DNA of 64,000 bases from assembly GCA_036567785.1 (NCBI GenBank), contig DATCTV010000030.1, positions 62,001 to 126,000 of the forward strand, given 5' to 3'. This document shows positions 1 to 64,000 of the stretch, piece after piece. The stretch comes from Desulfomonilia bacterium (GTDB lineage: Bacteria > Desulfobacterota > Desulfomonilia > UBA1062). Under the pieces are notes generated by a model. It saw only the letters and a program-made list of their open reading frames with translations, was not told the origin of the DNA and did not search any database. The position numbers were made by a program, and so were the translations under genes. The stretch's first letter is position 1, and each line of letters begins with the position of its first letter.

Positions 1-5
1 ATCAG

Positions 6-128
6 TCAATGTGCGGCCAGTAAGTAGTCTATTGGCGTAATGGCATTATCCGGGTTGCTGCTGTCTCCGCATGCCGTCAATAAAAGTATTGTGAGGCTCA
101 GGATGGCAAATAATGAAATTCTTGTCAT
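6..128 (-). CDS. very small putative lipoprotein (40 aa)
   Basis: A 40-residue ORF opens with an N-terminal hydrophobic stretch and a good lipobox (LLTAC, Cys19), followed by only about 21 polar residues before a TGA. This is the shape of a secreted lipoprotein, either a genuinely tiny one or the surviving head of a longer gene cut by a stop or frameshift. The ribosome-binding site is weak. It is transcribed away from the next gene at 263, so 129-262 should hold divergent promoters. I recognise no family. The lipobox is seen; expression and function are not established. Confidence 0.4.
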   Translation of the reverse strand: MTRISLFAILSLTILLLTACGDSSNPDNAITPIDYLLAAH

Positions 129-262
129 GAAAACTTTTGGCAATTACCAGCTTAATCTTTTATCAAATCTGAAGCATGGGTGGACGATTTTTTCAGAAAT
201 AATCAAGTTTATATCTATTTCATGTCGATAAGCTTGAAGGAAAAAATAGAGACGGAGGTCAT

Positions 263-673
263 ATGAAAAACCCAATTTTTTGGGCAGTTCTGACGGGTCT
301 GGTATTCTGTTCGACAGTCTCATTTGCCGATTCGCCTGTTCCGAACCTTGTCGGAACATGGGTTGAGAAAAGCGATAAGGTAGTTCTGGTGAAAGGAGAT
401 AAAACACCATGGCAGGATAAGCCGGGTATATCCTGCGAAACCAGGATAATCGAGCAGAAGGGCCGTATAATTCACGGCGAGGCCATATTGCCTTCGGGGG
501 TCGAAAAAATTGCGGGTATAATCGCGGCTGACAATAAGAGTGTCTATATGGTGGATGAAGATGGAACCATAGATTTGAAGATCATAAACAAGGACAAGAT
601 CCAGTTCGTACACCGCCATGTTATGAATAACGATTGCTCGGTCGTTGCCGGAACCTGGACGAGAAAAAAGTAG
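263..673 (+). CDS. small periplasmic protein of unknown function
   Basis: A 136-residue protein with a clear Sec signal peptide (hydrophobic core about residues 4-18, cleavage near SFA-DS). The mature part begins and ends with similar GTW motifs (LVGTWVEK near residue 31 and VAGTWTRK at the end), a pattern common in small lipocalin-like or beta-barrel periplasmic proteins. Two Cys (in GISCET and NNDCSV) could form a disulfide. A strong GGAGG lies just upstream of the ATG. I do not recognise a named family. It stands alone between a divergent small lipoprotein ORF and a structured intergenic region. Confidence 0.75.
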   Translation: MKNPIFWAVLTGLVFCSTVSFADSPVPNLVGTWVEKSDKVVLVKGDKTPWQDKPGISCETRIIEQKGRIIHGEAILPSGVEKIAGIIAADNKSVYMVDEDGTIDLKIINKDKIQFVHRHVMNNDCSVVAGTWTRKK

Positions 674-692
674 AAGCCTCTTGATTATCTTA

Positions 693-765
693 ATACCGGG
701 CTTTCCATACAGATGACATCTATGGCTGGATGGCCCGGATATGTCTGGTGACACATCCGGATCTG
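693..765 (+). terminator. nested hairpins after the 263-673 gene
   Basis: CCGGGC (696-701) pairs with GCCCGG (733-738), enclosing CCAT/ATGG and AGATG/CATCT inner stems (705-725). A second, weaker hairpin follows (GGAT..TGT / ACA..ATCC, about 737-761). There is no U-run, so this is a terminator-like or RNA-stabilising structure rather than a classical intrinsic terminator. Confidence 0.4.
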
Positions 766-795
766 TCAGGTGGATCGGGTTTTATGTCAAGATTA

Positions 796-825
796 TTGAC
801 TCGTCATGGGCGGGTGTGAGATAAA
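796..825 (+). promoter_or_regulatory. possible sigma-70 promoter for the heparinase-like gene
   Basis: TTGACT (796-801) and GATAAA (820-825) are separated by 18 bp. The predicted start near 832 leaves a leader of about 34 nt before the ATG at 866. Read from sequence only. Confidence 0.4.
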
Positions 826-865
826 CTGTATTATTGAAATAAAATATTTATGAGCGAGGTGTTAG

Positions 866-3274
866 ATGACGTCAAATAAACTTGGGAAATATTTCGTGAT
901 TATTCTGATGGCTTCCCTGGCATTCATGGTCTCCTGCCGGGTAAAATCCGTTGGCCCCTGGCACCCCGAACGTACAACCTACCCGAGAACGATCTATAAG
1001 GCCGATCAGCTCGATGATATCAAGGCCAGACTCGGCCGGTTTCCCTATAATGAGCTTTACAGCCGGGTTCTGTTTCAGGCTGACCGTACTCCGGCGCCTC
1101 CGGCTGAGAAGTTTGATCCCCCGACTCAATTCGATAACGCAAACATTGCAAAATCCGCAGCCTTTGTTTTTGTTGTTAGCGGAAACGATGAATACAGGCA
1201 AAAAGCGATAGAAATACTTAAAACCGTTCCCCAGAAATTCGATACCCTAACCTTTGAACTTTTTGATCGCGACATAAATATTGCGGAAGCCCTCATGTGC
1301 TATGCGCAGGCCCTTGACATGCTGCTCGGCGCCGATGCCGTCAACCAGGCCGACAGGAACGTAATAGAAGACAGGCTGGGCAACATTACAGATAAATTTT
1401 TCAACAACTGGGCGGAACTTATCTGCGGGGCTTATGAGTTTGCCCGCAACAATCATCATACCAAAATGGCGTCGGCTTTCGGAATGATAGCAATCGTATT
1501 GAATAATCACCCCATGGCGAAAGTCTGGATAGATTACGCCATGAACGAAGTGGAAACTGATCTTGACAGCCTTGTCACCGCCGACGGCGGCTATGCCGAG
1601 GGTCCAAACTACTGGACGTATTCGGCCAGCAATGTGCTGCCGTTTGCATGGGCCTATCATCTGTTCAATAACGGCCAGACCGAGACCTTTACGGACAGGC
1701 CCTGCTATCTGAGCGGTCTGGGACAGAACGGAAAATCAGTTGCAGTCAAAGACTTTTTTTCCGACTGGAAAATCAGGGCCCTTTCCGAATGGATGATAAA
1801 GGTGCGGCAGCCCGACGGATTTACGCCGCCTGTTGATGATTCGAATTTAAGCGGGTACTATAATGCCATCATAGGCCAGGTTTACAGAGACGGTGTTTTC
1901 ACCTGGGACTGGCTGACCTCCTCAGCATATATTAATTCACAGAGCTGCGCAGACCTGAGTGTCGATATGATCTGCATCTATGACGACAGCATCACTCCTG
2001 GGGAGCCATCATGGCAGCCGAGCATGATGATGAAAGAGGCCGGCAATGCGGTCATGAGAAGCGGCTGGGGCGCAGACGACACATACGTAATGTTCCTTGC
2101 CGAGAACGGCAGGGCGCGGACGAACGGTTACGGACATGAGCACCCTGACGGGCTCAGCTTCATACTTTATGCTTTCGGTAAAAGCCTTGCCATAGACAGC
2201 GGATATATAAATTATGAAAATCATGACCTCGTAAGATATGCAAAAAATCACAATCTCATTCTTGTCGACGGCAAAGCACCCGAGCCCGGTATGTATACCT
2301 CGGGCGGGGTCGATGCATTCTTCAAGGATTTCATGACGACGTCATTTATGGATTACTGTTCGGCCTGGACAGATTTCTCGGGAATCAGGCACAGCCGGTC
2401 GCTTCTGTTCCCTGACAAAAGGTATCTGGTTGTTTCGGATGATATCAAGAACAACGGGATACTGCTGCATACATATAACTGGCTGCTGCACGGAAACGGC
2501 GGAGGTTCCACCGGCGGGACATTCACTTCGGCTTCAGACGGCGGATTGTGGGTTAACGGCAGTGCCGCACTCAGGGCCGTGGTCGTTTCACCTGAAGGCA
2601 GCCTTAATCTGAGCACTTATGATGATTATCACGGCTTTGACTGGGGACAGGAGAAGAAACACTCCGTGCTCCGGGCCGATATCAGGGCTAAAAATGCACG
2701 CTATCTTGCGGTTCTGTATCCATTTGCCACTGGAACGGATGAACCTGAAATAAAACCTCTTAACGTAACTGACGGCAAGGCCATCACAATTGCAGAACCT
2801 GGAAATACTACTCTTGTAAGGATTCAGGCTGCTTCAAAAAAAGCTCAGTCATGGTCAATCGATGGGATAAGCGGCAAACCTGAATTTCCTGCAGTAAACA
2901 GCGATGCGGGGCTTATCCGGATTTCGGCAGGAAGCGACGGGACCATGAACGGGGTTTTCCTGGAAGATGCATCGAGCCTTATGATCAATGATACTTCAAT
3001 AATGAGTTCTGAATCGAAAATCATACTTGCCCTGGCGTTCGGCGAAGGGATCATCAACGGCCATGTCATAGCGCCTTCAGGGACAAGCATCAATCTGTTT
3101 ACAGGAGTAGCGCCCCTGTCTGTAGAGGGAGATACTGTGAGCGGATTTGTTTCACAAGGTCAGGGCATGACAAGGATTTCTTTCTCAGGCCAGGGCGATT
3201 TCACGGTCTACCTCTCTGGAAGTTCGATACTTAACAAGCTGATGGCTGAAAACAGAGTGAGTAATTTTTTATAA
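866..3274 (+). CDS. heparinase II/III-like polysaccharide lyase, lipoprotein
   Basis: An 802-residue protein with a lipoprotein signal (lipobox MVSC, Cys24), so probably tethered in the outer membrane or periplasm. Residues about 50-330 look like the alpha-helical toroid of alginate-lyase/heparinase II-III enzymes, including a conserved NNHHT motif at residues 195-199. Residues about 395-640 carry the second conserved block (GYGHEHPDG around 422-430, then AIDSGY), typical of the heparinase II/III-like beta-sandwich with its His-rich active site. The family cleaves acidic polysaccharides such as alginate, heparin or related uronic-acid polymers by beta-elimination; the substrate here cannot be told. 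A ribosome-binding site (GCGAGGTG) precedes the ATG. No other polysaccharide-utilisation genes (SusC/D, sulfatase) adjoin it, so it may act alone or in remodelling of the cell's own exopolysaccharide. Confidence 0.8.
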   Translation: MTSNKLGKYFVIILMASLAFMVSCRVKSVGPWHPERTTYPRTIYKADQLDDIKARLGRFPYNELYSRVLFQADRTPAPPAEKFDPPTQFDNANIAKSAAFVFVVSGNDEYRQKAIEILKTVPQKFDTLTFELFDRDINIAEALMCYAQALDMLLGADAVNQADRNVIEDRLGNITDKFFNNWAELICGAYEFARNNHHTKMASAFGMIAIVLNNHPMAKVWIDYAMNEVETDLDSLVTADGGYAEGPNYWTYSASNVLPFAWAYHLFNNGQTETFTDRPCYLSGLGQNGKSVAVKDFFSDWKIRALSEWMIKVRQPDGFTPPVDDSNLSGYYNAIIGQVYRDGVFTWDWLTSSAYINSQSCADLSVDMICIYDDSITPGEPSWQPSMMMKEAGNAVMRSGWGADDTYVMFLAENGRARTNGYGHEHPDGLSFILYAFGKSLAIDSGYINYENHDLVRYAKNHNLILVDGKAPEPGMYTSGGVDAFFKDFMTTSFMDYCSAWTDFSGIRHSRSLLFPDKRYLVVSDDIKNNGILLHTYNWLLHGNGGGSTGGTFTSASDGGLWVNGSAALRAVVVSPEGSLNLSTYDDYHGFDWGQEKKHSVLRADIRAKNARYLAVLYPFATGTDEPEIKPLNVTDGKAITIAEPGNTTLVRIQAASKKAQSWSIDGISGKPEFPAVNSDAGLIRISAGSDGTMNGVFLEDASSLMINDTSIMSSESKIILALAFGEGIINGHVIAPSGTSINLFTGVAPLSVEGDTVSGFVSQGQGMTRISFSGQGDFTVYLSGSSILNKLMAENRVSNFL

Positions 3275-3306
3275 AGCATTATCTCAAGGCCCCCTGTTAA
3301 CTATAA

Positions 3307-3342
3307 CCGGGAAGACCGGGTTTGATTGCGCAATCTTCCGGG
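3307..3342 (+). other. hairpin-forming intergenic sequence
   Basis: CCGGGAAGA (3307-3315) and TCTTCCGGG (3334-3342) pair with one mismatch. The right arm begins inside a perfect 12-nt palindrome GATTGCGCAATC (3324-3335). It lies 30 nt after the heparinase-like gene and has no U-run; it may stabilise or attenuate the transcript. Confidence 0.3.
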
Positions 3343-3451
3343 ATGATGCCGTGCAGGAAGCGTTTGTCTGCTGATAAGTGATAAGGCATAATATCATTTT
3401 GTATTAAGAGGTCAAATTCATGTACTTGGCAGTATTTCTCACATACGCATA

Positions 3452-4366
3452 ATGAAAAGCAAAATCTATATTTTTTTAAGAATGACCACCTGCCTGGTAA
3501 TCCTCCTGTGCATCTTTTCTGTAGCCCTTCATTCACAACAGTTATACAGGGTCGAAGCAGATGCCTTATCTGTTTATTCTGACAGGCCGAATGATCCTGC
3601 CGCCAGGCAGGTCATTGCGCTTTATCCCTCGGTCAGGGCAGGGCTTGAAACAAAGCTTGTCTGGAAAGTGGATTTCAAACCGGCCGTATTGCTGGTGTCC
3701 GACCGCAGGATGTTCACTGAAATGTCGGGCAGTCCCCTGATCGCAGCATATGCCGTTCCTGAAAAAATGCTCATCGTCATTGACTTATCGAGAATGAACA
3801 CTGAACCCTTTACCCTCGCAGCCACACTCGAACATGAATTGTGCCATCTCCTGCTGCACCGTTACATACACCCGGATAATCTTCCGAGATGGCTCGATGA
3901 AGGCGTATCCCAGTGGGTAAGCGGCGGGCTGGCCGAGATCGTTACAGGCAGCAGAAAGTCCGCACTCGGAGTGGCTGCATTGAGCGGGGGATTCATTCCG
4001 CTTCCTGCCCTTTCGCGCAATTTTCCCCTTGACGGGCGTTCTATGGCCCTGGCCTATGAAGAGAGCAAAAGTGTGGTTGAGTACATTATTGCAAACTATG
4101 GGAATAAAGGCCTCCTTGATATCCTTGATGCCATGAAAAATGGCAACGATGTTAGTGATGCAGTAGCCATGAGTCTGGGGGTGCCCCTCTGGAAGCTGGA
4201 AAAGGAATGGCGCGAGTCTCAGCGAAGCTGGGCGTCCGTCATCTCATTGCTGGTAGCTAATCTTTACACGATCCTGTTCGCATTCGGAGCACTTGTTACG
4301 CTGGCTGTGTACGTGCGCTTCATTATCAGGAAGAGGCGCATAAGAGATGAAGAGGAATATGAGTGA
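3452..4366 (+). CDS. membrane-anchored gluzincin (peptidase MA-like) protease
   Basis: A 304-residue protein with a basic N-terminus and a signal sequence (about residues 10-28), an extracytoplasmic domain carrying HELCH (an HExxH zinc motif, near residues 129-133) and downstream WLDEG, whose Glu fits the third zinc ligand of gluzincins. A C-terminal transmembrane helix (about residues 268-291) is followed by a basic tail (RKRRIR). This arrangement matches the peptidase MA-like families of secreted zinc proteases. The first ATG (3452) is preferred over ATG 3482 because only the longer form has the positive charges expected before a signal sequence; neither has a strong ribosome-binding site. 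Target proteins are unknown. Confidence 0.7.
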   Translation: MKSKIYIFLRMTTCLVILLCIFSVALHSQQLYRVEADALSVYSDRPNDPAARQVIALYPSVRAGLETKLVWKVDFKPAVLLVSDRRMFTEMSGSPLIAAYAVPEKMLIVIDLSRMNTEPFTLAATLEHELCHLLLHRYIHPDNLPRWLDEGVSQWVSGGLAEIVTGSRKSALGVAALSGGFIPLPALSRNFPLDGRSMALAYEESKSVVEYIIANYGNKGLLDILDAMKNGNDVSDAVAMSLGVPLWKLEKEWRESQRSWASVISLLVANLYTILFAFGALVTLAVYVRFIIRKRRIRDEEEYE

Positions 4367-4503
4367 GCCCTTTATTCCTGCAATTTAAGCGGCATCACAG
4401 TGTTTTCTGATATGGATAAATATGTATTGCATGATAGTATATGCGGTACAAAGAAAATGTTGAATGCTTGATCAAATTTGAAAATATTTTCAGGAGGCGA
4501 TTG

Positions 4504-6444
4504 ATGGCAGATTTAATATCTTTCATGAAAACGGTGCTCGAGAAGAAATATCATGAAACCGCCCTTGCGGTAATTGATGCGGTTTATCATGATGTCCCCG
4601 GGATGCTTCTTAAGAATGAAGAGATACTGAAGAATTTTAATGAGATCCTGAACAGGAATAAAACAGCGGCTTTGGGATATTCCGCTTTTATGGCGCTGTT
4701 CAACCTGACCTCTCTGCCGCTTTATGGAAAAACATTCCTTAACCTTTCCTTACGGGAGCGTCATGAATTCTTGAAACGATTGATCGATTCCAGTTTTTTT
4801 GTGCCCAGAATGATCGGTGTCGGTGCCAGCTTTCCCTTCAAGTTCGGATACGTTTGCTCGGAGAAGGTTCATGCATCTTTAGGTGTTCCGTACAGGAAAG
4901 AAAAGGTGTGCCCCGAACCTGAACCCAGGTGGATGAGGCAGATAACACCGGCAACAGGCTTCGATTCCGATGAGACGATAGAAGCGGACGTGGTTGTGGT
5001 CGGAACAGGGGCGGGTGGCGCGGTCGTCGCAAAGGAACTTGCCGAAAAGGGTTTTGCCGTGGCCATCGTCGAATCCGGAGAGTTCTTCCGCAGGGAAGTC
5101 TTTACGGGAAACCCTCTGGATATGGTTCCCATGCTTTATAAGGGCAGAGGGATTACCGGCACGATAGGTAATGCCGTAATACCCATACAAAGGGCTAACG
5201 CGGTCGGCGGGACCACGCTTATAAATTCGGCCACATGCTTCAGGACGCCTGAAAGAGTACTGAAAGAATGGGTTGGCATGGGCCTCTCGGATTTTACGCC
5301 GCAAGTGCTGGAGCCATATTTCGAGCGGGTCGAGAAGACGATAAGCGTTCAGGAATGCGAGGCCAAATATATCGGACCCATAGGGGAGGTCATCAGGGAC
5401 GGCTGCGCTTCTCTCGGCTACAGCTGCGGACCTCTCAAGCACAACATCATCGACTGCGACGGGCAGGGCGTGTGTACGCAGGGCTGTCCGAAGGACGCAA
5501 AGCAGTCGACTAATCTTACCTATATACCGAGAGCGCTCAACTCGGCGGCGCAGCTTTTTACCGGATTCAGTGCGGAAGACATCATCATCGAGGGAGGGCG
5601 CGCAGCGGGCATAAGGGCGGTCGGAAAGGGAAAAGACGGACGCAGGGTCATGCTTACATGCAGGGCGAAAGCCGTAATATTGTCCGCCGGCACGTTTGTC
5701 TCCCCGGTTATCATCCAGAAAAACGGTCTTGCCAGGGGAAGCCGCTGGGTGGGAGGCAATCTATCCATACACCCGTGCGTCTTCGTAGGAGCCATGTTCC
5801 CGGACAGGCACATGAGAAACGGCGAAAGCATCCCTCAGGGCTACATGATTGACCAGTTCGACGAGAAAGGGATGCGTTTCGAAGGCGGAACGCCGCCATT
5901 CATGGTCTTTTCGAGCCTGATGCCCGGCATCGGAAACGAATACCTAGAATGGGTAAAATCATATGATAACGTGGGCATATTCGGGTGCATGGTGAAGGAT
6001 ACAAGTACGGGTTTCGTAAAGCAGGGCCCGTTCGGTTCCACTCTGGCATACTACAACCTGTCCGGGAGGGATACGAAGAGCCTTATCGATGCGATTGTAA
6101 TTCTCGGTAATGTGTATTTTGCCGCCGGGGCGTCGAAGATTTTCCTGCCTGTGTATAACAGGCCTGTAATCGAGAGGGCCTGTGACCTGAATTCCATTTA
6201 CACAAGAGGCCTCAAACCAAGAGACCTTATGCTGAGCGCATTCCATGCAATGGGTACAGCCAGGATAGGGATTAACAGCAGTGTTTCAGCCTTTGATGCA
6301 AACCACCAGTGCCACTGGGTGCCCGGGCTGTATGTGGTCGACGGGAGCAGCATACCGACGAGTCTTGGCGTCAACCCCCAGGAAACGATAATGGCGATGG
6401 CGACAAGGGCTGCCGATAAAATCGCACCTGTGCTGGAGGGATAG
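4504..6444 (+). CDS. GMC-family FAD-dependent oxidoreductase
   Basis: A 646-residue flavoprotein of the glucose-methanol-choline superfamily, closest in outline to long-chain alcohol oxidase/cholesterol oxidase-type members with an extra N-terminal helical region (about residues 1-150). The FAD-binding GxGxxG (GTGAGG, about 166-171) ends in an acidic residue (VESG). A Cys-rich segment (GQGVCTQGCPKDAK) is typical of this subgroup. The C-terminal GMC block has HAMGTA with the likely catalytic His581 and NPQET with Asn624. ATG 4504 is chosen over the in-frame upstream 4441 because AGGAGG lies at 4492-4497. Its stop abuts the next start, so it is coupled to a ferredoxin-nitroreductase that could be its electron partner; in an anaerobe it is more likely a dehydrogenase than an oxidase. 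Substrate unknown; alcohol or sterol oxidation is inferred from family. Confidence 0.85.
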   Translation: MADLISFMKTVLEKKYHETALAVIDAVYHDVPGMLLKNEEILKNFNEILNRNKTAALGYSAFMALFNLTSLPLYGKTFLNLSLRERHEFLKRLIDSSFFVPRMIGVGASFPFKFGYVCSEKVHASLGVPYRKEKVCPEPEPRWMRQITPATGFDSDETIEADVVVVGTGAGGAVVAKELAEKGFAVAIVESGEFFRREVFTGNPLDMVPMLYKGRGITGTIGNAVIPIQRANAVGGTTLINSATCFRTPERVLKEWVGMGLSDFTPQVLEPYFERVEKTISVQECEAKYIGPIGEVIRDGCASLGYSCGPLKHNIIDCDGQGVCTQGCPKDAKQSTNLTYIPRALNSAAQLFTGFSAEDIIIEGGRAAGIRAVGKGKDGRRVMLTCRAKAVILSAGTFVSPVIIQKNGLARGSRWVGGNLSIHPCVFVGAMFPDRHMRNGESIPQGYMIDQFDEKGMRFEGGTPPFMVFSSLMPGIGNEYLEWVKSYDNVGIFGCMVKDTSTGFVKQGPFGSTLAYYNLSGRDTKSLIDAIVILGNVYFAAGASKIFLPVYNRPVIERACDLNSIYTRGLKPRDLMLSAFHAMGTARIGINSSVSAFDANHQCHWVPGLYVVDGSSIPTSLGVNPQETIMAMATRAADKIAPVLEG

Positions 6445-7266
6445 ATGAACCTTATAAAGATAGATGAAAAGACCTGCAATAATGACGGGATCTGCGCCGC
6501 TGTTTGTCCCGCCGGATTGATTGATATGAAAAAGGGAAAATTTCCTGAATCAATCGCTGGAGCGGATGAGCTCTGCATAAAATGCGGGCACTGCGTGGCA
6601 TCCTGTCCGACAGCGAGCATTACCCATCGCCATGTGCCTCTGGAGAAGTGCCAGGCAATAAAAGATGACTTGAAGATATCGTTCGAGCAGTGCGGGCAGT
6701 TTCTCATGAGCAGGCGGTCAATAAGGTCATACAGGGACAAACCTGTCGCGCGTAAAGACATTCAGAAACTTCTGGATATTGCCGCTTATGCGCCTTCAGG
6801 CCACAACACCAGGCTTAACAAATGGCTCGTCATCGACAACAGGGACGAGCTTAAGAGGTTTTCCGGCATAGTTATAGACTGGATGCGCTTTATGCTTGAG
6901 GGTATGAGGGAGATTGCCGTTTCAATGCACATGGACAGAGCGGTCGAGAGGTGGGAAGCTGGAAAAGACGTTATATTGCGCAAAGCCCCGGTTGTTGTGG
7001 TGGCCTATGACGAGGCGGCAAACCCTATGGCGCCTTCAAGCTGCACGATCGCCCTTGCCTATCTCGAGCTTGCCGCACATGGCATGGGGCTTGGCGCATG
7101 CTGGGCAGGCTATTTCAATGCTGCGGCGATGACTTTTCCCCCGATGAAAAAGGCGCTCTGCCTTCCCGAGTCCTGCCAGAGCTTCGGGAGCATGATGATA
7201 GGCTATCCAAGGTTTGATTATGTAAGGATACCTTCAAGGAAAAAGCCGGACATCTCCTGGCGGTGA
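6445..7266 (+). CDS. nitroreductase-family flavoprotein with N-terminal ferredoxin domain
   Basis: 273 residues: a two-cluster ferredoxin domain (about 1-65) followed by an FMN-binding nitroreductase fold (about 85-265, starting RRSIRSYRD). The second cluster motif is complete (CIKCGHCVASCP). The first is CNNDGICAAVCP, in which Asp replaces the second Cys of CxxCxxCxxxCP, as in the Asp-ligated cluster of some hyperthermophile ferredoxins; that cluster may be [3Fe-4S] or an Asp-ligated [4Fe-4S]. The ATG follows the GMC stop codon directly, with GGAGG inside the end of the GMC gene, so translation is coupled. It probably passes electrons between a ferredoxin-type carrier and an FMN-reduced substrate; the substrate is unknown. 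Confidence 0.85.
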   Translation: MNLIKIDEKTCNNDGICAAVCPAGLIDMKKGKFPESIAGADELCIKCGHCVASCPTASITHRHVPLEKCQAIKDDLKISFEQCGQFLMSRRSIRSYRDKPVARKDIQKLLDIAAYAPSGHNTRLNKWLVIDNRDELKRFSGIVIDWMRFMLEGMREIAVSMHMDRAVERWEAGKDVILRKAPVVVVAYDEAANPMAPSSCTIALAYLELAAHGMGLGACWAGYFNAAAMTFPPMKKALCLPESCQSFGSMMIGYPRFDYVRIPSRKKPDISWR

Positions 7267-7284
7267 GCCTGGGCCGGAATTGAA

Positions 7285-7308
7285 TGAAACGGTTTGTGCT
7301 CCGTTTCA
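7285..7308 (+). terminator. hairpin after the GMC-nitroreductase pair
   Basis: TGAAACGG (7285-7292), an 8-nt loop, and CCGTTTCA (7301-7308) form a perfect 8-bp stem 19 nt after the stop codon. No clear U-tract follows, so termination is plausible but not assured. Confidence 0.4.
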
Positions 7309-7422
7309 AATCCTTACGCTCGATCTTTCAGTTTTATATCATAGTAGAAACATGACTGAAGGTGATCGTACCGCTGGCTGACAATAAAGAATGGTTATAT
7401 TATTCATGAAAGCAAAAACTTT

Positions 7423-8478
7423 ATGTCTGGCAATAATGGCGGACTTTGTTTAAAATCGCAATTCATGACATATCCTATGGCGGCAGATAATCTATTTCAT
7501 GATTCCGATATCCTGATTTCAATAAAAGACCTGCATACGCATTTTTTTACGCCTGAGGGCACCGTAAAGGCGGTTGACGGGGTCAGCCTTGACCTTAGAA
7601 GAGGAAGCACGATCGGTATTGTCGGTGAAAGCGGATGCGGTAAAACGATGCTCTCGCTTTCCATCCTCAGGCTTGTCCCGCATCCGGGAAGAATAACCGG
7701 CGGATCAATCATTTTCAGAGGCGATAACCTCCTTGAGCTTACTGAAAAAGAGATGCGCGGCATCAGGGGTGACCGTATTTCCATGATTTTCCAGGAGCCA
7801 ATGGCTTCTCTCAATCCCGTTTTCACAATAGGTTCTCAGATAGCCGAGGTTATACTCCTTCACCAGAAGGATCTGGCATCGAACAGAAAAGATGCCCTGA
7901 AAATCGCTGCAAACATGCTCGGTCTTGTCGGCATCCCGGAACCCGGCAAGCGTATGAAAGAATATCCGCATCAATTGAGCGGCGGCATGTGTCAGCGCGT
8001 CATGATAGCGATGGCGCTTGCATGCAAACCGGAACTGCTGATAGCCGACGAACCAACTACGGCGCTGGATGTGACCACTCAGGCTCAGGTGCTTGACCTG
8101 ATGGATAAGCTCAAGGAAGATCTCGGGACATCCGTGATGTTCGTCACCCATGATCTGGGCATTGTCGGCCAGATATGCCAGGACGTGGCTGTCATGTACA
8201 CGGGGAGGGTGGTTGAGTACGGGGATGTGGACATGATATTCAATAATCCGCTTCACCCGTATACGATTGGCCTGATGAAATCAGTTCCTGTTGCAGGTGA
8301 TTCTGCCAGAAAAAAAAGGCTTTCAGCAATCCCTGGAACCGTACCCGGCCTTGTCGATATGCCCGAGGGTTGCAGCTTCATTCCCAGATGCGGCATGAGG
8401 ATGGATAAATGCAGTATCGAACCGCCTGAAACAACACTTGAAGGCGGCCGCAGGATCAGGTGCTGGAGGTATGTTTGA
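7423..8478 (+). CDS. oppD: oligopeptide/dipeptide ABC transporter ATPase, OppD type
   Basis: A 351-residue ABC ATPase: Walker A GESGCGKT (about residues 68-75), signature LSGGMCQRV, Walker [13 protein letters not shown], and the C-terminal oligopeptide-transporter extension with a Cys pair ([12 protein letters not shown]) found in OppD/DppD. It would power import of peptides or nickel at the inner membrane with OppF. The start is uncertain: Met at 7423, 7465 and 7477 are all in frame and none has a strong ribosome-binding site. It overlaps the start of the OppF-type gene. The permease subunits (B, C) and binding protein normally in the same operon are absent on both sides, so this is an orphan ATPase pair in this window. 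Confidence 0.85.
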
Positions 8479-9419
8479 ACAAGCCTTTGCTCAGCGTAAA
8501 AGATATTAGAAAATCATACACGATAAGCTCCGGCCTTTTCAGGACCTCGGGCACGGTAAAGGCGGTTGACGGGGTTGACCTCGATATTTATCCCGATGAA
8601 ACGCTGGGTCTTGTAGGTGAGAGCGGATGCGGCAAGTCCACCCTTTCAAGGCTGATACTGCTGCTTGAGAGACCTGACAGCGGGCAAATCACTTTTTCCG
8701 GCAGGGATGCACTGCGCGCAAATGCCCGGGAGCTCAAAGAAATCAGAAGGAGCATGCAGGTAATATTCCAGGACCCTTTCGGTTCGCTCAATCCCCGCAA
8801 AAAAATTCTCTCGATCATAGAGGAACCGATTCGCATTCACAGGATGTTCCCGAAATCAGAAATCAGGGACAGGGCATTCTCGCTGATGGAGATGGTAGGT
8901 CTCGGCAGGCATATGGCGGACCGCTACCCCCATGAATTTTCAGGCGGCCAGCGCCAGAGGATATGCATAGCCCGTGCGCTGGCAATAAATCCAAGGCTCG
9001 TAATCTGCGATGAGCCGGTAAGCTCTCTTGACGTGTCAATACAGGCGCAGGTGCTCAATCTGCTGACCGATCTGAAGGAGCGTATGGGCCTTTCCTACCT
9101 GTTTATCTCTCATGATCTTTCCGTTGTGGGGTATCTGTCCGACAGGGTGGCCGTAATGTATATGGGCAGAATTGTTGAATTTTCTTCAGCAGAGGATATC
9201 TTTGAAAGGCCGCTTCATCCCTATACCCGATGTCTGCTTGATGCAGTGCCTTCCATCAGGAACCGGGGGAAGAGGCCTGCCATAAAAGATACATCTGTAA
9301 TGAACTTGACTGGCTGTGATTTTTTTTCCAGATGCCCGTATGCAACCGGCCGCTGCAGGGATGAAAAACCGGAACTCGAAGAAAAATCTCCGGGTCACCG
9401 TGTTTCGTGTTTTCTGTAA
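8475..9419 (+). CDS. oppF: oligopeptide/dipeptide ABC transporter ATPase, OppF type
   Basis: 314 residues from the chosen TTG at 8475, which has GGAGG 5 nt upstream and overlaps the OppD stop by 4 nt; a GTG at 8460 is the longer alternative. Walker A GESGCGKST, signature FSGGQRQR, Walker B LVICDEPVSSLD and a short C-terminal extension ending in a Cys-containing motif (FFSRCPYATGRC) identify the OppF/DppF branch. It would pair with the upstream OppD-type ATPase to energise a peptide-type permease encoded elsewhere. It converges on the minus-strand small gene at 9440 with about 20 nt between. Confidence 0.85.
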   Translation: MNKPLLSVKDIRKSYTISSGLFRTSGTVKAVDGVDLDIYPDETLGLVGESGCGKSTLSRLILLLERPDSGQITFSGRDALRANARELKEIRRSMQVIFQDPFGSLNPRKKILSIIEEPIRIHRMFPKSEIRDRAFSLMEMVGLGRHMADRYPHEFSGGQRQRICIARALAINPRLVICDEPVSSLDVSIQAQVLNLLTDLKERMGLSYLFISHDLSVVGYLSDRVAVMYMGRIVEFSSAEDIFERPLHPYTRCLLDAVPSIRNRGKRPAIKDTSVMNLTGCDFFSRCPYATGRCRDEKPELEEKSPGHRVSCFL

Positions 9420-9439
9420 GACGCGCCTGAAGGCCGGTC

Positions 9440-9712
9440 TTATCTGTCAGGAAGACCTGAAGTGGGGATCGGATTCACGGGTTTTGTAAAGTCGCCGCCT
9501 CTCTTGTCCCTGTCCCTCTTTCTTTCCTGCAGAAGGAACAGGACTGTTGCTGAAGTGGCTTTGACATGAGCAAAAATGTCTTCCAGCGACTTGTAATCGG
9601 CATGTTTGGTCAGCGCTTCCTGAAGATCCGCCATGCACTTTGAAAGCGTTTCTTCATGCAGTTCATGCTTTCTCTGTACCATTACCTTTTTGGCATCGTC
9701 TTCAATACTCAT
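9440..9712 (-). CDS. small charged helical protein, unknown function
   Basis: A 90-residue, highly charged, probably all-helical protein (long Glu/Lys-rich stretch about 1-68) with a polar tail. A good ribosome-binding site (AGGGGGG) precedes the ATG. It follows the GAPDH-like gene by 38 nt on the same strand and could be the last gene of that unit. No signal peptide, Cys motif or recognised domain. Cytoplasmic, function unknown. Confidence 0.6.
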   Translation of the reverse strand: MSIEDDAKKVMVQRKHELHEETLSKCMADLQEALTKHADYKSLEDIFAHVKATSATVLFLLQERKRDRDKRGGDFTKPVNPIPTSGLPDR

Positions 9713-9750
9713 AATCCCCCCTTTTATCCGAGAGTATATTAAGATTATTT

Positions 9751-11520
9751 CTAACAGGCCCGGGTCTTTTCCATGATTTCAAGGATATCGATGCTGTGTT
9801 CGATGGTCTTGAGGGTGGCATTCAGGTTCTCGATCTCCCCTGCATACTTTTCGACAGTAGCACTGTCAGTCTCTCTGGCCATATCCTTCTTGATCTTTGA
9901 TTTCAATCCCCTGAAATAGGATACCTCTTTATCCGACATGGAAAGGATCCTGGGCACCTCTGTCTGTGAACCCGATGTGGTCTCTCTTAAAAATTCAATA
10001 ATGTCGGGTGATTCCGACCTTGTCAGGCCATGCTGCATATCGGTATCCATAAACTGGATGTCGTTATAATAAAATCCCAGAACACTGCGTATCAACCGAG
10101 CCCTCGATTTGCACAGAAGAGGCAGGTATTCCTTTTCAAACTTCTCCAGAAGAACGTTTATCTTTATCTCGTATTCCCGCTCTTCGTCACTGTGGTCGCT
10201 CAGGAAATACCCGTTTATTTCGGGAAGGAACAGATCATGATATGACATGAGCGCCATTAAGATAATGAAGTCGGCGACAACATTACCGTTTGTCGTGCAT
10301 GAACTTGTAGATATGGCCCCGCCCCTTGAAATAATTTCCTGAGGGGCCTTGACAAACCAGTCTGTCCCGAAGATTCCCGGTATGTTGGTAATGGCTTCGA
10401 ATTTTACTCCTTTCTTCCTGACTTCATTGACGAACTCCCTGTCTCTGTAAACGAGACCTGCAGCCTTGACATTCGGAAGCATGGCGCCATAGACGAAACC
10501 GTATTCATTATCCTCATAGAAAGAGAATTTAATATAGTCGGGTGTGCTTACATTCATGAATTCCGGAGGGAAATTCACAAGGACTGTCTCTCCTTCGACC
10601 TCTTTTATCGTCTGGGGCTGAGAGGGCATGAATTTTACATAAGGTGAAAACATTTCATTTGATGAAATTATTTCTGTTATCCGTTTGAAGAGCGAACTGA
10701 ATTTCCGGGAAGCCTTCGAGAATTCATATTTCTTGAAATCAAACAGGGGCCGCTTCAGTGTGAGGCCTGTCCTGAACAGGGTTCCTGTGGGGCTGTAATT
10801 TCTGGTGCACAAGACGCTGATTGTATACTGCTTGGAAAACAGTCTTTTTTCCCATCCCTTTGCAGGTGCGGACTCGACAAAGGCCAGGGCGTAGTCCTTC
10901 TCATGGCATTTGGTAAGCCATTTTTTCATGGAGTCTGCTTTCTTGGCCGTATCGCCCACGCATGAAAGCAGTACATTGGCGCCGAGATCGCTGCTCAAGT
11001 CCAGAACCCTGTCCATTATAGCCTCGGCAGAAAGCTCTCCGAAACGGACATTGACATGCCTTATCGTCAAAAGCTCCGTGTTCCTGTCTGAAGACAGGAT
11101 CCTTATTGCAGGCAGCCCCTCTTCGGTTTCAACGATTTCCTGTCTGGAAAACGGGATTATATGCCTTCTCTGAGGTTCTTCATCCAGCTTCTGTTCGACA
11201 TAGCGGGTTCTCAATTCAAATTTGCCGTCAGACTTTGTACGGAATACCGGATGCCCGTTCTTGTCGTAGCCTTCAAGTATCTTGCTTTTCTCGCTCCTGA
11301 GGACTCCGGCCAGAAGCTGCTGAACAGTAGGTATATCAGCGGTGAACGCACCGAACACTATATCTATCCAGACATCATCGGATTTGAGGCTGCCCTCAGC
11401 CGATCTTTTGAGGATACTATCGTTATTTTCTACAGATGCATAGATAGCCTGAAGACCCATCCTGCCGTTTGCGCCCCTTATAGCGACCTTTATTACCGGG
11501 ACATTGTGTCGGTTTTCCAT
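9751..11520 (-). CDS. large GAPDH-like protein with unusual motif order
   Basis: 589 residues from ATG 11520, chosen over an upstream in-frame start because GGAGG lies just before it. The N-terminus has a Rossmann-type start (RGANGRMG, about residues 11-18) and a following stretch resembling the GAPDH NAD domain. A perfect GAPDH catalytic motif SCTTN occurs at residues 407-411 (Cys408), not near residue 150 as usual. A DNEYG motif (337-341), resembling the canonical C-terminal DNEWG, comes before the Cys rather than about 160 residues after it. A His 35 residues after Cys408 could be the base (27 in the canonical neighbour). The C-terminal ~180 residues are helical and charged. A normal gap is 3 kb upstream on the same strand, so this is a divergent paralogue; activity and substrate are unknown. 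Lies downstream of a CarB-like gene. Confidence 0.6.
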   Translation of the reverse strand: MENRHNVPVIKVAIRGANGRMGLQAIYASVENNDSILKRSAEGSLKSDDVWIDIVFGAFTADIPTVQQLLAGVLRSEKSKILEGYDKNGHPVFRTKSDGKFELRTRYVEQKLDEEPQRRHIIPFSRQEIVETEEGLPAIRILSSDRNTELLTIRHVNVRFGELSAEAIMDRVLDLSSDLGANVLLSCVGDTAKKADSMKKWLTKCHEKDYALAFVESAPAKGWEKRLFSKQYTISVLCTRNYSPTGTLFRTGLTLKRPLFDFKKYEFSKASRKFSSLFKRITEIISSNEMFSPYVKFMPSQPQTIKEVEGETVLVNFPPEFMNVSTPDYIKFSFYEDNEYGFVYGAMLPNVKAAGLVYRDREFVNEVRKKGVKFEAITNIPGIFGTDWFVKAPQEIISRGGAISTSSCTTNGNVVADFIILMALMSYHDLFLPEINGYFLSDHSDEEREYEIKINVLLEKFEKEYLPLLCKSRARLIRSVLGFYYNDIQFMDTDMQHGLTRSESPDIIEFLRETTSGSQTEVPRILSMSDKEVSYFRGLKSKIKKDMARETDSATVEKYAGEIENLNATLKTIEHSIDILEIMEKTRAC

Positions 11521-11645
11521 ATGAAACCTCCAGTAAGGACTGTTTATCAAGAGAAGACATTTATATCAAATGCCACGGCTGCTATGCAACAGTAAGCATT
11601 TCCGTGAGAATTAAAAAATCATGCCCTCTTCTCACCGGGAGCGTG

Positions 11646-14549
11646 TTAACCTCTTATGGGTTTTAAGGGTTCCGATGTGTTCGCCTGAGCCTCTATACCC
11701 TTTACTGCTGCTATTGCGCCTGCAATTGTTGTAACGTAAGGAACCCGGTATGCGATTGCAGCCTTTCTGATATAAGAATCGTCATGCCTGGACAGCCTGC
11801 CGCTCGGCGTGTTTATGATAAGGCTGTACTCGCCGTTCTTGATGTCGTCGACTATATTGGGCCTTCCTTCGTAGACCTTGAGCACGATGGCGGCATTAAT
11901 GCCGTTTTCATTCAGGTATCCGGCAGTACCCTTAGTCGCGCATATTTCAAATCCGAGAGCCTTGAGCTTACGGGCAGTATCAAGCAGTTTCAACCTGTCA
12001 TTTCTGGAAACGGTAATCAGCACTTTTCCTTTTTCAGGAAGACCGAAACCGGATGCTTCGAGCGCCCGTGAGAAAGCAAGACCGAAATTGTCCGCTATGC
12101 CAAGGGATTGACCTGTAGAACGCATTTCAGGCCCCAGAAGAGGGTCAACACCGGCAAATACGTCAAATGAGAATACAGCTTCCCTTACACCGTAATGATT
12201 GAGTTCAGGCTCGACTATTCCCATATCTTTAATCTTGATCCCGGACATGGCCTTTATGGCGCATTCCACCATCGGGACACCGGTCACTTTTGATATCAGC
12301 GGAACCGTCCTCGATGCCCTCAAGGATATTCCGAGGCAATAAACATTTTTCTCGTGAACGGCAAACTGCGCATTCATGAATCCCGTCACGCCCAGGTATT
12401 TTGCAATGCCGGATACATATTCACGGATTTCAACAAGGTTCTCTTTCGAGATGTTGATGGGAGGCACCACACATGCTGCGTCACCGGTATGTATGCCTGC
12501 ATGCTCGACGTGTTCGACTATAGCGGGAATCAATATATCCGTCCCGTCACATACGGCATCGACCTGGGCCATGAAACCACCTTCAGGAAATTTCTCGACA
12601 AATACGGGAAATACTGCATCCTGAATATGTTTTTCCAGCGACTTTATATCATTGATTATAACATTTAAGCGGCCATCCGGTGCTTCGGTCTCAGGCAGTA
12701 TAATCACGGGAAAACCCGTTTTATTTGCGGCAGACACCAGCTCAGCAGCGTTCCTAGCCGGCATGGCCTGAGGAATCGGCAGCTTTATCATCTTTGCGAT
12801 TTCGGCTAGCCCCTGTCTGCTTTCAGCCTTGATGGCCTTTTCGGGCCGTGTTCCCAGAATCCTGATCCCTGCCGAATCAAGCTTTGCGGCAATCTCCTGG
12901 GCATACATTCCTCCCGTCTGCCAGATAAGACCCCGGGGTGAGCGTTTAATGCTTATTCCGGCTATGCTTTCAAAATCAAGTGGACTGATTATCGTATCAA
13001 TACCGGTACCCGGAACCGATGCGATGCCGTAAGGATTCGAGTCCACCGCTATCACATCGATTCCCATCGATTTAACAGCATTGGCCGCTTCGAAGCTCAT
13101 GGCTGAAAGCTCCTGTCCCTCGCCGATCCTTGAAGGGCCGCTGCAGATGATCATGACCGGACCGTCGTCTGATTGTTCATATTTTTCAATTACGTGTGTT
13201 TTTTGGGAAGCCGTGGATTTCATCTTTTCAATGAAGAACGGTTTTATTTTTGTAAGTTCCGCGATTATTGAGGCATCAAAGCCTTTATTGAGCAATTGAC
13301 GGATTATCGACAGTCTCCCGCCGGCAGGCTCAGAAAGAAGCTGGATGAGATCATCTGTTTCAAGCCCCTCATATTCATCATGGCCGAGTTCCTGGGAGCG
13401 CATGGCATTAAGGAAGGCCTCGGTGAAATCAGAACCGATGCCTATCGAAGCTCCCGTTGACTGCATCCTTGTATTGAGCCTGCCATCAGCACCCTCAAAC
13501 TTGTCGAACTGGAAAACCGGTATCCTTACTGCTGTTGTTTCCGGGGACGGTATTGAATCAAGATTCTGCTCTTTTAATGAAACACCTGCTGCGCACCTTG
13601 CCGCGGCCTGGGCCAGATTGATCCCTGTTGCGGCTGCAGCGAAGGCACTCGAACGTGAATAGCGAGGGTTGATTTCCAGCACGAGCAGTCTTTCGGTGTG
13701 TTCTTCATAACCGAACTGAATATTTGCGGTCCCTTTTATACCCAGTTCGGATGCAAGAACTGATGATATTTCATCCATCTTTTCCCTTATCTTTTCCGGG
13801 ATTGTCTGCATTGGAATCACTGCGACCGCATCACCCGAGTGAATACCCATCTGATCAAGGTTTTCCCTGAAAATGACTGTGACGGCATGCCCTTTGTTGT
13901 CGCACAGCACCTCGGTTTCAAGCTTCTCCCAGCCAAACAGCGATTCTTCTATCATGACGGGTGAGGATGCACCGGTAATGCTTCCTGCAACCACCCGAAG
14001 ATCTTCGACATTGTATACGAGCGATGTCCGGCCGGCGCCTGCTGATGAAGGCCTTACTACAACGGGATATCCGAATAGTGAAGCCTGCCTTTCCGCTTCA
14101 TCGATGCTAAGTGCAAGCGCGGACCTTGGCATGAGGATGCCCAGGCGCGAAAGCTTTTCCTTGAGCAGCATCCTGTCGCTGAAGGTTTTTATTGCCTCAA
14201 TGCCCGATCCCATTATTTGAATGCCGTCAAGGGCGTTTTTCTGGTGAAGCTCTATGGCGAGAGACAGCGCAGGCGCGCCTCCAAACGCCGGCAGAAGGTA
14301 TCCGGGTTTCTCCGTCTTTATTATATCGATGATGGAGACGGCCTTGATCGGGGCCACATATGTTCTCGCAGCATAAGTCAATAATCCGGCAGGATTGGCA
14401 TCAATGGCTATAACATCGAACCCGGATTTCTTTAATGTTAATGCAGCAGTTGCAGCAGCAAAATCAAGCTCGCTGCCATGGCCTATTCTTACAGGTCCGG
14501 GGCCTATTATCAGCACCCTGCCCGGTCTGCTATCTAACGGCATAAACAC
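11646..14549 (-). CDS. CarB-like protein (carbamoyl-phosphate synthase large-chain homologue), degenerate
   Basis: 967 residues with the duplicated ATP-grasp layout of CarB plus a C-terminal MGS-like domain (about 845-960), against about 1070 in typical CarB. The first half keeps the Mg/ATP residues (IQF..., LEINPR.SRSSA). In the second half the usual LEVNPRASRTVP reads LGISLRASRTVP: the metal-ligand Glu and Asn are Gly740 and Ser742. The RPS arginine of the second ATP site is Leu618. The oligomerisation region is also short: the usual GFSD and CAAEFEA segments between the halves are missing. The second reaction, phosphorylation of carbamate, is therefore doubtful. No carA lies nearby. It could be a repurposed paralogue rather than the housekeeping enzyme; a normal carAB may sit elsewhere. 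A GAPDH-like gene follows 125 nt downstream. Confidence 0.75.
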   Translation of the reverse strand: MFMPLDSRPGRVLIIGPGPVRIGHGSELDFAAATAALTLKKSGFDVIAIDANPAGLLTYAARTYVAPIKAVSIIDIIKTEKPGYLLPAFGGAPALSLAIELHQKNALDGIQIMGSGIEAIKTFSDRMLLKEKLSRLGILMPRSALALSIDEAERQASLFGYPVVVRPSSAGAGRTSLVYNVEDLRVVAGSITGASSPVMIEESLFGWEKLETEVLCDNKGHAVTVIFRENLDQMGIHSGDAVAVIPMQTIPEKIREKMDEISSVLASELGIKGTANIQFGYEEHTERLLVLEINPRYSRSSAFAAAATGINLAQAAARCAAGVSLKEQNLDSIPSPETTAVRIPVFQFDKFEGADGRLNTRMQSTGASIGIGSDFTEAFLNAMRSQELGHDEYEGLETDDLIQLLSEPAGGRLSIIRQLLNKGFDASIIAELTKIKPFFIEKMKSTASQKTHVIEKYEQSDDGPVMIICSGPSRIGEGQELSAMSFEAANAVKSMGIDVIAVDSNPYGIASVPGTGIDTIISPLDFESIAGISIKRSPRGLIWQTGGMYAQEIAAKLDSAGIRILGTRPEKAIKAESRQGLAEIAKMIKLPIPQAMPARNAAELVSAANKTGFPVIILPETEAPDGRLNVIINDIKSLEKHIQDAVFPVFVEKFPEGGFMAQVDAVCDGTDILIPAIVEHVEHAGIHTGDAACVVPPINISKENLVEIREYVSGIAKYLGVTGFMNAQFAVHEKNVYCLGISLRASRTVPLISKVTGVPMVECAIKAMSGIKIKDMGIVEPELNHYGVREAVFSFDVFAGVDPLLGPEMRSTGQSLGIADNFGLAFSRALEASGFGLPEKGKVLITVSRNDRLKLLDTARKLKALGFEICATKGTAGYLNENGINAAIVLKVYEGRPNIVDDIKNGEYSLIINTPSGRLSRHDDSYIRKAAIAYRVPYVTTIAGAIAAVKGIEAQANTSEPLKPIRG

Positions 14550-14633
14550 CTCTTAAATATTTTGAAAAAGGAAGGCTGAATCTTAAATGACACGTGTGTT
14601 TTTAGTCAAGGAATAACATGAAGGGATTCGAAG

Positions 14634-14658
14634 GCAGCCCCTTATAGCAAGGGGCTGC
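14634..14658 (-). terminator. strong hairpin after gap
   Basis: GCAGCCCCTT (14634-14643), loop ATAGC, AAGGGGCTGC (14649-14658): a perfect 10-bp GC-rich stem 15 nt beyond the gap stop on the minus strand. No U-run follows on that strand, so read-through into the CarB-like gene is possible. Confidence 0.55.
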
Positions 14659-14673
14659 ACATATATATATGAT

Positions 14674-16264
<1,591 letters not shown>

Positions 16265-16468
16265 ACACACCTCCGTTTTACTGTCTTTCACCGAACACTT
16301 TTGAAAATTGTACTGCATCTTCTAATAATACCGGCGGCCACTCCGTCAAGACCAAACTTGGCCTGTGAATGATAAAAATTACAATCGGCAATATGAGGCA
16401 AAACCTGAAAGGGTATTTTTATATATATGCTTCTTGCATATAATTTAACCGGACTGTATGTTCATTAT

Positions 16469-17767
16469 ATGAAAAAGGTCCTGATCATGTTTGCCTTAAT
16501 CCTGGCATGGACATCTGATGTTTTTGCAGTTGGCTATGAGAAGGAACATGAGATATCAAAGGATGTTGATGCATATCTCGAAGCGGAAGGCTATATCCTT
16601 CATGATTCGGAAGCTGCGTGGATAGTTCAGTCCCTTGCTGATCAACTGTCGGATCACATAAAAGACCGTCTCTACAACATCAAGGTCCAGATCGTCAAAG
16701 ATCCTTCCATCAATGCCTTTGCCATCACGGACGGTCATATCTATATCAATTCGGGAACGCTCCTGTTTGTTAAAGACATGGACGAACTTGCAGCTGTAAT
16801 GGCGCATGAAATGGGTCACTGCCAGTTGAGGCACATACCGAATTCCATGGACAATCAGACAAAGATTACGGCCGCCTCGGTTATCGGTATGATTCTTGGC
16901 GCCGTCGTTACAGTTGCCAATCCCGCTATCGGAAGCGCCATACTCATGTCGTCATTGGGCGGCGCGCAGAACATGAGCCTTGCGTATACCAGGATGCAGG
17001 AAAAAGAAGCGGATGAATTCGCCAGGCGCCTTATGAAGGAATCAAACATGGACCCCTCAGCAATGGCGCGGTTTCTGATAAGGCTGAGAACATATACAGA
17101 TGCATCAAATATTCCTCAGTATATGCTGACGCACCCGTATACTCAGGACAGGATCGCGGCAGTTGGAGAGGACCCGTCACCGCCTCGTCCCGATTCCAGA
17201 TACTGGCTTCTATATTCAACGGTTATTGGCGGTCTCATGAATGAAAAGGAAATCAAGATCCGTTCAGCAGGCATGCCTGAAGTGTATCTCAATCTGGCTC
17301 TGGGGATTTCGAATGCAAGAAACGGCAGGTTCAAGGAGTCTCTGGCTGATCTTCAGAATAATGATCTGCCTCAGGCAAGGGGATGGATAGGCGTGGACTA
17401 TTATTACCTTAACGAAAAGGAAAAGGCATATCCTTATCTGAAGTCTGACTCGAGGAATCCCGTTGCGGCTGCTGCGCTGGCGGACATTATGCTTGAAAAG
17501 GGACAGTATGATGAAGCAATAGCGATACTGCTGCCCTTCTCGTCACAGAGTCCGCGAGCCGCATACACACTCGGGGTGCTCTATGAAAAAAAAGGCAAGG
17601 AAGGACTTTCCCATTTTTCTTTTGCAAAGTACTTTCTCGCTGCAGGCAACATAGGCGCATGTATGCACCATGTGAACATGGCGCTCATGGATAAGACTCT
17701 TGACGATGACACAAAAAGCCAGATCAAGGCAATGAAGGATACGGTCTCCAAATTCGGAAAACCCTAG
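16469..17767 (+). CDS. periplasmic M48 metalloprotease with TPR region (BepA-like)
   Basis: 432 residues from ATG 16469, the start that puts a good Sec signal at the N-terminus (about 1-20); an upstream in-frame ATG at 16427 would break it. HEMGH in AHEMGHCQLRH is the zinc site of M48 peptidases, with the third ligand probably in EKEADEFA. After the catalytic domain (about 30-240) the C-terminal part has helical repeats typical of BepA/YfgC, a periplasmic protease and chaperone of outer-membrane protein assembly. TATAAT at 16439-16444 could be its -10 element. Converges on the Helicase_C_3 gene with 2 nt between. Confidence 0.85.
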   Translation: MKKVLIMFALILAWTSDVFAVGYEKEHEISKDVDAYLEAEGYILHDSEAAWIVQSLADQLSDHIKDRLYNIKVQIVKDPSINAFAITDGHIYINSGTLLFVKDMDELAAVMAHEMGHCQLRHIPNSMDNQTKITAASVIGMILGAVVTVANPAIGSAILMSSLGGAQNMSLAYTRMQEKEADEFARRLMKESNMDPSAMARFLIRLRTYTDASNIPQYMLTHPYTQDRIAAVGEDPSPPRPDSRYWLLYSTVIGGLMNEKEIKIRSAGMPEVYLNLALGISNARNGRFKESLADLQNNDLPQARGWIGVDYYYLNEKEKAYPYLKSDSRNPVAAAALADIMLEKGQYDEAIAILLPFSSQSPRAAYTLGVLYEKKGKEGLSHFSFAKYFLAAGNIGACMHHVNMALMDKTLDDDTKSQIKAMKDTVSKFGKP

Positions 17768-17769
17768 CC

Positions 17770-19500
17770 TCACTCCTGTTTCAGAACAGCCCTGATTTTT
17801 GCGATTTCGAAGGTCTCCGCCGCGCCGCTGTCTTCATTTATAGCTTCCATGAAGCCTGAACCGGAACGTATATAGATATTTATCGGACTGATCCTGTGCG
17901 CCACTGCCTCTCCATAACCCTGTTTCGGATAAAAGATTATGATATCCCTGCCCTCGTTGATTACAGACTCCAGCATTTCTATACCCTTGTTACCGTAGGG
18001 TAGGGGGATGACCATGCCGTACGGGTATAATCCGCCTCTGGTGAAGGATGATCTTGCCTTTCTGGCGGGTTTAATCGGAAGGAGCCTTCCCCATGCGAGT
18101 TCGGAATCTTCGGATATCTTCTCATGTTCGACAAGCACCCCTCTCTTTTCAAGGAGCGCCTCCATCTCCCTTTCATAGTTATCGGGAATCCTGAATATTC
18201 CGGGCTGCAATTCTTCGAGGCCGTGAGGGATTTTTTCCTTGTCGGATGACAGAAGGAATGTCCCTCTTATTATGCGGGCGCAGGAAATCGTTCCGGTCCA
18301 TGCAGATATTGTCTTAATAATGTTATCGGGCATGGTATGCTTTGAGATTCTGTCGAGGAACGTCCCGATCTTTTCAGCTGTCCAGGAGAAACCGATTGCC
18401 CTTAAAACCGATTGTCTGGTGATGCGATATATGCTTACGACATCAGCCCTTACGAGTTCGGCTATTTCACCGATGTTCAGGTGATCTGACAGGTTGAAGT
18501 CCTTTGGGACTATGATCTCCATATTTGGCTGGATTATTACCTCGTCTTTCCATTCATATGTGCCGTTTCCTATCTCGTTACTGTCAAATGCCTTGTATAC
18601 CCGATCATCAAGCCTGATATATTTTCCGGAACTGTCTTCCCTGAAAATTCCGATTTCGATCCATTCGTTTAAAAGCCTTTTTGATATTTCGAATATCTCC
18701 TCGATAGGAGGGGTTATTCTGGCGAGGCTTATTATGATGATGCGCTCAATGATGGATTTTAAAAAGGTCTTGTCTGAAATAACCGTGTATATTTCGCCGT
18801 CGATTCCGTAAGGTCTGCAGGAATTGATAAAGCGCCACAGTTTATATCTGAGATCACCTTCGGATGCTATGGCTTCGGAGATTCTTTCCCTGACTGTAAT
18901 CTCGCCGTTTGTTTCTTTCAGGCATCCCAGTGATGAAAGTTCCCAGTAAATCTGCCTGATGTCCATTATCGAGTCCAGTTTCTCTTCAAGCTGAGTCCAT
19001 CCTTTCTTGAATGGCTCCAGTCCGACCCTGCACTTAAGTCCAAGCGTTTTAAGTGCATTGATCATCAGTATATGCTTCCATGTTTCAGGTACACGGTCTT
19101 CTCTGAAAGAGAGATCGCTGGGGGAACTGCATTCGATATCTGCACGCGCCCTGGTGACCATTGAAGGGAAAAGTATTATGGGGTCTCTGCCCGTAAGGCC
19201 GCCCTGAAATACCATGCCTTTTCTGCCGAGGCCTGTAAGGACCTCGCGTGCCTTATTGATGTCGTCTTTGTATATCCTGGAGAAAACAATCCAGTCCATT
19301 TCTCCGCCCGATATGCAGATATCGGCAACCATCATTTTTTCCCGTGTTGTCAGTCCTTCATATATGGCATTTATCTTTGACGGTTCATTAAGGTCAGTCA
19401 CAAGGCCCGATGCATCGCTTGAATGCCCCAGTATGTTCCTGGAAATCTGACCGGCAGTTTGTGTTGGTATTCCTGCTATGAGTTCATGTGTTGATGTCAT
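17770..19500 (-). CDS. Helicase_C_3-like partner of XPB helicase
   Basis: 576 residues. The central-to-C-terminal part (about 320-420) contains the sequence pattern of the helicase-associated family found next to XPB helicases in bacteria: IIQPNMEIIVP, IAELVRADVVSIYRITRQS, and a following EKIGTFLDRIS stretch. The N-terminal half looks like winged-helix or helical DNA-binding modules (MMVADICISGGEMDW, and similar). No Walker motifs. The start overlaps the end of the XPB gene by 17 nt, so the two are cotranscribed and probably function together, presumably as a DNA-repair complex. Its biochemical role is not known. Confidence 0.75.
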   Translation of the reverse strand: MTSTHELIAGIPTQTAGQISRNILGHSSDASGLVTDLNEPSKINAIYEGLTTREKMMVADICISGGEMDWIVFSRIYKDDINKAREVLTGLGRKGMVFQGGLTGRDPIILFPSMVTRARADIECSSPSDLSFREDRVPETWKHILMINALKTLGLKCRVGLEPFKKGWTQLEEKLDSIMDIRQIYWELSSLGCLKETNGEITVRERISEAIASEGDLRYKLWRFINSCRPYGIDGEIYTVISDKTFLKSIIERIIIISLARITPPIEEIFEISKRLLNEWIEIGIFREDSSGKYIRLDDRVYKAFDSNEIGNGTYEWKDEVIIQPNMEIIVPKDFNLSDHLNIGEIAELVRADVVSIYRITRQSVLRAIGFSWTAEKIGTFLDRISKHTMPDNIIKTISAWTGTISCARIIRGTFLLSSDKEKIPHGLEELQPGIFRIPDNYEREMEALLEKRGVLVEHEKISEDSELAWGRLLPIKPARKARSSFTRGGLYPYGMVIPLPYGNKGIEMLESVINEGRDIIIFYPKQGYGEAVAHRISPINIYIRSGSGFMEAINEDSGAAETFEIAKIRAVLKQE

Positions 19501-21166
19501 CTTCCGTCCATTCCTCTATTCGGTACTTGTAGCCCTGTTCAGCCAGGAAAACCTGACGCTTGTGCGCAAAATCATCCTCGGCGGTATTTGATGTCACAAG
19601 GCTGTAAAAGCTGGAAATGCGTTTTTTAGGTCTTAATATCCTGCCAAGCCTTTGAGCTTCTTCCTGCCGCGAACCGAATGTACCCGAAACCTGTATGGCA
19701 ACCGATGCGTCAGGAAGATCGATTGCAAAGTTGGCAACCCTGGAAACCACCATCACGGGCACATTGCCTCTTCTGAACTCCTGATACAGTTCGTCCCTCC
19801 TGGCATTGGGCGTGGCACCTGTTATGAGCGGGGCCTTTAAAAAGGAAGACAGCCTTTTTAGCTGCGAAAGGTACTGTCCGATTATAAGAACCGGCTCGTC
19901 CGAATGTTTCTTTATCAATTCTTTTACAACGTATTCCTTGTAAGGATTTTCAGATGCCGTTCTGAACTGAACCCTGTCGCTTTCGGTTATATAGCGCCTT
20001 TCGACATCCCTCGGCATAGGGAGTCTTATCTCGTAACATATCGCTTCCGCTATGAAGCCCTTTGATTCAAGCTCTTTCCAGGGCACATCATAACATTTGG
20101 GACCGATTAGCGAGAAAGTATCTTCCTCGAGGCCGTCTTCGCGCACTAGCGTGGCTGTCAGACCGAGCCGTCTTTTTGCCTGAATCTCGGTCGTAGCCCT
20201 GAAAACGGGTGCAGGCAGGACATGAACTTCATCATATATAATAAGTCCCCAGTTCCTTGCCATCATGAGATGCATATGCTCGAACGGCGAAGTTTTTGAT
20301 CTGCGGTGCGTAAGGATCTGATATGTGGTGACTGTGACCGGTTTGATGTCCTTCCTGTGGGCTGTATATTCACCTACATCATCAGGACTGAGTCCGGTCT
20401 TGTCCAGTATTTCGTTTATCCACTGATGGACTGCCGCAACATTCGTGCACAGGATGAGGGTGCAGGTGTTTGCCCTTTCCATCACTCCCATACCGACGAC
20501 GGTCTTGCCCGCTCCGCATGGAAGTACGACTATTCCCTGGCCGCCCCTGGCGCTGCCTCCAGCCCAGAAGTTGTCCACAGCCTCGATCTGGTAGCGCCTC
20601 AAACTGAAATCATCTCCGGTCGAAGCAATTTTCTTGAGCGGTATATCAAGGGGGTCTCCCTGTTCGTATCCTACGAGGTCATTAACCGGAAAGCCAAGCT
20701 TTATCATAATATGTTTGAAACGGCCGCGGACCCCTTTCGGTATCTTGAATCCTTTTCCGGGTAATACAGATATAATGCATTCCTGTACCTGTTTGCTGGC
20801 GAGCAGCCTTTCCAGAACATTACCGTCCCTGACTTCAACCTCGAGTTCATCCTCTGCCGGAACAAGCCTTACGGCGTCCCATCTAGAGAATGCGTCCCTA
20901 ATCCTCATTTCAACGCCGGATGGTATCTCATATCGTGAATAAAGATTCAGCGCGTTCATGATGTCATCGCATTTTGCACCGATGGCTGCGGCATTCCAGA
21001 GGCTTATCGGCGTTATCCTGTATGTGTGCACATACTCCGGTGACTTGACCAACTCTGCAAAAGGAAGAATGGCGTCACGTGCATCTTCGTATGCATCATT
21101 CTGCACCTCAAGCAGGATACTGCCGTCGCTCTGAACTATGACTGGTTTATTATCAGCTAATGACAT
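19484..21166 (-). CDS. XPB/Ssl2-type DNA repair helicase
   Basis: A 560-residue SF2 helicase: an N-terminal region with a probable damage-recognition part (about 1-180), Walker A PCGAGKT (about residue 218), DEVH box (YDEVHVLPAP), and motif VI QRLGRILRPKK followed by a short C-terminal tail. This matches bacterial and archaeal XPB, a 3'-5' DNA translocase. An XPB helicase usually partners a nuclease (Bax1 in archaea) or a Helicase_C_3 protein in bacteria; the overlapping downstream gene here is the latter. No strong ribosome-binding site is seen before ATG 21166. The rsmA gene upstream on this strand ends 89 nt before. Confidence 0.9.
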   Translation of the reverse strand: MSLADNKPVIVQSDGSILLEVQNDAYEDARDAILPFAELVKSPEYVHTYRITPISLWNAAAIGAKCDDIMNALNLYSRYEIPSGVEMRIRDAFSRWDAVRLVPAEDELEVEVRDGNVLERLLASKQVQECIISVLPGKGFKIPKGVRGRFKHIMIKLGFPVNDLVGYEQGDPLDIPLKKIASTGDDFSLRRYQIEAVDNFWAGGSARGGQGIVVLPCGAGKTVVGMGVMERANTCTLILCTNVAAVHQWINEILDKTGLSPDDVGEYTAHRKDIKPVTVTTYQILTHRRSKTSPFEHMHLMMARNWGLIIYDEVHVLPAPVFRATTEIQAKRRLGLTATLVREDGLEEDTFSLIGPKCYDVPWKELESKGFIAEAICYEIRLPMPRDVERRYITESDRVQFRTASENPYKEYVVKELIKKHSDEPVLIIGQYLSQLKRLSSFLKAPLITGATPNARRDELYQEFRRGNVPVMVVSRVANFAIDLPDASVAIQVSGTFGSRQEEAQRLGRILRPKKRISSFYSLVTSNTAEDDFAHKRQVFLAEQGYKYRIEEWTEDDINT

Positions 21167-21255
21167 TTGAATCTTATTAGACTCTCACAGGTAAGATGAA
21201 AACGCAACGGGCAAAAAATTTCACACCCCTGGTATTTTGTAGAAAAGTTATGATG

Positions 21256-22047
21256 TTATCTGACAACAGTTTCTACATACAATCGTGTGAGTTGAATAAA
21301 TTCCAGAAGATCCAGATCCTGCGGACGGCGGGAAAAATCGATTCCTGTTTTTTTCTCAATATTGTTAAGAGTCTCAGGCGTCATTCCCGGAAGGTTTGAC
21401 AAAGAGTTTCTCAGCATTTTGCGTCTGGAATTGAAGGTGTGGAAAACCACCTTTTTCAGTGGAGCAAGAGTTTCGGGGGTAATGGGATCATCCTTCGGAA
21501 TCAGCCTTATAAGAATGGAATCAACCTTTGGCCTGGGAAAAAAGTTGTCTGGTCCGATGACAGGGCCAGTAACCGTATCAAAGCATGACGCCATAAGCAC
21601 GCTCAATGCCGAATACGGTTTTGTTCCCGGCCTGGCGCATATGCGCTCCCCGACCTCTTTCTGGACCATGACTGTAATTGAAGAGAAGTGTGAGGGGAAA
21701 TTCAAAAGGCTTGTGATTATAACTGTGGCGATGTTGTAGGGAAGATTTGCAATCATAAGAGCGCCTTTCGGGACGATGGATTTCATGTCGCTCTCAAGTA
21801 TGTCCGCGCCGATTATTTCCACATTCCGGTGATTTTTGAAACCCAGCTTAAGATCTTCCGCAAGGGCGTTGTCCTTTTCAATTGCCACGACTCGCCCTGC
21901 AGTTTCAGCAAGCTTTTTTGTGAGCGCGCCTTTACCCGGACCTATCTCAAGTACGGTTTCATTTATCCTAAGGCCTGAAAAGTGGATAATATTATCGACA
22001 ATATGCGTATTTATAAGGAAATTCTGGCCCAGTGAACGCTTGGGCAT
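21256..22047 (-). CDS. rsmA: 16S rRNA dimethyladenosine transferase (RsmA/KsgA)
   Basis: 263 residues. The typical N-terminus KRSLGQNFL, the SAM-binding EIGPGKGALT motif and the catalytic NLPYNIA are all present. It dimethylates two adjacent adenines in the 3'-terminal helix of 16S rRNA during small-subunit maturation. The ATG overlaps the TsaD stop (TAATG), so it is coupled to tsaD in a pyrE-tsaD-rsmA run. Confidence 0.95.
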   Translation of the reverse strand: MPKRSLGQNFLINTHIVDNIIHFSGLRINETVLEIGPGKGALTKKLAETAGRVVAIEKDNALAEDLKLGFKNHRNVEIIGADILESDMKSIVPKGALMIANLPYNIATVIITSLLNFPSHFSSITVMVQKEVGERICARPGTKPYSALSVLMASCFDTVTGPVIGPDNFFPRPKVDSILIRLIPKDDPITPETLAPLKKVVFHTFNSRRKMLRNSLSNLPGMTPETLNNIEKKTGIDFSRRPQDLDLLEFIQLTRLYVETVVR

Positions 22048-23102
22048 TACAGTTCATTCCACCTTGATACGGCATTCATATCGAGCCCTCCCAACTCTGA
22101 TTTTTCAAACATTTTAATGGAAGCGATGCCTATCATGGCGGCGTTGTCCGTGCAGTATTTCTTCTCGGGCAGCACAAGCCTTATGCCTGCTGCTTCGGTT
22201 CGTTTTTTCAATTCATTTCTAAGTGATGTATTGCAGGCGACGCCCCCGCTTATAACGACGAGGTTCATCCTGTGGTCTAATGCAGCCTTCATCAGGCGCG
22301 AAACTAGGACGTCGACCGCCGCCTCCTGGAAGGCAGCGGCAATTTTCGGCACCATGTCTTCCTTTCCGGGTGCGGGTATCTTTTTAGAAGGAAGCCCTGA
22401 GAAACTCAAATCCATACCCGGAAAGATTTCCATGTTGACTACCAGATTGAGAACAGCTGTTTTCAGTCCTGAAAAACTGAAATCATAACCGGGTTCCCTG
22501 AGCATGGGTCTGGGCAGTTCAAGACCGTGGTCTGTAACGCCAGAGGCTATCTTCTCTATCACCACGCCGCCGGGGTAGCCCAGGTTCAAAAGCTTTGCCA
22601 CCTTATCGAACGCCTCTCCCGCCGCATCATCCATTGTCTGGCCTATGAGAGTTATTTTCTCCGGTTCATCGACCTTGTATATGGATGTGTGTCCGCCCGA
22701 GACTACCATGCCCATGTGAGGATAAGTAAGCTCGCTGTCAATGCGCACCGCGGCCAGATGGCCGTCAAGGTGATTTACACCTGCAACAGGTATATCGAGC
22801 CCATATGCCAGAGCTTTTGCATAGGAAATCCCTACGAGAAGGGCCCCAACAAGACCGGGGCCGCGGGTGACCGCTATACCGCCCAGGTCTTTAAGCGTTA
22901 TTCCTGATTCTTTTATTGCGGTCTCCACTACCGGAGATATAAGCTCTACATGTCTGCGGGCGGCTATTTCAGGAACGACGCCGCCGAAAGCGGCATGGTC
23001 CTTTATCTGGGAAGCGACGACACTCGAAAGGATTTTACCTCCGTCTGTAACGACAGCGGCCGCGGTTTCGTCGCAGGATGTCTCTATTGCCAGAATGTTC
23101 AC
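22047..23102 (-). CDS. tsaD: tRNA threonylcarbamoyladenosine biosynthesis protein TsaD
   Basis: 351 residues with the ASKHA signatures AIETSCDETAAAVV at the N-terminus, NHLDGHLAA (metal-binding His residues) and SGGHTS, and SGGVACNTSLR near the C-terminus. It catalyses transfer of threonylcarbamoyl to A37 of ANN-decoding tRNAs with TsaB and TsaE, not present here. Starts with GTG (23102), overlapping the pyrE TGA by 4 nt; the 3' end overlaps rsmA by 1 nt. Confidence 0.95.
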   Translation of the reverse strand: MNILAIETSCDETAAAVVTDGGKILSSVVASQIKDHAAFGGVVPEIAARRHVELISPVVETAIKESGITLKDLGGIAVTRGPGLVGALLVGISYAKALAYGLDIPVAGVNHLDGHLAAVRIDSELTYPHMGMVVSGGHTSIYKVDEPEKITLIGQTMDDAAGEAFDKVAKLLNLGYPGGVVIEKIASGVTDHGLELPRPMLREPGYDFSFSGLKTAVLNLVVNMEIFPGMDLSFSGLPSKKIPAPGKEDMVPKIAAAFQEAAVDVLVSRLMKAALDHRMNLVVISGGVACNTSLRNELKKRTEAAGIRLVLPEKKYCTDNAAMIGIASIKMFEKSELGGLDMNAVSRWNEL

Positions 23103-23638
23103 TTTTGCAGGTCTTTCCTTGAAATCACTGTAAGTACTTTGCAGCCCTTTGCCTCTATCGCCTCTTTTCCGCCTTCCATTCTGTCAAATACGGCAATGAC
23201 AGTATCGACAATAAAACCGTTTTCGCGGAGCCTGTCGATTGCCTTTATGGCGCTGCCTCCGGTCGTTATTACATCTTCCACAACGATCACCTTCTGCCCG
23301 GGGCTGGCGGGCCCCTCCACCCAGTTCATGGTGCCGTGCGCCTTCTGTTCTTTCCTGACAACAATAGCGTTTATTTTCCGGCCCTTTTCAAGGGCTTTCA
23401 TGGCGGCCGCAAGGGCGATAGGGTCAGCGCCCATGGTCATACCGCCGATTGCGTCTGCTTCAACATCTTTGATCATGTCGGAAACGACCTCACCTATAAG
23501 CGTTGCGCCTTCGGGATTGAGTGTAACTTTTCTCAAGTCCACATAGATATCCGATTCTTTGCCCGATGACAGAATGAATTTGCCGAACTTCACCGCATCC
23601 TTTGCTACAAGCCTTTTAAGTTCATCAAGTTTACTCAT
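23099..23638 (-). CDS. pyrE: orotate phosphoribosyltransferase
   Basis: 179 residues from ATG 23638, which has GGAGG upstream; a longer form from 23662 is possible but lacks one. The PRPP-binding loop VVEDVITTGGSA and the upstream KEQKAHGT loop place it in the OPRTase family, which makes orotidine-5'-phosphate in pyrimidine synthesis. It overlaps tsaD by 4 nt. Pyrimidine synthesis also uses carbamoyl phosphate, but the CarB-like gene in this window is not adjacent. Confidence 0.93.
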   Translation of the reverse strand: MSKLDELKRLVAKDAVKFGKFILSSGKESDIYVDLRKVTLNPEGATLIGEVVSDMIKDVEADAIGGMTMGADPIALAAAMKALEKGRKINAIVVRKEQKAHGTMNWVEGPASPGQKVIVVEDVITTGGSAIKAIDRLRENGFIVDTVIAVFDRMEGGKEAIEAKGCKVLTVISRKDLQK

Positions 23639-23719
23639 TAATATCCTCCAGTTTTCAGACACCTCGGATATACTTATATCATCTTGTTTTCAATTTAAAC
23701 CTCAATTCCAAGAAAAACC

Positions 23720-23748
23720 TTGACAGAACAGATGGTGCAAAGGATACA
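23720..23748 (+). promoter_or_regulatory. probable sigma-70 promoter of the liv operon
   Basis: A consensus -35 TTGACA (23720-23725), 17 bp, and GATACA (23743-23748) lie about 70 nt upstream of livJ, in the divergent pyrE-livJ interval. A weaker -10 alternative, TACAAA, overlaps. Confidence 0.5.
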
Positions 23749-23818
23749 AAATCTAATAAGTTCTATGCGTTACTACAAATAGAAACAACCAGTGCATGGA
23801 CATTTTCAGGAGGTAAAA

Positions 23819-24943
23819 ATGAAAAATATTTTATGGTCGGCAATTCTTGTCACGGTTATGGTTTTTGCAGGTGCTACATCTTTGTATGCCGAAGATATCA
23901 AGGTCGGGGCAATTCTCAGGCTTTCTCAGGGCGCATCCGACGGGCTTCCGGCGAAAAGAGGCATTGAGATCGCTGTCAATCAGATCAATGCCAAGGGCGG
24001 CATAAACGGGAAAAAACTGGTGGTCATTTACGAAGACAGCAAGGATTCCCCGCAGACAGCGGTTGCGGCATATCAGAAGCTTGTTTCCGTTGACAAATGC
24101 CAGGTAATAATAGGCCCCATGATGAGCGGCGAGGTGCTTGCAGTTGCCCCGGTGGCCGAGCGGGACAAGATCGTTGTCATAACCCCGAACGGCACATCGC
24201 CCAAGATTTCGCAGGCTGGCCAGTATATCTACCGCGGCTGCACGACTTCGGAAAGGCAGGCTGCCGCATTGACAAAATACGCAAAAGACAAGATGAAGAC
24301 CACGGCGGTTGCGATCCTGTACAGTAACGAGCCTTATGGCAAAGGCTGCAATGAGCAGTTCACTAAATATTTCAATGAACTTGGTATTCCGGTTGTGATC
24401 TCGGAAAGCTTCATGGTCGGAGACAGGGACTTTTCCGCACAGCTTACAAAGATTCGTGAACAGAAATTCGACCTGATATTCATTCCGGGTTACCTGCAGG
24501 AGACCGCACCTGCAATCAAACAGGCGCGTCAGATGGGCATTAAACAAGCATCCATGGGCGTATTCGGGGACATGGCTCCCAAATACATTGAGCTTGCAGG
24601 CAAGGCCGCTGAAGGGCACCTCAACTGCAGCGAGTACAACGAGGATTACAACACCCCGGTAAATAAGAAATTCAAGGCCGAATATTATAAGATTGTCAAA
24701 GCCGATCCGAAAGAACCGAACAATATCATGTTTGCTGCAATCACATACGACATGACCAGGCTCGTGGCGGATGCGATAGCAAAGAAAGGCTACAGCGCGG
24801 ACGGTATACGTTCCTATCTGGACACGGTCAAGGACTTCGACGGCGTGACAGGCAGGTTGAGCTTTGATAATGATGGGGATGTAAATAAACAGGGTGTCTA
24901 TCTCTTTGAAGTCAAGAAAGGAAAATACGTAAAGGTCCAGTAG
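23819..24943 (+). CDS. livJ: branched-chain amino acid ABC transporter, substrate-binding protein
   Basis: 374 residues from ATG 23819, which has AGGAGG directly upstream. Sec signal peptide (about 1-23, ending SLYA), then a periplasmic binding-protein type I fold: IKVGAILRLSQG, AVNQINAKGGINGKKL, and later segments typical of Leu/Ile/Val- or amide-binding proteins. It captures the ligand outside the cell and delivers it to LivHM. The ligand cannot be told from sequence; the PaaK-like gene in the operon hints at an aromatic or carboxylic acid. Confidence 0.9.
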   Translation: MKNILWSAILVTVMVFAGATSLYAEDIKVGAILRLSQGASDGLPAKRGIEIAVNQINAKGGINGKKLVVIYEDSKDSPQTAVAAYQKLVSVDKCQVIIGPMMSGEVLAVAPVAERDKIVVITPNGTSPKISQAGQYIYRGCTTSERQAAALTKYAKDKMKTTAVAILYSNEPYGKGCNEQFTKYFNELGIPVVISESFMVGDRDFSAQLTKIREQKFDLIFIPGYLQETAPAIKQARQMGIKQASMGVFGDMAPKYIELAGKAAEGHLNCSEYNEDYNTPVNKKFKAEYYKIVKADPKEPNNIMFAAITYDMTRLVADAIAKKGYSADGIRSYLDTVKDFDGVTGRLSFDNDGDVNKQGVYLFEVKKGKYVKVQ

Positions 24944-24944
24944 G

Positions 24945-25802
24945 TTGCTCTTTCAGCAGATAATAAACGGCCTGGTGGCGGGAAGCGTCTATGCGCTTGT
25001 CGCCCTTGGCTACACCATGATCTTCGGCATCCTGGGCATAGTGAATTTCGCACAGGGTGAGATTTACATGTTCGGGGCGTTCGGGGCGATACTGACCCTC
25101 AATGCAACGGGCAGCCTGGCCCTGGCAATTCCTGCCGGAATATTATCTGCATGCATTGTTGGCCTTTTGCTTGAGCGCTTTGCCTTCAGGCCGCTTCGTG
25201 GAATGCATCCGCTTATCCCGCTAATAAGCGCAATCGGGGCTTCGATCTTTTTAAGCTCTCTGGCAAGGCTCATGTTCGGACCGGAAGACCGCTCATTTCC
25301 GATAGATTTCGGGTTCGAGGGATTCAATCTTTTCAGTGCCTATATAACATGGCTGCAGCTTGTCATAATGGCCGTGTCAATAATTATGATGATCCTGCTA
25401 TGGCTTTTCATGAACATGTCCAGACATGGAAAGGCCGTCAGGGCTGTTGCCATGGACAGTGATGCTGCAAGGCTTTCAGGCATAAATGTCAACAGGGCTT
25501 ATGTTATAGTTTTTCTCCTGGGATCGGCTCTGTCCGGGGTGGCAGGGATACTGATGGCCATATATTACAATTCCACCTCACCGGGTATGGGAACACTGCC
25601 CGGATTAAAGGCATTTTCCGCGGCAATACTTGGAGGAGTGGGCTCGATTCCGGGTGCCATAATCGGAGGCCTCGTGCTGGGTATAGCCGAGAACCTCGGG
25701 GCCGCATACATATCGTCTAATTTCAAGGACGCATTCGCATTTATCGTTCTGGTTCTGGTCCTCGTCATCAGGCCCAGGGGAATTCTGGGGTCCGGCAGAT
25801 GA
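24945..25802 (+). CDS. livH: branched-chain amino acid ABC transporter permease LivH
   Basis: 285 residues beginning at TTG 24945, 1 nt after the livJ stop, with AAAGG upstream. The N-terminal GLVAGSVYALVALGYTMIFG and FAQGEIYMFGAF are hallmark LivH sequences; about 8 hydrophobic segments follow. Overlaps LivM by 4 nt. Confidence 0.93.
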   Translation: MLFQQIINGLVAGSVYALVALGYTMIFGILGIVNFAQGEIYMFGAFGAILTLNATGSLALAIPAGILSACIVGLLLERFAFRPLRGMHPLIPLISAIGASIFLSSLARLMFGPEDRSFPIDFGFEGFNLFSAYITWLQLVIMAVSIIMMILLWLFMNMSRHGKAVRAVAMDSDAARLSGINVNRAYVIVFLLGSALSGVAGILMAIYYNSTSPGMGTLPGLKAFSAAILGGVGSIPGAIIGGLVLGIAENLGAAYISSNFKDAFAFIVLVLVLVIRPRGILGSGR

Positions 25803-26665
25803 GTGTATATATATTCCATATCCTTATAATGACGGGCATATTCGCCATACTTGCACTGAGCCTCAATATACTGGCCGGTTTTGCAGGCCTTGTTTCTTTA
25901 GGGCATGCGGCCTTTTTCGGAATCGGTGCCTATTTGAGCTCCCTTCTGATGATTAACGGTCTTGGCTTCATACCGGCATTCCTGCTGTCAGGAGGCATTA
26001 CCTCAATTCTGGGATTGACTCTGGCAATGCCCGCTCTCAGGGTAAAGGACGACTATCTGGCAATCGTGACGCTGGGTTTCGGCATAATCATGGGTCTTGT
26101 TTTTCTGAATCTGGAAATCACAGGCGGTCCGGACGGCCTCACCGGAATTCCGCCGGTAAGGCTGCTTGGTAAGCCTCTTTATTCAAAGCCAGGATTTCTG
26201 GGGCTTGTATCAGGGATTCTCGCACTCATGATAGCGAGCACATGGATGCTCAAGAACTCACGCATAGGACGTGCATGGGCGGCGGTCAGGGATAATGACA
26301 CAACAGCCTCGTTCATGGGAATAAACGTCTACTACTACAAAACGCTGGCTTTTATTGTCAGCGCATTCTGGGCCGGACTTGCAGGGAGCCTATACGCCCA
26401 CTACACCGCATACATAAACCCGCACACCTTCGGCATGCATACCTCGATACAGATACTGTCCATGGCGGTTCTGGGGGGTCTTGGCAGCATAGCCGGCTCG
26501 CTTATCGGGGCATTCCTGCTTACCGTTCTGCCGGAGGCATTAAGGAAGCTCGCAGATTACCAGGATATCTTCTATGGAGCGCTTCTTGTTGCTCTGATGG
26601 TCTTCAGGCCTCAAGGGATAATGGGAAGGGTCAAGATAACCGATATCTTCGGGAGGAAGTCCTGA
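25799..26665 (+). CDS. livM: branched-chain amino acid ABC transporter permease LivM
   Basis: 288 residues, several transmembrane helices. ILALSLNILAGFAGLVSLGHAAF, ITGGPDGLTGIP and a late AVLGGLGSIAGSLIGAF are typical LivM motifs. Start ATG 25799 overlaps livH; the stop overlaps the next ATG (TGATG). Forms the membrane pore with LivH. Confidence 0.93.
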   Translation: MSVYIFHILIMTGIFAILALSLNILAGFAGLVSLGHAAFFGIGAYLSSLLMINGLGFIPAFLLSGGITSILGLTLAMPALRVKDDYLAIVTLGFGIIMGLVFLNLEITGGPDGLTGIPPVRLLGKPLYSKPGFLGLVSGILALMIASTWMLKNSRIGRAWAAVRDNDTTASFMGINVYYYKTLAFIVSAFWAGLAGSLYAHYTAYINPHTFGMHTSIQILSMAVLGGLGSIAGSLIGAFLLTVLPEALRKLADYQDIFYGALLVALMVFRPQGIMGRVKITDIFGRKS

Positions 26666-27393
26666 TGCTGACGCTAAGGAACATTCATGCCCATTATGGC
26701 CGCATCCATGCGGTAAAAGGAGTAAGTCTCCATCTCCGGCAAGGCGAGATAGTTGCATTGATAGGCGGGAACGGTGCGGGCAAGAGCAGCATTTTGAAAG
26801 CTGTTTCAGGGCTTCTGAAGACCTCATCCGGTGAAGTCCTTTTCGGTGAAGAAACAATTACAGGGAAAACTCCTGACAGGATACTCAAACTGGGCATAGG
26901 CCATGTCCCTGAAGGAAGAAGACTTTTCAAGGGGCTGTCGGTAAAGGACAACCTGATCCTGGGCGCCTATTCCCGGAAGGACAGGAAAAAAATCGCAACA
27001 GACATTGAATCCATGGAAAGGCTGTTTCCAATACTTGCGCAAAGGCGCTCCCAGGCGTCCGGCACGCTATCGGGCGGAGAGCAGCAGATGCTGGCAATAG
27101 CCAGGGCGCTTATGGCAAAACCTAAGGTGCTGCTGCTTGACGAGCCTTCCATGGGACTTGCGCCGATAGTAACTTCACAGATTTATTCGCAGATAAAAAG
27201 GCTCAACACGGAAGAAGGATTGAGTATACTCCTTGTAGAACAGAACGCCTCGATGGCCCTTAATGTGGCGCACAGGGGATATGTAATCGAAACCGGCCGC
27301 ATCGTCATGGAAGGAATGACAGAAGAACTGAGGGCAAGCAACGAGATACAGCGTGCGTATCTGGGCAAGGGGTACAAAGAGGTCTGGGAATGA
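26665..27393 (+). CDS. livF: branched-chain amino acid ABC transporter ATPase LivF
   Basis: 242 residues. HAHYGRIHAVKGVSL start, Walker A GGNGAGKSS, signature LSGGEQQM, Walker B LLLDEPSMGL identify the LivF branch. Its start overlaps the livM stop and its stop overlaps the livG start by 4 nt. One of two ATPases that energise the LivHM pore; in this operon livF comes before livG, the reverse of E. coli. Confidence 0.9.
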   Translation: MLTLRNIHAHYGRIHAVKGVSLHLRQGEIVALIGGNGAGKSSILKAVSGLLKTSSGEVLFGEETITGKTPDRILKLGIGHVPEGRRLFKGLSVKDNLILGAYSRKDRKKIATDIESMERLFPILAQRRSQASGTLSGGEQQMLAIARALMAKPKVLLLDEPSMGLAPIVTSQIYSQIKRLNTEEGLSILLVEQNASMALNVAHRGYVIETGRIVMEGMTEELRASNEIQRAYLGKGYKEVWE

Positions 27394-28154
27394 TGCTGAA
27401 GGCGGAAAACATCAGCAAAAGCTTCATGGGAATTCATGCATTGAGGCATGTCAGCATGGAGGTCATAAAGGGTGAGATATTAGGTGTCATAGGCCCAAAC
27501 GGTGCGGGCAAAACGACGCTCTTTAATGTTCTGACGGGTTTGTTTCCGCCGGATTCGGGCAGTGTTAATTTCATGGATAAGGACATAACAAGGCTTAAGC
27601 CGCACAGGCGTGTAAAGCTTGGTATGACAAGGACCTTTCAGAACCTTGAAATATTCCGCGATATGAGCGTCCTTGAAAACGTTATGGTAGGAGGGCACCT
27701 TCGGCTCAGCGCCGGTTTCTGGGCAAGCATGGTGATGGCGCCCTGGAAGGTGAAAGAAGAAAAAAGACTTCGGGAAGAGGCCTTCGGGCTCCTCGAAATA
27801 CTCGGTATCAGTGACAGGGCCGGGGAACAGGCGATCAACCTGTCATACGGTGATCAGAGAAGGGTTGAAATCGCCCGTGCCCTTGTTTCAAGACCTCATG
27901 TCATTTTTCTTGATGAGCCTGCAGCAGGAATGAACCCCAGGGAAACAGAAGAGCTTTCTTCACTGATAACCAGACTCAGAAATGAGCTTGATCTGAGCAT
28001 TGTCATAATCGAACATGACATGAACCTCATAATGGACATCTGTGAACGGATAATCGTAATGGCTGAAGGAAGTCTGCTGGCGACAGGAGTTCCTCATGAA
28101 ATAAGGAAGCACCCCAAGGTGCTTGAAGCCTATCTCGGAGGGGAGGTCTTATGA
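27390..28154 (+). CDS. livG: branched-chain amino acid ABC transporter ATPase LivG
   Basis: 254 residues; Walker A GPNGAGKTT, the LivG-type insert region after it (GMTRTFQNLEIF), signature LSYGDQRR and Walker B IFLDEPAAGMNPRE. Partners LivF. ATG 27390 overlaps the livF stop; a second ATG at 27393 is a possible alternative. Its end overlaps the PaaK-like start. Confidence 0.9.
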   Translation: MMLKAENISKSFMGIHALRHVSMEVIKGEILGVIGPNGAGKTTLFNVLTGLFPPDSGSVNFMDKDITRLKPHRRVKLGMTRTFQNLEIFRDMSVLENVMVGGHLRLSAGFWASMVMAPWKVKEEKRLREEAFGLLEILGISDRAGEQAINLSYGDQRRVEIARALVSRPHVIFLDEPAAGMNPRETEELSSLITRLRNELDLSIVIIEHDMNLIMDICERIIVMAEGSLLATGVPHEIRKHPKVLEAYLGGEVL

Positions 28155-29431
28155 TGTTTGAAACAGATTGCGAAACGATGAAGGCGTTTGAACTGAGACA
28201 GGTTCAGCTGGAACGGCTTCAGTCAACGCTGAACCGGGCATACCTTAATGTAGCCCATTACAGAAGGGCCCTGGATGCTGCGGGCATGCTTCCGGATGAG
28301 ATAAAATCGCTTGACGATATCAGAAAACTGCCATTTACGACCAGGGCCGACATAGAAAAGGGTTATCCATATGACATGTTTGCCGTCCCGCTGAGGGAAG
28401 TCGTGCGCATACATGCGTCATCCGGCCAGGCAAGAAGGCCTATTGTCACGGGATATACGGCAGGGGACCTCAAGGCCTGGGCGAGGCTCATGGCGAGGTT
28501 TTTAACGGGCACGGGCATAACGAGGGACGACGTGATACAGATATCGTTCAGGTACGGCCTCATGACGGGCGGATTCGGCTTTCATGCAGCAGCCGAGCTT
28601 ATCGGGGCATCGGTGATCCCGGCCGATATCGGGAATACGAACGAGCAGGTGATCATCATGAGGGATTACCTGACATCTGTGATCGCCTGTACGCCAGGCT
28701 ATGCACTTATACTTCTGGACAGGCTTGACGAACTCGGAATAAATCCGAAATCTCTGCGTCTGCGCCGTGCGGTGCTTGGTGCAGACAGTCTGAGTCCTTC
28801 AGTCAGGGCCAAGATAGAGCAGTTCCTTGGAGTTGAGGTATTCGACAGCTACGGTTCCAGCGTCGTAATGGGTCCCGGTATTGCCGGTGAATGCAGCGCA
28901 CATGACGGGCTGCATGTCTATGAGGATTTTTTCATCGCTGAAGTGATCGACCCTGTTACAGGAAAAATACTCGGTGCCGGCGAAAAGGGCGAGCTTGTCA
29001 TAACAACCCTTATGAGGGAAGCGTTTCCTCTTATACGTTATAGAACCGGCGATATCACTATGATAAAACCCGATGAATGCAAATGCGGCAGGACGCATAT
29101 GAGGCTTGCGGGCTTCTACGGCAGGACGGATGATACAGTAAAAGTCAAAGGCATAAGCATAGCTCCTGTTCGTATCAGGGAGATACTTCTTTCACTGGGC
29201 ATCGATAACCGGAGCCAGCTGCATATCTATCGTGAAGGGCCGTACGAAAAGGCTGACATACTTCTCGAGGTCGGCGAAAAGCTCTTTTTCGATGAGATGC
29301 GCACACAGAAAATATTCATGGAAAAGCTTGAGAAAACGTTCCACACAAACCTGGGCATCCGTGTCGGCATAAAGATCGTCCCGGCGGCCGGATTCAAGGG
29401 CGAAGGCTCCGTGGTTGACGAAAGGGTCTGA
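28151..29431 (+). CDS. phenylacetate-CoA ligase-like (PaaK family) protein with altered motifs
   Basis: 426 residues, matching the PaaK branch of adenylate-forming enzymes in length and layout (LDDIRKLPFTTRADI, LIRYRTGDIT). Normal PaaK activates an aryl acid as the acyl-adenylate and CoA thioester. Here the P-loop, usually SSGTTGKP, reads SSGQARRP (residues 90-97), and the A5 motif, usually YGLSE, reads YGSSV (234-238), so the conserved Glu is Val238. The ligase may be impaired, changed in specificity, or doing something else. Overlaps livG by 4 nt and is followed after 2 nt by a repeat-rich secreted protein gene, so it is part of the liv operon. The substrate is not known. Confidence 0.8.
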   Translation: MMFETDCETMKAFELRQVQLERLQSTLNRAYLNVAHYRRALDAAGMLPDEIKSLDDIRKLPFTTRADIEKGYPYDMFAVPLREVVRIHASSGQARRPIVTGYTAGDLKAWARLMARFLTGTGITRDDVIQISFRYGLMTGGFGFHAAAELIGASVIPADIGNTNEQVIIMRDYLTSVIACTPGYALILLDRLDELGINPKSLRLRRAVLGADSLSPSVRAKIEQFLGVEVFDSYGSSVVMGPGIAGECSAHDGLHVYEDFFIAEVIDPVTGKILGAGEKGELVITTLMREAFPLIRYRTGDITMIKPDECKCGRTHMRLAGFYGRTDDTVKVKGISIAPVRIREILLSLGIDNRSQLHIYREGPYEKADILLEVGEKLFFDEMRTQKIFMEKLEKTFHTNLGIRVGIKIVPAAGFKGEGSVVDERV

Positions 29432-29433
29432 TT

Positions 29434-29784
29434 ATGCGCCGTATACCGATGATCTGCCGTATTGCGGTCTTCTTTACTGTGATGCTCTTTACCTTTACCA
29501 TGGCCGCATTTTCCACCGACATCGAGAAAAAAGCCGATGAACTGACAAAAGAAACCGCAGATGTCCTCGACAGTACCGGCAAAAAGATAGAACAGGGCGT
29601 GCAGAAGGCTGCAGAAAGTACGGAAAAGGGCATAAATACCGCAGTCGAATATACAGGAAAGGGTATAAAAAAAGCAGCCGACAGCACCCAGAAGGGGTTG
29701 GACAAGGCATCAAAGGGTGCTGAGAAGGGCATTAAAAAAGCCGCCGAATCTACTGAAAAAGCATTGGACAAGGCCGCGCGTTAA
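29434..29784 (+). CDS. secreted 11-residue-repeat (LEA/apolipoprotein-like) protein
   Basis: 116 residues: signal peptide (about 1-26) followed by Ala/Lys/Glu-rich helix-forming sequence. From residue 53 to the end, near-perfect 11-residue units occur (EQGVQKAAEST, EKGINTAVEYT, GKGIKKAADST, QKGLDKASKGA, EKGIKKAAEST, then a partial EKALDKAAR). Such 11-mers form long amphipathic helices as in LEA and apolipoprotein-like proteins, which bind membranes or guard against desiccation. The gene starts 2 nt after the PaaK-like stop, with GAAAGGG upstream, so it belongs to the liv transcript. A role in the periplasm beside the transporter is inferred only from position. Confidence 0.7.
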   Translation: MRRIPMICRIAVFFTVMLFTFTMAAFSTDIEKKADELTKETADVLDSTGKKIEQGVQKAAESTEKGINTAVEYTGKGIKKAADSTQKGLDKASKGAEKGIKKAAESTEKALDKAAR

Positions 29785-29840
29785 TAGGGTAATAGGGAAC
29801 GCTGATTGGATTATTAGATTTAGTATGAAAGAAACCAATG

Positions 29841-29960
29841 ATGCTGGGGTTTCATGAAACCGAGATAGACAGGCTATTGGGAATAAGCCAGCCGCGCGTT
29901 TCTCTTTCTGTCATGGACGGTGAAAAGATAGTCATGGGAGAGAAGTTGAGGCTCAGATAA
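29841..29960 (+). pseudogene. remnant with helix-turn-helix sequence
   Basis: A 39-codon open frame that reads like the recognition part of an Xre-type helix-turn-helix (EIDRLLGISQPRVSLSV then a short basic tail). No full gene surrounds it. It looks like the piece of an antitoxin- or regulator-type gene, left at the edge of an AT-rich region that also carries an insertion sequence. No clear ribosome-binding site. Confidence 0.35.
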
Positions 29961-30030
29961 GATGGAAACTAATAATACAATCAGCGTCTCCTAAGGTATT
30001 AATATTTAATAATATTTAAAGGATTAATTT

Positions 30031-30352
30031 ATGGAAGAATATTATGTTACTAAAAATGAAACGTCTTTTTACTCCGATATATATTTTGCTGGATTTTGGA
30101 AAAGAACAGCAGCATTTATTTTGGATATTATTATATTGGGAGTTATTGAGTACTTTTTAGGATATTTATTATTCGATATATTAATCCAGCTAGGATGGAT
30201 TACGGTACTTATAGGTTTTTTTATTCAATTATTATACTTCGGAATTTTAGATAGTTCGATTTTTAAAGATCAAACAATTGGTAAAAAAATATTTAAAATA
30301 TCTGTGGTATCAGATAATGGCAAACCAATATCTTTATGGGTTTCAATAGCTA
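30031..30352 (+). pseudogene. RDD-family membrane protein, 5' part (split by IS)
   Basis: The first 107 codons of an RDD-domain protein: GFWKRTAAFILDIIILG is the RDD entry with Arg and Asp in place, and two or three hydrophobic segments follow, with GKKIFKISVV characteristic of this family. The frame enters the IS and stops at 30363. Fusing 30352 to 31829 restores ...WVSIARYCIIF... in frame with the second part, which has the closing RQSYHDLLTRT of RDD proteins. Base composition is very AT-rich compared with flanking genes, suggesting acquisition from elsewhere. Confidence 0.85.
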
Positions 30353-30353
30353 G
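30347..30353. repeat. IS-flanking direct repeat, left copy
   Basis: TAGCTAG here is repeated at 31823-31829. The probable target duplication is TAGCTA; because the site is palindromic the exact length (4 to 7 bp) is ambiguous. Confidence 0.7.
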
Positions 30354-30379
30354 TCGTCCCTGAAAAACCCATTTTCGAA

Positions 30380-31693
30380 TCAGACAGGCGCCCATATGAG
30401 GCGCCTGTTTTGGTTTTTTGAGAAAAAAACGAGCCATAAAATTGAGAACAAAAAAGAACCAAGCTCTTTCATGAGCTTTGAAAAGTTGAAAGCAGCCGCT
30501 GCAAGCATAAGATTGACGCCGTCTCCCATATGGCCCTTGAGATAATTGCGGGCCAACCCGTAATCTGACTTGAGATGTCCTATCACGGGTTCTATCGCAG
30601 CCCTTCTTCTGAAACGAAGACGGGCCTTTCTCTTTTCGTATGAAGTTGCGTCTTTCTTTGACCTTGAAGGTATGAGTATTTTCGTGCCGTTGATCTCCGA
30701 TACCCCACGGTATCCCCGGTCGCAAATGGCAAAATGAGGTTTGTTCTTTGTTAACGCTTCAATCTGAGCCAGCGTTGATAAAAGAGTCTTACTGTCATGT
30801 GTGTTCTCTCTTATGTTAAGGGCTCCGATGATTATCCCGCTGTTCTTTGTTACCGCTATCGACGCCTTTGACCCAAACTCGTATTTCTTGTTCTCTTTGC
30901 CTTTTGCTATGCAATAAACCTGCGGTTCATGAAGACTGTAAATCTTGTTCTTATCACTTTTTTGTTGAGATAAAACTTTAACGTAAAGCTCAAGTGTTTC
31001 TGAATGATCAGATGTCTTTCTTCCTATTTCTCTGACTAATCTGCCGGCTATGGTCTTCAGCCTCTTCTGGGCCTTGATTGCTTTCTTGTAATTCTTCGGA
31101 TGATTCCTGAACCTCTGGTCTAATAAAAGCGCCTTTGTCGTCCTTGTGTATGACTGTCTGAGGATTAACCCTTCTTCTTTAGCTATCCGAAGGCAGCCTT
31201 CTATTATCCCACGGTAAAGATTCGTGTCTGTCGGAAAGGTTATGTTCTTCTCCTGCACCGTAGAATCTATCACAACTTCCTTTTCTTTAGCCTTTTCACC
31301 GTGCATACAGATTGATACTTCAAGTATTTTTTCTACTCCCTTTTCTCCAATCCTCTTTCTGAAATACACCAGGTCGGTCGGGTCTATAGGAAACTTCCAC
31401 TGGAATGTCCTCATGCCGCTGAAGTGCTGATAATAAGGATTCTCAACCCACGCCTGAATTACAGTCTCGTCAGATAAATTGTAAATCTGTTTCAGTATCA
31501 AAAGGGCTGTCATAAGTCTTATCGGCTTTGCTGGTCTTCCGGTCTTGCCATAAAGATCCTTGAACTCTTTTTCAAAAACCTCCCATGGAATCCTTTCCCC
31601 CAGCAAATATAACGGATGTTTCGGGTTGAGCATTTCAGACAGATCCTCATTGAACAAACCCATCTGAACCTGCTCATCTTTCCTCGGTATCAT
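30380..31693 (-). CDS. IS5/IS1182-type DDE transposase
   Basis: 437 residues. An N-terminal DUF772-type domain (about 30-130: GRPAKP, LMTALLILKQIYNLSDE, YFRKRIGEKG) and a DDE catalytic core: VVIDSTV for the first Asp, CDRGYRG for the second Asp and AIEPVIGHLKSDYGLARN for the Glu. AGGAGGG precedes the ATG at 31693. The stop is inside the element, 28 nt from the left end. Family IS5 or the related IS1182; the exact group needs an ISfinder comparison. Confidence 0.9.
   Translation of the reverse strand: MIPRKDEQVQMGLFNEDLSEMLNPKHPLYLLGERIPWEVFEKEFKDLYGKTGRPAKPIRLMTALLILKQIYNLSDETVIQAWVENPYYQHFSGMRTFQWKFPIDPTDLVYFRKRIGEKGVEKILEVSICMHGEKAKEKEVVIDSTVQEKNITFPTDTNLYRGIIEGCLRIAKEEGLILRQSYTRTTKALLLDQRFRNHPKNYKKAIKAQKRLKTIAGRLVREIGRKTSDHSETLELYVKVLSQQKSDKNKIYSLHEPQVYCIAKGKENKKYEFGSKASIAVTKNSGIIIGALNIRENTHDSKTLLSTLAQIEALTKNKPHFAICDRGYRGVSEINGTKILIPSRSKKDATSYEKRKARLRFRRRAAIEPVIGHLKSDYGLARNYLKGHMGDGVNLMLAAAAFNFSKLMKELGSFLFSILWLVFFSKNQNRRLIWAPV
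30384..30419 (+). terminator. intrinsic terminator at the IS left end, plus-strand
   Basis: ACAGGCGCC (30384-30392), 7-nt loop, GGCGCCTGT (30400-30408), then TTTGGTTTTTT. It would stop plus-strand transcription entering the element from the RDD gene, protecting the transposase from antisense read-through. The hairpin lies within the 3' coding end of the transposase. Confidence 0.65.
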
Positions 31694-31822
31694 CTGCCCT
31701 CCTGAAAATCAAAATCTGCAAGAAATCTATGCACATACTACCATTTTTATGCAGATAATATCATTTTAAAATGAGCTTTATGCCAATTATATCATGGGCT
31801 TAAGTGCTTCTTCAGGGGGGAC

Positions 31823-31829
31823 TAGCTAG
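31823..31829. repeat. IS-flanking direct repeat, right copy
   Basis: TAGCTAG, matching 30347-30353; marks the right junction of the element in the RDD gene. Confidence 0.7.
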
Positions 31830-32502
31830 ATATTGCATTATTTTTATTCCGTTTTCTGTTGCAACTTCGACATTTCTATCCACAACATTTATACCAATAT
31901 CATTTAAAGAAATTGTTTTTACAATTTTAGGAGAAGGAATTTGTGCTGCAAATTTATATCTTTATATTTTCAATAAAAATACAAGACAAAGTTATCATGA
32001 TTTATTGACAAGAACATTTGTTGTTGAGAATATGAATTCGGCCCCAAAGATGGATTGTCAAAAGCCAATATCTAATATTCATTATATTATGAGCATACTG
32101 TTAATAATAATTATTGTTTTTTATTCATTTTTTATACAAAACAATGTTAATAATAATATTTCAACTGATAAAATAAATGTAATTTCAAAAGAAATATCTT
32201 CAAACAATAAAAATGTAATATTGTCTTCAATATCTGTTGAATCAATTATATATAGTAATGATGGAAATAATGAAAAACCAAGTATTAAAGTCAATGTTTT
32301 TCTAAATAAAGAACCTATTGAACCTGAAACGGAAATTAATAAAATTGTACAGATAATTATCAAAGAGCTTCCTATTGAAAAAAATGGAAATTCTATTGAA
32401 GTATCTCTAAATTGGGGCTTTGATATTGGTATTGCACAAATATGGAAGAACATTATGTATTGTATGGCATCAACGGGATTGCACCGGCAAGGACAACAGT
32501 AA
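31829..32502 (+). pseudogene. RDD-family membrane protein, 3' part (split by IS)
   Basis: Continuation of the RDD gene after the IS. It encodes the last membrane segments of the RDD domain, ending in FNKNTRQSYHDLLTRTFVVEN, then an extra transmembrane segment (about IMSILLIIIIVFYSFFI) and a roughly 120-residue soluble C-terminal domain that I do not recognise. Very AT-rich to about 32450, after which composition shifts and the frame ends. On its own it has no proper start. Convergent with psd. Confidence 0.8.
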
Positions 32503-32557
32503 TTGTAGCCAGAATATTTATATTTAACCAAATAACCGAAGAACGTCCCTCTATACT

Positions 32558-33442
32558 CTATACTACAGCGATCCTTTCTCCCATCCTCACCCTGGAAGGG
32601 ATGTCATATGAAGACATCTCGATGATGTCTTCATCAAATTTAACAGCGCCTTTTTTAAATACCAGGACTATTGTCGAACCGCCGAGGCCGAAATAGCCCT
32701 TTTCTTCACCTCTGGCCTTTTTCCCCGGGCCGGGACTGGTGCGGACCATGCGGCCTACATAAAGCGCACCTACCTCGATCATCAGAAATTGCCCGGTCTT
32801 TTCATTGCTCAGGATGCTGATGTCTCTCACATTGACATCGAAGGGCCTGTAGCCGTGCTCCATTGCAATGGGATTCACCGAAAAAAGTTTAGCGCCCAGA
32901 GTCCAGATTTTCTCCATCGTGCAATCACAGGGAAAATGATATCTGTGATAATCGGTAGGCGAAAGATAAATCACGGCGAGCGACCCGTTGCTGTATTCAC
33001 CGGCAAGCTGTTCATCCCTTAACAGGGAAGCAAGCGTGAATTTCTGGCCCTTTATGGCAAATGCAGGGATGCCGGATATATTGGGGAATATTGTAAGGGC
33101 TCCATCGGCAGGGGAGACGATGGTATCGTTTTGCTGGCATACAGGCCTTGCCTGCGGTTTGAGCCTGCGGTCAAAGAACTCGCTGAAAGAGGAATATTCA
33201 CTTGCAGGCTTCTCGAACTCCGTTTCATCGAGATTGTTTTCGGAAACGAAATCAAGCACCTTCTTCCTCGAAAAGCGCGTATAATCTCTTAACGCCATAA
33301 GCGTGCTGAAAAAGGGCCATACGGCGATGTTGCTCATTATGAAGCTGGCTATGGGATTCTTATGCACGAATATTATAGCTTCGTTTTTATAATATCGGAC
33401 ATCTTCGAGTTGAGCCGCTTTTCTGTTCCAGACCTTGTTCAT
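32558..33442 (-). CDS. psd: phosphatidylserine decarboxylase
   Basis: 294 residues. VSPADGALTIF, YHRYHFP and the self-cleavage site GGST (Ser256 becomes the pyruvoyl group) identify the enzyme, which makes phosphatidylethanolamine at the inner membrane. GGST rather than LGST is typical of the class II form. AGGAGG precedes the ATG. The phosphatidylserine synthase gene is not beside it. Confidence 0.93.
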   Translation of the reverse strand: MNKVWNRKAAQLEDVRYYKNEAIIFVHKNPIASFIMSNIAVWPFFSTLMALRDYTRFSRKKVLDFVSENNLDETEFEKPASEYSSFSEFFDRRLKPQARPVCQQNDTIVSPADGALTIFPNISGIPAFAIKGQKFTLASLLRDEQLAGEYSNGSLAVIYLSPTDYHRYHFPCDCTMEKIWTLGAKLFSVNPIAMEHGYRPFDVNVRDISILSNEKTGQFLMIEVGALYVGRMVRTSPGPGKKARGEEKGYFGLGGSTIVLVFKKGAVKFDEDIIEMSSYDIPSRVRMGERIAVV

Positions 33443-33698
33443 CCTAGGCCTCCTGCCCTTCTATCTTTCTTATAAAGCTGCGCATGTCAAGATAGGTGTA
33501 CTGCTTATAATATTATTTTAAATATCTATAAACCAGTACTTCGGGCAAGGCCGGGAACGAGATTTCATTTGTTGTCCGAAGCGCATAAGAGAGATCTATA
33601 AGTTTTAATACCTGATATGGCTCTGAACCACCGGAACGATCGCACTTCTGACCCTGTTTCCAGGTGAAGTATCTGACCGTATCCGGCTAAAAGAGTGC

Positions 33699-33727
33699 TT
33701 GTTTTTTAAAAGGCCCTATTGTATAGG
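33699..33727 (+). promoter_or_regulatory. possible promoter of rpsA
   Basis: TTGTTT (33699-33704), 17 bp, TATAGG (33722-33727), about 38 nt before the start. The 323-nt psd-rpsA interval holds no other gene that I can support; psd's promoter must lie in its left part. Confidence 0.35.
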
Positions 33728-33765
33728 ACACCAACTTAATCGGACAGGGACGGAGGATGTCAAAC

Positions 33766-35499
33766 ATGGATGAGATCAAAGCAAATCAGGAAAACGTGAC
33801 CGAAATCACGGAAGAAAAAGCGGCTCAGGAAACGGATCAGACCAATTACGAAGCACTCTACGGCGAGACTTTCGGCAAATCGCTTTCAATCGGGGCTGTG
33901 ATAACCGGCACGGTTGTTCAGATCGATGCCGAGAACATAATGATAGATGTCGGACGTAAAATGGAGGGGAGCGCTCCTTTAAAGGAATTTCTTGATGAAA
34001 ACGGCAACATTAACGTATCCATCGGGGATGAGGTTGAAGTACTGGTATTGAGCCTGGGGAAAAATATCAGACTGAGCAAGGAGAGAGCAAGATCACTCAA
34101 GGTCTGGGACGACATAATAAAGGCATATCAGGACAAGACGACCATTTCAGGCAGGGTGCTGAACAGGATAAAAGGCGGCCTGATGGTCGACATCGGGGTC
34201 CAGGCATTTCTTCCAAGTTCCCATGCATCACTTTCCCAGCCGACAGAGGCGGACCTTGAAAAACTGATCGGAACAAAAATTGATGTTACCGTAATCAAAT
34301 ACAACCGCAAAAAGAACAATGTTGTGGTCAGCCACCGGGATGTTCTTGAGAGCGAGAGGGCTGCAAAGAAAAAGGTTCTTCTGGAAACAATAAACAAGGG
34401 CGATGTCGTCAAAGGCACGGTCAAGAATATTCTTGCATACGGCGCATTCGTAGATATCGGCGGCATAGACGGACTTCTGCATATAACCGACATGTCATGG
34501 GGAAAGCTGAAAGACCCCAAGGAAAAGGTTGCTTCAGGCCAGGTTATTGATGTGAAAATAATCGATTTCGACCCTGAGACCGAGAAGATATCTCTTGGAA
34601 TAAAACAGCTTTCAACAGACCCGTGGGAGGGTATCGAATACCGCTATCCCATCGGAAAGAAGGTAAGCGGCAAGGTTACTTCACTGACCAACTATGGTGC
34701 ATTCGTCGAACTGGAGGAAGGCGTTGAAGGGCTTGTCCATATTTCTGAGATGTTCTGGTCGAAGAAGATAAGGCACCCGTCTTCAGTGCTAAAGGAAGAT
34801 GAAGAGGTTGAGGTCCAGATACTGGGCGTTGACCAGAAGGAAAGGCGCATATCCCTGGGTCTCAAGCAGACGACACCTAATCCGTGGGATCTTCTTAGCC
34901 AGAATTACATTGAAGGTGCCGTAGTCGATGCGAAGGTTAAGAATGTAACCGATTTCGGCATATTTGTGAGCATTGATGAGAACATCGATATTGACGGCCT
35001 TATACATGTCAGCGACATATCATGGGACCCGAAGGTGAAGAGCCCGAAGGACATGTTTAAAAAGGGAGATGTCTTAAAGGCTAAAGTTCTGACCATTGAC
35101 CAGGATTCGGAAAAATTCTCACTGGGTATCAAGCAGCTTGAACCTGATCCGTGGACGCAGATAGCAAACGATCATCCTGCCGGCAGCATAATCAAGGGCA
35201 AGATAACAAGCATAACCGATTTCGGTGCGTTTGTTGAAATCGCCCAGGGAATCGAGGGTATGATCCATATTTCAGAAGTCAGCCGCGACAAGATAGAATC
35301 ACTGGCCGAGGTGCTGAAAGTCGGGCAGGAAGTTGAGGCTGTCGTTTTAAGGGTCAGCCCTGAGAACAAGAAGATAGGCCTTTCGATAAAGGCGCTTGAC
35401 GATGCCCAGACCAGAAAGTCTCTTCAGGAGACAAGCAAGGCGCCTGACAAGGTTGCAACAAATCTTGGCGACCTGCTTAAAGGCTGGCAGAAAAGCTGA
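33766..35499 (+). CDS. rpsA: 30S ribosomal protein S1
   Basis: 577 residues from ATG 33766, which is 9 nt after GGAGG (ATG 33757, three codons earlier, is too close to it). Six S1 (OB-fold) domains can be counted by the repeated GAFVDIG/GAFVEL-type strand and the HISE/HITD loops: about 42-110, 125-195, 210-280, 298-365, 384-455, 471-540. Six domains is the full form of Gram-negative bacteria. It binds mRNA at the ribosome to help initiation. Ends just before a bidirectional terminator. Confidence 0.95.
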   Translation: MDEIKANQENVTEITEEKAAQETDQTNYEALYGETFGKSLSIGAVITGTVVQIDAENIMIDVGRKMEGSAPLKEFLDENGNINVSIGDEVEVLVLSLGKNIRLSKERARSLKVWDDIIKAYQDKTTISGRVLNRIKGGLMVDIGVQAFLPSSHASLSQPTEADLEKLIGTKIDVTVIKYNRKKNNVVVSHRDVLESERAAKKKVLLETINKGDVVKGTVKNILAYGAFVDIGGIDGLLHITDMSWGKLKDPKEKVASGQVIDVKIIDFDPETEKISLGIKQLSTDPWEGIEYRYPIGKKVSGKVTSLTNYGAFVELEEGVEGLVHISEMFWSKKIRHPSSVLKEDEEVEVQILGVDQKERRISLGLKQTTPNPWDLLSQNYIEGAVVDAKVKNVTDFGIFVSIDENIDIDGLIHVSDISWDPKVKSPKDMFKKGDVLKAKVLTIDQDSEKFSLGIKQLEPDPWTQIANDHPAGSIIKGKITSITDFGAFVEIAQGIEGMIHISEVSRDKIESLAEVLKVGQEVEAVVLRVSPENKKIGLSIKALDDAQTRKSLQETSKAPDKVATNLGDLLKGWQKS

Positions 35500-35526
35500 T
35501 AAAATCGTTATTGAACGTCATGGAAA

Positions 35527-35560
35527 AACAGGCGGCTCCGGCAATTCCGGGCCGCCTGTT
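35527..35560. terminator. bidirectional terminator, rpsA / GH94-like gene
   Basis: AACAGGCGGC (35527-35536) pairs with GCCGCCTGTT (35551-35560), with CCGG/CCGG inside the loop. The A-run before the stem serves as U-run for the minus strand; the plus side has only a loose T-rich tail. Confidence 0.7.
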
Positions 35561-38146
35561 CTATTTTGTCAAGATACTCCAGACAACCTTTTCTCCTTTT
35601 TGCGCATTCAAATATAACTCAAGCATATTGCCTGTATTTTTGTATTGAACCTGTCTGCCATCTGCAAGAATCTTCTTTCCGGTCAGGTTTTCCGGCAATT
35701 CAACATTCAGTATCAAAGAGGTGCTGACAGGCAGACAGACATAGCCCGATATCTTTTCAGGCGATACATCGATGCCGAAGAGGCTGCATGAAAAAGAATA
35801 AGTTTCATGCGGTATCCTTGGTGAAATTGTCCAGCCGTCAATACCTGCAGCCAATCCGGCAAGCTTTGCCAGCGCATACATCATCTGGCCGTGGGCATGG
35901 ATATTCTGCACGGGATATGACTGGGCGCCGAGGGAAAAGACCGGGTTCTTCTGGTACCAGGTTTCGCCCGGCCGGACTGAATCGGGGCCGTTGAAGGCGT
36001 CCGGTCCGCTCCATATACCGTACCATTTATCCGGATAGAGTTCCGCATGCGAGCAAAGGGTGTTTTTCTTGAAGACTTCCCATGCAAGGTCTTTGTCAAA
36101 ACCGGACAGGGCAATGGCGGCAGGGGCGTTTATCGCAGGCCACATCCCGCCTGATTCCTGCTCTCCCTTTCTCGTTGTCATCGATTCCCTGCCGGTGTCT
36201 GATATCTTGATTCCTGCTTGAGTGAGAAGCTTTTCCTTTATTGTTTTTACTGCTGTGTCCTCTTTTCCACCTTCAAGGCTCCCTCGGGCGAGCAGCGTCC
36301 AGACCATAGGCTCCAGCCAGGTCTCTTCCTTTCCAAACGGCTTGCCAAGGCCGGAATATGAACGGATAAGATGATCTTTCTGCCAGGCACTGTTAAGCGC
36401 TGTTTTCATTCGGGACAAAATACCGGCACAGGCTTTTTCTGTTTCTTTATCCCCTGCATATTCTGCAAGATCCTCAAACATGGGCAATATAAAGCATGCC
36501 ATTGCAGTGTTGAGGACCGATTCTCCTTTCAGGATCGTCAGGACAATATCCAGAGCGCTGTCGGCCGCTGTAAGCCATGTCATTTCGTCGTTCCAGTCGG
36601 ACAGCCTTATTTTCAGATGGCCGTTCCTGCCGGTTCCGATTTTAGTTACGAGATGGGCAAAGGATTTTTTTGCATGCTCCCACACAGACTCGGTTCTGTA
36701 CTTGTTCAGAGGGTAGTAGGGGAGGGGCGCTTCAAGAAATCCGAAATCCCGGGTTACGAAAATATATTCGCTCAATGCCCATAAAAACCACAGTCCGAGG
36801 TCCGAAGGCCTGTAGAATAGACGGTTTCTTTTGCCGAACCCGTCAATGCTGTAAAAAAAGGTGCCGTCGGTCTTCTGGCTTCTCAGCATGAATTCCAGCA
36901 TTTCCCTTGCAGATTGTGGTCTGTAATAAGTGAGCGTGATGATGTTTTCAAAAAAATCTCGCGATGCCCCGTTCAGGCCTGAGTCATAAAGATAATTGCC
37001 GGCCTGCGGAACATAATGCCTCTGATAATAGGCATCATACTGTGAAGACGAATTGAAATAATAATTGTTCCAGACAAGTTCGCGGCCCAGGTTTAGTTCC
37101 TCTTTTCCGGTCTTGAATGAAGGTGCGCGCTCTTTCCAGAATGAAGCGGTATTCCGCCACAGTTGGGCGCCATTTCTGATGACTGATGACACTATGTCTT
37201 CCGGCTCTCTTGCTTTTGCATAACCGTAGGCGAATCTGAAAATCTTTTCTTCACCTGCTTCTATTCCGGCTTTTATCACGGCCGCAAGACAGGTATCAGC
37301 CACTGGTGTCGAACCGGATGGATTAAGGCGGGAGGCGGAAGTGAGGAAGCCTGGGTTTTTTACAGGCAGGGAATCACAGAACAATAAATCAGGTCTTGTA
37401 ATCCATTCGCAGGGTTTATCGTCAAGGCTTGCAAGGAAAATTCCCGGATATTCCGGGTCTATATAACATGGCTTGTCAGGGAGTTTGCCCTTTTTGCCGT
37501 CAGGCCATGCTGAAAGGATCCTGCCTTCACTACTCAGGCTAAGTCTCGGATGTATCCGGGTTTTCCTGTTCAAAAACCTGTTGAGGATAAATTTTGTTAT
37601 TCTCGTGATGTTGATATCCCAGTATTCTATGAGATGAAAGTCTTTGAGTTTATTTGTCCTGTTCTTAATCTTAACTTCTGATATCAGGCAAGGTTCATCG
37701 CCTGCCGGGGCGAAAACCCTTCTTTCCAATGCAAGCCCACAATATTCAAGTGTCTTCTGAAAATATCCGGACCCGAATATTCTCTCCCATCCGGAGCCTT
37801 CAGGAATGCAGTCATCCCTGTCTATAAGTACCTTGTCTTCAGATATCAGCCAGCCGAACCCTCCGCAGTGTGCATTTTCTTGAGGGCTGTAATCGTTAAG
37901 CCATAGCTGCCCGGTTTCACCGTAGAAGACCTTTACCATGCCAAGGTTGTAAGCGTTTGCCGTAATGCGATCGTTACCGATCTGATGCCAGTGCAGGGTT
38001 GATTTGTTTTTAATGACCGGGTCCCAGAGTGCACGCGGATCATCATGGCGCATCTTGTATCTGTATGCAGGAAGACCGGTTTCGTCTTCGAACCACTCGC
38101 CGAATATTCCGCTGCCAGCTGTTAACGGCATATTGCCTTTTTTCAA
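35561..38146 (-). CDS. GH94-like glycoside phosphorylase
   Basis: 861 residues, size and layout of family GH94 (cellobiose/chitobiose phosphorylase and relatives): an N-terminal beta-sandwich (about 1-290), a linker, and an (alpha/alpha)6 barrel in which LSDWNDEM supplies the catalytic Asp (usual motif GDWNDG). The enzymes split beta-glucosides with phosphate inside the cell. The substrate is uncertain and could also be a cyclic glucan or another oligosaccharide. Its start overlaps an MFS transporter gene by 4 nt, so uptake and cleavage are coupled. No signal peptide, hence cytoplasmic. Confidence 0.8.
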   Translation of the reverse strand: MKKGNMPLTAGSGIFGEWFEDETGLPAYRYKMRHDDPRALWDPVIKNKSTLHWHQIGNDRITANAYNLGMVKVFYGETGQLWLNDYSPQENAHCGGFGWLISEDKVLIDRDDCIPEGSGWERIFGSGYFQKTLEYCGLALERRVFAPAGDEPCLISEVKIKNRTNKLKDFHLIEYWDINITRITKFILNRFLNRKTRIHPRLSLSSEGRILSAWPDGKKGKLPDKPCYIDPEYPGIFLASLDDKPCEWITRPDLLFCDSLPVKNPGFLTSASRLNPSGSTPVADTCLAAVIKAGIEAGEEKIFRFAYGYAKAREPEDIVSSVIRNGAQLWRNTASFWKERAPSFKTGKEELNLGRELVWNNYYFNSSSQYDAYYQRHYVPQAGNYLYDSGLNGASRDFFENIITLTYYRPQSAREMLEFMLRSQKTDGTFFYSIDGFGKRNRLFYRPSDLGLWFLWALSEYIFVTRDFGFLEAPLPYYPLNKYRTESVWEHAKKSFAHLVTKIGTGRNGHLKIRLSDWNDEMTWLTAADSALDIVLTILKGESVLNTAMACFILPMFEDLAEYAGDKETEKACAGILSRMKTALNSAWQKDHLIRSYSGLGKPFGKEETWLEPMVWTLLARGSLEGGKEDTAVKTIKEKLLTQAGIKISDTGRESMTTRKGEQESGGMWPAINAPAAIALSGFDKDLAWEVFKKNTLCSHAELYPDKWYGIWSGPDAFNGPDSVRPGETWYQKNPVFSLGAQSYPVQNIHAHGQMMYALAKLAGLAAGIDGWTISPRIPHETYSFSCSLFGIDVSPEKISGYVCLPVSTSLILNVELPENLTGKKILADGRQVQYKNTGNMLELYLNAQKGEKVVWSILTK

Positions 38147-39531
38147 TCTGCAAGCTCCTGTTCAATCCTTTTCTGCATCAGCTCCTTCGCCTTTTTTTCA
38201 TCTCTTTTTATCGTATATGCGACAAGTATCCAGGAAAGTCCCACAGGTATCAAAATGAGAACGGCAAGTCTGAAGTTGAAAAGTCTCGTCGGAGTTAGCC
38301 CGAGCATGACTGCAAGGTCATCACCGAATACCCCGATAAGAGCGCCAAGTCCGAATCCGATCTGAGCTGTTATCTGGATCAGGGCGGAGATTGTCCCGCG
38401 GTTTTCAGGCAGGTTCACGTCGAGCATCATGGCTTTTGAGACGGGTGTCGGGATTTCAACAAATGACGATGCGATAAACCCGATGGCTATCGGGATTGCA
38501 AGAAAAAGGACAGTTGAGCCGCGCATGTCAAATGCAAAGAAAACCAGGAACAGGATACATCCTGCAAACAGGGCGAACGCGCTTAGATACGCCGGATATC
38601 CGGGATTTTTAATATGCAGGATGTCGCCGAAAAATCCTCCTATGAGGTCTCCGATGAGGCTTCCCGACAGAACGATAAGCAGTATCAGTGTTGCTGCGCC
38701 TGTCCCGAGGCCTGCATCAGTTGAATAGTAGTCGACCATGAACCGCTGGATATATCCCATCGGCATTGTGGCGATTATGCAGGATATTATGAATATCAGA
38801 TTCGTGGGGATGGATAATATTGTCTTTAAATCGGAGAATTTTATCCGGCCTTTATATTCTGTGATGTCTGAACCCGTTGCATCCCTGGTATCGGCAAAAC
38901 CCCTGGCAGGGAGTTTTCCCGCCAGAACAAAAAGGCAGCTGAGCAGTATAAGGATAATGCTCTGCACCTGAAATGAAACCCTCCAGCCGAAGGCGGTTTC
39001 GCTTCCGATGGCCCCGCCCAGAATGAAACCATTGCCGTAGCCTATGTTGACTATTGCCACAAATATTCCCGATGCGGCGGCCCTGCTCTTTGATGAGAAC
39101 ATGTCGCCTATTATCGAGAACATTACAGGCACAAATCCGCCGATACCTATGCCACCAAGCGAACGAAATATAATAAATTGTTCCGGAGTCCTGGCAAAGG
39201 AGGCAAAGAGATATGAAACACCCGCAAGAAGAAGGGATATGCCAAGAAGCATTTTCCTGTTTGTCATGTCCGAAAGATAGCCGAACAGAATAAGCGAGAC
39301 GGATATGACAACCATCTGCCACATGAATGATTTTCCGCCGATAATTTCATCAATAGCAGGACCGGCCAGTCCGAAGCCTGTGCCTATCTGTGTCAGATTC
39401 GGCGCATCAAGCGTCTGCTGGCAGAAGACAAACAGACAGATTATCATAAGCAGAATAAATGTCAGACCGGCAGGTCGGCCTGCTTTTGAAATATCTTCCA
39501 TGAAAGGATTTCCGGATCGTGCTTTATCCAC
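38143..39531 (-). CDS. major facilitator superfamily sugar/oligosaccharide transporter
   Basis: 462 residues, about 12 hydrophobic segments. The A-type loop motif GYLSDMTNRK between helices 2 and 3 places it in the MFS. Starts with GTG 39531 with GGAGGG just upstream; an ATG at 39501 is possible. Overlaps the GH94-like gene by 4 nt, so it probably imports the disaccharide or oligosaccharide that enzyme cleaves; direction and ligand are inferred. Confidence 0.8.
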   Translation of the reverse strand: MDKARSGNPFMEDISKAGRPAGLTFILLMIICLFVFCQQTLDAPNLTQIGTGFGLAGPAIDEIIGGKSFMWQMVVISVSLILFGYLSDMTNRKMLLGISLLLAGVSYLFASFARTPEQFIIFRSLGGIGIGGFVPVMFSIIGDMFSSKSRAAASGIFVAIVNIGYGNGFILGGAIGSETAFGWRVSFQVQSIILILLSCLFVLAGKLPARGFADTRDATGSDITEYKGRIKFSDLKTILSIPTNLIFIISCIIATMPMGYIQRFMVDYYSTDAGLGTGAATLILLIVLSGSLIGDLIGGFFGDILHIKNPGYPAYLSAFALFAGCILFLVFFAFDMRGSTVLFLAIPIAIGFIASSFVEIPTPVSKAMMLDVNLPENRGTISALIQITAQIGFGLGALIGVFGDDLAVMLGLTPTRLFNFRLAVLILIPVGLSWILVAYTIKRDEKKAKELMQKRIEQELAD

Positions 39532-39669
39532 TTTCCCTCCCTTTTATGTGAGAACCTGTTAATAAGCTTTACAGTGTTTTGAATCTATTTCCAAAACAAT
39601 ATTAAAGGAAATTATATTCCATTTTCATCTCAGTCATTTACCCAATCAGGAAATATTTATTAATCAATT

Positions 39670-39687
39670 ATTTAACTTTAGTTAAAT
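39670..39687. promoter_or_regulatory. perfect 18-bp dyad, possible operator
   Basis: ATTTAACT tt AGTTAAAT. A perfect inverted repeat in the AT-rich interval between the MFS gene and the zinc-finger membrane protein gene, about 120 nt before the latter. A length and symmetry usual for a dimeric regulator site; no regulator is assigned. Confidence 0.35.
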
Positions 39688-39808
39688 ATACTGCAATGTT
39701 AGATGACATATGCCTCTTGGCATTATCATTGCTTGATTTATTTATTTGAATTATCAGGAATTTTGCAGATTGAGAAATAAAGCACAGAATGATAAACCGG
39801 GAATTATT

Positions 39809-41263
39809 ATGAAGATTACTTGTACTTATCATCCAAAAGAGGAAGCAAAGTGGTTTTGTCCGGCCTGCAGGATAATGCATTGTGAAGAATGTTCATCCAG
39901 GAAGAAAGCCGGAGGGTATTCATCGACAAAAGATCTCCGTTTTTGTCAGAATTGCGGCTATCCACTTGAAAACAAATTTGGTTTGCCGAGAATAGAACCG
40001 ATTATAAAAAGGCTGCCTCAGGTTCTGGCATATCCGATCAAGCCAACCCCTTTTATTTTAATGCTGTTCCTGTCAATACTCAGCTTCATGTCTTTCATGC
40101 TTTCCCCGTACGGTATTGCCGCAGCTGTGATCTTGTGGTCTATATGGCTTAAGTATTCCATTTCAGCCCTCAACGAAACATTACGCGGCAATATGATCCC
40201 GCCTGATCTCCAGTCCGAGCCGGAATACGGGGAGCTGGGTATGCTGTTCAAACAGATTCTGCTTCTGTATCCGCTGGGTTTTATAGGTTATTTCATTTAC
40301 AGGCATTCGGGAATTGTTCAGGCAACGGTTTATTTCATGTTGATGGGGTTTCTGATTCCGGCACTGATTATTTCTCTGGTTTTAAATAACAGCCTGATCA
40401 AGACATTAAGCCTTGTTCCTGTTGTAAGGATACCTCTGAAAATAGGCATGCCTTATATATTTATGTGCCTGTTTGTAGTCTGTCTTGTCGGAGGAATATC
40501 ATACATGTCCATGCATGTATTTCAATTTGTTCCGGAAAACAGATTCGTTTTTCTTAGTGTAATGCTGTCAAATTATTTAACACTAGTCATTTATCATATG
40601 ATCGGCTACTTGATTTACCGTCATCATGATAAGCTTGAATTCGAAACTGCATTCAGCAGGAAACTTAGCCAGCAGATAGAAGCCGTCAGACTTAAGCCTT
40701 CTGTCCGTGCACTTTATAACAATGTGAATCAGCTCATCAAGGAGGGTCGAATCGAGGAAGCTGCAGGACTGCTAAGTGATAATATCAAAAGTTTGCATGA
40801 CAGTTCAGAGATCGCAGAGCGTTTATACAATCTTCAAAAAATGCTGAAACAGAAAGACGAGCTTATATCCTATGCCCCGGTTTATCTGAATCATCTTTAT
40901 ATCAATGACAGAATTGATAAGCTTGTCGATGTATATCTTGAATGTGTCTATATAAACAGGAACTTTACACCCGGTAAGGATGTGGCCATGAAGATAGCCA
41001 GTTCCCTTGTTTCACAGAACAAGCCCGGCGAAGCCGCAAGGCTCCTTGAAAGGTATGCAGACTCAAATCCGAAAGATGATGCTGCCCCCAAGGCGTACAT
41101 TCAGGCGGCGGAAATCATCCTTTCAAATACAAACGATAAGAAAAAGGCCGTTGATCTGCTCAGAACTGTTGTTTCGACATTTCCTCTTCATGAAATTACG
41201 CCTTATGCTAAAAAGAAGCTCAGAGATCTGGGAGAGAATGAACCCGCACAGATCACGTTCTGA
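39809..41263 (+). CDS. zinc-finger, multi-pass membrane and helical-repeat protein
   Basis: 484 residues from ATG 39809 (a TTG at 39746 is in frame but lacks support). Three parts: an N-terminal B-box-type zinc site (CTYH.., FCPAC, HCEEC, then FCQNCG; about 1-55), a central membrane domain of five or six hydrophobic helices (about 80-275), and a C-terminal TPR-like helical region (about 300-480). The combination resembles bacterial proteins often called B-box or rhomboid-associated zinc-finger proteins, but I know no function. Followed by a strong terminator, so a single-gene unit. Confidence 0.65.
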   Translation: MKITCTYHPKEEAKWFCPACRIMHCEECSSRKKAGGYSSTKDLRFCQNCGYPLENKFGLPRIEPIIKRLPQVLAYPIKPTPFILMLFLSILSFMSFMLSPYGIAAAVILWSIWLKYSISALNETLRGNMIPPDLQSEPEYGELGMLFKQILLLYPLGFIGYFIYRHSGIVQATVYFMLMGFLIPALIISLVLNNSLIKTLSLVPVVRIPLKIGMPYIFMCLFVVCLVGGISYMSMHVFQFVPENRFVFLSVMLSNYLTLVIYHMIGYLIYRHHDKLEFETAFSRKLSQQIEAVRLKPSVRALYNNVNQLIKEGRIEEAAGLLSDNIKSLHDSSEIAERLYNLQKMLKQKDELISYAPVYLNHLYINDRIDKLVDVYLECVYINRNFTPGKDVAMKIASSLVSQNKPGEAARLLERYADSNPKDDAAPKAYIQAAEIILSNTNDKKKAVDLLRTVVSTFPLHEITPYAKKKLRDLGENEPAQITF

Positions 41264-41294
41264 TTCAAATTTATTTTATATTACAGACGGTACT

Positions 41295-41339
41295 GGCACA
41301 AAACCGTGATTAACATCAAAAACGGTTTTGTGCCTTTTT
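41295..41339 (+). terminator. strong intrinsic terminator
   Basis: GGCACAAAACCGT (41295-41307) pairs perfectly with ACGGTTTTGTGCC (41322-41334), followed by TTTTT. Ends the zinc-finger gene. Confidence 0.9.
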
Positions 41340-41454
41340 CATAAGCCGTCAACCATAAACAGAATCCATGCGCTCAAGGACTTTAATTGATTCGGTCATA
41401 TCAATATGCTAGTTTGATACAGCTCATAACCTGAAATAAATAACGGAGGTGACC

Positions 41455-43170
41455 ATGAATTATCTTATTCAGCCGAAAAAATTTGTCAGCCTGATGAAAG
41501 ATGAAGGATCACGAAAATTAGTCGAAAAGACCGTTAATTTTTTTGAGACAATGGGAAAGACAAGGCTTACCGAAGATTTCAACAAGAAGATCTGGTACCG
41601 TGAATTTGTCGACTTTATCGGTAAAGAGCAGATATTCGCCAAGCTGCTTACTCCGAGTGAGTACAGCGGCGGCGATCTGGACTGCAGATGGGATTCTGCC
41701 AGAAACGGGGAATACAGTGAACTCCTGGCCTTCTACGGTCTGGGATACTGGTATTGCTTCCAGGTTACCATTCTCGGTCTGGGGCCCATATGGATGAGCA
41801 AAAATGAAAAGGCGAAACAAAAAGCTGCAAAACTTCTGAAGGAAGGAGCGATTTTTGCATTCGGCCTTTCCGAAAGGACTCACGGCGCCGATATCTATTC
41901 GACTGAAGCTGCGCTGACGCCCAAAGGAGATGGGACATGGCTGGCAAACGGCGAGAAATACTATATCGGCAACGGCAACGAGGCCGAGATGGTTTCCACC
42001 ATGGGCAAGGTGAAAGACGGGACTGACGACTATGTATTTTTTGTTACCAATTACAAGAACAAGGCGTATGAGCTGAAGAAAAACGTTATCTCACATCAGG
42101 AATACGTATCGAATTTCGCCCTTCACGATTATCCGATAACCGAAGATGATATACTTGAGCGCGGACCAGAGGCGTGGGATGCCGCTCTGAATACCGTAAA
42201 CATAGGCAAATTCAATATCGGCCCGGCTTCAATCGGCGTTGTGGAACACTGTTTTTATGAGGCCATAACTCATGCCGCGAACCGCATTCTGTACGGCATG
42301 AAGGTGACCGACATGCCGCATGTAAAAAAGAACTTCATGGACGCATGGCTGAGGCTCATCGGCATGAAAATGTATCAGCGCCGTGCAACCGACTATTTCA
42401 GGAATGCTGCTGACAACGATCGACGATATCTTCTTTACAATCCCACAAGCAAGATGAAGGTAACACTGCAGGCGGAAGAGGTACTGAATCTCTTATGGGA
42501 TGTAATCGCCGCCAAGGGTTTTGAAAAGGACATGTTCTTTTCAATGGCCGCAACAGACATCCGTGGGCCTTCCAAGCTTGAGGGGACCGTTCATGTGAAT
42601 GTCCAGCTTATCCGCAAGTTCATGGAAAACTACTTTTTCAGTCCTCAGGAATATGCTGAAGTGAAGCCGGAATTTGCATTAAGGGACGATATGTTCGTAT
42701 TCAATCAGGGGCCGGCTAAAGGCCTTGGGAAAGTGAAGTTCCACGACTTTGCACCGGTATTCAAGGCATTCGAAAACCTGCCGAATGTGGAGGCATTCAT
42801 CAGGCAGATAAGCATATTCAAGGAGATGCTAGAAAAGGCCCATCCAGACAAACTGCAGGAGATGGATCCGTCATTCACTCTTCCCCTGGGAGAGATGTTC
42901 TCGATAGTCGTGTACGGACAGCTTATCCTCGAGCAGGCGAAATATGACAATATGCCTTCAGACATCATAAATCAGATATTCGATTTCATGGTGCGGGACT
43001 TTGCAGGTTTCGGGCTGCAGATTTACGGCAACCACAGCACGAACGACGCTCAGCGTGAGTTCTGCAAACAGATCATGTTGATAAAGGCGGTGCCTGATAT
43101 GGAGCAGTACAATAAAGTCTGGCAGGAGCATGTACTCTCTCTGAACGGCGAATACGAAATGAATTCTTAA
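41455..43170 (+). CDS. acyl-CoA dehydrogenase family protein
   Basis: 571 residues from ATG 41455, with GGAGG 5 nt upstream (a GTG at 41449 overlaps it). LSERTHGADIYSTEA... and the WLANGEKYYIGNGNEA stretch match the middle domain of flavin acyl-CoA dehydrogenases; the helical C-terminal half follows. Longer than the 380-residue type, as in some deltaproteobacterial long forms. It removes hydrogens from an acyl-CoA, passing electrons through an ETF. The chain length is unknown. No neighbouring ETF, thiolase or hydratase. Ends in a strong terminator. Confidence 0.85.
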   Translation: MNYLIQPKKFVSLMKDEGSRKLVEKTVNFFETMGKTRLTEDFNKKIWYREFVDFIGKEQIFAKLLTPSEYSGGDLDCRWDSARNGEYSELLAFYGLGYWYCFQVTILGLGPIWMSKNEKAKQKAAKLLKEGAIFAFGLSERTHGADIYSTEAALTPKGDGTWLANGEKYYIGNGNEAEMVSTMGKVKDGTDDYVFFVTNYKNKAYELKKNVISHQEYVSNFALHDYPITEDDILERGPEAWDAALNTVNIGKFNIGPASIGVVEHCFYEAITHAANRILYGMKVTDMPHVKKNFMDAWLRLIGMKMYQRRATDYFRNAADNDRRYLLYNPTSKMKVTLQAEEVLNLLWDVIAAKGFEKDMFFSMAATDIRGPSKLEGTVHVNVQLIRKFMENYFFSPQEYAEVKPEFALRDDMFVFNQGPAKGLGKVKFHDFAPVFKAFENLPNVEAFIRQISIFKEMLEKAHPDKLQEMDPSFTLPLGEMFSIVVYGQLILEQAKYDNMPSDIINQIFDFMVRDFAGFGLQIYGNHSTNDAQREFCKQIMLIKAVPDMEQYNKVWQEHVLSLNGEYEMNS

Positions 43171-43177
43171 AAATTGA

Positions 43178-43207
43178 AAGAAGGGCGCATTTAACGCCCT
43201 TCTTTTT
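43178..43207 (+). terminator. intrinsic terminator after acyl-CoA dehydrogenase gene
   Basis: AAGAAGGGCG (43178-43187), loop CATTTAA, CGCCCTTCTT (43195-43204), running into TTT. Perfect 10-bp stem. Confidence 0.9.
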
Positions 43208-43217
43208 ACAATTAGCC

Positions 43218-43550
43218 ATGAAAGAATTGTCGGAAGAAAAAAAGGTAAGCATATTTCACACCTTTGTGTTTTTCCTCATCTGTCTTTTCTTCACCTGTGT
43301 AGCTTTGGAATGGGAATTGAGGCAGAGAAGGAAGTTCGAATCATCCGTTCTTTACAGGAATTTTTCAAAAGAGAAGCTTTATGCCGTCATTGAAGATTTT
43401 GACAGACTCAAAACATGCGAAGACCCGCATGTCGAACACTTCACGGCAAAACATCCTGAATTCGCAGGGCTCAACCGCATGTGGCTGATAAATTCATGTG
43501 GCCACTGGCTCAGGAAGCTGAAAAGGGAGATTAAGAGGGGTAGGGTGTGA
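43218..43550 (+). CDS. small single-pass membrane protein of unknown function
   Basis: 110 residues; a transmembrane segment (about 12-30) then a charged soluble domain. Its stop overlaps the next start by 4 nt, so it is cotranscribed with a ferredoxin-type protein. I recognise no family; probably a membrane-anchored companion. Confidence 0.65.
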   Translation: MKELSEEKKVSIFHTFVFFLICLFFTCVALEWELRQRRKFESSVLYRNFSKEKLYAVIEDFDRLKTCEDPHVEHFTAKHPEFAGLNRMWLINSCGHWLRKLKREIKRGRV

Positions 43551-44323
43551 AAAATCCATTGAAGAGCGCACTCTATTTATTTGATTCCCTGCTGGGAGGA
43601 TACTTCGGCCAGTACCTTGAAGTGCGTTCGCTTGAATTCTTCCTTGCCTGGGGTGAAGCTACAAAAAGGCCTTTTATAGGACCTTATCTGAAAAGACTTT
43701 TCATATGGTTCTGTACATATTTTACCGGGATTGTCGTACCTTCACTCGATTCGCTCGAAGGCAGACCAAAAATATTGCCATGCGACGATGTTATCAATCT
43801 GGTAAAACGCGCACGTGTCACAAGCCTTAGCCCGTGCACCTGTAAGGCGCATATCATACCTGACGACCCCGATATACCGCGAGATACATGCATGGGCTTC
43901 ACTTTTGTGGAAGGCATGGAGGATTTGTCGGACGAAAATTATCACAAGGATTTCAAACTCAGGAAGGAGATAATCGATAAATTAAGACAGTGCGAGGACC
44001 TGGGGCTGGTGCACCAGATAATGACCACATCGAGGCCCACGGGCAAGAAAGGCTATGTGCTGTGCAACTGTGACGGTCAGAGCTGTATACCGGTAATTCT
44101 GTTCAGGAAATATGGTATCCCTATGGTCAGAACGTCCGGCTATATCGTTCAAATATCCGATCCTCACAAATGCACGGCCTGCGGGATATGCATTAAGCGC
44201 TGCATGTTTGATGCCGCGTCATTGTCTGATAAAAAACCTGTTACCGATATCGATAAATGCATGGGTTGCGGGGTGTGCGTGAAGACGTGCAAAGCAGGGA
44301 TCAGAACACTCGTAAAGTCATAA
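43547..44323 (+). CDS. ferredoxin-type 4Fe-4S protein with Cys-rich central domain
   Basis: 258 residues from a GTG that overlaps the previous gene by 4 nt. Residues about 90-185 have additional Cys clusters (SPCTCKAH, DTCMGF, VLCNCDGQSC), and the C-terminus has two 4Fe-4S motifs (CTACGICIKRC, CMGCGVCVKTC). Proteins of this outline occur in anaerobes beside redox enzymes; the electron partners are unknown. The small membrane protein in front may tether it to the inner face of the membrane. Confidence 0.8.
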   Translation: MKNPLKSALYLFDSLLGGYFGQYLEVRSLEFFLAWGEATKRPFIGPYLKRLFIWFCTYFTGIVVPSLDSLEGRPKILPCDDVINLVKRARVTSLSPCTCKAHIIPDDPDIPRDTCMGFTFVEGMEDLSDENYHKDFKLRKEIIDKLRQCEDLGLVHQIMTTSRPTGKKGYVLCNCDGQSCIPVILFRKYGIPMVRTSGYIVQISDPHKCTACGICIKRCMFDAASLSDKKPVTDIDKCMGCGVCVKTCKAGIRTLVKS

Positions 44324-44539
44324 ATCTTTTTTGCTGGTAATGCACTGGTCCTGAAAAATAAAAATCATCTATCATTAAAATAGGGATTTTCATTCCATAT
44401 TTTCATGGTAAGGTAAATTCCATGGGCGTTTGATCTATCACCGAATTCAAAATACAGTACAGATAAAATATGAAAAACAACACTCTTAACCTCTGGACAA
44501 AATAAAACAACTTGTCTATACATTGGCAAAGGTTCACTG

Positions 44540-44581
44540 CTTTTAACCGGTAACATATGTATTTTATGTTTACGGTTAAAG
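44540..44581. repeat. long inverted repeat upstream of sppA
   Basis: CTTTTAACCGGTAACATA (from 44540) pairs with TATGTTTACGGTTAAAG (to 44581), with few mismatches around a short AT loop. The interval 44324-44745 holds no gene. Confidence 0.55.
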
Positions 44582-44600
44582 GGCAGGGCGTAAGAACAAA

Positions 44601-44712
44601 GCAGATCGAGGAGCGACGAAATCGAGGAATGAGGTATACATTTAGCGTATGCCGCAGTGACGAGATGAGGAAGCGACGAAGAGATGCAAAGTTATGACGG
44701 CCTGTACCAGCG
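44601..44712 (+). repeat. purine-rich intergenic element with central hairpin
   Basis: Two similar purine-rich arms, GAGGAGCGACGAAATCGAGG (44608-44627) and GAGGAAGCGACGAAGAGATG (44667-44686), flank a small hairpin GGTATAC ... GTATGCC (about 44633-44652). No ORF or terminator. It resembles dispersed noncoding repeats of some deltaproteobacteria, but no second copy lies in this window; function unknown. Confidence 0.45.
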
Positions 44713-44745
44713 GTGGCTGCGCATAAGAGGTCAAAAATACAAACC

Positions 44746-45612
44746 ATGAAAAAAAGAGCAAAGATAGCAATTCTAGTGGTGTTTATAGCTGTTGCTGCAT
44801 GCTGGATAGGCTACAGTTATGCCCGCGAAATGAAACCGGCAATAGGAATCCTTGAAGTTGATGGAACTATCCTGGGATCTGAGGTGTATCTTGAGAGGCT
44901 GAAGATGTTTGAAGAGGATGATGCCGTAAAGGCCGTAATCGTACGTATCAACAGCCCGGGAGGTGTGGTTGGTCCTTCGCAGGAAGTATATGAGGAGATA
45001 CTCAAACTAAAAAGGAAAAAGCCGGTGATCGCATCCATGTCCGCACTCGGTGCATCGGGAGCCTATTATATCGCCTGTGCATGCGATACGATTTTTGCGA
45101 TGCCGGGGACAATGACCGGTTCAATTGGCGTAATAATGGAGTTTATAGACATCAGTTCGGGGCTGACTAAGCTCGGAATAAAAGCGGGAAGTGTTACATC
45201 CGGCAAAATGAAGGATGCCGGCTCTCCTTTCAGACCGATGTCGCCGGAGGAAAAGGAATATTTTCTGGCTGTTGTGAATGACGTTCAAGACCAGTTCGTG
45301 GAAGCGGTTTCAAAATCGCGTAAGATTACGGCAGAAAAGGTCAGGTCCTATGCGGACGGAAGAATCTATACAGGCAGGCAGGCCATGAATCTGAGGCTGG
45401 TGGACAGGATGGGGGGGCTTCAGGACGCTATCGATCTGGCTAAAACAAAGGCCGGGATTACAGGTAAACCGAGGATAATAAGGCCGAAAGAGGAAAAAGG
45501 CCTGTTCGAATCTTTGGGGCGTCTGCTGGACGGCAGTATGCCTGGCAATTCTTCATCGATAGGCGAAATGGTTAAAGGGAGAAACATCAGGCTGTCTTAC
45601 AGCATGTATTAA
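44746..45612 (+). CDS. sppA: signal peptide peptidase SppA (36K type)
   Basis: 288 residues from ATG 44746. N-terminal transmembrane segment (about 5-24), then the ClpP-like SppA fold: VRINSPGG and GASGAYY with the catalytic Ser104, and SGKMKDAG with the general base Lys154. The short single-domain type, acting as an inner-membrane protease on signal-peptide remnants. The start is not well supported by a ribosome-binding site (AAGAGGT is 15 nt away); a GTG at 44713 is the alternative. Preceded by a repeat element. Confidence 0.9.
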   Translation: MKKRAKIAILVVFIAVAACWIGYSYAREMKPAIGILEVDGTILGSEVYLERLKMFEEDDAVKAVIVRINSPGGVVGPSQEVYEEILKLKRKKPVIASMSALGASGAYYIACACDTIFAMPGTMTGSIGVIMEFIDISSGLTKLGIKAGSVTSGKMKDAGSPFRPMSPEEKEYFLAVVNDVQDQFVEAVSKSRKITAEKVRSYADGRIYTGRQAMNLRLVDRMGGLQDAIDLAKTKAGITGKPRIIRPKEEKGLFESLGRLLDGSMPGNSSSIGEMVKGRNIRLSYSMY

Positions 45613-45705
45613 TAAAACTGACAGTGATGAGCCGGCGGTGTCTGGAAAAAGTGGCTTAGACAGCAACCGGGGAAAGAGAGTAATTCAATATTAAATGACC
45701 GATAA

Positions 45706-47184
<1,479 letters not shown>

Positions 47185-47228
47185 AAAGGCCGGAAAAGCA
47201 ACCGGTTTTAGTAAATTCAGGCAGGATA

Positions 47229-50200
47229 ATGGGAGCAGAAAACAGTTTCGTTCATCTACACTGCCATACGCAGTACAGCCTTCTTGACGGCGCCATCAGG
47301 GTGGGCGATCTTATCAGAAAGACCAGGGAATTCGGCCAGAAGGCTGTTGCCATAACGGATCACGGGGTTATGTACGGGGCAGTGGAGTTTTACGACAAGG
47401 CTGTCGCCGAAGGTCTCAAACCAATAATCGGCTGTGAGGTTTATGTCGCACCTGATTCAATGGAGGTCAAGGAGGCACTGAAGGGTTTCCCGACAAACTA
47501 CCACCTTTTGCTCCTGGCTATGAACAACCAGGGATATACGAACCTCATGAAACTGGTGTCTCTGGCCCATGAAAAAGGATTTTACTATAAACCCAGGGTC
47601 GACAAAAACCTCCTTTCCGAACTGAACGGCGGGCTTATTGCCCTTTCCGCCTGTCTTAAAGGAGAGATACCTTACTGGCTTCTTAGGGGGAACCGGGACA
47701 GGGCTATTGAGGCTCTCGAGTTCTATGCGAAGACTTTTGACGGTAGATTTTATCTCGAGATCCAGGAGAATGGCCTTGCCGACCAGTCGCAGATAAATCC
47801 CATGGTGATCGATCTGGCAAAAAGATATTCGCTGCCTGTCGCAGCAACTAACGACTGCCACTATCTGAACAGAAACGATGCGAGTGCACATGAGGTTCTG
47901 TTGTGCATACAGACACAGGCTACGATGCAGGACAACGACCGCATGAAGCTGGGGTCAGATCATTTCTACCTCAAAAGCCCTGAAGAAATGGCCGAAGCCT
48001 TTTCGTATATTCCCGAAGCCGTCAGCATGACATCCGAAATAGCATCACGCTGCAATGTGGAGATTCCTAAGAACGTTTACTATTTTCCGGTATTTCCGGC
48101 TGAACCCGGCAGGTCGCTGGAAGATATGGTAACACAGCAGGCCAGGGAAGGCCTTAAAAGAAGAATGGGTGAAATCCCGGAAAATTACAGTTCAAGACTT
48201 GAAATGGAGCTTGGTGTTATAAGGGACATGGGTTTTTCTGGATACTTTCTTATTGTCGCCGATTACATAAATTATGCAAAATCCAAAGGCATACCGGTAG
48301 GTCCCGGCAGAGGGAGCGCAGCAGGCTCGTTAGTGGCCTACGGCCTTGGAATAACAGACATTGATCCAATACGGTGGAACCTTCTTTTCGAGCGTTTTTT
48401 GAATCCCGAGCGCAAGAGCATGCCTGATATCGATGTCGATTTTTGCCAGGACAGGCGCGATGAAGTTATAGAATACGTAAAGAACAGATACGGCAAGGAT
48501 TATGTGGCCCAGATAACGACATACGGAAACCTGAAGGCCAAGGCGGTCATTAAAGATGTTGCCAGGGTGATGGGCATCAGTTTCTCCGAAGCGGATGCAA
48601 TTGCCAAACTGGTCCCGAATGACCCCAAGATAACACTTGAAAAGGCTGTTAACGAGGAGCCTAAACTCAAAGAGCTTATTTCAAAAGACCCGCAGGTGGC
48701 CAGGGTGATAGAGGTAGGCAGGGCGCTTGAAGGACTGTCACGCCATGCCTCGGTTCATGCAGGCGGCGTCGTAATCTCGGACAGCTCTCCCATCACGGTC
48801 CATGTTCCTGTCTATATCGATAAAAAAGGAATGCCCATAAGCCAGTATGACATGAAAGTCCTTGAAAGGGTCGGACTGGTCAAGTTCGATATGCTGGGCT
48901 TGAAGACTCTTACCGTAATACACAAGACCCTTGATATTCTGCACTCCCGCGGAGTCGAACTGGAAATAGAAAAAATACCTCTCGATGACAAGGCGACTTA
49001 CAGACTCATAAGTGAAGGTGATACTGCAAGCGTGTTCCAGCTTGAATCTTCAGGCATGAGACAGATGCTTTCACAACTGAAGCCGACGGTCTTCGAAGAT
49101 ATTATCGCAGCGGTGGCCCTTTACCGTCCAGGCCCTATGGATTTCATCCCCGAATACGCCCGCAAAAAGCATGGGAAAGAAAAGGTGGAATATCTCCACC
49201 CGCTTACCGAGCAGATACTCAAGGAAACTTACGGGATCATGGTCTATCAGGAACAGGTCATGCAGATAGCCCAGGTGGTGGCAGGCTATTCTCTGGGCAA
49301 AGCGGATCTGCTCAGGAGGGCGATGGGAAAGAAGAAGCCCGAGGAAATGGCAAAACAGCAACACGACTTCGTTGAAGGGGCGAAGAAAAACGGGGTTCCT
49401 GAAGACATAGCAAAAAAAATGTTCTCCAGAATGGAAGAATTTGCCAACTACGGATTCAATAAATCACACGCCGCAGCCTATGCCCTGGTAGCCTATCAGA
49501 CCGCTTATCTGAAATGTCATTTCTTCAAGGAGTTCATGGCGGCGAACTTTACGCTGGACCTGAACAACACTGACAAAGTCGTGCAGCATATAGCCGAATG
49601 CCGGAGCAAAGGTGTGAAAATCCTTCCTCCGGACATCAATAAAAGCGCATGGGAATTCGTTACAACGGAAGAGGGCATCCTTTTCGGTCTGGGTGGTGTA
49701 AAGGGTGTCGGTCACAAAGCCGTGGATATAATCATTGAAGAGCGTCAGAAAGGGGCATTCAAGGATGTCCGGGACTTCATCAAGAGGAACAGTCTCTCAG
49801 GCGTGAACCGCAGGGTGCTTGAATCGCTATTGAAATCAGGCGCCTTTGACAGTCTTCATGCAAACAGAAGGGCTGTTTTTGAATCCCTAGATGCACTGAT
49901 TGAAGATGCTCAAAGAATGGCCAGGCAAAAAGATGATATGCAGGGCTCACTTTTCGATCTGATCGATGAAAATGAGACTGAAGAGCAGCTGAAATTGCCG
50001 GATATACCGGATTGGCCTGATAACGAAAGACTCAAGCAGGAAAAGGATGCCCTGGGATTTTATATATCCGGGCATCCTCTGAATTCTTTTTCGGAAATCA
50101 TAGAACGTTATTCGACAGCCAATACACTTACGCTTTCCGAGGTAACAGGCAAGACCATAATAGCAGGGATCATTCAGAACCTTAATATAACAAGGACAAA

Positions 50201-50663
50201 AAAAGGCGACCCGATGGCAAGGGGACTGCTTGAGGATTTGCACGGTACCGTGCCTGTGATCTTTTTCCCCAAATGCTATGCCGAGTTTCACCAGGCTATA
50301 ACAGGCGAAGGGCCTGTCGTAATAAAGGCAACTGTCGACCGAAGTGAAGATGACAGCGAGGAAGGGACATCCGTCAAAGTTGACCTGAAAGCTGAAGAGG
50401 TCTATCCTGTTGATCAGGCGGATTCTGTTTTTGCAAGCCGTGTAGTTGTGAAGCTGTCCGATATGGACAAACAGCAGGATATCAAGGCTGTCAAAAACAG
50501 CATACTTGACTTCAAAGGCAGCTGTCCGGTCAGCTTTCAGATAAAGTCAAACGGGGCGGTGGTAATGATCGATGCAGGAAAGGAATATACCGTAGCACCG
50601 ATCAGGGCTTTTATTGACAGGATTCAGAGCATACTGGGGCCGTCGAGAGTGGAGATACAGTGA
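47229..50663 (+). CDS. dnaE: DNA polymerase III alpha subunit
   Basis: 1144 residues, the size of DnaE1-type. PHP domain start (HLHCHTQYSLLDGA), catalytic palm motif PDIDVDF (about residues 398-404) plus GPGRGSAAGSL before it, fingers helix-hairpin-helix region and a C-terminal OB domain (about 985-1060). The polymerase responsible for chromosome replication. 44 nt after guaB; its TGA overlaps the accA GTG. Confidence 0.95.
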   Translation: MGAENSFVHLHCHTQYSLLDGAIRVGDLIRKTREFGQKAVAITDHGVMYGAVEFYDKAVAEGLKPIIGCEVYVAPDSMEVKEALKGFPTNYHLLLLAMNNQGYTNLMKLVSLAHEKGFYYKPRVDKNLLSELNGGLIALSACLKGEIPYWLLRGNRDRAIEALEFYAKTFDGRFYLEIQENGLADQSQINPMVIDLAKRYSLPVAATNDCHYLNRNDASAHEVLLCIQTQATMQDNDRMKLGSDHFYLKSPEEMAEAFSYIPEAVSMTSEIASRCNVEIPKNVYYFPVFPAEPGRSLEDMVTQQAREGLKRRMGEIPENYSSRLEMELGVIRDMGFSGYFLIVADYINYAKSKGIPVGPGRGSAAGSLVAYGLGITDIDPIRWNLLFERFLNPERKSMPDIDVDFCQDRRDEVIEYVKNRYGKDYVAQITTYGNLKAKAVIKDVARVMGISFSEADAIAKLVPNDPKITLEKAVNEEPKLKELISKDPQVARVIEVGRALEGLSRHASVHAGGVVISDSSPITVHVPVYIDKKGMPISQYDMKVLERVGLVKFDMLGLKTLTVIHKTLDILHSRGVELEIEKIPLDDKATYRLISEGDTASVFQLESSGMRQMLSQLKPTVFEDIIAAVALYRPGPMDFIPEYARKKHGKEKVEYLHPLTEQILKETYGIMVYQEQVMQIAQVVAGYSLGKADLLRRAMGKKKPEEMAKQQHDFVEGAKKNGVPEDIAKKMFSRMEEFANYGFNKSHAAAYALVAYQTAYLKCHFFKEFMAANFTLDLNNTDKVVQHIAECRSKGVKILPPDINKSAWEFVTTEEGILFGLGGVKGVGHKAVDIIIEERQKGAFKDVRDFIKRNSLSGVNRRVLESLLKSGAFDSLHANRRAVFESLDALIEDAQRMARQKDDMQGSLFDLIDENETEEQLKLPDIPDWPDNERLKQEKDALGFYISGHPLNSFSEIIERYSTANTLTLSEVTGKTIIAGIIQNLNITRTKKGDPMARGLLEDLHGTVPVIFFPKCYAEFHQAITGEGPVVIKATVDRSEDDSEEGTSVKVDLKAEEVYPVDQADSVFASRVVVKLSDMDKQQDIKAVKNSILDFKGSCPVSFQIKSNGAVVMIDAGKEYTVAPIRAFIDRIQSILGPSRVEIQ

Positions 50664-51607
50664 AGAAAAGCGGAAAATTCGCAGACCTTGATAAAGCGCT
50701 TAAGGAATATGAAGCGAGTTTGATAAGGGCGGAAAAAGACGTTGACGATAAGGCGAAAAAGTCAAGCGCAGAGGCCAGGAAGCTGGCCAATGACCTGAGA
50801 AAAGACCTTTATTCGGAGATTACCCGCTGGGAATGCATTGAAATAGCAAGACATCCTGCAAGACCGGGTGTCTGTGAATTCATTTCCGGCATATTCGACA
50901 GTTTCATGGAACTTCATGGAGACAGGGCCCTCGGCGACGATCCTGCGATAACCGGAGGGCTGGCATTCCTTGATAAAAAGCCGGTTGTCATAATCGGGCA
51001 CAAGAAACACACAACAGGACATAAGAATTATCTTGAACATCATTTCGGCATGGCTTCTCCATCAGGGAACAACAAGGCGGCAAGGCTTATGAAGCTTGCT
51101 GAAAAATTTTCAAGACCGGTAATCACTTTCGTAGATACGCCGGGTGCTTATCCGGACCCTGTAGCAGAAGACAGAGGCCAGGCATACAGCATCTCGACAT
51201 GCATAAATGCCATATCCAGTGTCAGGACACCCGTTATCGCATGCATAATCGGGGAAGCGGGATCAGGAGGTGCTCTGGCATTGGGATTCGGGGACAGGAT
51301 GATTATGCTGGAGAACGCATTTTACAGTGCCATATCACCTGAGGGGTTTGCATCGATCAAGAGGGGTGATGAGACAACAAAGGAAGAAGCGGCAGAAATA
51401 CTTAAAGGCACGGGCCGTGATCTGTATGCTCAGGGACTCATAGATTATATGGTCATGGAACCTCTGGGCGGAGCCCATAACGATCCCGAATCTGTAATAA
51501 ATGAAACTGGAAAGGCTATCCGACGGTATATATCGGAACTGAAGGATGTTGATACTGAAACGCTCATGAGAAAACGTTTTCAGCGTATTGAAGGGTTGAT
51601 GCCTTGA
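50660..51607 (+). CDS. accA: acetyl-CoA carboxylase carboxyltransferase alpha subunit
   Basis: 315 residues from a GTG overlapping the dnaE stop by 4 nt. ELHGDRALGDDPAI, KNYLEHHFGMASPSGN and GEAGSGGALALGFGD are diagnostic. With AccD (not in this window) it transfers the carboxyl group from biotin to acetyl-CoA for fatty-acid synthesis. dnaE-accA adjacency is common in bacteria. Confidence 0.95.
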   Translation: MKKSGKFADLDKALKEYEASLIRAEKDVDDKAKKSSAEARKLANDLRKDLYSEITRWECIEIARHPARPGVCEFISGIFDSFMELHGDRALGDDPAITGGLAFLDKKPVVIIGHKKHTTGHKNYLEHHFGMASPSGNNKAARLMKLAEKFSRPVITFVDTPGAYPDPVAEDRGQAYSISTCINAISSVRTPVIACIIGEAGSGGALALGFGDRMIMLENAFYSAISPEGFASIKRGDETTKEEAAEILKGTGRDLYAQGLIDYMVMEPLGGAHNDPESVINETGKAIRRYISELKDVDTETLMRKRFQRIEGLMP

Positions 51608-52383
51608 ATATCGAAGCTGCGTATTATGTAATAGCAGCGATTTTCGGGCTCTTTATCGGGAGTTTCCTCAATGTATGCATTTACCGCATACCTAGAAACC
51701 TTTCGATAGTATGGCCGGGTTCCAAATGTCCGGGCTGTGATACTCCCATAAGGGCGTACGACAATATACCAGTTTTAAGCTGGATTATCCTGCTCGGGAA
51801 ATGCAGGAAATGCGGGCAGAGGATCTCAGTCAGATACCCTGTTGTCGAGTTGCTGACCGGTGTTATTTCGATAGTCTTTTTTCACAAGTACGGACTTACT
51901 CCTCAGTTTTTTATTTATTATGCCTTTGCATGCGCGCTGATTGTTGTCACCTATATCGACCTTGATTTTCAGATAATACCGGACAGGATTTCTCTGGGCG
52001 GTATTGTTGTCGGGCTTATCTGCGTAAACTGGCTGCCCGTAAGCTATAAGGATTCTCTTATCGGTATGGCAATAGGTGGAGGGATTCTGCTTATAATAAT
52101 ATACGGCTATTATTTCCTGACAAAAAAGCAGGGTATGGGTGGCGGAGATGTGAAACTGCTTGCCATGATAGGAGTATTTACGGGATGGCAGGGTGTGGTG
52201 TTTACACTTTTTGCTGCATCTTTGATTGGTTCCGTCATAGGCATTGCCTGGGTTTTCATTAATCGAAAGAATATGAAGGCAGCCATTCCATTCGGACCTT
52301 TCCTGTCAATAGGGGTGTTGATTTATCTCTTATGGGGCCCGCCCATGATCGGCTGGTATTTCGGGTTCATGAGGCATCAGTGA
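51604..52383 (+). CDS. pilD: type IV prepilin peptidase (leader peptidase/N-methyltransferase)
   Basis: 259 residues from a TTG that overlaps the accA stop. It has the N-terminal Zn-binding Cys tetrad (CPGCDTPI and CRKCGQ), multiple hydrophobic helices, and the two active-site Asp motifs in IDLDFQIIPDRI and GGGDVKLLA. It cleaves and N-methylates type IV pilins and type II secretion pseudopilins; none of those genes is in this window. Confidence 0.9.
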   Translation: MNIEAAYYVIAAIFGLFIGSFLNVCIYRIPRNLSIVWPGSKCPGCDTPIRAYDNIPVLSWIILLGKCRKCGQRISVRYPVVELLTGVISIVFFHKYGLTPQFFIYYAFACALIVVTYIDLDFQIIPDRISLGGIVVGLICVNWLPVSYKDSLIGMAIGGGILLIIIYGYYFLTKKQGMGGGDVKLLAMIGVFTGWQGVVFTLFAASLIGSVIGIAWVFINRKNMKAAIPFGPFLSIGVLIYLLWGPPMIGWYFGFMRHQ

Positions 52384-52396
52384 TGTAAGCTGTCTT

Positions 52397-53665
52397 TCAG
52401 ATCTTTATATCAAGTTCCTTAAGCCTTTTTAGTATTTCAGACCACATTCTGGATATCCATTCATTGAATGCTTTCGAGTCCCGGGAATAGTAGTAGGCTG
52501 ATATCTGTATCAGGAGGCCTTTATCTTTGATGCCCGAGAATATGATTGAAGCCGGTGTTTCCGGTTTCATGGCCTCATGGTTTGAGAACAGTTCTCTTAT
52601 TGAATCGATGGCCTGGGAGATTTTTTCAGGAGTTGTATCCGGTGACATAGTGACATTGGCATCCCATTTATAAAAAGGGCTTTTGCCGGCATTTACCAGT
52701 GTGGTGTTGACGACCTTCTCATTGGGTATGGACACCAGGTAACCGATTGCCGTTCTGATTCGCGTGCTCCTGAATCCTACATTTTCAACAACACCCGTGT
52801 GTCCGTCTATTATTATCCTGTCTCCGACGGTAAAAGGCTTGTCAAAAAGAATTGTGAGAGATCCAAGGAAATTGGCGATAGAATCCTTTGCCGCAAGAGC
52901 TATTGCAATGCCTCCGATTCCGAGAGAGGCGAGCATCGGTCCAAGATTCATTCCTGTTGAAGAGTGTATAACAGTCATGGTGCCGAATATTACGACCAGG
53001 ATCTTAAAAATTTTGCCGAGAAACGGTACCAGCATATCATCAAGTTCGCTTTCTGTTTTGTCAGCCACAGCCCGCAAGTAGGATTCGAAGACATCAACCA
53101 TCCTGTAAAGAAACCAGAAAATTATAAAAGCAGTCACTATTCCGGCCGTCACTCCTGCAATATGATAAATTGATTTGTTATATTGAAGCAGCGGATGAAG
53201 ACAGCCGTAAGCCCCGAAAAAAATAATAAAGAGACTGACGGGTCTTCTTGCGGCAAGGGCAATCTTTGATGCTGTATGGAATCTGCTGCTTGAAAAAATA
53301 TTTTTTGTCTGTCTGCCGAGGGTAAAACTGACGGTTCTTTCCCCAATAACAATTAATATAAAAATAATGATCCGTATGATGATTTCGAGAATTGATATGC
53401 CAAGGATTGTTTCTGAAGGAATAAATTCTCCCGCATACTTTGATGCGCCCTGACTTAATGTGCTTATGACCCCTTCCAGCTGGTGACCGGCAGACAGGAC
53501 CTTATCGTTGGCGGAGGAGCTGTTTATTGCGCCCTTTTCTATTATTGAAGGACAGGTGCTCTTGTCAGTATTGCTTGCCTGAGAGTAAGAAAATGGAATT
53601 ATCAAAACCGAAATTATTACTGCAATTGCCGCATATGGTGATATAACTCTGAATCTGCTTCTCAT
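52397..53665 (-). CDS. MscS-family mechanosensitive channel with signal peptide
   Basis: 422 residues. Signal peptide (about 1-30), a periplasmic linker, four or so transmembrane segments, and the MscS core: LGIGGIAIALAAKDSIANFLGSL for the pore helix, then FTVGDRIIIDGHTGVVENVGFRSTRI for the beta domain. Gates on membrane tension to release solutes in osmotic down-shock. Upstream is the AT-rich interval before the unknown secreted gene; GGGGAA is the ribosome-binding site. Confidence 0.9.
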   Translation of the reverse strand: MRSRFRVISPYAAIAVIISVLIIPFSYSQASNTDKSTCPSIIEKGAINSSSANDKVLSAGHQLEGVISTLSQGASKYAGEFIPSETILGISILEIIIRIIIFILIVIGERTVSFTLGRQTKNIFSSSRFHTASKIALAARRPVSLFIIFFGAYGCLHPLLQYNKSIYHIAGVTAGIVTAFIIFWFLYRMVDVFESYLRAVADKTESELDDMLVPFLGKIFKILVVIFGTMTVIHSSTGMNLGPMLASLGIGGIAIALAAKDSIANFLGSLTILFDKPFTVGDRIIIDGHTGVVENVGFRSTRIRTAIGYLVSIPNEKVVNTTLVNAGKSPFYKWDANVTMSPDTTPEKISQAIDSIRELFSNHEAMKPETPASIIFSGIKDKGLLIQISAYYYSRDSKAFNEWISRMWSEILKRLKELDIKI

Positions 53666-54020
53666 TTTTATTCCCCGGATAATATTTTTTCCTGATAAAT
53701 AAAAATTTAATATCTTTAAAAGCTGACATAGTCAAATAGCTCGATCTTATCTTAATCGTCAAATTATCAGAAGAATTATGCCATTTATAGACAATAGTAC
53801 CTGTCGCTGTGAATAATCAGCAAAAATGACCTGATATCATGTTGTTACATTATTGATGTCCGATCCGGATAATTTTTTTAAAAATATTGCTTTTTGATAT
53901 GCTGCAATTATTATTATCATATTATGTTTGAAGTATAGTAAAATATATATTATATATATTTAAAATAGTTATAAAACAATTTGGTTTAAATTACGATTTA
54001 TTTGTTGGAGGCTTTAATTG
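53666..54020. other. AT-rich intergenic region with divergent promoters
   Basis: 355 nt without a gene I can support. It must hold the mscS and leader-ORF promoters. A perfect inverted repeat ATCCGGAT lies in the region near 53865. Long A/T runs continue to about 53990. Confidence 0.5.
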
Positions 54021-54131
54021 ATGTTTAATGTTTATTGGGATGTGAATGTAATCATGAGGCAGGGTAATTCTGTGTCCGAAGAAAACCAACGTTCAAACCT
54101 GAAAAAATTATTAATAATTTATAGGAGGTAA
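54021..54131 (+). CDS. 36-residue leader ORF coupled to the next gene
   Basis: ATG 54021 has GGAGG 9 nt upstream. The last two codons AGG AGG also form the ribosome-binding site of the next gene, and the stop TAA overlaps its ATG (TAATG). This geometry points to translational coupling rather than to a functional peptide; the sequence is polar and gives no family. Confidence 0.45.
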   Translation: MFNVYWDVNVIMRQGNSVSEENQRSNLKKLLIIYRR

Positions 54132-56023
54132 TGATGTTGAGGAGAAGACATGCATTGTATTTGGTGATTGGCTTGACATTATTTTTCATGTCATCAGGCT
54201 TTCTTGGCATGTGTGTCGGCACTGATTACAAACCGGCAACAATAAAAATCACAAGTCCGGCAAAAGGCATGGTGTTTGAAGCAGGGACGCCTGCCATCAT
54301 AATCACCGGAAGGGTAACAGCCGGAGACAGTGAGATACAGACCCTCAAGGCGCAGGGCAAGGTGATTGCATTTAATAAAACCACCGGTCTTTTTTCATAT
54401 GAGCTTAAAATGAATCAGGCGGAAATATTTACTACATGTGAATTTACGGTAATTGACAAGAAAGGTATTGCAAATATTGAAAGGGCTTCATATTCCCTCG
54501 GGCAGGCCTCAGAACCGGGGTCAGTCGGGGTGATAGACAACGCAATGAGGCTGGTATTGACGGATTCATTGCTTGATCAGGTTGAAAAATTCGCAAGCAA
54601 CTTCATGAACACATGGAAGAATGATCTGATCTATGGATGGGATAATGCCATATACGGATCACTGAATCCTGAAAGCCCGTTTGCATCAATGTCGCCTATT
54701 ATCCCGACAGCAAGGATACCTTTCGATGATGGGATGAACGGCTGGATACAGCTGTCGCAGGCTTACAGCGAACCTCAGGACAAGGGATATATAAATCTGG
54801 GCAAGATTTCCATATCAACCGATATACTGCCGACCAACCAGATTGCAGCCGGCATACTGATTACGCCTGAAAGCTGGGTAAATCCAAGGGGCGGCAGTGC
54901 GAAGGCCTTGTTTGTCCAGGGGCACTACAGGACATATCCTCTTGGTATTGAGACAAGGATCCACTTTACGGTTTATACAAACCTGGTTAACATATCCAAC
55001 GTCAAGCTGGGACTTGGGGTAAATTCCAATAACAAGATAGTTGCAAAGCTTGATTTAAGCCGTGCAAATATCGATCTTGGTAATCCAACCATAGAATTTG
55101 GTAAGATAGAACTGGAAGATGAACTCATTAACTTTATCCTTGATATTGTCAAGAATACGGTACTGAAAAAGCTGGCCATTGAAATGGAACTTGTCGGGGT
55201 AAATGACATTTCATTCGATCTTCTTGGACTTAACATAAGTGGCTGGCCAATGATGAGCACCATATTCACAACGCCTACCGCCGATCAGATGGTTATTGAT
55301 CTTGGCCTGTCTGCCAAACTGGCAGAAGATACAATACCGTTGGTACAGGATTTAACGGTTTTCTACACAACTCTTCCCAATACTCAGCCTGCTATAACCA
55401 TGACATCCAATGAAAATATCGCAATGGCGATTTCGGACGATCTGATGAATGAAGCGTCCTTTGACCTGATCCAGCTCGGTCTGCTAAAGAATCTCGACCT
55501 CACGTCCTCAGTAAAGGATCTGCTTGGCAAGCTTGTCTCAGGTAAAACTATTATTGCTAAAGCGACGCTGCTTACTCCGCCTATATTCGATTTCTCCGGA
55601 ACTGAAGTTCTGCCTGACGGCATTACCCAGGTCGGCAGGGTCATAGTCAAGGATCTGTATTTTGAACTTTACTATAAGGGAACGGTGCTGCCTTATCCTT
55701 ATGCGGCGAGGATGTGTGTCGATGTCGACCTTGACCTGCAGCTGAAGCTTTCCGAAGACGGGAAGCATGTTCAGGCTCTTCTTAATGTTCCTAACAGCAG
55801 CTTCACGATCAACTACCTGTATACAAACCTGACTAATTCGGCATTGTTGCCTGAAATCGGAGGCAAGCTTACAGTGAAGGTTCTGGACATGCTCCTTCAG
55901 AAGCTTGTTAACTTTGATATTCCGACAATTGACCTTTTTGGTCAGTCGATTGCAATCGGCATATCGGATACGGAACTAATCAACAACTGTCTGGTTGCTA
56001 AACTTGATGTTGTAGTTCAGTAG
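54131..56023 (+). CDS. large secreted protein, unknown function (possible lipid-binding beta fold)
   Basis: 630 residues. The N-terminus is a signal sequence ending in a lipoprotein-like but non-consensus LGMC (Met rather than Ala/Gly/Ser before Cys). Residues about 35-125 look like a bacterial Ig-like domain (ITSPAKGMVFEAG). The remainder is beta-strand-rich, with long amphipathic segments and two repeats of LDLSRANIDLG/LLGLNIS-type strands. Its C-terminus (FDIPTIDLFGQSIAIG) resembles the barrel ends of the TULIP/BPI family, which bind lipids; this is inference only. A strong ribosome-binding site and leader ORF precede it. A terminator follows. Confidence 0.6.
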   Translation: MMLRRRHALYLVIGLTLFFMSSGFLGMCVGTDYKPATIKITSPAKGMVFEAGTPAIIITGRVTAGDSEIQTLKAQGKVIAFNKTTGLFSYELKMNQAEIFTTCEFTVIDKKGIANIERASYSLGQASEPGSVGVIDNAMRLVLTDSLLDQVEKFASNFMNTWKNDLIYGWDNAIYGSLNPESPFASMSPIIPTARIPFDDGMNGWIQLSQAYSEPQDKGYINLGKISISTDILPTNQIAAGILITPESWVNPRGGSAKALFVQGHYRTYPLGIETRIHFTVYTNLVNISNVKLGLGVNSNNKIVAKLDLSRANIDLGNPTIEFGKIELEDELINFILDIVKNTVLKKLAIEMELVGVNDISFDLLGLNISGWPMMSTIFTTPTADQMVIDLGLSAKLAEDTIPLVQDLTVFYTTLPNTQPAITMTSNENIAMAISDDLMNEASFDLIQLGLLKNLDLTSSVKDLLGKLVSGKTIIAKATLLTPPIFDFSGTEVLPDGITQVGRVIVKDLYFELYYKGTVLPYPYAARMCVDVDLDLQLKLSEDGKHVQALLNVPNSSFTINYLYTNLTNSALLPEIGGKLTVKVLDMLLQKLVNFDIPTIDLFGQSIAIGISDTELINNCLVAKLDVVVQ

Positions 56024-56049
56024 CTTATCTGCACGCAACAGAGCATACA

Positions 56050-56079
56050 AGGCGCCCGGCATTTACCGGGCGCCTTTTT
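56050..56079. terminator. intrinsic terminator after the 54131 gene
   Basis: AGGCGCCCGG (56050-56059), loop CATTTA, CCGGGCGCC (56066-56074) then TTTTT. Also lies 1 nt beyond the end of the minus-strand gene at 56081 and may end it. Confidence 0.9.
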
Positions 56080-56080
56080 A

Positions 56081-56974
56081 TTATTTTCTAATGGCATCTC
56101 TGTTTATGAGTTTGACCGGGATTGTAGCATCAGATGTTTCGGATAATAATTTCGGAATATCAATACTGCGGGAAACAAGCACCTCAATTCTTATGTTTGA
56201 AAATACCCTGTATATGAATTCAATGCTTTCAAACGGGAGCGTGTTTTTATAAACAGTTTCAAAGCGTGACTTCATTTTCATCAGACCTTTTATAAGCAGA
56301 CGTATTCTTGCTGCTGCTTCTTCATGTCCCAGTGATTCAAAGGCCCCGAAGAACACAAAGGCGGTTCCTTCAAGTATAAGAAAATCGGCGGGATAAGCTA
56401 TCCTGTAAAATTCCCTTGTAACCTGATTTTCAATGGGCAGCGGTTTGAGATTGCAGCTCAGAAAATACTGCTGCAGCTCTTCATCGCTGTAGAGCACTCC
56501 AAGCAGTCCCTTCGAAGATGTCTTAAATAATGCTTCTTCAATAATTGACTGTGCGATTGAGCGAAAATTATCAGGATAGTATAATATTGCAGGCAGCGGC
56601 GCAAACTTTTCTATATCATGAATGGCCTTTTCAAGAGGAACAACGATCTTATCAAAAGCGAGCATTATTCCGTACGAAAGGTGTACATCCGTAGATCGTG
56701 CTAGATTCCTTTCAGTAAATACGAGACAGAAACGGGATGAGATGATCTTCGAGCATACACGTTCACAAAACGATATTTTATTTTGATCCGAAAGTTCGGG
56801 CATAATATAGTTTTTAAGCCCCTTTGCCCTGAGCAGATCGTTAAGGGTATTTATCTCCATTTCATATTTCGTCTTCTCAGGCACGGCTATGAACACGCTT
56901 TCTTCGGAGCCTGCAAAATGTCCGCAGTATGGCAGGTCCAACATGCAGGATTTTTTCTGTATAGTCTTTTTCAT
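56081..56974 (-). CDS. unknown protein with TIR/deoxyribosyltransferase-like N-terminal domain
   Basis: 297 residues. The first ~130 residues follow the pattern of the nucleoside 2-deoxyribosyltransferase / TIR-like superfamily: VFIAVPE, a middle INTLNDLLRAKGL helix, SKIISSRFCLVFT and then HLSYGIMLAF with a hydrophobic strand. The C-terminal half (about 140-297) is unlike anything I recognise and is mixed helix and strand. No signal peptide. Such domains occur in bacterial defence effectors and nucleotide metabolism alike. The neighbours (GH63, secreted protein) do not suggest a defence locus. Confidence 0.55.
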   Translation of the reverse strand: MKKTIQKKSCMLDLPYCGHFAGSEESVFIAVPEKTKYEMEINTLNDLLRAKGLKNYIMPELSDQNKISFCERVCSKIISSRFCLVFTERNLARSTDVHLSYGIMLAFDKIVVPLEKAIHDIEKFAPLPAILYYPDNFRSIAQSIIEEALFKTSSKGLLGVLYSDEELQQYFLSCNLKPLPIENQVTREFYRIAYPADFLILEGTAFVFFGAFESLGHEEAAARIRLLIKGLMKMKSRFETVYKNTLPFESIEFIYRVFSNIRIEVLVSRSIDIPKLLSETSDATIPVKLINRDAIRK

Positions 56975-58243
56975 CTATGAAATACCGTGGCGATCGATCA
57001 TGTCTAGGATAAGGGCCGGCCATGTGAACATGTCAGCCCCTTTGCCTCTACCTGTTTCGGGATCATAGAATTCGTGAAATCCATTTCCGGTAATAAGCCT
57101 TGCAGTCTTTGCGGTTATCAATGAAGCGATGTCCTTTCTCCCGTAAATCGACGCGGCTTCCGCCGCAGCCCAGTTCATGCTTATCCAGATGCAGGGCCCA
57201 CGCCAGAGCATGGAATCTCTGAACCATCTGAGGTCCTCTTCTTTTGCAGAGTTAAACCGTACTCCGTAATCACAGGCGAAATGCCCGGTTGAATTTATGT
57301 ATTCGTTCATAACCCTTTCTGCCCGCTCTCTTGGCACCAAACCGGAAAGCAGAGGCATGATGCCGTTAAGGCATGACCTGAAAACTTTTACTGGTTTTGG
57401 CGTGAGGCGTCTTGGATAATAGAATCCCTTTCTTTCATCCCACAGCAGACTTTCACAGGCATTAATCACCGCATCAGCAACTTCTTTGCACTTTTGAGCA
57501 TCCGTTTCATTCCCTGCGATTGAGAAGAGCCTGGAAACCGCCGATGCCCCTGCCGCAACCAGACCGTTCAGGCCTGCATCCTGAAAAACGAATGCCCCTT
57601 TTTCAAGGGCCTTTTTCCCATCCCAGTCGAGCCGGACTATTTCTTCTAGCTGTTTCAGATAGGCGTACATATATCGCAGAAACCATGTCGGCCTTCTCAC
57701 ATCAACACCGCAGGCTTTATCGAAATAGGGGGCCGCATCGGTTCCCGATTCCCAGGGATGGATTATGCACACAAGGCTGTCTCCCAGCAGGTCTCTCTCC
57801 CTTATCAGGTATTCAAGGCATTTCAGCATAGAAGGAAGCAACTTCAGTATTCTTTCATCCCCGGTTCTGTTATAAACAATCTCCGCCGCAATGAGATATG
57901 AAGGCGGGTCAATGAACATGCTCCGTCCCATGCTGTCGAACTGGCTTGAGACTGATCTGATGAGCATCTTCCTGAAAATGGATTCACTTTTTCCAAGGCC
58001 TTCGATCCTGACCTCATGCGGGATAAGTCCGCTTTCCATCTGGAAAGAGAAAACCGCCTCCAGCTCTCTTACGGCGAGTTCAGGTGCGATTACTGAAAGT
58101 GCAATTGCATGCCATCCGGAATCCCACGCGAAAAACGACTGGTAGGCGCCTAGTGCGGGCTGGTGAAAAGTGAGACCCCGGAAGTTAACGAGGTTTTTTT
58201 CAAATACATCCCTGGCCTCTTTGATCAGGTATTCTTCGAGCAT
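56975..58243 (-). CDS. GH63-like glycosidase (mannosylglycerate/glucosylglycerate hydrolase-type)
   Basis: 422 residues. An (alpha/alpha)6-barrel enzyme: WDSGWH near residue 41, HPWESGTD with Asp169 and FHEFYDPETGRG with Glu391, the pair that acts as acid and base in bacterial GH63 mannosylglycerate hydrolases. The family releases glucose or mannose from glycerate glycosides, among other substrates. Overlaps the upstream MrfB-like gene by 19 nt. A glycerate 2-kinase is 5 kb away (63424), which would fit release of glycerate; that is inference. No signal peptide. Confidence 0.7.
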   Translation of the reverse strand: MLEEYLIKEARDVFEKNLVNFRGLTFHQPALGAYQSFFAWDSGWHAIALSVIAPELAVRELEAVFSFQMESGLIPHEVRIEGLGKSESIFRKMLIRSVSSQFDSMGRSMFIDPPSYLIAAEIVYNRTGDERILKLLPSMLKCLEYLIRERDLLGDSLVCIIHPWESGTDAAPYFDKACGVDVRRPTWFLRYMYAYLKQLEEIVRLDWDGKKALEKGAFVFQDAGLNGLVAAGASAVSRLFSIAGNETDAQKCKEVADAVINACESLLWDERKGFYYPRRLTPKPVKVFRSCLNGIMPLLSGLVPRERAERVMNEYINSTGHFACDYGVRFNSAKEEDLRWFRDSMLWRGPCIWISMNWAAAEAASIYGRKDIASLITAKTARLITGNGFHEFYDPETGRGKGADMFTWPALILDMIDRHGIS

Positions 58244-59550
58244 AACACATCCCTGTCCGAGCAGGCATTTTTAGAAACCAGCCGTTTGCGGCGGTGTTCA
58301 AAAGAGCCCCTTTCATCTTCGGTTATCAGGTCATATCTTAACACCTGTTCAACGATAGCAAGTGCGCGTCCGATATCATGGCTCCTGTGTTCACAGAATT
58401 TCGCTAGTTCGGCCAGTGCGAATACATCCCCGCTGTCTGAAGATACAATATCCTCCCATAAACGGACAGCCTCATGCCATTGACCGGATCTTTTATGGAT
58501 GAGCGAGAGCATCTTCTTTGCTTCCATTGCATATGAGAGATCATCAATTCCGATTATCGATTCAACCATATGACGCATCAGTTCATGGTTTCCCTGATCA
58601 TTATGAAGTTTTGCCGCAGCCAGGATGTCTCCGGGGTGGGCTTTATCGATGCAGCCACCTGATACCACTTCAGTCAGATGGCTGAGCAGCGTCGCCATTG
58701 ATACGATATCTAAACGGTTGTGCTCGAAGACATCTTCCATGAGCGATGGGTTTCGGGTTTTCAACCAGTCGAAATAACGCTGAGGTATTTCCGAACCCGG
58801 GACATCGCTTATTCTCCTGAAACCTAGCACCTCGTCTTCAAGTGTGACAAGTCTGCAATTTGATGTGCGGTGCGAATAAAGCCTTCGCGATGGATTAAGA
58901 AGGTCAAGGTGCGGCATGGCCTTCATCGAGTCTTCAAGACGGTTCAATATAAAGCGAGCCGAGAGCAGGTTCATATCAAAGGCCCTGCCATTGAACGAGA
59001 CCAGGAATTTCTTTTCGGCTGCTGTTTCGTTCAAAAATGCGAGCATGGCCTTTTCGTCGGAAAAATCCCTGGCAAAGAGCTGGCATGTAATGAAGTCATT
59101 GCCCTCGAAAAATCCCAGACCTATCAAAAAGGGGAGCGTCCCGGTACCTCCTGCAAGTCCTGTTGTCTCGGTATCGAAAAAAAGCGCATCATGAGGGCTG
59201 CAACCTGCAATTGCAGAATGGCGCGCAAGCATGGAGGCTGCATGCATGTCGATTTTAAGGCATTCTCTGATAAGTTTGCCGCCGTGCCTCGAATCCGCCC
59301 TGAATCTGTTTCTTGAAAAAAAGAACTCGCCGTAGTCGTTTTTTACCACTTCACCTGAAAGGGCAGTCTCAATCGGAATTGAAGCTTTCAAGGGGCGGGT
59401 CTGCGGCCTTGGTTGAATCCTGGTGCCCCTTGCCATAATGGCGTCGATCTTTCGCCTTAACTCTTCAATGCCGGGTTTACTCGCATCAGTTCCGGGCCTT
59501 GATTTCGGACCTTCGCCTGTAAGCCTTTTAAGTCTGTCTATCGTGCTCAT
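58225..59550 (-). CDS. mrfB: MrfB (YprB)-like 3'-5' exonuclease with TPR domain
   Basis: 441 residues: a DnaQ/RNase H-like 3'-5' exonuclease domain (about 105-300) with FFDTETTG, SFNGRAFDMN and EHNRLDIVSM as the DEDD-type metal residues, then a C-terminal helical repeat region (about 315-410). This matches YprB/MrfB, partner of the MrfA helicase in UvrABC-independent mitomycin-damage repair in Bacillus subtilis. The MrfA-like gene is on the opposite strand 1.5 kb away, with an MgtC-like gene between. Overlaps the GH63-like gene by 19 nt. Confidence 0.8.
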   Translation of the reverse strand: MSTIDRLKRLTGEGPKSRPGTDASKPGIEELRRKIDAIMARGTRIQPRPQTRPLKASIPIETALSGEVVKNDYGEFFFSRNRFRADSRHGGKLIRECLKIDMHAASMLARHSAIAGCSPHDALFFDTETTGLAGGTGTLPFLIGLGFFEGNDFITCQLFARDFSDEKAMLAFLNETAAEKKFLVSFNGRAFDMNLLSARFILNRLEDSMKAMPHLDLLNPSRRLYSHRTSNCRLVTLEDEVLGFRRISDVPGSEIPQRYFDWLKTRNPSLMEDVFEHNRLDIVSMATLLSHLTEVVSGGCIDKAHPGDILAAAKLHNDQGNHELMRHMVESIIGIDDLSYAMEAKKMLSLIHKRSGQWHEAVRLWEDIVSSDSGDVFALAELAKFCEHRSHDIGRALAIVEQVLRYDLITEDERGSFEHRRKRLVSKNACSDRDVLCSKNT

Positions 59551-59628
59551 TCCTAAAATAGCGTAGGTCGAACGCTGAGTTATGTCAACAGCCGGGAAAA
59601 TTATCCTGGAGTGTGAACAGGAATATTA

Positions 59629-60903
59629 TCAGATAAACAGGATTGTTGTGAGTGCTATGCCAGTCATTGTTATTGCGGCGGGCAGGATATAGCGTCTAAG
59701 CCCTGCGCTGCCCATGAATATAACCATCAGCCCCTTGACCGCGGTGTTTGTGGCTGCAGCCAGGATAATTCCGGTTGCAGCATTTGTTGTATCCAGTGCA
59801 CCCTGGCCTGAATTCATCTTTGCAAGTGTGATCGATATGGCGTCAACATCGGCAATGCCTGCCAACACGCTGGATACGAGCACACCGCTGCTGCCCCAGT
59901 TCATCTGTGCGAATTTCGATATGACCAGAATAATGGAAACCAGTATTGCAAAGCTTATTGCTGGCCACAGCTCGAACGGGTTGGCAAAAGAGACTTCGGC
60001 CGCATTGTCCGTATGTCCGGCCTTTTTATAAAGCCAGAGGCAATAGATCAGTCCCACTGCGACCGGTATGAGCATCGGCAGGATGATCCTCCGGGCCAGG
60101 GGCATATTCAATACTCCCACTATTACGATGATCCTGCCGAACATGACGGTCCATGCAATTGTTATTGCAAGGGCAAAGTTCTTTGCCAGGGTTTGAGCCT
60201 GCCGGCTCTGCTGGGTGCATGAAAGAGTAAGCGCCGTAGATGACGCCAGTCCGCCCAGGAGACCGGTAAGGCCCATGCCCTTTGACGGGCCTATGACCTT
60301 TATGAGTATGTATCCAACGAAGCTTATGCCTGAAATCAGAATGACCAGAAGCCATATATTGAAAGGATTTATCTGGCTGAAAGGCTCCGGGCCGAAGCTC
60401 CTGTTAGGAAGTATCGGCAGGATGATTGCGGTTATGACCGCGAACTTGAGCGTTGCAAAAAGGTCTTCCCTGGACATTTGTTTTACAATGCCGTGCAGCT
60501 CGGGTTTCATGGATAAGAGGAGCGTAGTCATTACCCCCAATGCACCCGCTATGGCAATCTGGCCGTAATTGCACATGATGCCGCAGATAAGTGCGATAAG
60601 CGCTGATACTTCACCAGTAATACCGGATCTTTCATTAACGGTGTCAGCATATTGCGTTACTGCGAAGATGATCCCGAATATGCCTATCATGGTGACAAGC
60701 GGCAGGATGGAACGGGTAATGTCCGATATGAACGCCGAGGCGCAGCCGCAAAGAGAAATCAGAGCAAAAGTCCTGATCCCGGCTGTGTGTTCCCTTTCGT
60801 CTCCCCTGCTGAAAGAGAATTCACGCTGCATGCCTATGAGGATGCCTATGAGAAGCGCAACGCCGAACCTTAAAAAAAGATACGGGTCCTGCTGTATGAG
60901 CAT
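59629..60903 (-). CDS. MgtC/SapB and DUF4010 membrane protein
   Basis: 424 residues, about 11 hydrophobic segments. Residues about 5-145 have the MgtC signature FGVALLIGILIGMQRE, with Arg-Glu in the loop, and AGIRTFALISLCG. The following DUF4010 region (about 180-400) completes this family, typical of many anaerobes. Probable inner-membrane role in ion homeostasis or transport; ligand unknown. Between the two Mrf-like genes but not obviously related to them. Confidence 0.85.
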   Translation of the reverse strand: MLIQQDPYLFLRFGVALLIGILIGMQREFSFSRGDEREHTAGIRTFALISLCGCASAFISDITRSILPLVTMIGIFGIIFAVTQYADTVNERSGITGEVSALIALICGIMCNYGQIAIAGALGVMTTLLLSMKPELHGIVKQMSREDLFATLKFAVITAIILPILPNRSFGPEPFSQINPFNIWLLVILISGISFVGYILIKVIGPSKGMGLTGLLGGLASSTALTLSCTQQSRQAQTLAKNFALAITIAWTVMFGRIIVIVGVLNMPLARRIILPMLIPVAVGLIYCLWLYKKAGHTDNAAEVSFANPFELWPAISFAILVSIILVISKFAQMNWGSSGVLVSSVLAGIADVDAISITLAKMNSGQGALDTTNAATGIILAAATNTAVKGLMVIFMGSAGLRRYILPAAITMTGIALTTILFI

Positions 60904-61065
60904 AGGATACTTATCGGTTCTGAGAATGAATTATTAAACAGTTAATATTGAAATTGTGGGTACGGGAGGTAATATCTCATAAATTCTTTACAGTTTTATT
61001 TGAGGGCTGTAAGCTTGGCTGAGTGGATTAATTCAGCTTTGGTCAGACCGGACGGCGGGGAAGAT

Positions 61066-63417
61066 ATGGCGCAGCTAACTTTGAAGGAATGGATAATAAG
61101 GGCTGAAAACGACAGGCGGTTCATGGAAAACGTCACCGCCTTAAAGAGGCTTGATGCTTCATCGGGCAGCTTCTCCACTTTTCCTGAGTGGGTGGATAAA
61201 AGAATAAAAAATGTTCTCGAGGCCCGGGGGATAAAAAAACTCTACAGCCATCAAGCGGATGCAGTCGATCTGGTAAGAAAGGGCAGAGATGTCGTCCTTG
61301 TCACTCCCACGGCAAGCGGAAAGACCCTGTGCTACAACATCCCGGTACTCCAGAGCATTATTGAAATGCCCGAAACCAGGGCCCTTTATATGTTCCCGAC
61401 AAAGGCCCTTGCACAGGACCAGATGCAGGAAGTTCACAGTCTGATTACAGAGCTCGATATGAACATCAAGACGTTCACCTATGACGGTGACACGCCCGAT
61501 GACGCCCGGCAGGCTATACGCAGACAGGGCCACATAGTGATTACAAACCCTGATATGATGCATACAGGCATTCTGCCGCACCATACAAAATGGCAGAAAC
61601 TTTTCGCCAACCTTAAGTACATAGTGGTCGATGAACTCCATATCTACCGCGGGATATTCGGCAGCCACCTTGCAAACGTCTTCAGAAGACTAAAGCGGAT
61701 ATGCAATTTTTACGGGAGCAATCCTGTTTTTATCTGCTGTTCGGCAACCGTGGCCAACCCCAGGGAGCATTCCGAGGCCATACTCGGCCGGGAGACCGAA
61801 CTTATCGACAAAAGCGGAGCGCCGCGGGGGGAAAGGACTGTTATCCTTTATAATCCACCGGTAGTGAACCGGGAACTCGGCATCAGGCAAAGCGCCATGG
61901 TGCCTGCGCGTGAAATCGCAAAAAGCCTTGTCGATAACGGCATACAGACGATTATTTTTGCTACATCAAGACTCAATGTCGAGGTCCTGACGAAATATCT
62001 GAAGGATGCATTTGCACCCGGCAGGCTTCCGGATGACAGCCGGTTCATTTCAGGATATCGGGGCGGCTATCTGCCCGAGACAAGGCGCGAGATCGAAAGA
62101 GGCCTCAGGGATAAAGAGGTAATGGGTGTTGTCAGTACGAATGCACTTGAGCTTGGTATTGACATCGGAAATCTGGAGGCATGCATAATGACAGGGTACC
62201 CCGGCTCGATTGCAAGTCTCTGGCAGCAGGCTGGCCGGGCTGGCCGCAAGAAGGATTCATGTCTAGCCGTACTTGTGGGGAAAAGCATGCCTGTCGATCA
62301 GTTCATAATGGAAAATCCTGATTTCCTTTTCGGCAGCCCGCCCGAGCACTGCCGGATAAATCCCGACAACCTCCTGATATTGCTCCATCATATAAAATGT
62401 GCGGCGTTCGAGTTGCCGTTTATGGAAGGTGAAAGCTTCGGGGGCGAAAATATAAAGGAGATTCTCGACTATCTTGCCGAAAAGGGTGTTCTCCACAAGG
62501 CGGGCGAACAATGGCATTTTTCAGCAGACAGTTATCCCGCGGATGATGTCAGCCTGCGTACCGTCAATCCGGACAATGTCGTTATCGTCGATGAAACAGT
62601 TACCGGCTCAAGCAGGATCATTGCCGAGGTGGATTTCGACAGCGCATTTACTTCGGTTCATGAGGGCGCGATCTATATGCTGGAATCGAGGCAGTATCAT
62701 GTGGATAAATTTGATGTCGAGAGGCGCAAAGCCTATGTCCATCAGGTGGATTCCGACTATTATACGGATGCCATGACCTGGACGAATGTCAGCGTGCTGG
62801 ATGAATTTTCAAACAAAAAAAGCGGAGTAATAACAGTGGGGCACGGCGAGGTCGAGGTTGTGAGGAAGGTCGCCGGCTTCAAAAAAATAAAATTCTATAC
62901 CGGTGAAAACGTCGGCTTTGGTGACGTGAACCTGCCGCAGAACGATATGCATACGACCAGCTACTGGTTCACCATTCCCTGGAAGGGGCTCGACACCCTG
63001 GAGATTACGCGCGGGCAGATCCTTGACGGCCTGATGGGGCTTAGCTACTGTCTGCATCAAATTGCGGCCATCTGGATCATGTCCGATGTACGTGACATAG
63101 ACAGGGCCATAGGTGACAAGACCGGCCAGTGGTACATCAAAGGCGGCAGGGACAGGCTCGCTGCAACTCAGGGTGCGGAAACGCCGTTAGGTCTTTTCGA
63201 CCCCACGATATTCATTTTTGACGCATACCCCGGGGGCATAGGCTTTTCAGAGCTCTTATTCGAGATGCACGAGGACATACTTGCGCATGCCCGCACTCTC
63301 ATTAACGTATGCCCATGTGAAAACGGCTGCCCCTCATGCGTGGGCCCTCGTCTCGAAGTCGGGCCGGATGCAAAGTATGCAGCACTTGAGATACTGCAAT
63401 TGATGCTGGGAAAATAA
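61066..63417 (+). CDS. mrfA: MrfA (YprA)-like DEAH helicase with DUF1998
   Basis: 783 residues from ATG 61066, with GGGGA upstream; an in-frame TTG at 61000 extends it by 22 codons. SF2 helicase motifs: TPTASGKT Walker A, VVDELH (DEAH variant), SAT as CCSATVAN, motif VI QQAGRAGRKKD. The C-terminal DUF1998 has four Cys in CPCENGCPSC that bind Zn. This is the pattern of YprA/MrfA, and of eukaryotic Hrq1; it unwinds 3'-5' at DNA crosslinks or mitomycin adducts. The companion exonuclease MrfB is encoded on the opposite strand at 58225. Confidence 0.85.
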   Translation: MAQLTLKEWIIRAENDRRFMENVTALKRLDASSGSFSTFPEWVDKRIKNVLEARGIKKLYSHQADAVDLVRKGRDVVLVTPTASGKTLCYNIPVLQSIIEMPETRALYMFPTKALAQDQMQEVHSLITELDMNIKTFTYDGDTPDDARQAIRRQGHIVITNPDMMHTGILPHHTKWQKLFANLKYIVVDELHIYRGIFGSHLANVFRRLKRICNFYGSNPVFICCSATVANPREHSEAILGRETELIDKSGAPRGERTVILYNPPVVNRELGIRQSAMVPAREIAKSLVDNGIQTIIFATSRLNVEVLTKYLKDAFAPGRLPDDSRFISGYRGGYLPETRREIERGLRDKEVMGVVSTNALELGIDIGNLEACIMTGYPGSIASLWQQAGRAGRKKDSCLAVLVGKSMPVDQFIMENPDFLFGSPPEHCRINPDNLLILLHHIKCAAFELPFMEGESFGGENIKEILDYLAEKGVLHKAGEQWHFSADSYPADDVSLRTVNPDNVVIVDETVTGSSRIIAEVDFDSAFTSVHEGAIYMLESRQYHVDKFDVERRKAYVHQVDSDYYTDAMTWTNVSVLDEFSNKKSGVITVGHGEVEVVRKVAGFKKIKFYTGENVGFGDVNLPQNDMHTTSYWFTIPWKGLDTLEITRGQILDGLMGLSYCLHQIAAIWIMSDVRDIDRAIGDKTGQWYIKGGRDRLAATQGAETPLGLFDPTIFIFDAYPGGIGFSELLFEMHEDILAHARTLINVCPCENGCPSCVGPRLEVGPDAKYAALEILQLMLGK

Positions 63418-63423
63418 ATTTAG

Positions 63424-64000
63424 TTAATTGTCGATAAGCAGAATTCTTACATCCATTACGTTTGTTCGGGTCGGTCCGGTTACAAGCAGGTCGCCTGTTT
63501 CTTTGAGAAAATTGTAAGAATCATTGGAGGCAAGGTAATTATCGATATTGAGCCCCTTTGCCTTTCCGCGTGAAGCCGTTCCTGTATCGACAATACCTCC
63601 GGCCGCATCGGTAGGTCCGTCCGAGCCGTCTGTTCCGCCGCTTAGCACAACGATTTTCTTATCCATACCCGCAATTTCCTTTGCGGATACGAGGGCGAAT
63701 TCCTGGTTTCGGCCTCCCTTGCCGCTTCCCTTTATTTTTACCGTAGTTTCTCCGCCGCTGATTATGCATGCGGGAAGACTTGCCGGATTGCCTGAAAAGA
63801 GTATCTGGCGCGCTATGGTGATATGTGCCTGCGCAATTTCTGTCGTATCGCCGTCAATGGCTGAAGAAAGGAGCATTGTATGGTAGCCCATCGATGAAGC
63901 CTCTTCCTTTGCTGCCGTGCAGGCCATAAGATTGCTGCCGACAATTATATTCGTTATTTTATCAAAGATGGGATCACATTCTTTGGGCGTTTCCGGGATA
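63424..64000 (-). CDS. glycerate 2-kinase (MOFRL family), partial
   Basis: The 3' part of a MOFRL-family glycerate kinase (about 192 codons read; the N-terminal half lies beyond the window edge, and the frame is open to 64000). IIVGSN, ISGGETTVKIKGSGKGGRNQE and LSGGTDGSDGPTDAAG are the family's core motifs. It phosphorylates D-glycerate to 2-phosphoglycerate. It converges on the MrfA-like gene with 6 nt between. Confidence 0.9.
   Translation of the reverse strand, partial: IPETPKECDPIFDKITNIIVGSNLMACTAAKEEASSMGYHTMLLSSAIDGDTTEIAQAHITIARQILFSGNPASLPACIISGGETTVKIKGSGKGGRNQEFALVSAKEIAGMDKKIVVLSGGTDGSDGPTDAAGGIVDTGTASRGKAKGLNIDNYLASNDSYNFLKETGDLLVTGPTRTNVMDVRILLIDN

Follow-up and report, generated by a model that had tools for sequence, protein, structure and literature searches.

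A 589-residue protein of the Desulfomonilia is probably a very distant GAPDH-fold member with a permuted catalytic domain

Results

A long open reading frame with GAPDH motifs in the reverse order

The window analyzed here is a 64,000-nucleotide stretch of a Desulfomonilia bacterium assembly (GCA_036567785.1, contig DATCTV010000030.1, positions 62,001 to 126,000). An open reading frame at 9751-11520 on the minus strand encodes a protein of 589 residues, almost twice the 337 residues of GAPDH, as the preliminary description had reported. Its ATG is preceded by TTACTGGAGGTTTCAT, and a Shine-Dalgarno sequence, GGAGG, lies shortly upstream. A longer TTG frame reaching 11550 was unsupported, and the ATG at the 11520 end was preferred because relatives start at the equivalent residue. 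The ordinary GAPDH of the window is encoded ∼3 kb upstream (14674-15687, minus strand), matches the Pfam models Gp_dh_N and Gp_dh_C strongly and carries Cys153 in SCTTN followed by DNEWG near residue 315. The reverse order described earlier for the 589-residue protein was also confirmed, with DNEYG at residues 337-341 and the GAPDH active-site motif SCTTN, containing Cys408, at 407-411. Both motifs are invariant in the 20-22 family members compared, and the order is the same in all of them. From the composition of the protein itself, 7e-5 occurrences of SCTTN and 2e-4 of DNEYG would be expected by chance; the other open frames, with GAPDH excluded (∼301,000 residues), contain SCTTN 0 times, DNE[YWFLTM]G 2 times and both together 0 times. 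Because the motifs are invariant and these counts are tiny, a chance origin of either motif is very unlikely on sequence grounds. The suggestion that one of them is coincidental was rejected, since order and motifs are kept across the family and their joint chance is tiny.

In the window, the gene follows the ordinary gap gene and a divergent carbamoyl-phosphate synthase large-chain paralogue (11646-14549, minus strand, 967 residues), which falls short of the TIGR01369 cut-off. Two canonical carbamoyl-phosphate synthase large chains are encoded elsewhere in the genome, making the window copy a third, divergent one. Among relatives, the gene is usually flanked on one side by a divergently transcribed FAD oxidoreductase gene (L-2-hydroxyglutarate/glycerol-3-phosphate oxidase type) and on the other by a NIF3 family gene, with a dihydroorotase-like amidohydrolase gene nearby. 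The oxidoreductase adjoins the family gene at loci L001-L007, L086, L088, L089, L091, L094 and L095 and is absent beside the window gene. Kept among relatives and different in the window, this neighborhood is no firm functional clue.

A family conserved across one order

A first scan of genome contigs returned 8 relatives at 60-68% identity, and 22 family members share 58-68% identity with the window protein. Essentially single-copy, the gene was found in 22 of the 24 genomes in the GTDB order, including 16 of the 16 of good quality; among the genomes examined, the GTDB family of the window is the whole order. None of 383 further genomes of the phylum carried it, and the viral contigs searched held no relative. 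Relatives are labeled as Deltaproteobacteria or Syntrophaceae metagenome-assembled genomes, one being Syntrophaceae bacterium UBA1062, and the order appears to be uncultivated. Ordinary type I GAPDH is also present in nearly all genomes of the order. Because it accompanies nearly all copies of the family gene, the 589-residue protein cannot simply be assumed to be the glycolytic enzyme.

Comparison of the window gene with L001 gave a pN of 0.19 against a saturated pS, showing purifying selection. The stretches RGANGRMG, SAPAKG, SPTGTLFRTG, FSFYEDNEYG, STSSCTTNG, TDMQHGLTR and SGSQ are unchanged across the family, and Ser407, Cys408, Thr409, His497, Thr500, Arg250, Asn338 and Gly517 are all invariant. 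Diversity within the family is low, which, like the modest model confidence given below, is a weak point of the permuted-fold reading.

Segment map of the protein

Searches of Pfam, NCBIfam and PDB sequences with the family in its natural order returned no GAPDH. Within Pfam, all 20 members shared just one signal, a sub-threshold DapB_N match at the nucleotide loop (best E 0.005; 15.9 bits for the window protein, below the cut-off of 25.6), and NCBIfam behaved likewise. Re-ordering the sequences, as set out below, still gave no GAPDH match in Pfam or in a PDB profile search. The correspondences to GAPDH were drawn from hhalign, MAFFT, secondary structure prediction and inspection by eye, and all coordinates refer to the minus strand.

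Residues 1-242 (segment A, 10795-11520) probably form a Rossmann NAD(P)-binding domain equivalent to about residues 1-135 of GAPDH, as suggested by hhalign, predicted strands and helices and the weak DapB_N match. This segment alone aligned globally by hhalign with GAPDH 1-157 at P 3.6e-4. The invariant GANGRMG within it (residues 16-22, 11455-11475) was placed by both MAFFT and hhalign on the dinucleotide-binding loop of GAPDH, GFGRIG. Residues 243-357 (segment D, 10450-10794) are assigned from prediction, VIA and hhalign to the latter half of the catalytic domain together with the C-terminal helix (GAPDH ∼226-334), with a predicted strand at 329-336 followed by a helix at 339-357. The segment opens with the invariant SPTGTLFRTG (residues 243-252, 10765-10794), in which Arg250 is proposed, by eye, as the counterpart of GAPDH Arg231 in LTGMAFRVPT; hhalign puts RVPT a few residues after that match. 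The invariant DNEYG (10498-10512) falls on the DNEWG of GAPDH, which contains Asn313. MAFFT, unprompted, aligned GFGRIG to residues 16-22 and DNEWG to 337-341, the latter under all but one of four settings, and hhalign agreed.

A linker follows (residues 358-397, 10330-10449) that may be what is left of a second Rossmann half and that scores like shuffles once SCTTN is removed. Prediction and hhalign identify residues 398-527 (segment BC, 9940-10329) as the likely Cys149-to-Gly209 half of the catalytic domain, here placed after DNEYG, with SCTTN, then a helix at 410-440, then a strand at 488-493. The invariant SCTTN (10288-10302) was aligned by hhalign so that Cys408 corresponds to Cys149. An insert of ∼53 residues (433-485, 10066-10224) separates the Cys helix from the His strand; it is not found in GAPDH, is poorly conserved and is modeled as long helices of high pLDDT. 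His497 and Thr500, in the invariant TDMQHGLTR (residues 493-501, 10018-10044), are proposed by eye as His176 and Thr179; the invariant QHGLT (496-500) fits the general-base motif T-x-H-x-x-T by eye only, and hhalign did not recover the match of His497 to His176. The nearly invariant RETxSGSQTEVP (residues 512-523, 9952-9987) was matched by hhalign, as TTSGSQ, to the TTTGAA of GAPDH that contains Thr208 and Gly209. A C-terminal coiled-coil tail of variable sequence (residues 528-589, 9754-9939) completes the protein, with predicted helices at 529-549, 553-574 and 579-587.

His497 and Gly517 are 20 residues apart, as compared to 33 in GAPDH, and because of this shorter spacing the S-loop would be shortened in the 589-residue protein. 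The S-loop lines the NAD site of the neighboring subunit in GAPDH tetramers. With the loop cut, the quaternary structure may differ from that of GAPDH.

Only one segment order fits a GAPDH profile

A GAPDH profile was built from 44 sequences of the phylum and compared by hhalign to the family alignment, which was divided into segments A (1-242), D (243-375) and BC (398-432 plus 486-527). Re-ordered as A-BC-D, with breakpoints chosen after the motifs were seen, the family profile fitted globally to all 337 of 337 GAPDH columns (P 3.6e-8, probability 93.5); in its natural order it failed to align globally (P 0.65). When the six possible orders were compared, only A-BC-D fitted, with a score of 43.8 as compared to 28.2 for the next best. 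Column shuffles (n = 60) reached 8.1, and shuffles with the three motifs kept in place (n = 100) reached 15.5. Calibration by the same method gave P 8.6e-6 for type II versus type I GAPDH and 1.4e-10 for Asd/ArgC versus GAPDH, so the value of the re-ordered family is within the range of true fold relatives. The paired motifs were GANGRMG with GFGRIG, SCTTN with SCTTN, TTSGSQ with TTTGAA and DNEYG with DNEWG.

The match was directed at GAPDH, as global comparison of the re-ordered family gave P 0.8 with Asd/ArgC and P 0.95 with DapB. Asd/ArgC in natural order gave a global P of 0.81, and its best local matches (P 0.0078-0.011) were limited to 20-24 columns at the nucleotide loop. With a profile of type I GAPDH only, the local alignment remained colinear across the three pieces and spanned 215 columns; the global alignment failed with this profile and with one of long GAPDHs only, and only the local one held. 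A comparison of the pieces separately gave weak or no signal, and none for individual pieces without SCTTN or DNEYG.

Predicted structures

An AlphaFold2 model was generated from the family alignment alone, without templates; GAPDH fragments were kept out of the alignment, as MAFFT scattered them and they would bias the model. The model is weak (pLDDT 61.3, pTM 0.63), and pLDDT falls below 50 in the N-domain and in the loops of the active site. The fold search suggested earlier nevertheless pointed to GAPDH: the best 50 Foldseek matches in the PDB were all GAPDH or erythrose-4-phosphate dehydrogenase, with an E of 1.7e-3 at best and low TM-scores. These include 2ep7, a GAPDH titled only by its project number, aq_1065. 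By VIA, residues 10-357 of the model superimpose on GAPDH 27-334 (Z ∼4.6), a match that runs from segment A into D and leaves out the Cys half. Predicted helices begin immediately after Asn338 and immediately after Cys408; in GAPDH, helices start right after the corresponding Asn and Cys.

A second model, built for the ortholog L002 truncated ahead of its coiled coil, was poorer (pLDDT 51.9), and its Foldseek matches were again mostly GAPDH, at non-significant values. VIA treated residues 238-498 of this model as one ferredoxin-like unit and matched residues 238-388 to GAPDH 226-329. Two further sets of VIA matches were set aside: needle chaperones and other coiled coils concern the tail only, and IS200-type transposases share only a common ferredoxin-like arrangement.

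Discussion

Because only the re-ordered profile aligns end to end with GAPDH and the best 50 Foldseek matches are all GAPDH or erythrose-4-phosphate dehydrogenase, the permuted order is supported. The 589-residue protein is thus probably a very distant GAPDH-fold member whose catalytic domain appears to be permuted. The preliminary description had proposed a permuted or inserted domain or, failing that, a coincidental motif; permutation gains from the profile and the fold search, insertion from residues 433-485, and coincidence has fallen away. The results support describing the family as a remote GAPDH homologue with swapped segments, and not as an identified GAPDH enzyme.

Ordinary GAPDH runs from A (Rossmann) through BC (the Cys149/His176/Thr208 half) to D (the half from Arg231 to Asn313, with the C-terminal helix). 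The protein described here would instead run A, D, linker, BC with its helical insert and coiled-coil tail. If the pieces refold together, Cys408, His497, Asn338 and Arg250 would meet as Cys149, His176, Asn313 and Arg231 do. Cys408 could then attack an aldehyde carbonyl, with hydride passing to NAD(P)+ and the resulting thioester being released by phosphate, and Ser407, Ser516/Gly517 and Arg250 would contribute to the phosphate site. The substrate would be a phosphorylated aldehyde distinct from the glyceraldehyde 3-phosphate of glycolysis, because nearly every genome of the order has an ordinary GAPDH. That the protein acts on such a substrate as an aldehyde-phosphate dehydrogenase, using NAD(P) and forming a thioester, is a conjecture with a little under an even chance of being right. 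The fuller proposal, a naturally permuted and active GAPDH fixed across one order for a separate aldehyde-phosphate reaction, is put forward tentatively. A replacement for a missing enzyme was rejected, as GAPDH types I and II and DapB are all encoded in the genome, along with at least one match of the Asd/ArgC type.

Either transposition or duplication with complementary loss would yield the A-D-BC order, and the two differ on origin, with the same topology. If two GAPDH-like copies arose in tandem or were fused, the first would have kept A and D and the second its Rossmann end and BC, leaving the linker at 358-397 as the second Rossmann remnant. The length, near twice that of GAPDH, fits such an event, as does the alignment of residues 358-404 to GAPDH 101-157 with SCTTN included (P 6.8e-5). 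However, the linker without SCTTN scores 15.9 against a shuffle maximum of 19.5 and shows no match to the protein's own A domain, and a search of 297 genomes turned up neither an unrearranged nor a doubled ancestor, so that we regard this origin as rather unlikely.

Two further readings concern function and fold. Cys408 could be reactive in a GAPDH-fold pseudoenzyme or redox sensor that regulates or scaffolds, as the added coiled coil and helical insert, the shortened S-loop and the presence of an ordinary GAPDH might suggest; all proposed catalytic positions are invariant, however, which is unusual for a pseudoenzyme, and we consider this role improbable. We give still less credence to a different fold altogether, in which a DapB-like Rossmann domain is joined to an unrelated α/β domain and the GAPDH-like motifs arose by convergence or chance. 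Its case consists of DapB_N as the one Pfam signal in all members, the placement by VIA of the catalytic part on common ferredoxin-like folds (Z 5-6) and the weakness of the predicted models. Against it, the GAPDH profile match is order- and family-specific and extends beyond the motifs, GAPDH dominates Foldseek, and the joint motif chance is tiny. DapB shares the GANGRMG-type nucleotide loop of its N-domain with the family but lacks DNExG, gives no global profile match and is encoded separately in the genome; it is not known to have a catalytic Cys.

With the permuted GAPDH fold as the preferred reading, the family can be set beside its nearest known counterparts. Type I GAPDH (PF00044 plus PF02800) shares with it GxxGRxG, SCTTN, a TTTGAA-like motif, DNExG, the predicted Rossmann domain and the helix after Asn. 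It differs in having the catalytic halves in the opposite order, 337 as compared to 589 residues, no insert of ∼53 residues or coiled-coil tail, a longer S-loop and no Pfam-detectable similarity to the family. The long GAPDH NF006139 (PRK08289, ∼480 residues) also exceeds the usual length, but its extra residues precede a normal-order GAPDH (L073, L074). The second GAPDH-like proteins, of 405-440 residues, that many genomes of the phylum encode (L066-L070, L072, L076-L078) likewise carry insertions but, unlike the 589-residue family, keep the normal order of SCTTT followed by DNELG or DNEYG; the gene at L066 is immediately upstream of an ordinary gap gene. Type II (archaeal-type) GAPDH has the same superfamily fold. 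In the window's genome it has the normal order with an SCNTT motif (L071, 1465-2487 of contig C4, minus strand), and this single sequence gave no match to the re-ordered family.

GAPDH is one of the most studied enzymes, with a topology generally regarded as fixed. A literature search for permuted GAPDH found nothing relevant, which is no proof that none is described. If the permutation is real, the catalytic domain tolerates re-threading while the active-site residues stay, and the family would offer a test case for how such permutations arise. The family also represents an uncharacterized core protein of an apparently uncultivated order that curated family models have missed. Separately, several genomes of one genus contain another weak match to Gp_dh_C, with E values of about 1e-9 to 1e-10 in frames of 418-466 residues, for example at G017:C14:196795-197247 and G003:C30:98488-98940.
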